IMG/VR virus record: IMGVR_UViG_3300046810_000572
Span: 1-33,555 of that record
DNA from: a virus
Length of the DNA: 33,555 bases
Reading direction: 5' to 3' (one strand)
Shown here: positions 1-33,555 of the stretch, piece by piece
Position numbering within the stretch: position 1 is the first letter of the stretch
How the letters are laid out: the number at the start of each line of letters is the position of its first letter
Made by a program: the position numbers and the translations under genes
The notes under the pieces: model-generated
Told to the model about the DNA's origin: nothing
Databases searched by the model: none
What the model saw: the letters and a program-made list of their open reading frames with translations, nothing else

Positions 1-987
1 TTATATGGACACTCCGTTAAGTGGGTTTAATGAGACTGCATCCTGCAAAAAGTCCGGTGCAAAGTGCGCATAAACCATGGTCTGTTGTACGGTGGAATGC
101 CCTAAAATTCGCTGTAGTGTAATAATATTACCTCCATTCATCATAAAATGCGTGGCGAATGTGTGCCGCAGAACATGTACAGCCTGTCCGGCGGGTAGGT
201 CTGGCTTCATAGTTCGCAGTGTGTTTCGCACCGTGTCGTAATTGGGCGTAAACAGTTTCCCGGTACTACGTTTTTTCACCATTTTAACCAAGCCCTCAGA
301 CAGCGGTATTGTTCTGCGTCTACCATTCTTCGTTTTCATGAATGTCAGCATGCAGTTAATAATGTGCTCAGCTTTAAGATCTGCAACTTCACTCCAGCGA
401 CCACCGGTGGCCAGACAAAGCAGCACAGCGTTGCGGTTGTCTCCTTCCAGCATATCGAGCAACTGCGTAATTTCTTCAGTAGAAAGAAACGCCATTTCTG
501 GCTCAGCCTCTTTAAGCTTTTTCACGCCTCTGAAAGGATGCTCGCTGTGATATTCATTGGCATCAATTAGCTTGGTAAACATGCCGCTGAATATAGCCTG
601 ATGACGGTTCACACTGGCTGGTTTCAAGCCTTCATTCATCATCTTGACCCGATAATCCGTTATAGCTTTCTTAGTTATCTGGTCAGCTCTGGTCACCCCG
701 ATTTCAGCAAACTTAATCATGATTGCTGAAAGCCTGCCTTTTTCTATCAGACCACGGTTATGGTGCTTACCGTGGTATAGCCACCACAATTCCAGCAAAT
801 CAGTCAGTTTGCGGCGGTCTGCCGGTTTCTCTAACCACTCTTTATTATGGTAGTTAACCAGCACATGACGCTCATAAATCTGAGCCTCACCTTTCGTATT
901 AAATTTACGCCGGATTCTTCTTCCCTCGGAACCCTGCGGCCTTACGTCCACTTCATATCGACCATCATCGAGCTTCTTAATTGACAT
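1..987 (-). CDS. int: P2-like integrase (tyrosine recombinase)
   Basis: Site-specific recombinase that inserts and, with Cox, excises the phage at its host att site. The 328-aa product begins MSIKKLDDGRYEVDVRP, the characteristic P2 Int N-terminus with its arm-binding domain. The C-terminal catalytic domain shows R197 (in GGRWSE), a basic beta-hairpin around K220, H271-x-x-R274, H297 (LGHS) and the nucleophile Y306 (TMVYAHF). An in-frame ATG exists five codons upstream at 1002, but position 987 has a GGAGG Shine-Dalgarno six bases ahead and fits the family start. It is transcribed leftward together with C. The window ends at its stop codon, so the attP/attL core expected beyond it cannot be seen. 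Confidence 0.97.
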   Translation of the reverse strand: MSIKKLDDGRYEVDVRPQGSEGRRIRRKFNTKGEAQIYERHVLVNYHNKEWLEKPADRRKLTDLLELWWLYHGKHHNRGLIEKGRLSAIMIKFAEIGVTRADQITKKAITDYRVKMMNEGLKPASVNRHQAIFSGMFTKLIDANEYHSEHPFRGVKKLKEAEPEMAFLSTEEITQLLDMLEGDNRNAVLLCLATGGRWSEVADLKAEHIINCMLTFMKTKNGRRRTIPLSEGLVKMVKKRSTGKLFTPNYDTVRNTLRTMKPDLPAGQAVHVLRHTFATHFMMNGGNIITLQRILGHSTVQQTMVYAHFAPDFLQDAVSLNPLNGVSI

Positions 988-1089
988 AGCGAAGCCCTCC
1001 AATGGTTACAACTTTGTTCGGTACTGTTTGTTTGTGGCTGTAGCAGTCGGCGACTGTACAAAAATCACATATTTGTGCTGCGTATATCG

Positions 1090-1389
1090 TTAGCCAGTCT
1101 TTTGGTCTGAGTGGGATGAGGTTGGATTTTCTGGCCCAAAGTGTGCGAGTGCCGGCGCAATTTGGCCGGAAGCTGGGTCGGTTTCGTCAAACATGAACCA
1201 ATCGCGATACTTGCGAAAACGCGGGTGTTTGAAAATCTTGATCCCCGCTTCCATCGACATTTTGGCTTTCCCAGACTCATAGCCATGATAGCTGGAATAA
1301 TTAAGTCCAACTAATTCAGCCACTTCCTTCGATTTTAGACGCTCAGAGTCTCTTATGAGCTTTAATTTTTCAGATTGATCAATTGACAT
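1090..1389 (-). CDS. C: P2 C-like immunity repressor
   Basis: Lysogenic repressor that represses the early promoter upstream of cox. It has 99 aa, the same length as P2 C. The N-terminal half is a compact helix-turn-helix of the Cro/CI fold (about residues 10-45, with SKEVAELVGLNYSSYHGYES). The C-terminal tail carries PASGQIAPALAHFG and a closing HSDQKTG, segments I know to be nearly identical in P2 C. P2 C is a small dimer without a RecA-cleavable domain; this protein is too short to contain one, so the prophage is not expected to be directly SOS-inducible through C. It is divergent from cox, with 106 bp between them holding the operators. Its Shine-Dalgarno (GGGAG) is spaced loosely from the ATG. 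Confidence 0.93.
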   Translation of the reverse strand: MSIDQSEKLKLIRDSERLKSKEVAELVGLNYSSYHGYESGKAKMSMEAGIKIFKHPRFRKYRDWFMFDETDPASGQIAPALAHFGPENPTSSHSDQKTG

Positions 1390-1418
1390 TTAATCGCATA
1401 TCTCCCATTATTTTGGAT

Positions 1419-1448
1419 ATATAGTTCAGAAACAGCACCAATATAGAT
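1419..1448. promoter_or_regulatory. Candidate C-repressor operator half-sites
   Basis: Two near-identical octamers in direct orientation, ATATAGTT at 1419-1426 and ATATAGAT at 1441-1448, start 22 bp apart between C and cox. P2 C is known to bind two directly repeated 8-bp half-sites about two helical turns apart, which this arrangement copies. A second direct repeat, TAGTTC at 1422 and 1454, lies in the same interval. I could not settle clean -35/-10 pairs for the opposing Pe and Pc promoters, although AT-rich -10-like TATAGA lies within the second half-site. Confidence 0.45.
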
Positions 1449-1495
1449 CTAACTAGTTCCAATTGGTGATCGGACAGTAAGTTGGAGAATAGCAA

Positions 1496-1870
1496 ATGAA
1501 TACGAAAGCTAAAACATCAGACCAGTCGAATGATGAGGAACGTGTGGAGGAAAGCGGGGGTATCGTTAAACGCAAACCAGTCAGTTTGTCGGAAAAGCCC
1601 GGCAACCTACTTTCAAAGGAGGGCTTTGCGCTTTACGTGGGTAAAACCCCAGCCGCAATTGTAGCGATGGCCAAAGCAGGAAAATTGCCAGCGTTTTATA
1701 TGGCTGATCCATTAAAGCCGGGTGGGCACGCAGAGTTGTGGATTAGCCGCAAAGAATGGGACAGGTTTGCTGATCAGCTTGTAGAGGATGCACCCGCAGA
1801 GTGGCACGGATGGAAAGACCGTATTAGTGCGAGCAAGCCATGCAGAGGGCAGGGTACGAGAAGAGCATAG
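1496..1870 (+). CDS. cox: Cox-like excisionase and regulator
   Basis: Small DNA-binding protein that directs excision with Int and represses Pc, tipping the switch towards lytic growth. It is the first gene of the rightward early transcript. The 124-aa product has a Cox/Apl-type winged HTH core at about residues 39-110: GFALYVGKTPAAIVAMAKAGKLP, then a wing containing MADPLKPGG and a helix with W97/W103-rich EWHGWKDRI, where P2 Cox has a comparable RDGWL segment. P2 Cox has 91 aa, so this protein carries about 35 extra charged N-terminal residues (Glu/Lys/Asp-rich, probably disordered). The start has a good Shine-Dalgarno (TTGGAGA). A strong terminator follows 16 bp after the stop, separating cox from the replication genes. 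Confidence 0.8.
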   Translation: MNTKAKTSDQSNDEERVEESGGIVKRKPVSLSEKPGNLLSKEGFALYVGKTPAAIVAMAKAGKLPAFYMADPLKPGGHAELWISRKEWDRFADQLVEDAPAEWHGWKDRISASKPCRGQGTRRA

Positions 1871-1885
1871 TTTAGCAACGTTTTT

Positions 1886-1908
1886 AAAAGGCCAATTAAG
1901 GCCTTTTT
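1886..1908. terminator. Bidirectional Rho-independent terminator
   Basis: Perfect 8-bp stem AAAAGGCC/GGCCTTTT with a 6-nt AATTAA loop, followed by T5 on the plus strand and by a TTTT-AAAAA stretch on the minus strand. It sits between the convergent cox (ends 1870) and the leftward 158-aa gene (ends 1929), so it would terminate both. Confidence 0.8.
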
Positions 1909-1928
1909 AGGGAACAGCGATGAATAGG

Positions 1929-2405
1929 TTACTTAGGTATTCCGCCAGCAATAAAACAGACAACCCGCTCTTGGAAATTGAGCCGGTAATTGCTTTCTGC
2001 GTCTTCACCGTAAAGAGCAATACATGTTCGTTTTCTGGCCGGATTGAAAAGAGACATAACTGGAGATGTATCCTGCTCTTCAATTTTATTTCTCTTAATC
2101 CTGACTTCCTCTGGACTCAGAATACTAAGTTCATCCGCGAGCTGCTGGTATCTCAATGCTTGAACCTTTGCGTTGCCAGCAACTTCGCCCGGCTTGTAGG
2201 CGAGTTGCAAGGCCGACATAACGGCGATGATTATACCGAACAGCCATCCATAGCCGCTTTGCGCAAAAATGGACGCACCCAGAAGTACCTGAATGAAACA
2301 GCAGAATTTATCGAGCCTACTGTTTAGAGAATCAGTCATTCGAGCAAGATGGGCATTGAAATTGATTTCAAAATTTAATTCGTCGGATGGAGATTTCTTC
2401 ACCAT
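1929..2405 (-). CDS. Two-TM membrane protein, SLATT-like, prophage cargo
   Basis: Unassigned 158-aa protein. The N-terminus is amphipathic (LNFEINFNAHLARMTDSLNSR). Two closely spaced membrane helices follow at about residues 33-50 and 53-70, then a long helix (about 76-100, with ALRYQQLADEL), a charged segment and a mildly hydrophobic C-terminal end (VVCFIAGGIP). A short N-terminal helix, a 2TM hairpin and a following amphipathic helix is the outline of SLATT-type effectors, so that is my best guess, but no diagnostic residue supports it. It points against the early operon and lies downstream of a 37-aa ORF, with its Shine-Dalgarno GGAG overlapping that ORF's stop. The position between cox and B and the leftward direction suggest expression in the lysogen (lysogenic conversion or exclusion). 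Confidence 0.7.
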   Translation of the reverse strand: MVKKSPSDELNFEINFNAHLARMTDSLNSRLDKFCCFIQVLLGASIFAQSGYGWLFGIIIAVMSALQLAYKPGEVAGNAKVQALRYQQLADELSILSPEEVRIKRNKIEEQDTSPVMSLFNPARKRTCIALYGEDAESNYRLNFQERVVCFIAGGIPK

Positions 2406-2410
2406 AGCTC

Positions 2411-2524
2411 CTAGTTCTTTTTTTCGTTTTCCCCTTCCTGTTTGTCTTGGCGTTCTTGCTGCTGATTAACAGGTGCAGAAGGGGCTGGTTTGTGTAATCG
2501 GTGAAATTTTTCTACATCAGACAT
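2411..2524 (-). CDS. 37-aa charged peptide, first gene of leftward pair
   Basis: Short ORF on the minus strand: ATG at 2524, TAG at 2411-2413, with a strong AAGGAG six to eight bases upstream of the start. The product starts MSDVEKFHRLHKPAPSAPV and ends in a Gln/Glu/Lys/Asn-rich tail with no hydrophobic segment, so it is probably unstructured. The next gene starts at 2405, five bases beyond this stop, with its ribosome-binding site overlapping the stop, so the two are likely translationally coupled. It could be a regulator, antitoxin or leader for the membrane protein; nothing in the sequence decides among these. I rate it as a real gene on the ribosome-binding site and spacing alone. Confidence 0.6.
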   Translation of the reverse strand: MSDVEKFHRLHKPAPSAPVNQQQERQDKQEGENEKKN

Positions 2525-2572
2525 ATTAAATCTCCTTGTGATTGTTGGGTCGTTTTCAGCAGAACGGATCCT

Positions 2573-2578
2573 ATCATA
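2573..2578 (-). promoter_or_regulatory. Candidate -10 element for the leftward pair
   Basis: On the minus strand the hexamer TATGAT (5 of 6 to consensus) lies about 50 bp upstream of the 37-aa ORF start. No convincing -35 is present at 16-18 bp spacing, so this is a weak call. Confidence 0.25.
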
Positions 2579-2670
2579 AGGGCGAATATTCGGGGATAAG
2601 CACGTAGCGTAATTACACGTAAGTAATTGCTGTGCAGGTAATTATCAATAAAGTTCTGTAAGGAGGGGGA

Positions 2671-2838
2671 ATGTCTCAATCAATCTCTATCGCTCTATTA
2701 CTCTGGAATCATCAGGTAGTTTCATGCCGTGATTCACAGATAACCCACGGCAAGGGGCGCAAGGGAATCATCATTCGCTGTAAACGACCAAGTCAATTTT
2801 CACGTATTAAAAATGCGTTTTATCGGAGGCAAAAATGA
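2671..2838 (+). CDS. 55-aa early protein, possibly Fil-like
   Basis: Small ORF with an excellent Shine-Dalgarno (AAGGAGGGGG directly before ATG at 2671) that ends TGA at 2836-2838, overlapping the ATG of gene B (ATGA). The product starts MSQSISIALLLWNHQ and continues with a Cys-, Gly- and Lys-rich stretch around ITHGKGRKGIIIRC, ending in basic residues. Phages related to P2 and 186 often carry a small early protein of the Fil (filamentation) family here, with a similar hydrophobic start followed by an HG-rich motif; that resemblance is from memory and modest. Tight coupling to B and the strong ribosome-binding site argue for real expression early in lytic growth. Confidence 0.6.
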   Translation: MSQSISIALLLWNHQVVSCRDSQITHGKGRKGIIIRCKRPSQFSRIKNAFYRRQK

Positions 2839-3335
2839 CAGTAATCACTGCGGCTATCGTAATGAATCAGCCTGCCGGGCTTCGTGCTGCTGTTGGGGAG
2901 CGCCTTGCGCCCGCTCGCTGGCAAACCTCTTGTGATTTCTATAACAAGATGAGCGAACGTGAACGTCTGACCATCTGTTTTCATGCTCAGTTAAGACAAC
3001 GCCATTCCGTAATGAAGTTGCAGGAAATGAACGATTGCGATCGTGAACGTATTGTCTGTGCAATTGATGAGCTCCGGGCTGCTTTTGCAAAGTACCGTAG
3101 TTTCAGGATCACCAAGTCATGTTTTATCGGACGTTTAAATATTAGCGAACGCCGCACTTTATATTTTCATGCAGGATTAACGGAAGAAGAATTCAGCCAG
3201 CCATATTGGCGAATCGATGACGAAACCTGCTCATGGAGAGAGGCTTTATTCCGGGCACTACGGGAATTATTTAGCCTGTTCGAAAATGCGCCGACTGTAT
3301 TAACGTCGGTTCGCCCCGAAACTTACCTCCACTAA
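2835..3335 (+). CDS. B: Replication gene B (P2 B-like helicase loader)
   Basis: P2 B is required for lagging-strand synthesis and interacts with host DnaB, loading it at the phage replication fork. The 166-aa product matches the length and the central motifs I recall for P2 B: LAPARWQTSCDFYNKMSERE near the N-terminus, DRERIVCAIDELRAAFAKYR in the middle, SCFIGRLN and ERRTLYFHAGLTEEEFSQP further on, then EALFRALRELFSLFE near the end. It overlaps the preceding small ORF by four bases and begins after a GGAGG five bases upstream. It belongs to the rightward early operon that ends with A. Confidence 0.9.
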   Translation: MTVITAAIVMNQPAGLRAAVGERLAPARWQTSCDFYNKMSERERLTICFHAQLRQRHSVMKLQEMNDCDRERIVCAIDELRAAFAKYRSFRITKSCFIGRLNISERRTLYFHAGLTEEEFSQPYWRIDDETCSWREALFRALRELFSLFENAPTVLTSVRPETYLH

Positions 3336-3394
3336 TTAACCATTTTTAATTCTGCGCTTGATTGCGTAGGGAATCCCTTTGTCTGGAGCCAGAG

Positions 3395-3637
3395 ATGAGC
3401 TTAACAGTTGGTCAGGAAATGAGAAATAAAGCAGACAGCGAAGCAACGAATTGGATGTTAAATCAGGCACGAAATCAGGCTAAGGCTGATGCAGCAATCA
3501 CCTTTTCCTCGCATCTGGATTCGCTAATTAGTCACGCGATTCAAGAGCAATTAGACAGGGTTGAAATTCTTGAATTACTCGGACAAGAGTCAATTCGTTT
3601 TCACAACGAAGGTTTAGAAAATAAAGGGGTGATGTAA
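3395..3637 (+). CDS. Small early protein, DUF2732-like
   Basis: 80-aa protein starting MSLTVGQEMRNKADSEATNW at an ATG with GGAG upstream; a longer reading from TTG at 3362 is possible but lacks support. It is predicted to be almost wholly helical, with charged heptad-like stretches and no membrane segment. Position between B and the zinc-finger gene matches the small non-essential ORFs (orf80-orf83 cluster) of P2, one of which belongs to the DUF2732 family. Function unknown. Its stop overlaps the next start (TAATG), indicating co-translation. Confidence 0.75.
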   Translation: MSLTVGQEMRNKADSEATNWMLNQARNQAKADAAITFSSHLDSLISHAIQEQLDRVEILELLGQESIRFHNEGLENKGVM

Positions 3638-3855
3638 TGCCAGATTTAATGGACTCAGTGCAGGAAAGAAATCTCGAAATTTTGACTCATCAGGTAGCTG
3701 CACATCGTATTCATAGCAATGGAGTATCGGCCTCAGTCTGTGAAGACTGCGACCAGCCAATCCCTTTGGCTCGCCGTGCCGCATTTCCCGGTGTAGTGCG
3801 TTGTGTGCCATGCCAAGAAATCACCGAACAACAGAAAAAACATTTCAGGAGCTAA
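3637..3855 (+). CDS. DksA/TraR-type C4 zinc-finger protein
   Basis: 72-aa protein with a C-terminal four-cysteine zinc finger: C35-x2-C38 (CEDC) and C56-x2-C59 (CVPC), separated by LARRAAFPG, the classical DksA/TraR finger. The short N-terminal helix before it is consistent with the mini-DksA proteins of conjugative plasmids and P2-like phages (P2 orf82). TraR-type proteins bind in the secondary channel of RNA polymerase; whether this one does is inference. Start codon overlaps the previous stop by one base. Confidence 0.88.
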   Translation: MPDLMDSVQERNLEILTHQVAAHRIHSNGVSASVCEDCDQPIPLARRAAFPGVVRCVPCQEITEQQKKHFRS

Positions 3856-3857
3856 GC

Positions 3858-4136
3858 ATGATTCGAATTTCTGTAGGTGACAATTGGGTTGTGACGAGTG
3901 ACTGCTACCAGTTCATTCTCAACAAAAAGAAAACTGTTCTTTCTGGCGATAAGAAAGGGCAGGAATATTTAGAAGCCACGGCTTACTACGCCAAAATTGA
4001 CCAGTTGGTGAAAGGATTACTGCATTTTCATATCAGAGATTCTGATGTCCGTACCCTTGCGGAACTGGCTGATGAGATAACTGATATTGGGGATCTTTGC
4101 CGGGTTGCTTTTAACGTGACGCAGTCCGGTAAATAA
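3858..4136 (+). CDS. Small early protein, DUF5405-like (P2 orf83 position)
   Basis: 92-aa protein starting MIRISVGDNWVVTSDCYQF, with AGGAG nine bases ahead of ATG 3858; a longer reading from 3801 overlaps the zinc-finger gene and is not favoured. The N-terminal beta-rich segment followed by helices (AYYAKIDQLVKGLL, TLAELADEI) resembles the DUF5405 proteins encoded just before gene A in P2-like phages. No catalytic motif is visible and the role is unknown. One base separates its stop from the proposed GTG start of A. Confidence 0.75.
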   Translation: MIRISVGDNWVVTSDCYQFILNKKKTVLSGDKKGQEYLEATAYYAKIDQLVKGLLHFHIRDSDVRTLAELADEITDIGDLCRVAFNVTQSGK

Positions 4137-4137
4137 C

Positions 4138-6387
4138 GTGCTGATGAATGCAAGAGGGCGTATCGCGCCCTCGCCACCACCTAAACTAATAAAAGCCGAC
4201 AAGGTTCCTTTTGTCGGCGCATACCCTTGGAATGCTCCCCGTCCTGCAATCTCAAAAGAAAGACTTCTTACCCGTGATGAATTCCATCAGGGGCAAGATG
4301 CCTTACGCAAGATCCACGCGCTGCCATTTTTTCTAAGTGGCATTTTCTCTGGCCGGTATGAATATCTTAAAGAAAGCTCAGGGCTGCTGGCTGCACATCG
4401 TTATCTCATCAATGTTTTTATGCCACGGATTTGGCCTCGCATCGAGGTTGTACAGACTAAATATGCGTTGGCCTTAAGTGGCAGAGCTAATGAAATTTTT
4501 ACTGATGAGGCTGAGAGTTATCGCCAGTTAGCTGGAATGAATGATAAAGCGCTGAAACGTCTCGCTATGCAAATTTCATCCCGGCTGTTCACAGAATATG
4601 AAGAGCAGAGCGATCGGCTTCTTAGTCAGCACAACGGGGTTCAAGCCAAGTTATTCACCGATAGCGCACAGCAGAAAATTTATGGTGAGGTTGCCGGTGC
4701 TGCCCGCGTTTTTAATATCACTCCAATGCACTGGCAAAAATACTGTAAACGCAAACTGGATATGCGCTCAGCGTTCTCCAGCATCGCGCGATTGGTAAAT
4801 GATGAGTGGTGGATTCGACAGTTAAAAGCGCAGCGCACTCAATGGCGCGAATCTCTCCTGATTGCTGTTGGCGAGGTTAGTCTGCAAAAGTCTGGCTATG
4901 CCAGCAAACAGGCTATCCGGGATGTTCGGGCGCGCCGCTTAGCAAACATGGAATATCTGAAATCCTGTGATTTAGAAAACATCGAAACAGGGGAACGTAT
5001 AGATCTCATCGATAAGGTAATGGGGAGTATTTCTAACCCTGAAATCCGTCGTATGGAGTTGATGAGCACTATTGCAGGAATTGAAAAATATGCCTCAGAA
5101 GTTGGTCATGTTGGCATGTTCCTCACGATAACCACACCGTCAAAATACCATCCAACACGCATGGTCGGGAAAAAGACTGATCGCCGCGTTAATTTCAATC
5201 ATAAGTGGGATGAAGAGGCGTTTTCACCAAAGGATGGCCAGCGCTATCTGGTGAAAATCTGGGGCAAGATGCGTACAGCATTCAAAGATAACGGCATCAA
5301 GGTATACGGAATGCGCGTAGTTGAGCCTCACCACGACGCTACACCTCACTGGCATATGATGTTGTTTTGCGATAAAGCTCACCGTCAGCCTGCCGTTGAC
5401 ATCATGCGTCGCTATGCACTCCAAGAAGATGGAGATGAACGTGGGGCACAAGCTCAGCGTTTTGAGTGTAAGCATTTAAATAAAGGCGGGGCGGCAGGCT
5501 ATATCGCTAAATACATAGCCAAGAATATTGATGGTTATGCTCTGGAAGGTGAGATAGACCATGAGACTGGCCGATCATTGTCAGAGACTGCCGCAGCCGT
5601 TACTGCATGGGCTTCTACATGGCGTATACCGCAATTTAAATCTATCGGTGTACCAACAATGGGAGCCTATCGCGAGCTGCGCAGATTGCCGCGTGGCGTG
5701 AGTATCGCTAGCGAGTTTGACGAACTTGTCGAAGCTGCAAGAGCAGCGGCAGACGGTGGTGATTTCGCCGCATATATTTCTGCGCAGGGTGGGGCGAATG
5801 TCCCACGCGATGAGCAAACGGTAAGAACTGCCCGCCAAGTGATTGATGAGTTAAACGAGTACGACGAAGAGATCCAGAAAATCATCGGCGTTTATGCCCC
5901 TCATCTTGGCACTGACCTCATCCACGAAACACGCACAACAAAATGGCGCATTGTCGCCAAGGCTGTTGAAGTTGCCGTTCATCCTTTGAATTTAATAAGC
6001 GCCTCCGGCGCGCCTCGGAGTCCTGTCAATAACTGTGGGAAGGTTCAGGCAGGGCTCGGGCTGTGTTTTCCTGCTACACCTTCTGAGTACGCCACTGCGG
6101 TGATAAAATTAGTTGCAAGCGGGAGTGTTGGGTGGGATGAGCCTGATGTTGCTAAGGTGCTGGGAGACGCTGCCAAAAAGCAATCGCCGCCAGTTAATCA
6201 TCGTCAGAAAAGTTTTGATCCGACTCAATCGCGTGATTTGGCCCCATCGGCACGGCTAACACCGAATGAAAAAGATAGGGTTAGGCACATAAAACAGAAA
6301 CTACAACAGAAGGGAATTATATTACCGAGATGGGAATTAGAGGCCATGGCACGCGGAGCAACAATGAATCCAACAATTTTTAATTAA
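4138..6387 (+). CDS. A: Replication initiator A (rolling-circle HUH endonuclease)
   Basis: Initiates rolling-circle (modified) replication by nicking the phage origin and staying covalently bound to the 5' end. The 749-aa product (P2 A has 761) belongs to the phage GPA family. The HUH metal-binding motif is H404-W-H406 in PHWHMMLF, and the paired catalytic tyrosines are Y455 and Y459 (GYIAKYI), the same Y-x3-Y spacing as P2 Tyr450/Tyr454. Long conserved stretches include GSISNPEIRRMELM and RIPQFKSIG. Translation probably starts at GTG 4138 or ATG 4144; neither has a strong Shine-Dalgarno, suggesting coupling to the upstream gene. The replication origin lies inside the coding sequence near 6010. 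P2 A acts mainly in cis. Confidence 0.96.
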   Translation: MLMNARGRIAPSPPPKLIKADKVPFVGAYPWNAPRPAISKERLLTRDEFHQGQDALRKIHALPFFLSGIFSGRYEYLKESSGLLAAHRYLINVFMPRIWPRIEVVQTKYALALSGRANEIFTDEAESYRQLAGMNDKALKRLAMQISSRLFTEYEEQSDRLLSQHNGVQAKLFTDSAQQKIYGEVAGAARVFNITPMHWQKYCKRKLDMRSAFSSIARLVNDEWWIRQLKAQRTQWRESLLIAVGEVSLQKSGYASKQAIRDVRARRLANMEYLKSCDLENIETGERIDLIDKVMGSISNPEIRRMELMSTIAGIEKYASEVGHVGMFLTITTPSKYHPTRMVGKKTDRRVNFNHKWDEEAFSPKDGQRYLVKIWGKMRTAFKDNGIKVYGMRVVEPHHDATPHWHMMLFCDKAHRQPAVDIMRRYALQEDGDERGAQAQRFECKHLNKGGAAGYIAKYIAKNIDGYALEGEIDHETGRSLSETAAAVTAWASTWRIPQFKSIGVPTMGAYRELRRLPRGVSIASEFDELVEAARAAADGGDFAAYISAQGGANVPRDEQTVRTARQVIDELNEYDEEIQKIIGVYAPHLGTDLIHETRTTKWRIVAKAVEVAVHPLNLISASGAPRSPVNNCGKVQAGLGLCFPATPSEYATAVIKLVASGSVGWDEPDVAKVLGDAAKKQSPPVNHRQKSFDPTQSRDLAPSARLTPNEKDRVRHIKQKLQQKGIILPRWELEAMARGATMNPTIFN
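6008..6036 (+). other. ori: Candidate replication origin (P2 ori) inside gene A
   Basis: Sequence around GCGCCTCGGAGTCCTGTCAA (6010-6029), in the 3' part of A where it encodes GAPRSPVNNCG. P2 ori is known to lie within gene A, and this core is, as I recall it, the conserved sequence around the P2 nick site. The base sequence is preserved here although flanking codons have diverged from P2, which argues for selection on the DNA as well as on the protein. Confidence 0.7.
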
Positions 6388-6526
6388 TTAATTGATTTTT
6401 AATAACTTATCCCTATGGGGTTGATTTGTTACCCATGTTAAATGTGAGGATTTGATTTTTACATCTGATTACAGATTGATCTCATTGACAATGGTTGCTA
6501 ATGTTAAAAAAAAATGGAGAAAAAAA

Positions 6527-7453
6527 ATGCACGCTTTAGCGCCTTATCTGTTTCGTTGTTACAATCCTAATGCACCTCACGAGCAACGCTATTCAGCACT
6601 AAGTCAGATTAACAATAATGATTTGCTCGAAATATTGTTTAACTTCACGCAGCTGTATGAAAATAAATTTAACATTTCAGAAGTCACAAAGCAGGTTTTT
6701 AGGTTTAACGATATTACCTATGACAAAGAGAATAGGGAGATTTTTGGTTGGTTTGAATCTGGGTATTATGGGACTAAAACGGATATAATAAATATTGATT
6801 CTGGTTCGGTCGATTTCGAAAAAACCAAAAAAAATGCTGAAATAATCAAGTATTATATACACTTTTATATACCGAAAGGTGTTAATGAAGGAATGGCTTT
6901 CCTTCACACCTACAGGGGAGATGGAATAAAAACCCTTTTCATTAATTTGTTTTCTGAGTACTTTAAGAAAATTACCAAGTTAGTTATTCAGATGAATCCT
7001 CTTGCATACGACAAAGCAATAAATAAATGGCTCGATGCAGTTGCAAAAGAAATAAAAGTTACTAAATTTCAAGGGGTAACTGACCTTGCTGAGCAGGCTA
7101 AAATGCTTGGGCATAATGAACAAGAGTTAACAATAAAACCACCGAGAAATGGTGCTCTTGGAAAGCTTAGAGATTTTTTTTCAAAGCAAACTGAACAAGC
7201 AAAATTAGTTGAAGTTTTGAAAGGATATGGAGAATCAGTAAAAACAGTTGTTGAATTAAGTGATGGAAGAAAAAGAACATTTCATATCGGTACCAGTGTC
7301 AAAGGTGCAGTTTGCGAAATAGTTTTTGATGAAACACAGGTTGTTTTAAATGATGGTATGCCGGAAATTAATTCATTGAATCTTATGGTTGATTCAATAA
7401 TCCTTGAGTATAATGTACTGCTCTACCCAGGAATAAAATTAAGGAGGGCGTAA
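6527..7453 (+). CDS. Unrecognised soluble protein, first gene of A-cos cargo cassette
   Basis: 308-aa protein that I do not recognise. The start chosen is ATG 6527 (MHALAPYLFRCYNPN) with GGAG seven bases upstream; a longer reading from TTG 6452 has no good ribosome-binding site. There is no signal peptide or membrane helix. The N-terminal two thirds mix helices and aromatic-rich beta stretches (FGWFESGYYGTKTDIINID, IKYYIHFYIPKG). A basic linker follows (KPPRNGALGKLRDFFSKQ), then a C-terminal domain (about residues 225-308) of beta character containing VELSDGRKRTFHIG. Base composition is far more AT-rich than gene A. Its stop overlaps the start of the four-TM gene by one base, implying a coupled pair. 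By position it is probably phage-exclusion or defence cargo; that is inference. Confidence 0.75.
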   Translation: MHALAPYLFRCYNPNAPHEQRYSALSQINNNDLLEILFNFTQLYENKFNISEVTKQVFRFNDITYDKENREIFGWFESGYYGTKTDIINIDSGSVDFEKTKKNAEIIKYYIHFYIPKGVNEGMAFLHTYRGDGIKTLFINLFSEYFKKITKLVIQMNPLAYDKAINKWLDAVAKEIKVTKFQGVTDLAEQAKMLGHNEQELTIKPPRNGALGKLRDFFSKQTEQAKLVEVLKGYGESVKTVVELSDGRKRTFHIGTSVKGAVCEIVFDETQVVLNDGMPEINSLNLMVDSIILEYNVLLYPGIKLRRA

Positions 7454-8022
7454 TGAGCTCTAAGATAAATATTTGTGAAATTATAACTGGGCACTTTAGA
7501 ACTCTCAAAGACGCGGGTACTGATAAAGTTAGCATGTCAGACTTGTTAACTTTTGTTGTATTTCCCATTGCTTTATCGATTATTTTTGCTGTATTTGCAA
7601 ATGGTATGTCTAAAGATTTAGTATCATTACTGGTTAATTTTAGTGCAATATTAACTGCTCTATTATTGAGTGTGCTTGTTTTAGTTTATGATCAAGAGTC
7701 AAAAATAAGGCAAAATAAAGACAATGACATTTTTTTCGATTCTAAAAAAACTCTTTTAACTGAGCTTTATTACAATATTTGTTATTCAGTGTTATGTGGT
7801 GTTTTACTAGTTGCCTTGTGTTTTTTTAGCTCGTTATACCCCACAGGGTTAGATGGGTACATTTCCGGAATTAATCATCCAATAGTAATAGATAGGGTGG
7901 GTTTTGGTTTCAATTTTTACCGTTATTGTCTAAGCCCACTCATTATATTTTTTTGTGTTCATTTAATGCTTAATATAGTGATGATTGTAAAGAGAATGCA
8001 TTCCTTGCTGACGTTATCGTAA
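7453..8022 (+). CDS. Four-TM membrane protein, second gene of A-cos cargo cassette
   Basis: 189-aa integral membrane protein with predicted helices at about residues 31-49, 57-79, 105-128 and 158-180. A short charged loop (YDQESKIRQNKDNDIF) links the first and second pairs, and the N-terminal 30 residues are soluble. I do not recognise a family and see no catalytic residues. AAGGAG lies just before the start and the ATG shares a base with the previous gene's stop, so the two are translationally coupled. A soluble partner with a membrane partner is a common layout for abortive-infection systems (sensor plus membrane-disrupting effector), but nothing in the sequence proves it. Codon use is AT-rich like its neighbours. 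Confidence 0.75.
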   Translation: MSSKINICEIITGHFRTLKDAGTDKVSMSDLLTFVVFPIALSIIFAVFANGMSKDLVSLLVNFSAILTALLLSVLVLVYDQESKIRQNKDNDIFFDSKKTLLTELYYNICYSVLCGVLLVALCFFSSLYPTGLDGYISGINHPIVIDRVGFGFNFYRYCLSPLIIFFCVHLMLNIVMIVKRMHSLLTLS

Positions 8023-8138
8023 ATAAAAATGTAGGTAATTCTTTATGCTACTTAATACCGGGATTACGATTTTGTGCCGCGATTATTGTTGTAAAAAAAA
8101 CTACAAATAGAGGATAGTAAAATTTATAAGGGGGGGTG

Positions 8139-10424
8139 ATGATAAAAAATATAAATTTTTTGCGTGATTTTGGTATTTATGAAAATCATGACAATACTAA
8201 CTGTACTACATTTTCTAAATATAATTTAATTTATGGTTGGAACGGTGCTGGGAAGTCTACTTTAACAAAACTTTTTAAATGTATAGAAGATAAGAGTATA
8301 GACCAGTGTGGTTATTTGACGCCAAGATTTCAAATAGAATGTGATGATGGTGAAATAAAAGAGATAACAGAAAAAAATATTAGTAGTGCCTCAATGAATA
8401 TATTTACTTTTAACGCTGATTTTGTGAGAAAAAATATTGATTGGGATAGCTCTGTAAATAGTATTTTACTGATTGATAAAGATAAAATAGAAGATAGAAA
8501 AAGTCTTGTTGAATTAAAGCTGTCATATAAAAAATTGAGTGCACAATTAGATAAAGAGGTGCATCTTAAAAAAGATTTAGATAATGATATGCAGGCTTTT
8601 TTGACCAAGGCGGCAAGAAATATTAAAACTAACTTGCAAGTCATAAATACGCAAGAAAGACGGTACCTGAATTATAATAAAACCACTCTTTTTTCTCTAA
8701 TTAATTCTAAAAGAGAAAGTATTTTCAAAAGTGAATCATTGCTGCAAGATATCGAATTGGGTAGTTTAACAAGAGCGGCATTACCTATTGAAATGCCTAT
8801 TATTAACATGGACTTGCCAACTTTAAACATTGCTGATTTTGTTGAAAGGCATACTCAAATAAGCGCTATACTACACACTAGTGTGGCTAGTAATGTTATC
8901 CTTGCTTTAAGTGAAAATCCCAACATGCAGTCTTGGGTGGAAATGGGGCTTGCTCTTCACAAAGAAAACCATAGACAAAAGTGTGGTTTTTGTGGCGGGG
9001 ATATAAAAACCTCGCGAGTCAAAGAGCTTAATGACCATTTCAACGATGCGTTTAAAGCATTTAAAAAAACAATATCTAACTCTTTCTCTATCTGTTCTTT
9101 TATACCTCAACTAGCTTTACTTTCTAAAGATTTTTTCTTCCCAGAGTTTCAAGGTTCTTATATTGATTTAGTTGAGAAAATCAGGCTTGCCAGCAATGAG
9201 ATTAACCATTCATTAGGTGAGTGGCAGAGTGTTCTGACAAAAAAGAATGAAAATCCTTTTGAAACTTCATTTGTAATAAATGAAATTTCAATTGTAAGTT
9301 TAATGAGTTATAACACTCTAATTTCTGGAATTAAAAAATTAATTGATGACCACAATAGCAAGTCGCTTAATTTTTCGAATGAAATTACGAAAATTAAGAG
9401 TGCTTTAGAAGTCCACTATGCAGCTCGTGAATTGATTGATTTTAAATATGAAGAAAAAGAAAGGCAGAAGGGAATATATGTTGAGACAATAGATGAGCTT
9501 TTGAATTCGGAGAGAAATCTAAAAGATAGAATTGATACTCTTGAAGCGTCATTATCAAATGAGTCTATTGCGGAAAATGTTTTTAATAATGAATTGCATA
9601 GATTTTTAGGGCGAAGTGAAATTAGACTAAGTTTTGATGCGGTTATGAAAGGGTATAGAATAATAAGAAATGGAACTGATAAACACGCCAAGAATTTAAG
9701 TGAGGGTGAAAAAACGGCTATAGCTTTCGTTTATTTTGCAATAAAGGTTGATGAGGGAGATAATGATATAACTAAATCAATTATTGTCGTTGATGATCCT
9801 GTTTCTAGTTTTGATTCAAACCACCTATTTCATTCATATGCTTTCTTAAAAAAGAGATTTGAAAATGCGTGCCAGTTATTTATTCTAACACATAGTTTTT
9901 CTTATTTTAAGCTAGTGCGTGATTGGATTCTAAAAAAGAATAAAAGAGATAATATTAAATCTAGAGTTTATTTAATTGAAACATATATTGAAGGTGTTAG
10001 GAAAGCTAAGATCATAAATGCTTCAAGCAACCTTATTGATTATAATTCAGAGTATCATTACCTATACTCTCGCCTTAAATACTTTAAAGAGAAAGCTCAC
10101 TTAGAGCTTGATGAAGTATATTTGTGTGCAAACTTATCAAGAAAATTGCTAGAAACTTTTTTATCTTTCAAATTTCCTAAAAAAAGGAGCAATTTCAAAG
10201 CACTTGTTGATGATAGTGTGAGAAATTTGGAAGGTGTAAATCAGGAAGAGGTTGAAAAACTTTATAGATTTATAAATAAATATTCACATAATCAGGAGAT
10301 CGATATGGGAGATAACACTGATAATTTGCTAGGTGAATCGCCTGTGATAATAAAGTATCTATTTACTCTGATAGAAAGCTTTGATTCAGTGCACTTTGCC
10401 GAAATGGAGTCATTGGCAGTTTAG
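8139..10424 (+). CDS. RloC/PrrC-like ABC ATPase, candidate anticodon nuclease
   Basis: 761-aa AAA_13-type protein with an SMC/Rad50-like layout. Walker A is GWNGAGKST at 33-41 (K39). A long coiled-coil-rich middle (about 110-480) carries a single CxxC (C282-G-F-C285), placed like a Rad50/RloC zinc hook. The ABC signature LSEGE is at 520-524, Walker B IIVVDD at 548-553, the D-loop SSFDS at 556-560 and the switch histidine in FILTH at H585. The C-terminal domain has R668-x3-E672 and H717, matching the order of the Arg-Glu-His triad of the PrrC/RloC tRNA anticodon nucleases; R-to-H spacing is 49 here and 36 in PrrC. Start: ATG 8139 after a GGGGGGG tract (GTG 8136 also possible). It follows the four-TM gene by about 115 bp. 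Likely anti-phage; the tRNA target is unknown. Confidence 0.85.
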   Translation: MIKNINFLRDFGIYENHDNTNCTTFSKYNLIYGWNGAGKSTLTKLFKCIEDKSIDQCGYLTPRFQIECDDGEIKEITEKNISSASMNIFTFNADFVRKNIDWDSSVNSILLIDKDKIEDRKSLVELKLSYKKLSAQLDKEVHLKKDLDNDMQAFLTKAARNIKTNLQVINTQERRYLNYNKTTLFSLINSKRESIFKSESLLQDIELGSLTRAALPIEMPIINMDLPTLNIADFVERHTQISAILHTSVASNVILALSENPNMQSWVEMGLALHKENHRQKCGFCGGDIKTSRVKELNDHFNDAFKAFKKTISNSFSICSFIPQLALLSKDFFFPEFQGSYIDLVEKIRLASNEINHSLGEWQSVLTKKNENPFETSFVINEISIVSLMSYNTLISGIKKLIDDHNSKSLNFSNEITKIKSALEVHYAARELIDFKYEEKERQKGIYVETIDELLNSERNLKDRIDTLEASLSNESIAENVFNNELHRFLGRSEIRLSFDAVMKGYRIIRNGTDKHAKNLSEGEKTAIAFVYFAIKVDEGDNDITKSIIVVDDPVSSFDSNHLFHSYAFLKKRFENACQLFILTHSFSYFKLVRDWILKKNKRDNIKSRVYLIETYIEGVRKAKIINASSNLIDYNSEYHYLYSRLKYFKEKAHLELDEVYLCANLSRKLLETFLSFKFPKKRSNFKALVDDSVRNLEGVNQEEVEKLYRFINKYSHNQEIDMGDNTDNLLGESPVIIKYLFTLIESFDSVHFAEMESLAV

Positions 10425-10605
10425 AGTTTTTCATGTTTTTAAATATTTTAATGTAGCGGCATTTTTAGGTAGGGTGTTTTTTTTGTGCAATTTTTTGCAT
10501 TTATTTGCATGGATTAATGAGTAAAGAGTTTGCAGCACAATGCCACGTAAACGCTGCAACTAAATGAAAATGCATCTGCATTAAAACTGACACACGAAGA
10601 GGGCA
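10425..10605. other. AT-rich non-coding stretch left of cos
   Basis: No gene seen. It contains several TTTGCA/TTTTGCAT elements and a perfect palindrome AATGCA-TC-TGCATT at 10569-10582, about 25 bp before the cohesive end. These could be packaging-protein (cosB-like) binding sites or simply the end of the AT-rich cargo. No clear terminator follows the ATPase gene. Confidence 0.4.
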
Positions 10606-10624
10606 GGCGTGGCGGGGATAGCAT
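10606..10624. other. cos: cos site, 19-nt cohesive end (P2 type)
   Basis: GGCGTGGCGGGGATAGCAT differs at three positions from the 19-nt P2 cohesive end as I recall it, and the bases after it (TGCGCGCTGGCGG) also follow the P2 cos sequence. Its position, between the cargo locus and gene Q, is that of cos in P2. The terminase (P and M products) would cut here. The GC-rich flank to about 10760, with an inverted CGCGC motif (10651-10668), holds no gene and is probably part of the packaging signal. Confidence 0.85.
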
Positions 10625-10762
10625 TGCGCGCTGGCGGCTTTTTATTTAATTATTCTCGCGCCTGTGCGCGCCGTGGCGGAGTTTTAAAGTTTGGGATGAA
10701 ATCGGATGCTATGGCGGCGGTGCGCGGCGTGTGGTGCTTCTGATGACGTATGAGGCGGGCAT

Positions 10763-10787
10763 AAAAAAACCGCCGTATCACCGGCGG
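10763..10787 (-). terminator. Rho-independent terminator after Q
   Basis: On the minus strand a CCGCCG/CGGCGG 6-bp stem with a six-base loop is followed by T7, 21 bp beyond the Q stop. It would end the leftward P-Q late transcript before cos. Confidence 0.85.
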
Positions 10788-10807
10788 TCTGTGAATTGTT
10801 TTAGGGC

Positions 10808-11818
10808 TTAAAGCTCATACTCGTTGAACCTTACCACCTCCATACCTGCCCACTCGTTTAACTCTTTCATGCGCTCCTGTAAGGGAACCAGTTCATTGCG
10901 CACAAATACCTTTGCTGCTTTCTCTACGTCACCAAATCCGCCGGTGTTGTCCGGGATAATCCCCATCATCTGCGGCGGTACACGGTGAGCGCTGAGCAGA
11001 TCATCACGCGTGGCTTTCTTGATGTTAAAGAAATCATCTTTCGTGGCCACCTCGCTGAGCGGGATGATTTTAATAGCGTCCGCTTTTCCACCGGGTGCAT
11101 GGTAGAAAATATTTTTAAAATTACCTGAGCCCTTAGATTTGGTCATCATGTCGCGCAGAGCAGTGACATCCTGAGAGTTTTGCGCCGGGTCAGTCACGTA
11201 CATGACATAACCCGCATGAGCGCCGTTGAGGAAATACTTGCGGCGATACAGGGTGGCGGACTCATTGAGCCACGCGCTGTTTAACGCGCTGAGGTATTCC
11301 GGCAAGCCGTACAATTCCTGATTAATGTCTGGCTCTTGCAGGTGGAATACGCCCCCCTGGCTAAACGCGTGCGGGGTGGTAAAGTCTTCCACGAACCAGT
11401 AGACATCATCCTCAATGCCGCGCCGTGTATATTTGGCCGGTGAGGTCTCAAGCCTGAGCAGTTTGCCCGTCACGCTCATGCGCTTCTCAATGAACGCATT
11501 ACCAAAAACAATATAATCCAGCGCGTAACGGCTAAATTGATGCTGTGAAAGCATCGGGTGCGGGATAAACGTGCTGGCCAGAATGTTGCGCTTAACGTAC
11601 ATCGGCGAGCTGTGATGAACGGCGGCGCGAAAGCTTTTAGCCAGCCCGGAGAACGTCACCGGCGGTTCGTACCACTTCCCGTTACTCATGCACTCCAGAT
11701 AATTGAGAATGTCGCGCCTGTCCATCACCGTTGCCGGTTCATCAAAGCGGAAAATCTCGCTTTTCTGCGTGTCATTTTGCGCTGTCAGTTTTTTTGCCCT
11801 GCGGTTTCGTTTGCTCAT
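10808..11818 (-). CDS. Q: Portal protein Q
   Basis: Forms the dodecameric portal through which DNA is packaged and to which the tail attaches. The 336-aa product (P2 Q has 344) shows the phage_portal_2 (PBSX-like) pattern: an N-terminal YEPPVTFSGLAKSFRAAVHH, a central LDYIVFGNAFIEK and HLQEPDINQELYGLPEYLSALNSA region, and the C-terminal RVPPQMMGIIPDNTGGFGDVEKAAKVF motif. Transcribed leftward; the ATG is one base from the stop of P, so P and Q form a two-gene late operon started from the P/O intergenic region. Confidence 0.96.
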   Translation of the reverse strand: MSKRNRRAKKLTAQNDTQKSEIFRFDEPATVMDRRDILNYLECMSNGKWYEPPVTFSGLAKSFRAAVHHSSPMYVKRNILASTFIPHPMLSQHQFSRYALDYIVFGNAFIEKRMSVTGKLLRLETSPAKYTRRGIEDDVYWFVEDFTTPHAFSQGGVFHLQEPDINQELYGLPEYLSALNSAWLNESATLYRRKYFLNGAHAGYVMYVTDPAQNSQDVTALRDMMTKSKGSGNFKNIFYHAPGGKADAIKIIPLSEVATKDDFFNIKKATRDDLLSAHRVPPQMMGIIPDNTGGFGDVEKAAKVFVRNELVPLQERMKELNEWAGMEVVRFNEYEL

Positions 11819-11819
11819 A

Positions 11820-13589
11820 TCAGTACATCACCAAAGTGGATTTCATTTGTCTGCCGGAGGCGGCTGTCAGCGGCTCGTTGATTAATACGTGCATGGTTGC
11901 CCACGCAACGTCAGCATGGCTGGCTTCTTCACTGCGGCTGGCTCGGAAAGTCGATTTAGCCCCGCTGGCCGTCATAGTCTTTTGAATGGCCATGAATGAG
12001 GCGGTGATATCGGTGTGCCCGGCGTCGTATTGCAGGCAACCGCGATGAATGGTGTTTTTCGCTTTCAGCACCATTTCGGTTTTGATTTCCGGAGTGTATT
12101 TAATTTCGCGCGCAGCCGGGTAAAACTGCCTGACGAGCTGGTAAACGCCCTGACCCACTGTAGTGGCGTCAATGCCGATGTACTCGACGTTATATTTTTC
12201 CGTCAGTGCCTCAATTGCCTTGGCCTGCGCATCAAAATCCATGCCCTGCCACTGGTGCCGCTCCAGAATGCGGAATATGCCGCCCGGCTGTTCCGGTGGG
12301 GCGATGACGACGCAACCGGCACTGTCGCCGCCGTTCGCCTCCGACGGGTCGTAACCAATCCACACCGGATTATTATCAAACGGATGGTGAACGTAGGGAT
12401 TAAAGTCCGGCCACTCTTCCAGACTGTCCACCATGCAGCCCTGCAACGATTCGAACGGAAACACCGACGCTTTATCATCCACAAATTCGCACATCAGCAG
12501 GTTCTGATATTCCGATGGGGCATATTCCAGACAAAGCTGGTCGAGGTCGAACAGGTCGCAGCCACCGGCCAGCGCATCATCGATGGTGACAATCTGCCGC
12601 CACTGGCCATCGTCACATTTAACCCCCGCAGCTAAATGGCTGTGACTGAGGTCAAGCTGAATGCGCTTACTTTTATCGCGCTGACCTTTGTTAAAGAGCT
12701 CCCCCGACCAGAACGGATAGGCGCTGTGGGCAAGGCTCGACGGCGTGGAAAAATACGTGGTACGCCATTTTTTATGCAGCGACATGCCGGAGGCCACCTT
12801 GCGCAGCTCCTGAAATTTCGGGATCCAAAAATATTCATCCAGATAGAGATTGCCGGTGTAGCTCTGCGCGGTGCGGATATTTGTCCCCAGAAAGAACAGG
12901 CGCGCGCCGTTTGAAAGCTGCATCGGATCGCCTTTAAGGTCTACGTCCACCTGCCGGGCAAAGTCGATGATGTAATTTTTAAAGACGTGCGCCTGCGATT
13001 TACTGGCCGAGATGAATATCTGATTACGCCCGGTGGTCAGCGCATCAAGTAATGCCTCACGGGCAAAAAAGAAGGTCGCGCCAATCTGTCGGGATTTAAG
13101 AATATTGCGGATACGATGCTGTAAACCCGCCTGATGCCAGCCGCGCTGATATTCAAAGGCATCTTCGAGAAAGGTATCGCTAAGTTTCGCGATCGCCTCG
13201 TCAGAGAAAACATTTTTCTCCACCTTCTTGCGTTCGCCTTTATTGCGATTGGCCACATTGGGATTTAAATCCGCCTCACTGCCGGTGGCCATGTAGCGGT
13301 TAACCCGTGCCAGCCGCTCAATTTGCCTGCCCAGCAGGTCAATCTCCTTAAAATCTTGCCCCTCTTTTTTACTCTTCATTACTAGTTGGATGACCCGCGC
13401 CTCAATGCTGGTTTCAATGCGTGAAATCGGGGCGATGTCGTCCCATTTCTCGCGCTGCTTCCAGCTCTGCACTGTGGGTTTTTTCAGGCTTAGCATTTCT
13501 GCTATTTGCGTGACGGAAAAACCCTGCCAGTAAAGCAGTGCCGCCTGTCTGCGCGGGTCGCTGATTAATCCTGCGTTGTTCTCGGTCAT
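11820..13589 (-). CDS. P: Terminase ATPase/nuclease large subunit P
   Basis: Motor and endonuclease that cuts at cos and translocates DNA into proheads, with small subunit M. 589 aa (P2 P has 590). The N-terminal HTH (about residues 15-50, with FSVTQIAEMLSLKKPTVQSW) is typical of P2-type terminases. The ATPase motor has a Walker-A-like KSRQIGATFF near residues 165-174. The RNase-H-like nuclease domain shows the first acidic residue in IGYDPSEANGGD and a second in IGIDATTVGQG. Leftward, upstream of Q, divergent from O. The start overlaps nothing, and the 161-bp space to O holds the divergent late promoters. Confidence 0.96.
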   Translation of the reverse strand: MTENNAGLISDPRRQAALLYWQGFSVTQIAEMLSLKKPTVQSWKQREKWDDIAPISRIETSIEARVIQLVMKSKKEGQDFKEIDLLGRQIERLARVNRYMATGSEADLNPNVANRNKGERKKVEKNVFSDEAIAKLSDTFLEDAFEYQRGWHQAGLQHRIRNILKSRQIGATFFFAREALLDALTTGRNQIFISASKSQAHVFKNYIIDFARQVDVDLKGDPMQLSNGARLFFLGTNIRTAQSYTGNLYLDEYFWIPKFQELRKVASGMSLHKKWRTTYFSTPSSLAHSAYPFWSGELFNKGQRDKSKRIQLDLSHSHLAAGVKCDDGQWRQIVTIDDALAGGCDLFDLDQLCLEYAPSEYQNLLMCEFVDDKASVFPFESLQGCMVDSLEEWPDFNPYVHHPFDNNPVWIGYDPSEANGGDSAGCVVIAPPEQPGGIFRILERHQWQGMDFDAQAKAIEALTEKYNVEYIGIDATTVGQGVYQLVRQFYPAAREIKYTPEIKTEMVLKAKNTIHRGCLQYDAGHTDITASFMAIQKTMTASGAKSTFRASRSEEASHADVAWATMHVLINEPLTAASGRQMKSTLVMY

Positions 13590-13654
13590 TGTGTCGCTCC
13601 GCTGAATGGATGTGCGTCACGCTACGCAACCGCCCGCCCCCTCGCATTAAGCCC

Positions 13655-13668
13655 CTGTTGTGTAACAG
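13655..13668. promoter_or_regulatory. Candidate Ogr site for divergent P-Q and O-L operons
   Basis: CTGTTGTGTAACAG is a perfect dyad (CTGTT/AACAG) located 66 bp from the P start and 83 bp from the O start. In P2, Ogr activates late promoters from dyad sites centred near -55. The same CTGTTGT element recurs upstream of V and of FI, which supports a shared activator site. Exact -10 boxes were not resolved. Confidence 0.5.
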
Positions 13669-13750
13669 ATCGTCAGACGGCAACCGCTGGCCGTTATGGC
13701 GTCTGGTCAGGAAACTAAGCCCGAACCTAACCCACACAGGACAGCGAACA

Positions 13751-14596
13751 ATGGCAAAGAAAGTATCTCAGTGGTTTCGTATCGGCGTTGAGGGTGACAC
13801 CTGCGACGGGCGCGAAATCGACGCCAACGATATTCATCAAATGGCGGCGTCATTTGACCCGCGCGTCTACGGTTGCCGCATCAATCTGGAGCACTTCCGG
13901 GGGCTGATGCCAAACGGCGACTTTAAGCGCCTCGGCGATGTGGTCGAGCTGAAAGAAGAGCTGATTGATGATGATTCAATCCTCAATGGCAAATGGGCGT
14001 TGTTCGCCAAAATGACCCCCACTGACGAGCTGGCCGCCATGGTCAAAGCCGGTCAGAAAATTTATACGTCCATGGAAATTCGTCCGAATTTCGCCAATAC
14101 CGGTAAAGCCTATCTGGTGGGGCTGGCCGTCACAGATGACCCGGCAAGCCTCGGCACTGAAATGCTCGAATTCAGCGCTCGCGCCAAGGTCAACCCGCTG
14201 GCCAGTAAGAAAGACCATCCCGATGATTTGTTCTCTGTGGCCACGCTGGCTGAGCTGGTATTCGAAAATCAGCCCGAAAACGCGATTTTCAGCCTGACCG
14301 GAAAAATCAAAGGGATGTTCAAAGCAAAACAGACCAGCGATGACGCGCGTTTTTCTGACGTGCAGGGGGCAATCACCATCGTCGCCGAAGAGTTGCAAAA
14401 CGCGGGCGAAGCCACCGCGCAGCGTTTTAGCGACATGGCGCAGGAAATCACTGCGCTGAAAGGTCAGGTTACGGCCAGCGAAACGGCGCTTTCTTCCCTG
14501 CAATCGTCGCTTGACGATACCGAAAGCTTTAAGCAGCCAAAGCGTCCGGTATCCCCCGGCGGGGACGGTGCCAGCACCTTTATGACCAACTGCTGA
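13751..14596 (+). CDS. O: Capsid scaffold and maturation protease O
   Basis: Internal scaffold that guides capsid assembly and, through its N-terminal serine protease, cleaves itself, the major capsid protein and portal. 281 aa (P2 O has 284). The catalytic triad known for P2 O falls at identical positions: D19 (DTCDG), H48 (LEHFRG) and S107 (YTSMEI). The C-terminal half is a coiled-coil scaffold (about 200-260) and the protein ends in the same MTNC as P2 O. A longer in-frame reading from 13589 has no ribosome-binding site; ATG 13751 after ACAGGACAG is the family start. First gene of the O-N-M-L-X-lysis-R-S late operon. Confidence 0.95.
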   Translation: MAKKVSQWFRIGVEGDTCDGREIDANDIHQMAASFDPRVYGCRINLEHFRGLMPNGDFKRLGDVVELKEELIDDDSILNGKWALFAKMTPTDELAAMVKAGQKIYTSMEIRPNFANTGKAYLVGLAVTDDPASLGTEMLEFSARAKVNPLASKKDHPDDLFSVATLAELVFENQPENAIFSLTGKIKGMFKAKQTSDDARFSDVQGAITIVAEELQNAGEATAQRFSDMAQEITALKGQVTASETALSSLQSSLDDTESFKQPKRPVSPGGDGASTFMTNC

Positions 14597-14641
14597 CCGG
14601 CAGCGTTAATCCTGAATTCCTGAAAAAATTAAGAGAAAAAT

Positions 14642-15751
14642 ATGCGCAAAAATACCCGCTTTAAATTCAATGCCTACCTGTCCCGCGTGGCTGAACTCAA
14701 CGGCGTTGAAGTAGAAGACCTGAGCCATAAATTCAGCGTTGAGCCGTCGGTCACGCAGACCCTTATCACTACCGTGCAGGAGTCATCCGAGTTTCTGACC
14801 CGCATCAATATGGTGCCGGTGGATGAGCAGGAAGGTGAGAAAATTGGCCTTGGCGTGACCGGCTCTATTGCCAGTACCACGAACACCGACGGCGACAAAG
14901 AGCGTAAAACCGCTGATTTCCAGTCGCTGACCTCACGTAACTATAAATGCGAGCAGGTGAATTTCGATTTCCATATCCGTTACAACACGCTTGATCTGTG
15001 GGCGCGTTATCAGGACTTCCAGATCCGTTTGCGTGATGCTATCGCTAAACGTCAGGCGCTGGATTACATCATGGCCGGTTTCAACGGCGTAAGCCGTGCT
15101 GCGGACTCTGACCGCAGCAAATACCCGATGTTGCAGGACGTGGCTGTGGGCTGGTTGCAAAAAATGCGCAACGAAGCCGCCGAGCGCGTGATGGATAAAA
15201 TCACCGATGATGACGGCGCAGTCGTCTCCGCCACCGTGCGTATCGGTAAGAACGGCGACTTCGAAAACATCGACGCCGCCGTTATCAACGCCACCGATTT
15301 TCTGCTGGACGCGTGGCACTCCGAAGACCCGAATCTGGTTGTCGTGTGTGGCCGTAAAATGCTTTCCGATAAGTATTTCCCGCTGATTAATAAATCACAG
15401 GAAAACAGCGAAAAACTGGCCGGTGACATCATCGTCAGCCAGAAACGCATCGGTAATTTGCCTGCGGTGCGTGTGCCGTACTTCCCGGACAATGCCCTTT
15501 TCATCACCCGCCTGGATAACCTGTCTATTTACATCATGGACAGCTCACACCGCCGCCATATCGAAGAAGTGGCGCGCCGTGACCGCATCGAAAACTACGA
15601 ATCACTGAAAATTGACTACGTGGTCGAAGACTACGGCTGCGCGGCGATGATTGAAAACATCCAGCTCGGTGATTTTACGCCTGCGGAAACCTCTCAACTG
15701 TCCGCACCTGCGGACAGCGAAACTCCAGCCGAAACAGAAAGCGAGGCATAA
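14642..15751 (+). CDS. N: Major capsid protein N
   Basis: Forms the T=7 head shell with an HK97-type fold. 369 aa (P2 N has 357), starting MRKNTRFKFNAYLSRVAELN. In P2 about 31 N-terminal residues are removed by O during maturation; the same N-terminal helix is present here. Conserved stretches include INMVPVDEQEGEKIGLG, LDYIMAGFNGVSRA, DVAVGWLQKMRNEA and the C-terminal YVVEDYGCAAMIENI. The last 20 residues (PAETSQLSAPADSETPAET) are low-complexity and account for the extra length. It follows O by 45 bp and precedes M by 3 bp. Confidence 0.96.
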   Translation: MRKNTRFKFNAYLSRVAELNGVEVEDLSHKFSVEPSVTQTLITTVQESSEFLTRINMVPVDEQEGEKIGLGVTGSIASTTNTDGDKERKTADFQSLTSRNYKCEQVNFDFHIRYNTLDLWARYQDFQIRLRDAIAKRQALDYIMAGFNGVSRAADSDRSKYPMLQDVAVGWLQKMRNEAAERVMDKITDDDGAVVSATVRIGKNGDFENIDAAVINATDFLLDAWHSEDPNLVVVCGRKMLSDKYFPLINKSQENSEKLAGDIIVSQKRIGNLPAVRVPYFPDNALFITRLDNLSIYIMDSSHRRHIEEVARRDRIENYESLKIDYVVEDYGCAAMIENIQLGDFTPAETSQLSAPADSETPAETESEA

Positions 15752-15754
15752 CCC

Positions 15755-16525
15755 ATGCTGAGTCCCGCACAGCGTCACATGATGCGGGTCTCTGCTGAAA
15801 AAGCCTCGTCGCAGCGGGTGAGTAACCCGCTGCGTTCGGCACTGCCTTACGGGCAGATGCTGATGAAGCTGCGCGGAGACCGCCAGATACTGAAAACGAT
15901 TTATTCCGTGGAAGATAAAGCCCGGCGTAAGCGCGACATGTTGCCGTCGTATGCGCCGTGGATTGCCGGTGTGCTGGCCAGTGATGCAGGCAGTCAGGAC
16001 GACATTCTGATGACCATGCTTCAGTGGTCGCTGGATGCCGGAGACATTCGCGGGTCATTTGACATGGCGCGTTATGCGCTGAAACACGGACTGACCGTCC
16101 CTAACAACAAACGCCCCGCGCCGTACCTGTTTGCCGAAGATGTTGCGCTGGCGGCAATGCGCGCCCGCAGTGCCGGTGAGCCAGTCAGCGTTGATGACCT
16201 GCTGACCGCCATTGATATGACGCTCCCGTTTGATATGCCCGACCCGGTGCGCGCCAAGCTGCACAAAATTACCGGTCAGGTTTTGCGTGATGACGGCCAG
16301 CCTGAGCAGGCACTGATTCACTTGCAACGTGCGATGCAGCTCGACAGCGCTGCCGGTGTGAAAAAAGACATAGAACGGCTGGAGAGAGAATTGCGGCCAG
16401 CGCCCGAACCTGTGAAGCCCAAAGCCGCCCCGGCTAAGCGCGGGCGTCCGGGCAAGGCCGCAAAACCTGCGGCGACGCAGGCTAAGCGTGGACGTCCACG
16501 CAAAAACGCACTCTCCGGCAGTTAA
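15755..16525 (+). CDS. M: Terminase small subunit M
   Basis: Recognises cos and stimulates the P ATPase/nuclease. 256 aa (P2 M has 247), starting MLSPAQRHMMRVSAEKA as in the family. The central part is helical (LDAGDIRGSFDMARYALKHGL, AEDVALAAMRAR). The C-terminus after residue 216 is an Ala/Lys/Pro linker bearing two copies of an AT-hook-like core, RGRP at 229-232 and 245-248, each inside AKRGRP. That feature suggests an added minor-groove DNA contact. Part of the O-N-M-L operon. Confidence 0.93.
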   Translation: MLSPAQRHMMRVSAEKASSQRVSNPLRSALPYGQMLMKLRGDRQILKTIYSVEDKARRKRDMLPSYAPWIAGVLASDAGSQDDILMTMLQWSLDAGDIRGSFDMARYALKHGLTVPNNKRPAPYLFAEDVALAAMRARSAGEPVSVDDLLTAIDMTLPFDMPDPVRAKLHKITGQVLRDDGQPEQALIHLQRAMQLDSAAGVKKDIERLERELRPAPEPVKPKAAPAKRGRPGKAAKPAATQAKRGRPRKNALSGS

Positions 16526-16621
16526 CCGAAAGCGCCCCGCGCCGGACGGCACGCAGGCTGATGCAGGTTTTTACCTCGTCTGACGCCTGCGTCCACCGTC
16601 CACCTATTTGAGGTTTGAAAA

Positions 16622-17134
16622 ATGGACATCGTTATGACCACCGCCCCGGCGCGACCCGCTGTGGTTGTTTCCCCTGACTTGGTTATTCCGCCTGATGCGG
16701 TGGTGAGTCCGGTTATCACCAATACCTTTTTTTTCCCTGACGTTGACCCGGAGCAGGTAAGCGAAAACATCCGGCTTGGCCACGTCGTCACGCCCGCACG
16801 TTTTCGCCGGGCAATCAAAGCCGCGATGGCTGAGGTGAACGCCGAGCTTTATCCGTATCGCGAGGCGCAGATTGAGGCGGGTTTTAAAACGCTGGCGGAG
16901 GTTCCTGCCGAGCAGCTCGACGGTGAAAGCGTGAAGTGTTTCCACTACCTGAGCGCGGTGTGTGCAATGACTACCGCCGTGATTTATGAGCGTTACCGCA
17001 GCTATGACGCCAGCGCGAAAGGGGACAAAAAGGCCGAAGCGCTGGAGGTTTCTGTGGATGACCAGTGGCGTGATATGCGCTGGCACGTCTCCCGCCTGCA
17101 AGGTCAGGCACGGGGCATGGTGAGCCAGCTCTGA
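16622..17134 (+). CDS. L: Head completion protein L
   Basis: Added to filled heads to make them competent for tail joining; the family resembles the head-tail connector adaptor of other myophages. 170 aa (P2 L has 169). The central FFPDVDPEQVSENIRLG and HVVTPARFRRAIKAAMAEVN segments and the C-terminal VDDQWRDMRWHVSRLQGQ are typical of P2 L. ATG 16622 has a GAGG nine bases upstream. The 96-bp spacer after M has an 8-bp inverted repeat (16551-16558 with 16585-16592) of unknown role. Its stop overlaps the X start (TGATG). Confidence 0.94.
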   Translation: MDIVMTTAPARPAVVVSPDLVIPPDAVVSPVITNTFFFPDVDPEQVSENIRLGHVVTPARFRRAIKAAMAEVNAELYPYREAQIEAGFKTLAEVPAEQLDGESVKCFHYLSAVCAMTTAVIYERYRSYDASAKGDKKAEALEVSVDDQWRDMRWHVSRLQGQARGMVSQL

Positions 17135-17337
17135 TGCAGGTTATCGCGCAGCAGGGCGACACGCTCGACGCCCTGTGTTATCGCCACTATGGGCGCACTG
17201 GCGGCGTGGTTGAGTCCGTGCTTGCTGCCAATCTCGGGCTGGCTGAACTGGGCGAAATCTTGCCACATGGCACCGTGGTGATTTTACCCGCCGTTGACGC
17301 CGCGCCGGTTTCTGAAATCGTCCAGCTATGGGACTGA
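17134..17337 (+). CDS. X: Tail protein X (LysM-like)
   Basis: 67 aa, identical in length to P2 X. The short LysM-like fold is visible: IAQQGDTLDALCYRHYG at the start, then VLAANLGLAELGEILPHGTVVILP. P2 X is a small essential tail (tip) protein, and its LysM-like module may contact peptidoglycan or other tail components. Start overlaps the L stop. Confidence 0.94.
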   Translation: MQVIAQQGDTLDALCYRHYGRTGGVVESVLAANLGLAELGEILPHGTVVILPAVDAAPVSEIVQLWD

Positions 17338-17339
17338 CA

Positions 17340-17549
17340 ATGGAAAAAATTACATCACAGATTGCCTACGGCCTCGCCATGTCACTGGCGTTTATCGGTG
17401 CGCTGACCCCGCAAGATATTGCGTTTTTGGTGGGGGCTCTGGTGGCGGTAGGGACATTCTTTGTTAACTGGTATTACCGCCGCAAAAGTTACAAATTGCT
17501 GGAGCGTAACGGCCTGAGCCGGAGGGTTTTCGATGAGCTCAATCGTTAA
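17340..17549 (+). CDS. Pinholin-like class II holin
   Basis: 69-aa inner-membrane protein with two TM helices (about residues 8-23 and 27-47), a short periplasmic turn (LTPQD) and a basic C-terminal tail (YYRRKSYKLLERNG). The N-terminus MEKITSQIAYGLAM closely resembles the lambdoid phage 21 pinholin S21 (MDKISTGIAYG). An in-frame ATG lies four codons upstream at 17328 inside X, like the dual start of S21, but the added residues (MGLT) lack the lysine that makes S21-71 an antiholin, and only 17340 has a usable GGGA Shine-Dalgarno. It occupies the site of P2 Y, which is a larger, different holin. It would depolarise the membrane and so activate the downstream SAR endolysin. Confidence 0.85.
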   Translation: MEKITSQIAYGLAMSLAFIGALTPQDIAFLVGALVAVGTFFVNWYYRRKSYKLLERNGLSRRVFDELNR

Positions 17550-18042
17550 GCGTTGCAGTGTGGTCATCGTGCTGGCACTGGCCGCACTGATGCCTGATTA
17601 CCGTTATGTAAAAACCTCCGATGAAGGGCTGGCACTCATTGCTGACCTTGAGGGGTGCCGCCTGAGTCCGTACCAGTGCAGCGCAGGCGTATGGACATCA
17701 GGCATCGGCCACACTGCGGGGGTGAAACCGGCGACAAATATCACCGAACATGACGCCGCCCGCAATCTGATAGCCGACGTCATCATGACTGAGCGCGCCG
17801 TGGATAAGTGTATGCCGGTGGCCATGCCGCAGCCGGTGTATGACGCGGTGGTCAGTATGGCGTTTAACGTCGGCACCGGCGCAGCCTGCGGCTCTACGAT
17901 GGCGGCATTTATCAGGCGTGCTGAGTGGGCGAAAGCCTGCCAGCAGCTCCCGCGCTGGGTATATGTCAACGGCGTAAAAAATGCGGGGCTGGAGAACCGG
18001 CGCGCACGCGAGCTGAAACATTGCCTCAAGGGGGTGCCATGA
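17533..18042 (+). CDS. SAR endolysin (T4-type lysozyme, GH24)
   Basis: Cleaves the glycan strands of peptidoglycan. 169 aa with the GH24 catalytic layout E40-x8-C49-x5-T55 (LEGCRLSPYQCSAGVWT), Cys replacing the usual Asp, as in phage P1 Lyz. The N-terminus has an uncleaved hydrophobic signal-arrest-release segment (about 8-20, VVIVLALAALM) without a signal-peptidase site, so the enzyme would be exported tethered and inactive and released on membrane depolarisation. P2 K is an unrelated soluble endolysin of about 165 aa, so the gene is a replacement. It overlaps the holin by 17 bp. No lysA antiholin follows; lysB starts before this stop. Confidence 0.93.
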   Translation: MSSIVKRCSVVIVLALAALMPDYRYVKTSDEGLALIADLEGCRLSPYQCSAGVWTSGIGHTAGVKPATNITEHDAARNLIADVIMTERAVDKCMPVAMPQPVYDAVVSMAFNVGTGAACGSTMAAFIRRAEWAKACQQLPRWVYVNGVKNAGLENRRARELKHCLKGVP

Positions 18043-18461
18043 AATTTATCATTGCCGCGTTACTGCTCTCGCTGGTGGCATCCCTTGCCGGTTGGCGATG
18101 GGCGAATAACAAGGTCACAGCGGCAAACCGCACGATTACACAAATGCAGGTAGCGCTTGCGGCCAACGCGGTGGCCATCAGTGAACTGCAAGCCAGTGGT
18201 CAGCGTAACGAGCGGGCGCAGGTGGTACTGCGTCAGCAAATCACCGCAGCGGGTCAGCTTGCCAGTCGCCGTAATCAGACCATCACGAGGTTACTTAATG
18301 AAAATGAAACCCTGCGCCGTTGGTATCAGTCTGCTCTGCCTGACGATGTTGTCAGGCTGCACACGCGACCAGAATTTACCAACCCCGTCGATTATTTACG
18401 TTGGCTGTCCGAAAGTCAGCGGTTGTCCGATACCGGCCAGCCGCCCGAAAACCAACGGTGA
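18039..18461 (+). CDS. lysB: Inner-membrane spanin LysB (Rz-like)
   Basis: Spans the periplasm with LysC and fuses the inner and outer membranes in the last lysis step. 140 aa (P2 LysB has 141): one N-terminal TM anchor (about 2-19, FIIAALLLSLVASLAGW), then a long periplasmic coiled coil rich in Gln/Asn/Arg (NRTITQMQVALAANAV, QTITRLLNENETL) and a C-terminal VDYLRWLSESQRL segment. Start ATG 18039 overlaps the end of the lysozyme gene (ATGA). Confidence 0.93.
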   Translation: MKFIIAALLLSLVASLAGWRWANNKVTAANRTITQMQVALAANAVAISELQASGQRNERAQVVLRQQITAAGQLASRRNQTITRLLNENETLRRWYQSALPDDVVRLHTRPEFTNPVDYLRWLSESQRLSDTGQPPENQR

Positions 18462-18588
18462 TTTAAGCGAAGACAATCGCCAACTGGAGGGCGCGTTGGT
18501 GAGCTGTGCGCTGCAAGTCGAAGCCGTTAAACAGTGTCAGGAGTCCTACGATGTTGAAGCCCGCCAGCCTGAAAAAGGCGCTCTTTAA
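18298..18588 (+). CDS. lysC: Outer-membrane spanin lipoprotein LysC (Rz1-like)
   Basis: 96-aa lipoprotein read in +1 frame from inside lysB, as in P2. ATG 18298 follows GAGG by eight bases. The signal peptide MKMKPCAVGISLLCLTMLSG ends in the lipobox LSG-C21, so the mature protein would start at Cys21 and sit in the inner leaflet of the outer membrane. It is proline-containing and Cys-rich (six cysteines after C21 or near it). The first half is embedded in lysB and the tail runs 38 bp into gene R. Confidence 0.92.
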   Translation: MKMKPCAVGISLLCLTMLSGCTRDQNLPTPSIIYVGCPKVSGCPIPASRPKTNGDLSEDNRQLEGALVSCALQVEAVKQCQESYDVEARQPEKGAL

Positions 18589-19018
18589 ATCCGTGCCGCT
18601 GCTGCGTGATAACCCGGACATGTTGCACATGTTTGTGGACGGCGGCGTTATTAACGCCACACTGGCCGCGTCGCTATCATTCGAGAACAGCTACACACTG
18701 GATATTGTGGTAACGGATTACACAGGGGATTTAAACCTGCTGATTGTGCCGATTAACGTGTGGCTGCGTGAGCATCAGCCGGACATTATGACCACAGAGG
18801 AAGGGAAAAAACGCGGCTTCACTTACGTGGCAGATATTAATAACGACGACAGCAAAGACGTGCGTATGAGTCTGCAACTGACCGAGCGTACCATCGTCAA
18901 GGAAGTTGACCGCAGGCTAAACGTGACGCCACTGGATGAACCCCCGTTACCGGTGCCTGTACACCAGCCAATGGAGCTATATGTGCATGGCGAGCTAGTG
19001 AGTAAATGGGATGAATGA
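18551..19018 (+). CDS. R: Tail completion protein R
   Basis: Caps or completes the P2 tail for joining to heads. 155 aa, the length of P2 R. Starts MLKPASLKKALFKSVPLLRDNPDML with AGGAG ahead of ATG 18551. Recognisable stretches: VDGGVINATLAASLSFE, YTLDIVVTDYTGDLN and PINVWLREHQPDIM. The start lies inside the end of lysC and the stop overlaps the start of S by eight bases. Confidence 0.94.
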   Translation: MLKPASLKKALFKSVPLLRDNPDMLHMFVDGGVINATLAASLSFENSYTLDIVVTDYTGDLNLLIVPINVWLREHQPDIMTTEEGKKRGFTYVADINNDDSKDVRMSLQLTERTIVKEVDRRLNVTPLDEPPLPVPVHQPMELYVHGELVSKWDE

Positions 19019-19460
19019 GCTCAAGCCCTTTGACGATAAGCTCACCGGATTGCTGGCCAGCTTGTCCCCCGCAGGCCGTCGCAAGATGGCCGCTGAAATA
19101 GCTAAGAAGCTGCGAGCCAGCCAGCAGCAGCGCATCAAGCGACAAAAAGCCCCAGACGGTACGCCGTATGCCTCCCGAAAGCGTCAGCCTATAAAAGCTA
19201 AAAAGGGACGGGTAAAGCGCGAAATGTTTGCCAAGCTGCGCACAGTCCGCTACCTGAAAGCAAAGGGGGCACCTGATGCGGCGGCGGTTGAGTTTGCGGG
19301 GAGGGTTCAGCGGATTGCGCGTATTCATCAGGACGGTTTGGCGGACAAACCTAATAAGTACGCCGCGCCTGTGCGTTACGAATCCCGAACCTTATTAGGG
19401 TTCAGCACCGCTGACCGGCAGATAGTTGAAGATGTGATCCTCTCCTGCTTATGTAAATAA
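19011..19460 (+). CDS. S: Tail completion/sheath terminator protein S
   Basis: Tail terminator-like protein of the phage virion morphogenesis family; P2 S has 150 aa, this one 149. The N-terminal helix LLASLSPAGRRKMAAEIAKKL and the basic stretch QQQRIKRQKAPDGTPYASRK are family hallmarks, as is the C-terminal YESRTLLGFSTADRQIVED. Last gene of the O-S late operon; cargo follows immediately. Confidence 0.94.
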   Translation: MNELKPFDDKLTGLLASLSPAGRRKMAAEIAKKLRASQQQRIKRQKAPDGTPYASRKRQPIKAKKGRVKREMFAKLRTVRYLKAKGAPDAAAVEFAGRVQRIARIHQDGLADKPNKYAAPVRYESRTLLGFSTADRQIVEDVILSCLCK

Positions 19461-19554
19461 ATCTTCTGATGATTATTACTGCCAAAGAGTTTGAATATTA
19501 CGCCCGGTGAGGGATTATTTGATATGCAATGTATGTTTATTTTTTTTGTAGCAT

Positions 19555-19583
19555 TTGATCATGTTTTTTTTGGCAAATAGATA
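19555..19583 (+). promoter_or_regulatory. Candidate sigma70 promoter for the Thoeris-like pair
   Basis: TTGATC at 19555-19560 (4 of 6), a 17-bp spacer, and TAGATA at 19578-19583 (4 of 6), about 39 bp upstream of the TIR gene start in an AT-rich leader after S. Expression independent of the phage late program would suit a lysogen-expressed defence gene. Confidence 0.35.
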
Positions 19584-19621
19584 TATAGTCCTTTAGAATT
19601 AACTCTAATCTGGAGTCCTAA

Positions 19622-20182
19622 ATGTCGTACAAAAATGGAAACTACTGCGCTTTTTATGTTGCATCGCCTTTTAATGAATCCTCCTTAGGTGCACATGCTA
19701 CTAAAGATTTTGTATTTTATAGTATGTTAAAAGCATGGAAAGGTGCCGATTCAACATTCCCATTTAATAACTCACATGACAAGACATATAATGTGCGCGA
19801 TGGCAGTGACTGGGAGGCAACGTTAAAACCGAGGTTAAGGGAAAGACTAAGTAATTCAAAGAATATAATTCTCTTCCTAAGTGATAGGACGATAAGTTCT
19901 TTAGCATTAAGAGAAGAAATTGATTACGGGATAAATACACTTGGACTTCCGGTAATAGTTGTTTATCCAGACTATAGTTCAGAAGAGGATCTTTTGTCTG
20001 ATGGCTCACTTAAGCAGGAGGTCAAAGATCTCTGGAATAAACTTCCAGTTTTTCGGGATTCTAAGAATGCCGTTCCAACATTGCATATCCCCATGAACAA
20101 GGCAACTATAACTAAAGCATTAAATAATTCCGACTTTATGGTTGGTAGTAAAACAAAAGAAGATACATATATATACAAGTAA
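19622..20182 (+). CDS. thsB: TIR-domain signalling enzyme, ThsB-like (Thoeris)
   Basis: 186-aa protein of the Thoeris ThsB/TIR-like (DUF1863) type, which on phage infection converts NAD+ into an ADP-ribose-derived signal. Visible family landmarks: AFYVASPFNES near the start, a MLKAWKGADSTFPFNNSHD segment, YNVRDGSDWEATLKPRLRERLSNSKNIILFLS (split here: SDWE and the SKNIILFLSD strand), and ALREEIDYGI with E99 at the place of the catalytic TIR glutamate (WEI-type motif), followed by the LPVIVVYP strand. Start ATG 19622 has GGAG nine bases upstream. AT-rich and foreign to the backbone. It lies 76 bp before a 2TM-macro protein, the partner expected for type II Thoeris. Confidence 0.85.
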   Translation: MSYKNGNYCAFYVASPFNESSLGAHATKDFVFYSMLKAWKGADSTFPFNNSHDKTYNVRDGSDWEATLKPRLRERLSNSKNIILFLSDRTISSLALREEIDYGINTLGLPVIVVYPDYSSEEDLLSDGSLKQEVKDLWNKLPVFRDSKNAVPTLHIPMNKATITKALNNSDFMVGSKTKEDTYIYK

Positions 20183-20210
20183 AACTCTAAATAGAATATA
20201 AATCAATCAT

Positions 20211-20244
20211 CACATGCAACTTTACTTTAATAAAGTTGCATGTG
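20211..20244. repeat. Perfect 14-bp inverted repeat between TIR and macro genes
   Basis: CACATGCAACTTTA at 20211-20224 is exactly complementary to TAAAGTTGCATGTG at 20231-20244, with a CTTTAA loop. No T-run follows on either strand, so it is not a classical terminator. It could be an attenuator or mRNA-stability hairpin tuning the ratio of the two products, or an operator. Confidence 0.8.
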
Positions 20245-20261
20245 GAATATAAGGTTTTATG

Positions 20262-21098
20262 ATGAATAAAGTTAAGTTTTTTGATGTGCGCGTGCGTGAG
20301 AAATTTATAAGATACGCATCTGCCATTACAGGATTTATTGCTGCTGCTGTTATTTTTATCGATATACCAACTAAGTATAAGATTGCATCGGGAGTTTTTT
20401 TGGTTTTTGTTTTAGCGATTTCTTATTACTATTTCTGGCGTGAGGCTAATAAGTTAAAGGCCATAACATTAAAAGTAGAGGGGAGTACGGTAAATATAAC
20501 GACAGGTGACATCTTCAAGGCTGAAGGTTTTAAGGTCATTGCATTCAATGAATATTTTGACACGCTTGTTGACGAGAAAGTTATATCAAGTAAAAGTCTT
20601 AATGGGATTTTTTTGAAAAAACACCTCCCGTGTACATTGGTAGAACTGGATCAATATATAGAAGCCTATGACTTCGATGAAGATGAATTTATAGAGGAAA
20701 ATAAAGGGAGAAGGCAAGGGAAAACGAGGAAATACCAAATCGGTACTCTCTGTGTTTATGAGGACTATCTTATGGCTGCTTTTTCAAAGTTTGATGATAA
20801 AAATCAAGCTCGTTTAACCATGCCTGAATACTTAGAGTTCCTCATTAATTTTTGGGATAAGGTAAATAAAGTTTATGCACAAAGAAGTGTTTCTGTTCCG
20901 ATATTTGGTTCTGGAATCACTCGCATAAAGGAACATAAAAATATAACGGATGAGGAACTACTTAAGATAATGCTTTGGACATTTCGCATAAGTGAAATGC
21001 GATTTAAACACCCAGCAAAATTAACAATAGTGATCCATGAGGATAAAATAGATATGATAAATCTTCTGGACTTAAAATCTGCAAGAAATGGATTGTAG
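20262..21098 (+). CDS. thsA: 2TM-macro effector, type II ThsA-like (Thoeris)
   Basis: 278-aa protein (ATG 20262 with AAGG seven bases upstream; ATG 20259 also possible). Two N-terminal TM helices at about 18-36 and 40-59 are followed by a macro-like domain from about residue 68: a TVNITTGDIFKAEGFKVIAFNEYFDT start (GDIF and FN-EYFDT are the ligand-loop landmarks) and a glycine-loop motif VPIFGSGITRI at about 212-222. Known type II Thoeris effectors have this TM-TM-macro layout, with the macro domain sensing the TIR-made nucleotide (His-ADPR) and the membrane part killing or arresting the cell. The pairing with the adjacent TIR gene is the main support. Low GC, no phage structural role expected. 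Confidence 0.82.
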   Translation: MNKVKFFDVRVREKFIRYASAITGFIAAAVIFIDIPTKYKIASGVFLVFVLAISYYYFWREANKLKAITLKVEGSTVNITTGDIFKAEGFKVIAFNEYFDTLVDEKVISSKSLNGIFLKKHLPCTLVELDQYIEAYDFDEDEFIEENKGRRQGKTRKYQIGTLCVYEDYLMAAFSKFDDKNQARLTMPEYLEFLINFWDKVNKVYAQRSVSVPIFGSGITRIKEHKNITDEELLKIMLWTFRISEMRFKHPAKLTIVIHEDKIDMINLLDLKSARNGL

Positions 21099-21187
21099 AG
21101 CGATTGGTTGAACTCCTTGGTGTGAGAATGATTATTTGAAGTTAGGGGGGAGCTAGTTATATGAATTTATAACCTAATAAATCTCAT

Positions 21188-21195
21188 CTGTTGTA
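21188..21195 (+). promoter_or_regulatory. Candidate Ogr-dependent late promoter element for V
   Basis: CTGTTGTA, in a CTGTTGTATTACCG context that is a degenerate version of the perfect dyad at P/O, 63 bp before the V start. It would drive the V-G operon, separately from the cargo genes upstream. The promoter core was not resolved. Confidence 0.45.
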
Positions 21196-21257
21196 TTACC
21201 GATCACCCTACGCCCTTGAGTTGTCGCCTGAGCCCCTCCGGCGGCATCCTTTCCCCC

Positions 21258-21899
21258 ATGAAAACACTCGAAACTCTCTCCGAAATTGCCCGTGCTGTAC
21301 GCGATCTAATCCGTATTGGTGTGGTTGCCGAAGTCGATACGAATTTGGGGCGTTGCCGTGTCCAGACCGGCGAGCTTATCACTGATTGGTTGCATTGGCT
21401 GACGCCTCGCGCCGGTAGTTCTCGGACGTGGTGGGCTCCTTCCGTAGGTGAGCAGGTTTTGCTGCTTTCCCTTGGTGGTGAGCTCGATACCGGCTTTGTT
21501 TTGCCCGCTATTTACAGCGATGACTTCCCCGCACCGTCAGCATCACCGCAGGCGTATCACGTCAGTTTTTCTGACGGTGCCGTGGTGGAGTATGAGCCGG
21601 AGACCGGCGCGCTGACCGTAAGCGGTATTAAAACTGCCGCAATTACCGCAACAACGTCAATTAATGCCACCGCGCCAAATGTCACGGTCACGGCCAGCAG
21701 CAAAATCACCCTCGATACGCCCGAGGTCGTCTGCACCAACAAGCTGACCACCGGCTCATTAGAAGTGAAAAAAGGCGGCAATATGGCGGGCAACATTACC
21801 CACACCGGCGGCGCATTTACCTCTAACGGCGTGCAGGTGGATACCCATACACACGGCGGTGTTCAGACCGGCGGCGGCAATACTCAAAAACCCAACTAA
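21258..21899 (+). CDS. V: Baseplate spike V
   Basis: Central tail spike/needle that punctures the outer membrane. 213 aa (P2 V has 211). N-terminal OB-fold region MKTLETLSEIARAVRD, GRCRVQTGELITDWLHWLT and TWWAPSVGEQVLLLSLGGELDTGFVLP; then a triple-stranded beta-helix of short repeats (ITATTSINATAPNVTVTASSK, LDTPEVVCTN). The C-terminal apex has HTHGG (VDTHTHGGVQTGGG), matching the His-rich iron-binding tip HxH known for P2 V. No strong Shine-Dalgarno precedes ATG 21258, as the stretch before it is pyrimidine-rich. Confidence 0.95.
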   Translation: MKTLETLSEIARAVRDLIRIGVVAEVDTNLGRCRVQTGELITDWLHWLTPRAGSSRTWWAPSVGEQVLLLSLGGELDTGFVLPAIYSDDFPAPSASPQAYHVSFSDGAVVEYEPETGALTVSGIKTAAITATTSINATAPNVTVTASSKITLDTPEVVCTNKLTTGSLEVKKGGNMAGNITHTGGAFTSNGVQVDTHTHGGVQTGGGNTQKPN

Positions 21900-21914
21900 A
21901 CCGGAGACTTTTTG

Positions 21915-22064
21915 ATGAAAAGCATCATGCGATTTTGTATTGAACAAGCCCCCGCCGCTATTTGCCTGGGCGGCGCGGTTGCTCTGGCCATGAGTGGTGC
22001 GTCGGGCTGGGGCTGGTTCTTGTTTGCTGGGATGCTGGTTGCGGTGCATCACTCTGATGACTAA
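21915..22064 (+). CDS. 49-aa membrane protein between V and W
   Basis: Small ORF with ATG 21915 after CCGGAGA and stop TAA 22062-22064. Product starts MKSIMRFCIEQAPAAICLGG and has one long hydrophobic region (about 12-44, Gly/Ala/Trp-rich), so it is probably a single- or double-pass membrane peptide. Its end overlaps the start of W by eight bases, which implies co-translation. P2 itself lacks an annotated gene here, but related P2-like phages carry similar small ORFs. Function unknown. Confidence 0.65.
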   Translation: MKSIMRFCIEQAPAAICLGGAVALAMSGASGWGWFLFAGMLVAVHHSDD

Positions 22065-22407
22065 CGCGAAATATCTTGGCATGTCACGCCGGTCAGGGCG
22101 CGCGGTTGAAGACATGGCGCACATCAACCAGTCGGTGAGCGACATTCTGAGAACGCCGATAGGTTCGCGGGTTATGCGTCGTGATTACGGTTCGCTTCTT
22201 TCCGCGTTGACCGACCAGCCGCAAAACGCGGCGCTGCGGTTGCAAATCATGGCCGCGTGTTATTCGGCGATCCTCCGCTGGGAGCCCCGCGTCAGCCTGA
22301 CTGGCATCACTTTTGAAACCACTTATACCGGGGAAATGGTGGTCAACATTACCGGCAACCGTAATGATTCTCCCGGCGGTTTCTCTTCTTCCATCTCACT
22401 GAGTTAA
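22057..22407 (+). CDS. W: Baseplate wedge W (gp25-like)
   Basis: Baseplate wedge component homologous to T4 gp25, with lysozyme-like fold ancestry. 116 aa (P2 W has 115), starting MTNAKYLGMSRRSGRAVEDM. The signature IRQSVSDIL-type segment appears as INQSVSDILRTPIGSRVMRRDYGSLL, the most conserved part of this family (EPR-like core is RWEPRVSLTGI). The upstream extension to 21994 is not favoured. Confidence 0.95.
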   Translation: MTNAKYLGMSRRSGRAVEDMAHINQSVSDILRTPIGSRVMRRDYGSLLSALTDQPQNAALRLQIMAACYSAILRWEPRVSLTGITFETTYTGEMVVNITGNRNDSPGGFSSSISLS

Positions 22408-22411
22408 CGCT

Positions 22412-23320
22412 ATGGCCACGATTGATTTAAGCCTGCTCCCCGCGCCTGATGTGGTCGAAGAGCTGGACTATGAAACCCTGTTTGAAGAACGTAAAGCCAC
22501 GTTGCTGTCACTGTATGACGAGAGCGAGCGGGAGGCCGTCGCCCGCACCTTGGCGCTGGAATCTGAGCCTATCGTCAAGCTGTTGCAGGAGAACGCTTAC
22601 CGCGAGGTGATTTTGCGTCAACGTGTCAACGAGGCGGCGCGCGCCAATATGCTAGCCTACGCCACCGGCGCTGACCTCGACCAGCTCGGCGCAAACTATA
22701 ACGTTGCGCGTCTGGTTATCACGGAGGCTGATGATACGGTGTTACCGCCGGTGGCGGAGGTAATGGAAAGTGACAGTGATTTCCGTGTGCGCATTCAGCA
22801 GGCTTTCGAGGGGCTGAGCGTGGCCGGTTCAACGGGCGCTTATCAGTTTCATGGCCGCAGTGCTGATGGTCGGGTGGCGGATGTGTCGGTGATTAGCCCG
22901 GAACCAGCCAATGTGACTATTTCTGTGCTTTCGCGTGAGGGTGACGGCACGGCCAGCGCAGAGCTTATCGCGATTGTGAACAAAGCACTTAATGCCGAAG
23001 ACGTGCGCCCGGTGGCTGACCGCGTGACCGTGCAGTCAGCGAAGATTATCCCTTATCAGATCACCGCCAAGCTCTATGTTTATCCGGGGCCGGAATTAGA
23101 GCCCGTCAGGCTGGCCGCAGCCGATAAGCTTAACGCCTACACGCTGGCACAGCACCGGCTGGGGCGGGATATTCGTCTTTCGGCTATCTATGCCGCACTG
23201 CATGTTGAAGGTGTGCAGCGTGTCGAGCTCACGCAGCCGCTGGCCGATATCGTACTGGATGACACGCAGGCGTCATATTGCACTGAGTCCTCAATCACTA
23301 TCGGGGGCACCGATGAGTAA
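22412..23320 (+). CDS. J: Baseplate wedge J
   Basis: Baseplate J-family protein (T4 gp6-like). 302 aa, same length as P2 J. N-terminal MATIDLSLLPAPDVVEELDYE and the family motif ANMLAYATGADLDQLGANYNV are present, as is the central STGAYQFHGRSADGRVADV and the C-terminal HRLGRDIRLSAIYAALHVEGVQRVE. The stop overlaps the I start by eight bases. Confidence 0.96.
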   Translation: MATIDLSLLPAPDVVEELDYETLFEERKATLLSLYDESEREAVARTLALESEPIVKLLQENAYREVILRQRVNEAARANMLAYATGADLDQLGANYNVARLVITEADDTVLPPVAEVMESDSDFRVRIQQAFEGLSVAGSTGAYQFHGRSADGRVADVSVISPEPANVTISVLSREGDGTASAELIAIVNKALNAEDVRPVADRVTVQSAKIIPYQITAKLYVYPGPELEPVRLAAADKLNAYTLAQHRLGRDIRLSAIYAALHVEGVQRVELTQPLADIVLDDTQASYCTESSITIGGTDE

Positions 23321-23843
23321 TGTGCGCCTGTTACCTGTGGGTTCTTCTCCACTGGAGGTTGCCGCCGCTGCGGCCTGCGCCGAGCTGACCGCTGTCCCCG
23401 TGCCGCTGCGTGATTTATGGAACCCGCAGACCTGCCCGGCGAAGTTTTTGCCTTATCTCGCATGGGCGTTTTCGGTTGACCGCTGGGACGAAAGTTGGCC
23501 GGAGGCAACAAAACGCGGGGTGATCCAGTCAGCTTATTTCATCCATACCCACAAAGGCACCATCAGCGCGATCCGCCGGGTGGTTGAGCCGCTGGGGTAC
23601 GTCATCAACATTTCTGAGTGGTGGGAAACCAACAGCCCGCCCGGCACGTTTCGCCTCGATATCGGCGTGCTGGAAAGCGGTATCACCGAAGAAATGTATC
23701 AGGAGATGGAGCGACTCATTGCGGATGCCAAACCCGCCAGCCGCCACCTTGAGACGCTGACCATCATTCAGGATATCCCCGGACATATTTTTGTCGGCGC
23801 GCTTTCTTACGACGGCGACGTCATCACCGTTTATCCGGCCTAA
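23313..23843 (+). CDS. I: Tail protein I
   Basis: Baseplate-associated protein of the P2 I family (phage_tail_protein_I), linking the wedge to the fibre. 176 aa, same length as P2 I. Starts MSNVRLLPVGSSPLEVAAAAAC at ATG 23313; the characteristic LPYLAWAFSVDRWDESWPEATKR and HKGTISAIRRVVEPLGY segments follow. The longer reading from 23190 overlaps J out of frame and is rejected. Confidence 0.96.
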   Translation: MSNVRLLPVGSSPLEVAAAAACAELTAVPVPLRDLWNPQTCPAKFLPYLAWAFSVDRWDESWPEATKRGVIQSAYFIHTHKGTISAIRRVVEPLGYVINISEWWETNSPPGTFRLDIGVLESGITEEMYQEMERLIADAKPASRHLETLTIIQDIPGHIFVGALSYDGDVITVYPA

Positions 23844-23857
23844 GCAGAGGAAAACTT

Positions 23858-26353
23858 ATGGCGACTTATAAAGCATTACTGACTACCGCCGGAGCGGCCA
23901 AAATCGCCGCCGCCACGGCAGGCGGAACGCAGGTCAAAATCACGCGCATGGCCGTCGGTGACGGGGGCGGAAAGCTCCCAACGCCTGACCCAAAACAGAC
24001 CAAACTTGTTAATGAAGTCTATCGCGCCAATCTCAACCGGCTGAGCATCGATGCCAAAAACAGTCATTATCTGGTGGCCGAGTTGGTTATTCAGCCTGAC
24101 GTCGGCGGCTTCTGGATGCGTGAAATGGGCTTATACGATGCAGACGGCGTGCTGATAGCTGTCAGTAATATGGCCGAAAGCTATAAACCGCAACTGGCCG
24201 AGGGGTCAGGCCGGTTACAGACGCTGCGCATGGTGCTCATCGTCAGTGAAATTGAGTCTATTGCGCTGAGCATTGACGGCTCTACGGTGATGGCCACGAA
24301 AGACTATGTTGACGATAAGCTGGCCGCACATGAAAAATCCCGTAACCATCCCGACGGCACGCTGACGGCAAAAGGTTTTGTGCAGCTTAACAGCTCGGTC
24401 AGCAGTACCAGCGAGACGCTGGCAGCGACGCCAAAGGCGGTGAAAGCGGCCAATGACAACGCCAACACCCGCGTACCTTCTACCCGTAAAGTGAACAGTA
24501 AAGCGCTGAGCGATGACATTACCCTGACGGCGGCAGATGTGGGGGCGCTGCCTGTTGTGTCCGCCGTGCTCGGCACTGCGAATATCAATACGTTTAATCT
24601 GGCAAAAATCGGGGTTTACGTGCAGAGCACCGGCGCGAATGCCACCGTCGCCAATGGCTATCCCGCCGGTTCACAGGCGGCGGGCGTGCTGGAGGTTATC
24701 CCTGCGTCCTGGACGGGCGGCGTGTTGCAGCGTTACACCGTGCAAAACACCGGCATGGTGTGGACTCGGGCGTTAAATGCTTCGTGGAATGGGACTGACG
24801 GGCCATGGCGTGACTGGGTGCAAGTCAGCGCGGTGAATTCCGTCACGGTACCTTCGGCTATCCTGACAACAACGGATATCAATACTCTGGGCTTTGCCAG
24901 CGGAGCCGGAAGTGCCGCCCTGTACGCGCAGCCTAAAAATGCTAACGCCACGGCGGCGCTGCACTATCCGCAGGGCATCGCAGGCACGCTGTATGTCACG
25001 CCGAGCGCCTACGGCTGTCAGCAGATGTATGTCACTTTCACTGGCAATATCTGGAATCGAGGGCTGTCTGCTGACTGGAACGGTGTAGATGGTCCATGGA
25101 AAGAGTGGGTGCCGACGTACAGCGCGAATAACAAACCCACCGCCGCCGACGTGGGCGCGTGGACGGCCGCGCAAAGCGCCGCCAGTGAAAAGGCGCTTGC
25201 GGATGAGGTGGCGACGGCGTTTAAAATCCGCGCTAACTTAACCGCGACAGACTCCCCAAACACCATTCGCGGCAGTGCAATGTTTGGACATTATGGCGTG
25301 CCCGGCGCAGCCGCAGCGACCACGGACAAAGGCTATCCGATGAACGGTTTTGTTGGTGTCATTTTCGTGACGTGGGGTCCGAATGCGACACAGCAGATAG
25401 CCTTTAACAATAATGGCCGACAGTTTACCCGAGCAGCTACCGGCGCATGGAATGGCGCAGATGGTCCGTGGTCTGCATGGGTCGAGGTATACAGCCCAAA
25501 TAATAAACCCACCGCCGCCGACGTTGGCGCACTCCCGGTCACTGGCACCGCTGCGGCGGCGACAAAATTAGCCACGGCGCGAAAGATTGCCGGTGTGGCG
25601 TTTGACGGTACGTCGGATATCAGCCTTAGCGCGGCAAACGTCGGCGCACTGCCTTCAGGCGGCACCGCCGTTGCAGCGACCAAACTTGCCACCGCCCGCA
25701 AGATTGCCGGTGTGGCATTTGATGGCACCCAAGATATCGGGCTGGATGCTGATGATGTGGGCGCATTTCCCCGCGTGGGCGGTGATGTTAACGGTCGCGT
25801 CACGGCGAATTATCTCCGGGCGATAACCATCCCACAGCCCGGCAACGGGCAAGGGACATATTTAGGCTGGAACGAAAGCGGCGGTCAGGGCGAATCTAAC
25901 TTTGTGAACAACCGGGGCGGCGGCGTGGGTGGGTTCAAATTCCGCATCGTCAACCAAGGCAATACGGTACAAACCGGCGAGATGACCCTGTCCGGCAACG
26001 GCGACAGCAATACGTCCGGCACCGTGAACGAAATGGGGCAACGCGTTTTCAGCCCCAATAACCGGCAGCCGGTCAATACCAACACCGCCAATCTCGGCGG
26101 CGGCTGGTGGCGCTGCGGTGACACAGGAATGATTAAGCAGTGGGGCGTCGTCAACAAAGGGAGTCGCGGCTGGTCAACGGTGAATTTCCCCATTCCTTTC
26201 CCCAGCACCTGCGTCAATGTTCAGGTAACCGCAATCAATGGCGGTGGCGGCACGTTCAACGACAACTTCGGCACGGCGCAAATTATTAACAACGTCGGCT
26301 TCACCTGCGGGCAGGACAGCGCAGGCAGTTACTGGGAAGCCACCGGCTGGTAA
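23858..26353 (+). CDS. H: Tail fibre H (host receptor binding)
   Basis: Side tail fibre determining host range. 831 aa, longer than P2 H (669). The N-terminus (residues 1-150) is the conserved P2 H baseplate-binding module (TRMAVGDGGGKLPTPDP, GGFWMREMGLYDADG, TVMATKDYVDDKLAAHEKS), then AKGFVQLNSSVSSTSETLAATPKAVK. The middle has three pyocin-knob-like modules each ending WNGxDGPWxxW (about 24570-24830, 24840-25110, 25210-25485), then two exact-length 39-aa repeats. The C-terminus (about 750-831) resembles the gp53-like fibre tip with WWRCGDTGMIKQWG, unlike the P2 tip. AGAGGAAA precedes the start. The expanded middle and tip imply a different receptor. Confidence 0.95.
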   Translation: MATYKALLTTAGAAKIAAATAGGTQVKITRMAVGDGGGKLPTPDPKQTKLVNEVYRANLNRLSIDAKNSHYLVAELVIQPDVGGFWMREMGLYDADGVLIAVSNMAESYKPQLAEGSGRLQTLRMVLIVSEIESIALSIDGSTVMATKDYVDDKLAAHEKSRNHPDGTLTAKGFVQLNSSVSSTSETLAATPKAVKAANDNANTRVPSTRKVNSKALSDDITLTAADVGALPVVSAVLGTANINTFNLAKIGVYVQSTGANATVANGYPAGSQAAGVLEVIPASWTGGVLQRYTVQNTGMVWTRALNASWNGTDGPWRDWVQVSAVNSVTVPSAILTTTDINTLGFASGAGSAALYAQPKNANATAALHYPQGIAGTLYVTPSAYGCQQMYVTFTGNIWNRGLSADWNGVDGPWKEWVPTYSANNKPTAADVGAWTAAQSAASEKALADEVATAFKIRANLTATDSPNTIRGSAMFGHYGVPGAAAATTDKGYPMNGFVGVIFVTWGPNATQQIAFNNNGRQFTRAATGAWNGADGPWSAWVEVYSPNNKPTAADVGALPVTGTAAAATKLATARKIAGVAFDGTSDISLSAANVGALPSGGTAVAATKLATARKIAGVAFDGTQDIGLDADDVGAFPRVGGDVNGRVTANYLRAITIPQPGNGQGTYLGWNESGGQGESNFVNNRGGGVGGFKFRIVNQGNTVQTGEMTLSGNGDSNTSGTVNEMGQRVFSPNNRQPVNTNTANLGGGWWRCGDTGMIKQWGVVNKGSRGWSTVNFPIPFPSTCVNVQVTAINGGGGTFNDNFGTAQIINNVGFTCGQDSAGSYWEATGW
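25529..25762 (+). repeat. Two tandem 117-bp repeats in tail fibre gene
   Basis: Units 25529-25645 and 25646-25762 each encode 39 aa beginning ALP and containing TKLATARKIAGVAFDGT, with silent changes between copies. They are probably shaft beta-repeats, and a site where fibre length may change by recombination. Confidence 0.9.
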
Positions 26354-26362
26354 GGGGATAAA

Positions 26363-26818
26363 ATGAACAACTATTACAGCGCAATCACCACAAGTCTTTA
26401 TGTTTACAGTCCGCTCACTAATGGCTTCTATCCGCGTGAGTTGCGTGAGGTGTACGACGATGCGGGAAGCTGGCCTGATGATGGTATTGCGGTCAGCGAT
26501 GTTATTTACCGTGAATACCAGACCCTTCCCGCACCGGAGGGGAAAATGCGGGTTGCGGGCGCTGACGGTCTGCCCGCCTGGGCGGATATCCCTGCACCGA
26601 CGATTGAGGCGTTAAAGGCCGATGCGGTGGTCACACTCTCTGGGCTCATTACAAAAGCAAACCTCGCTATTGCGCCCTTGCAAGATGCTGTTGATATTGA
26701 GGATGCAACGGACGATGAAATCGCAAAGCTTAAAGACTGGAAAAAATACCGCGTTGCCCTCAACCGGCTCAATTTATCTTTAGTGCCTGATATCGACTGG
26801 CCTCAGTTGCCTGAATAA
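26363..26818 (+). CDS. G: Tail fibre assembly chaperone G
   Basis: Caudo_TAP-family chaperone needed to fold or trimerise the H fibre. 151 aa (P2 G has 175). Recognisable elements: SPLTNGFYPRELREVYDDAGSWPDD near the N-terminus, then a charged linker and the C-terminal LKDWKKYRVALNRLNL ... DIDWPQLP motif, which is the family hallmark. It starts 10 bp after H and ends the V-G operon before a terminator. The P2 fun/Z cargo site, just downstream, is empty here. Confidence 0.93.
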   Translation: MNNYYSAITTSLYVYSPLTNGFYPRELREVYDDAGSWPDDGIAVSDVIYREYQTLPAPEGKMRVAGADGLPAWADIPAPTIEALKADAVVTLSGLITKANLAIAPLQDAVDIEDATDDEIAKLKDWKKYRVALNRLNLSLVPDIDWPQLPE

Positions 26819-26824
26819 ATCATC

Positions 26825-26845
26825 GCCCCGAAAGGGGCTTTTTTT
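26825..26845 (+). terminator. Rho-independent terminator after G
   Basis: Stem GCCCC/GGGGC with GAAA tetraloop followed by T7, 6 bp after the G stop; ends the V-G late transcript. Confidence 0.9.
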
Positions 26846-26848
26846 CGT

Positions 26849-26856
26849 CTGTTGTA
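26849..26856 (+). promoter_or_regulatory. Candidate Ogr-dependent late promoter element for FI
   Basis: CTGTTGTA in a CTGTTGTACTGACC context, 85-92 bp before FI. It matches the elements at P/O and V and lies just past the terminator of the previous operon, as expected for the late F promoter of P2. Confidence 0.5.
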
Positions 26857-26940
26857 CTGACCCCCTCCCAACGTTCACCCCTCGCCCTGACCGCCGTTAA
26901 ACAACAAAATTACCTTGCCTATTTTAACGGAGTTAAGCCG

Positions 26941-28128
26941 ATGAGTGATTTTCACCACGGCGTGCAGGTCGTCGAAATTAACGACGGAACGCGCGTCATT
27001 ACCACCGTATCCACGGCCATTATTGGCATGGTCTGCACGGCCAACGATGCTGACGAAAAAGTCTTTCCGCTGAACACGCCGGTGTTAATCACCGATGTGA
27101 TCGCCGCGCAGGGCAAGGCGGGGAAAACCGGCACCCTGTTACCGGCGCTGACGGCCATTGGCGACCAGTGCAAACCGGTCACCGTCGTGGTGCGCGTGAC
27201 GGAGTCAGAAAATGAAGACGAGAAAGCCGCCGCCGCCGAAACCCTTTCTAACATCATCGGCGGCGCTGATGAGAACGGCCGGTACACCGGCATGAAAGCC
27301 CTGCTCACCGCCGAAGCGGCCACTGGTGTAAAACCGCGCATTCTCGGTGTGCCGGGTCTGGACTCTCAGGAAGTGGCCACGGCGCTGGCTTCGGTCTGCC
27401 AGTCGCTGCGCGCGTTCGGTTATATCAGCGCGTGGGAATGCAAAACGCTCTCTGATGCCATTAAGTACCGTGACAATTTCAGTCAGCGTGAACTGATGCT
27501 TATCTGGCCTGATTTTATTTCTTGGGACACCACCGCAAATACCAGCTCTACCGCTTACGCCACGGCGCGCGCGTTAGGGCTGCGCGCCAAAATTGACCAA
27601 GACACCGGCTGGCATAAAACCCTGTCAAACGTCGGCGTTAACGGCGTGACCGGTATCAGCGCCTCGGTGTTTTGGGATTTGCAGGCAGCGGGTACTGATG
27701 CTGACCTGCTCAATCAGGCCGGTGTCACGACGCTGGTACGCAAAGACGGCTTCCGCTTTTGGGGTAACCGCACCTGTTCTGATGACCCGCTTTTCCTGTT
27801 TGAGAACTACACCCGCACGGCGCAGGTACTGGCTGACACGATGGCCGAGGCGCATATGTGGGCGGTGGACAAGCCGATGACCGCAACGCTTATCCGCGAC
27901 ATCATCGACGGCATCAACGCCAAATTCCGTGAGCTCAAATCGAACGGCTACATCATTGACGGCAATTGCTGGTTTGATGAATCGGCGAACGATAAAGACA
28001 CCCTGAAAGCCGGGAAACTTTACGTCGATTATGACTACACGCCGGTGCCGCCGCTGGAAAGTCTGACCCTGCGTCAGCGCATCACTGACACCTACCTCGT
28101 CAATCTGGCCGCATCCATTAACAGCTAA
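26941..28128 (+). CDS. FI: Tail sheath FI
   Basis: Contractile sheath subunit. 395 aa (P2 FI has 396). Starts MSDFHHGVQVVEINDGTRVI, a near-invariant sheath opening. Other landmarks are VRVTESENEDEKAAAAETLSNIIGG, PRILGVPGLDSQEVATAL and the conserved C-terminal LKAGKLYVDYDYTPVPPLESLTLRQRIT. First gene of the FI-D operon. Confidence 0.97.
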   Translation: MSDFHHGVQVVEINDGTRVITTVSTAIIGMVCTANDADEKVFPLNTPVLITDVIAAQGKAGKTGTLLPALTAIGDQCKPVTVVVRVTESENEDEKAAAAETLSNIIGGADENGRYTGMKALLTAEAATGVKPRILGVPGLDSQEVATALASVCQSLRAFGYISAWECKTLSDAIKYRDNFSQRELMLIWPDFISWDTTANTSSTAYATARALGLRAKIDQDTGWHKTLSNVGVNGVTGISASVFWDLQAAGTDADLLNQAGVTTLVRKDGFRFWGNRTCSDDPLFLFENYTRTAQVLADTMAEAHMWAVDKPMTATLIRDIIDGINAKFRELKSNGYIIDGNCWFDESANDKDTLKAGKLYVDYDYTPVPPLESLTLRQRITDTYLVNLAASINS

Positions 28129-28139
28129 GGGCATTCACC

Positions 28140-28658
28140 ATGGCACTTCCTCGCAAACTGAAATACCTCAACCTGTTTAACGACGGTCTGAGTTACATGG
28201 GCGTCGTGCAGTCGGTCACGTTGCCGAAGCTGACCCGCAAGCTGGAGAACTATCGCGGCGGCGGCATGAACGGCTCCGCAGCGGTGGATTTTGGTCTGGA
28301 CGATGACGCGCTGACCGTTGAGTGGTCAATGGGCGGACTCCCGGACAGTGCCCTGTGGGCGCAGTATGCCGCCTCCGGTGCGGCGGATGTGCCGCTGCGT
28401 TTTGCCGGTTCTTTCCAGCGCGACGACACCGGCGACACCTCCGCCGTGGAAATCGTCATGCGGGGTCGCCACAAAGAAATCGATACCGGCGACATGAAAC
28501 AGGGCGAAGACATCGAAAGCAAAATCACCACGCAGTGCAGCTATTACAAGCTGGTGATTGACGGGAGCACCCTGATTGAAATCGACATCGTGAACATGGT
28601 CGAAATCGTCAACGGCACGGACATGCTGGAAAAACACCGCCGCAATATCGGCCTGTAA
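28140..28658 (+). CDS. FII: Major tail tube FII
   Basis: Forms the inner tube of the contractile tail. 172 aa, identical in length to P2 FII. Begins MALPRKLKYLNLFNDGLSYMGV, and shows KLTRKLENYRGGGMNG, VEWSMGGLPDSALWAQ and the C-terminal LVIDGSTLIEIDIVNMVEIVNG. Follows FI by 11 bp. Confidence 0.97.
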   Translation: MALPRKLKYLNLFNDGLSYMGVVQSVTLPKLTRKLENYRGGGMNGSAAVDFGLDDDALTVEWSMGGLPDSALWAQYAASGAADVPLRFAGSFQRDDTGDTSAVEIVMRGRHKEIDTGDMKQGEDIESKITTQCSYYKLVIDGSTLIEIDIVNMVEIVNGTDMLEKHRRNIGL

Positions 28659-28663
28659 TTACC

Positions 28664-28689
28664 GCGTGGCCGGTAACCGCTGGCCACGC
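28664..28689 (+). repeat. GC-rich hairpin between FII and E
   Basis: GCGTGGCC/GGCCACGC, a perfect 8-bp stem with a 10-nt loop, in the 57-bp gap between FII and E, with no U tract. It could lower downstream expression or protect the 3' end of the abundant FI-FII mRNA. Confidence 0.75.
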
Positions 28690-28715
28690 CCTTAACCTGA
28701 TGTGGAGATAATCTG

Positions 28716-29018
28716 ATGAGCAATAAAGACCTGACTACCGCCGACGAAAACACCAACGTCGTGACGCTGGATAAACCCATCAAACGTGGCGAAACCCTGA
28801 TTGATTCGGTGACGGTTATCCGTCCCACTGCCGGAGCATTGCGCGGCGTCGGTCTGGCTGACGTGGCTAATGCGCAGGTTGATGCGCTGCTGGTGGTACT
28901 GCCTCGCATCACATACCCGAGCCTGACAAAAGAAGAATGCAACGCGCTGGAACTGCCAGACCTTGTTGCGCTGGCGGGCAAGGTGATTGGTTTTTTATCG
29001 CCGAATTCGGAACACTGA
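28716..29018 (+). CDS. E: Tail protein E (tape-measure chaperone, short form)
   Basis: 100-aa protein (P2 E has 91) encoded between tube and tape measure; chaperones of this kind bind the tape measure during tail assembly. Contains VTLDKPIKRGETLIDSVTV, RPTAGALRGVGLADVANAQ and the C-terminal LPDLVALAGKVIGFLSPNSEH. Near its end the heptamer T_TTT_TTA allows -1 frameshifting to make the long E+E' product. Confidence 0.95.
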   Translation: MSNKDLTTADENTNVVTLDKPIKRGETLIDSVTVIRPTAGALRGVGLADVANAQVDALLVVLPRITYPSLTKEECNALELPDLVALAGKVIGFLSPNSEH

Positions 29019-29170
29019 CGTTCCCGCCCCGCTTTGGGGTAGATGACCTGATGGCTGACGTGGCGGTGGTCTTTCACTGGCCACCGTCAGAGCTCTATCC
29101 GATGAGCCCCGCCGAGCTCGCACAATGGCGCGCAAAGGCAATCGAACGAAGTGGACACGCCAATGAGTAA
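28716..29170 (+). CDS. E': E+E' fusion by programmed -1 frameshift
   Basis: The slippery heptamer T_TTT_TTA at 28991-28997 is in phase with E (GGT TTT TTA). A -1 slip moves ribosomes to a frame open to TAA at 29168-29170, giving about 151 aa: residues 1-93 of E, then FIAEFGTLTFPPRFGVDDLM and a tail rich in Trp/Pro (VVFHWPPSELYPMSPAELAQW). P2 makes its E+E' tail-assembly chaperone the same way, and this is the conserved G/GT-type arrangement of long-tailed phages. The E' frame has no good start of its own. The join is 28716..28994,28994..29170, and the end overlaps the T start (29163). Confidence 0.92.
28991..28997 (+). promoter_or_regulatory. Slippery heptamer for E/E' frameshift
   Basis: T_TTT_TTA fits X_XXY_YYZ exactly in the E frame, 21 bp before the E stop. 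P2 uses a run of T at the same place. Confidence 0.9.
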
Positions 29171-31613
29171 CGTTAAGTTGCAGGTTCTGCTCAAGGCCGT
29201 TGACCAAGCAAGTCGCCCGTTTAAATCCATTCAGACAGCGAGTAAGTCGCTGTCCGGGGATATCCGAAATACCCAAAACTCCCTCAAATCCCTGAACGCC
29301 CAAGCCGGGCGTATTGAGGGTTTTCGTAAAACGAGTGGTCAGCTTGCCGTTACCGGCCAGTCTCTCAAAAATGCAAAACAGGAAGCCGCCGCGCTGGCTG
29401 TCCAGTTTAAAAACACCACCAATCCAACGCGGGCACAGGCCAAGGCGCTGGAAGATGCCAAGCGCGCCGCGTCTGACCTGCAAATTAAATACAACGGATT
29501 GCGGCAATCGGTGCAGCGTCAGCGTCAGGAACTGGCGCAGGCCGGGATCAATACGCGCACGCTGTCAGCCGATGAGCGCCGCCTGAAAACCTCAGTCAGT
29601 GAGACTACGGCACAGCTCAACCGTCAGCGCGATGCGCTCGCCCGCGTCAGTGCGCAGCAGGCCAGACTCAGTACGGTAAAAAAGCGCTATGACTCCGGCA
29701 AGCAGTTAGCCGCCGTTGCGGGCGGGGCGGGCATGGCTGGTGTCGGTGTGGCCGCCGCCGGGCTGTATGGGGAAGCCCGGTTTATCGCGCCGGGCATTGG
29801 TTTTGATAAACAGATGTCAGGCACGCAGGCCATCCTTGGCCTTGATAAGGGCGATGAGAAACTCGGCCAAATTCGTAAGCAGGCGCGTGATATCGGCGCG
29901 ACAACGGCGTTTTCTCCGGGTGACGTTGCCCGCACGCAGACCACGCTTGCCCGCTCGGGCTATGACGCCGACTCAGTGCTGGCCGCAACGGGATCTACCG
30001 TTAACCTGAGCCTTGCGGCGGATGTGGACATTGCCGAAGCCGCCGACATCATCACCAATATGCAATCGGCGTTTAACCTGCCGACCACGGAAATTCAGCG
30101 CGTAGCGGACGTGATGACCAAGGGGTTTACCTCGTCAAATACCGGGCTGATTGAGCTTGGCGAGGCGATGAAATATGTGGCGCCCATTGCTGAGGCGGCG
30201 GGTGCCAGCATCGAAGACACGACGGCCATGCTCGGCGTGATGGCGGATAACGGGATTAAAGGTTCGATGGCCGGTACAGGAGCAAGCGCTATTTTCAGCC
30301 GCCTGCAAGCCCCCGTTGGTCAGGCTCCTGCGGCGCTCAATGAGCTGGGTATTAAAACCCGAGACACAAAAGGCAACATGCTGCCTGTGGTGGGGATCCT
30401 CCAGTCGATTGACCGGTCTTTTAAAAAGAACAAACTCGGCACCGCACAGCAGGCTGAATACCTGAAAGTTATTTTTGGTGAGGAGGCCATGAAGGGCGCG
30501 GTCAAGCTGGTGGCCGCTGCGGGTAACGGCAACCTTGCCGAGAAGCAAAGCGCGATTAAAGATTCTGCGGGCACCACGGAGCGTATCGCCAAAGTCCAGA
30601 CCGACAACCTCGACGGCGATTTAAAAAATCTCGCGTCGGCATGGGAAGACTTACAGATTGAGGTTTTCGAGAAACAGGATAGTACCTTGCGCCGCCTGAC
30701 CACCTCGGCCACCGAGTGGTTAGGGAAAATGGGGGCATGGGCTAAGGCCAATCCTGAGCTGACAAAAACGCTCTTTGCGCTGACCACCGGTGCGCTGGCC
30801 ATTATTGGTGTGCTGGGCGGAATTGGTCTTATCGCGTGGCCAGTTATCGCAGGCATTAATGCGATTATCGCCGTCGCCGGTACGCTCGGGGTGATATTCA
30901 GCGCGGCGGGAACGGCCATTGTCACTGCGCTGGGCGCAATAACCTGGCCGGTGCTGGCCATCGGCGCGCTGTTTGTCGCTGCGGCTCTGCTTATCCGTAA
31001 ATACTGGGAACCTATCAGCGCCTTTTTCAGTGGCGTGATAGAAGGGTTGGGTATTGCGTTTGAGCCGGTGAAAGAAATGTTTGCGCCGTTGAAGCCGGTT
31101 TTTGAATGGCTTGGGGATAAGCTCAAGATCGTGTGGCAGTGGTTTAAAGACCTGATTCAGCCAGTGAAATCAACCAAGGAAACCCTCGATAGTTGTAAAG
31201 ATGCGGGGGTGTCGTTTGGTCATGCTGTGGCAAATGCACTTACCGCGCCATTGCAGGTGGCCAATAAGCTGCGTAGGGGCGTGGTTTGGCTGCTGGAAAA
31301 ACTCGGCGTAGTGAAGAAAGAGTCTGACAACCTCGACAAAAATGCTGACAAAGCTGAGCAGCGTTCAAAATCTGATGCCGGTAATGCGGCGGAGTATCAG
31401 CCGCCGGGCGGTAATTTTGGATTCAGTTACGGCTACGTACCGGTGTCGGCGGGTGGTGGACGTTCTTACACCGACAACAGCAAAAACAGTTATCAGATTT
31501 CCGTCGGTGCCGGTATGGGCGCACAGGATACCAGCCGCCAAGTGATTGACGCGCTGGACGCACGGGAAAGGCAGCGCCGCGCTGAGGCTCGCGCCCGCAT
31601 GGGGCATGATTAA
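29163..31613 (+). CDS. T: Tape measure protein T
   Basis: Sets tail length and is ejected with DNA. 816 aa (P2 T has 815). The N-terminal 200 residues are coiled coil (QTASKSLSGDIRNTQNSLKSLNAQ, ALAVQFKNTTNPTRAQAKALEDAKR). A conserved tape-measure core follows (GIGFDKQMSGTQAILGLDKGD, DIAEAADIITNMQSAFNLP, GDGIKGSMAGTGASAIFSR-type region). Hydrophobic membrane-interacting helices occupy about residues 540-610 (LTTGALAIIGVLGGIGLIAWP, VTALGAITWPVLAIGALFVAAALLI). Start ATG 29163 overlaps the E' end by 8 bp; a reading from 29151 lies within E'. It follows the P2 T family along its whole length. Confidence 0.96.
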   Translation: MSNVKLQVLLKAVDQASRPFKSIQTASKSLSGDIRNTQNSLKSLNAQAGRIEGFRKTSGQLAVTGQSLKNAKQEAAALAVQFKNTTNPTRAQAKALEDAKRAASDLQIKYNGLRQSVQRQRQELAQAGINTRTLSADERRLKTSVSETTAQLNRQRDALARVSAQQARLSTVKKRYDSGKQLAAVAGGAGMAGVGVAAAGLYGEARFIAPGIGFDKQMSGTQAILGLDKGDEKLGQIRKQARDIGATTAFSPGDVARTQTTLARSGYDADSVLAATGSTVNLSLAADVDIAEAADIITNMQSAFNLPTTEIQRVADVMTKGFTSSNTGLIELGEAMKYVAPIAEAAGASIEDTTAMLGVMADNGIKGSMAGTGASAIFSRLQAPVGQAPAALNELGIKTRDTKGNMLPVVGILQSIDRSFKKNKLGTAQQAEYLKVIFGEEAMKGAVKLVAAAGNGNLAEKQSAIKDSAGTTERIAKVQTDNLDGDLKNLASAWEDLQIEVFEKQDSTLRRLTTSATEWLGKMGAWAKANPELTKTLFALTTGALAIIGVLGGIGLIAWPVIAGINAIIAVAGTLGVIFSAAGTAIVTALGAITWPVLAIGALFVAAALLIRKYWEPISAFFSGVIEGLGIAFEPVKEMFAPLKPVFEWLGDKLKIVWQWFKDLIQPVKSTKETLDSCKDAGVSFGHAVANALTAPLQVANKLRRGVVWLLEKLGVVKKESDNLDKNADKAEQRSKSDAGNAAEYQPPGGNFGFSYGYVPVSAGGGRSYTDNSKNSYQISVGAGMGAQDTSRQVIDALDARERQRRAEARARMGHD

Positions 31614-31626
31614 GAGGATTTTACGC

Positions 31627-32091
31627 ATGATGTTAACGCTCGGATTATTTGTGTTTCAGCTTCAGACCGTCCCTTATCAGAGCCTGCAACGCAATGTTGA
31701 TTACCGCTGGCCGTCAAATAGCCGTGTTGGCCAGCGTCCCGCGCTGCAATTTCTCGGTGTGAATGAGGAAAAAATTACCCTGTCAGGGGTGCTGATGCCG
31801 GAAATCACCGGCGGACGCATGTCACTGCTGGTACTTAACCAGATGGCGGATGAGGGCAAGGCGTGGCCGCTGCTGGAGGGCTCCGGCACTATTTATGGCA
31901 TGTTTGTTGTGGAAAGCCTCAGTGAAACCCGCAGTGAATTCTTTGCTGACGGCAGCGCGCGAAGCATTGAATTTACGCTGACGCTCACCCGTGTGGATGA
32001 GTCCCTGACCTCCATGTTTGGTGACTTACAGGCGCAGGCTGAGGGATTGCTGAATAAAGCCAGCTCGGCGGTGCAGGCGGTGTGGTCATGA
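31627..32091 (+). CDS. U: Tail protein U
   Basis: Small tail (baseplate-hub) protein of the P2 U family. 154 aa (P2 U has 159). Starts MMLTLGLFVFQLQTVPYQSLQ with GAGG ahead of ATG 31627, then the well-conserved YRWPSNSRVGQRPALQFLGV, ITLSGVLMPEITGG, EGKAWPLLEGSGTIYGM and IEFTLTLTRVDESL. Its stop TGA overlaps the ATG of D. Confidence 0.95.
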   Translation: MMLTLGLFVFQLQTVPYQSLQRNVDYRWPSNSRVGQRPALQFLGVNEEKITLSGVLMPEITGGRMSLLVLNQMADEGKAWPLLEGSGTIYGMFVVESLSETRSEFFADGSARSIEFTLTLTRVDESLTSMFGDLQAQAEGLLNKASSAVQAVWS

Positions 32092-33251
32092 TAACGGGTA
32101 TGACACTCGATGCCGGGGCGAAACTGGCACCGGCGTTTATGCTGACGCAGGCGGGTAATGACATCACGAAAGATATCAGCGCCCGGCTGTTATCTATGAC
32201 GCTCACGGATAACAGGGGGTTTGACGCTGACCAGCTCGACATTGAGCTTGATGACAGCGACGGTCTGGTGGAAATGCCTGCGCGCGGTGCGGTGCTCTCC
32301 CTGTTCTTGGGCTGGCAGGGAGCGGCGCTGCTCGGTAAGGGGCAATTTACGGTTGATGAAGTTGAACACCGTGGCGCGCCGGATACGCTGACCATCCGGG
32401 CGCGCAGTGCTGACTTTCGCGGCACCCTGAACTCACGGCGGGAAATGTCTTACCACGACACTACGCTCGGTCAGGTGGTGGAGCAAATCGCCGCGCGCAA
32501 TAAGCTGACGGCCAGCGTAGCCACGCAGTTGAACGCCATCAGTATTCCGCACATCGATCAGTCTCAGGAATCTGACGCCAAGTTTTTAACCCGTCTGGCC
32601 ACGCGCAACGGGGCTGATGTTTCGGTGAAAGCTGGTAAGTTACTTTTTCTGAAAGCGGGAAGCGGCACTACCGCCAGCGGCAAGCCCATACCGACCATGA
32701 CGATTGAGCGTGCAGACGGTGACCGGCATCAGTTTGCTATCGCTGACCGGGGCGCATACACCGGCGTAACGGCTAAATGGCTGCACACCAAAGACCCTAA
32801 GCCGAAAAAGCAAAAGGTCAAAATCCAGCGAAAGCCCAAGTTTAAACAGCTGCGCGCCCTGCAACACCCCAAGTCCAAGCCAGCCGCAACCGCCAAAAAA
32901 GCAGCGGCCAAGCCAGAAGAAAAAGAGGGTGAATACATGGCAGGCGAAGCGGATAACGTGTTTGCACTGACTACCACCTACGCCAGCAAAGTGCAGGCCA
33001 TGCGCGCAGCAGCGGCGAAGTGGGATAAGTTGCAACGTGGGGTGGCCGAATTCTCCATTAATCTGGCTATGGGGCGCGCCGATTTATACCCCGAAACGCC
33101 GGTGCAGGTTAAAGGGTTTAAGCGCGTCATAGACGACCAGTCATGGATTATCACTAAGGTGGTTCACTCACTCAGCAATAGTGGCTACACGACTTCCCTA
33201 GACCTCGAGGTAAGGCTTTCAGATGTGGAGTTTGATACGCAGGAAGAATGA
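32088..33251 (+). CDS. D: Baseplate hub/tail protein D
   Basis: gp27-like hub protein and last gene of the late F operon. 387 aa, same length as P2 D. Begins MITGMTLDAGAKLAPAF at an ATG overlapping the U stop. The N-terminal LTDNRGFDADQLDIELDDSDGL motif is a family hallmark. A lysine/proline-rich insert (about residues 235-285, KDPKPKKQKVKIQRKPK) precedes the conserved GEYMAGEADNVFALTTTYASK and GFKRVIDDQSWIITKV regions and the end LDLEVRLSDVEFDT. Confidence 0.96.
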   Translation: MITGMTLDAGAKLAPAFMLTQAGNDITKDISARLLSMTLTDNRGFDADQLDIELDDSDGLVEMPARGAVLSLFLGWQGAALLGKGQFTVDEVEHRGAPDTLTIRARSADFRGTLNSRREMSYHDTTLGQVVEQIAARNKLTASVATQLNAISIPHIDQSQESDAKFLTRLATRNGADVSVKAGKLLFLKAGSGTTASGKPIPTMTIERADGDRHQFAIADRGAYTGVTAKWLHTKDPKPKKQKVKIQRKPKFKQLRALQHPKSKPAATAKKAAAKPEEKEGEYMAGEADNVFALTTTYASKVQAMRAAAAKWDKLQRGVAEFSINLAMGRADLYPETPVQVKGFKRVIDDQSWIITKVVHSLSNSGYTTSLDLEVRLSDVEFDTQEE

Positions 33252-33271
33252 CGAATTAATTAGTTAACAGT

Positions 33272-33300
33272 TTGTTTTAATTGAATTTATATATTAAAAT
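33272..33300 (+). promoter_or_regulatory. Candidate sigma70 promoter for ogr
   Basis: TTGTTT at 33272-33277, a 17-bp spacer and TAAAAT at 33295-33300 (5 of 6 to the -10 consensus), 37 bp before the ogr ATG in an AT-rich D-ogr gap. Confidence 0.45.
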
Positions 33301-33336
33301 AAACGCATCTTAAAGTGATTCCTTGAGGTGGTGATC

Positions 33337-33555
33337 ATGTTCCATTGTCCAATCTGCAAATACGCTGCACATACCCGTTCCAGCCGTTACCTGAGTGAGA
33401 ACACCAAGGAGCGTTATAACCAGTGCCAGAACATAAATTGTGGGCATACGTTTAAGACGATGGAATCATTCGACGGCTCAATTATGAAGCCGGGACATAT
33501 CAACGCAGTGATGCCTCACCCAACCTCGCACGGTCAGCAAACCTTCCTGATGTAA
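33337..33555 (+). CDS. ogr: Late transcription activator Ogr
   Basis: Zinc-finger activator of P2 late promoters, contacting the alpha subunit of RNA polymerase. 72 aa, identical in length to P2 Ogr. Starts MFHCPICKYAAHTRSSRYLS and carries the Cys4 finger C4-x2-C7-x22-C30-x4-C35, the spacing known for P2 Ogr and Delta. The C-terminal KPGHINAVMPHPTSHGQQTFLM also follows P2. Preferred start ATG 33337 after GAGGTGG; a GTG at 33328 adds three residues. The window ends at its stop codon, so the attR/attP region that follows in P2 is not seen. Confidence 0.96.
   Translation: MFHCPICKYAAHTRSSRYLSENTKERYNQCQNINCGHTFKTMESFDGSIMKPGHINAVMPHPTSHGQQTFLM

Follow-up and report, generated by a model that had tools for sequence, protein, structure and literature searches.

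A predicted RloC-type anticodon nuclease gene in the A-Q cargo slot of a P2/186-like phage

The A-Q interval and its gene content

The 33,555-base virus record analysed here over its whole length (hereafter, the window) is a P2/186-like phage, and parts of its structural region are about 75% identical to Escherichia phage 186 and related records. Between the genes for the replication protein gpA and the portal protein gpQ, the phage carries an intact ORF coding for a 761-aa protein (Table 1), for which an in-frame GTG at position 8136, immediately 5' of the ATG, represents an alternative start; a GUG start was likewise reported in some members of the RloC family (13 of 70, PMC2610378). The gpA-gpQ interval of P2 is a validated defence hotspot (Rousset et al. 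2022, PMC9122126), and the RloC-type gene holds the same position as the cargo of that hotspot; the name RloC does not occur in the main text of PMC9122126. The G+C content of the gene is 30.8%, as compared with 54.2% for the phage from gpQ rightward, and the cargo as a whole (6527–10424) lies at 31–33%. The gene is of foreign base composition and is probably defence cargo of the A-Q hotspot. No tRNA gene was found in the window, and no DNA match to the RloC-type gene was retrieved from E. coli genomes.

Upstream of the gene lies a two-gene cassette (window 6527–8022, plus strand), composed of genes 6527–7453, probably starting at the ATG at 6527, and 7453–8022, and coding for a protein of about 308 aa and a 189-aa protein with about four membrane segments, respectively. 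Neither gene showed a Pfam match above cut-off or a NCBIfam or PADLOC family, and no close relatives of the upstream protein were found among viral contigs. The pair recurs in Acinetobacter plasmids and in Pseudomonas phage PfAC16, whose version of the first gene is 46% identical. Adjacency on the same strand and a similarly low G+C content (33, 31 and 31%) might indicate that the RloC-type gene and this pair together form a three-gene system. Such an arrangement is quite improbable, since the pair occurs without any RloC gene in the flanks examined of the Pf phage and the Acinetobacter plasmids, neither upstream gene stands beside any other RloC-family locus searched, and about 115 bases separate the pair from the RloC-type gene.

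Table 1. Features of the A-Q interval and of the 761-aa protein, with window coordinates.
Feature	Position	Strand	Evidence
Phage gpA replication protein, left hotspot border	4138–6387	+	Pfam Phage_GPA, 3e-103
RloC-type ABC-ATPase/anticodon-nuclease gene (predicted)	8139–10424	+	761 aa plus stop; intact ORF
Walker A YGWNGAGKST, residues 32–41	8232–8261	+	G38 and K39 in 140/140
Helical insert splitting the ATPase head, about residues 114–490	8478–9608	+	AlphaFold2 model
H274, possible extra zinc ligand before CxxC	8958–8960	+	55/55 closer set, 32/85 distant set
CxxC hook motif C282-G-F-C285	8982–8993	+	Both Cys in 140/140
H300, possible extra zinc ligand after CxxC	9036–9038	+	47/55 closer set
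ABC signature LSEGEK, residues 520–525	9696–9713	+	S521 139/140, G523 140/140, E524 139/140
Walker B and D-loop IIVVDDPVSSFDS, residues 548–560	9780–9818	+	D552, D553, P554 and S557 in 140/140
Switch TH, T584-H585	9888–9893	+	H585 in 140/140
C-terminal ACNase (HEPN-like) region, predicted, residues 606–761	9954–10421	+	Aligns with PrrC C-domain; weak HEPN fold matches
Predicted catalytic Arg R668 (PrrC R320)	10140–10142	+	Arg in 138/140; profile alignment
Predicted catalytic Glu E672 (PrrC E324)	10152–10154	+	130 Glu and 9 Asp of 140; profile alignment
Predicted catalytic His H717 (PrrC H356), preceded by S716	10287–10289	+	121/140; 55/55 closer set; alignment
Phage portal gpQ, right hotspot border	10808–11818	-	Pfam Phage_portal, 3.1e-17

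Architecture and conserved motifs

Full-length matches of the 761-aa protein were found with the PADLOC candidate PDC-S06 (9.5e-164) and with Pfam AAA_13 (1.1e-135, residues 11–742), both being database groupings without a stated mechanism. The PADLOC PrrC model did not match the protein, and matched 9 of the 11 members of a first alignment. No solved structure was matched in a single-sequence PDB search. Relatives were gathered from plasmids, genomes and viral contigs, and 140 full-length sequences from diverse phyla were retained and split into a closer (n = 55) and a distant (n = 85) set.

The ORF had been described in an earlier note as containing a complete ABC ATPase set, a single CxxC resembling the Rad50/RloC zinc hook and, in the C-terminal domain, an Arg/Glu/His triad in the order of PrrC. 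The ATPase set, which RloC has in common with PrrC and Rad50, was borne out: Walker A and Walker B/D-loop, the signature and the switch His are all present, the core residues being kept in 139–140 of the 140 relatives. In the full-length AlphaFold2 model (mean pLDDT 89.2), the ATPase head is split by a long helical insert, with long helices at residues 114–167, 335–371, 385–410, 412–435 and 437–472, and a helical C-domain is present. Exactly one CxxC, out of 9 cysteines in total, occurs in the protein, and its likeness to the zinc hook held as well: when a profile of the apex was compared with PDB sequences, the zinc hook of Rad50 (1l8d) ranked first (E 0.008), and the alignment keeps the CxxC in register.

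The C-terminal motif R668-x3-E672-x44-H717, with S716 preceding the His, also stands as claimed, and its columns are kept across the 140 relatives. In the closer set R668 and H717 are invariant (n = 55), and the position of S716 is Ser in 119 of the 140 sequences. Taken alone the motifs are weak evidence: R-x3-E-x36-52-H appeared in 15% of shuffles of the last 141 residues (1.6% when SH was required), and a CxxC anywhere in 9% of whole-protein shuffles. Because the columns are conserved in 140 relatives, however, the motifs are not a product of chance, and the observation of triad, CxxC and ATPase motifs in ORF 8139–10424 is confirmed as real. In the AlphaFold2 model of the C-domain (pLDDT 91.7, pTM 0.81), R668 and E672 are predicted to lie one turn apart in helix 657–678, and H717 immediately after helix 702–716.

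The catalytic His is absent at the aligned position in 19 of the 140 relatives, all from the distant set (L003:2929-5190, L075, L077, L082, L132, L135 and others), which occupy a small region of the tree with two changes; one of them, from a Streptococcus phage, carries the annotation 'translation-disabling ACNase RloC'. These His-less relatives, together with a whole-model fold search in which most hits were heads of Rad50, SMC, cohesin and condensin, could suggest a Rad50/SMC-like protein that binds DNA ends and whose C-domain is inactive or vestigial. This reading is very hard to sustain here, given that all three catalytic residues are intact and that no sequence of the closer set lacks the His.

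Two further conserved residues, H274 and H300, flank the CxxC. The C-x14-H spacing is fixed in all 70 relatives having H300; both His are found in 68 relatives, neither in 51 and one only in 21, this distribution containing few independent pairs on the tree. Since the two residues flank the CxxC, an intrachain zinc site (H274-x7-C282-x2-C285-x14-H300) can be envisaged, and in this RloC branch the CxxC might not be, or not only be, an intermolecular hook of the Rad50 type; we put this forward tentatively, regarding it as possible but rather doubtful. If true, a zinc/redox switch silencing the nuclease would act within one subunit, as opposed to the proposed hook-dimer model of RloC, and the zinc site would be a novel element of this RloC member.

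Relationship to PrrC and RloC

As a PrrC reference, recovered through an Erwinia locus and then E. coli genomes, we used an E. coli protein (L204) of 396 aa, annotated as anticodon nuclease, encoded in the order hsdM-hsdS-prrC-hsdR and having R320, E324 and H356 at the triad positions of the literature. HHalign of the family profile against this PrrC gave a probability of 97.7% (E 2.3e-12), pairing S716-H717 with S355-H356. A second profile (97.0%, 9e-11) paired NLSRKLLETFLSF with TLLRNLYEKTASF, thus R668 with R320 and E672 with E324, and RFINKYSH with RIINFTSH. The alignment proposed in the earlier note as a check therefore places the C-terminal residues on the PrrC triad in two profile alignments and with no manual adjustment, and we equate R668, E672 and H717 with R320, E324 and H356 on this basis. 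The comparison of the C-domain profile with the PrrC C-domain profile alone was unconvincing (probability 2.9%), so that the case for homology depends on the profile of the whole protein. Judged from these alignments, the 761-aa protein is a distant sequence homologue of PrrC, with which it has in common the ABC-ATPase and the C-terminal triad. It differs in size and insert (761 aa with the insert, PrrC being about 341–416 aa without a CX2C insert), in the longer R-to-H gap, and in its neighbours, which are gpA, the gene pair and gpQ, whereas PrrC is joined to a type Ic hsd locus, as seen in L204.

PrrC and RloC have been assigned to the HEPN superfamily (PMC3710099). No match below 0.001 was obtained in a PDB fold search with the C-domain; the matches with the highest probability were HEPN structures (4nqf, 8xeh, 8pcw and 7bxo), all non-significant (E 0.9–3.9). 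HEPN proteins are all-helical bundles carrying an Rx4-6H motif; the C-domain of the 761-aa protein is modelled as helical and has R710-x6-H717, and an Arg is found 6, 7 or 8 residues ahead of the His in 81 of 121 His-bearing relatives. The weak fold matches of the modelled domain agree with the published HEPN assignment without proving it. APECO1_4465, of a prophage ABC-HEPN group (PMC3710099), was not found in one 50-kb stretch of APEC O1.

RloC proteins are defined by PrrC-like ABC motifs, a helical insert with CX2C, a length of 658–897 aa and the triad R-X3-E-X36-52-H, with a Ser often preceding the His (PMC2610378). All of these are found in the 761-aa protein, whose ABC-ATPase is split by a helical CX2C insert as in the RloC proteins of Geobacillus kaustophilus (GkaRloC) and Acinetobacter baylyi (AbaRloC) (PMC2610378, PMC3874168), whose size falls inside the family range and whose triad includes S716; homology with PrrC adds to them, and R-M genes are absent alongside the gene, as described for RloC. 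The triad alignment with PrrC and the Rad50-hook match of the CxxC apex likewise support the PrrC/RloC family call of the earlier note. On these sequence grounds, the protein is a well-supported further member of RloC, a known family and not a new type of system. Two differences stand out: the gene occupies the cargo slot of a P2-like phage, and the conserved H274 and H300 flanking the CxxC are not mentioned in the available parts of PMC2610378 and PMC3874168. A search for the fingerprint of GkaRloC (C288, C291, R692, E696, H737) among the collected loci, part of which came from some 400 genomes belonging to a single order, retrieved no locus with at least two of the three triad positions.

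The R-to-H distance had been proposed to point to a different subclass or substrate. The values themselves, 49 here and 36 in PrrC, were correct when checked on R320/E324/H356 of E. coli PrrC. The proposal is not borne out by the RloC definition (E-X36-52-H), by GkaRloC, where the triad R692/E696/H737 has an R-to-H distance of 45 (PMC2610378), or by the relatives: the E-to-H gap (44 in our protein) is X36–X46 in those with a full triad, except for two outliers (49 and 54), and the R-to-H gap is 40–50 in nearly all of them. The spacing argument was therefore rejected; as every sequence feature of RloC is present, the E-to-H gap included, the spacing is no pointer to a new subclass.

Proposed function and occurrence of RloC-type genes

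RloC is characterized as a DNA-activated, Zn-responsive tRNase that excises the wobble nucleotide. Mutation of any triad residue of GkaRloC (R692, E696, H737) abolished activity, while C288G or C291G enhanced it (PMC2610378). GkaRloC requires linear DNA and ATP hydrolysis, RloC is activated by inducers of breaks, and AbaRloC cleaves tRNA-Glu and tRNA-Gln (PMC3874168). We consider it highly likely that the gene codes for a RloC-type anticodon nuclease, carried as cargo in the A-Q slot of a P2/186-like prophage, whose DNA-triggered, ATPase-gated tRNA cutting would abort infection; the DNA trigger, ATPase gating, tRNA cleavage and wobble excision are taken over from GkaRloC and AbaRloC. The ABC-ATPase head and the coiled-coil/CxxC arm would keep the HEPN-like RNase at the C-terminus inactive. 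Once an incoming phage exposes linear DNA ends or breaks, ATP hydrolysis would turn the RNase on, R668, E672 and H717 would cleave a single tRNA or a small number of tRNAs within the anticodon loop, probably with removal of the wobble nucleotide, and translation would stop, aborting the infection.

Alternatively, the protein could be an ABC-HEPN nuclease with this architecture that acts on another RNA (mRNA, rRNA or a different tRNA region); it would then be related to RloC by descent without being an anticodon nuclease. HEPN domains do cleave many RNAs (PMC3710099), and the closest relative among those compared is only 43% identical. We nevertheless hold a different substrate to be unlikely, as the triad is common to PrrC and fits the RloC definition, and the characterized members named in PMC3710099 and PMC3874168 (EcoPrrC, GkaRloC and AbaRloC) cleave anticodon loops.

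The preferred reading, an anticodon nuclease, would put a tRNase predicted to shut down translation into the principal defence slot of P2-like phages. Relatives adjoin gpQ or sit between A and Q in six P2-like contigs (L099, L100, L107, L113, L127 and L165), and on the relatives' tree four or more changes of the P2-slot label are required along well-supported branches, most simply explained by several separate arrivals of RloC-type genes in the slot. A role of RloC in phage exclusion has been proposed more than tested, as far as the available parts of the RloC literature go, and a compact, single-gene RloC of prophage origin would be a handy system for testing it.

Elsewhere in the window a complete-looking Thoeris pair was detected (19622–21098, plus strand), formed by a TIR-like ThsB (19622–20182; PADLOC 3.7e-77) and a Macro-domain ThsA (20259–21098; PADLOC 3.4e-123), so that, with the RloC-type gene, at least two predicted defence systems are carried by one phage. 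RloC-type genes are also common on plasmids, with matches in 233 PLSDB records, 155 of which are conjugative; on one plasmid (L012) the gene follows an ArdC-like gene and adjoins DNA methylase genes.
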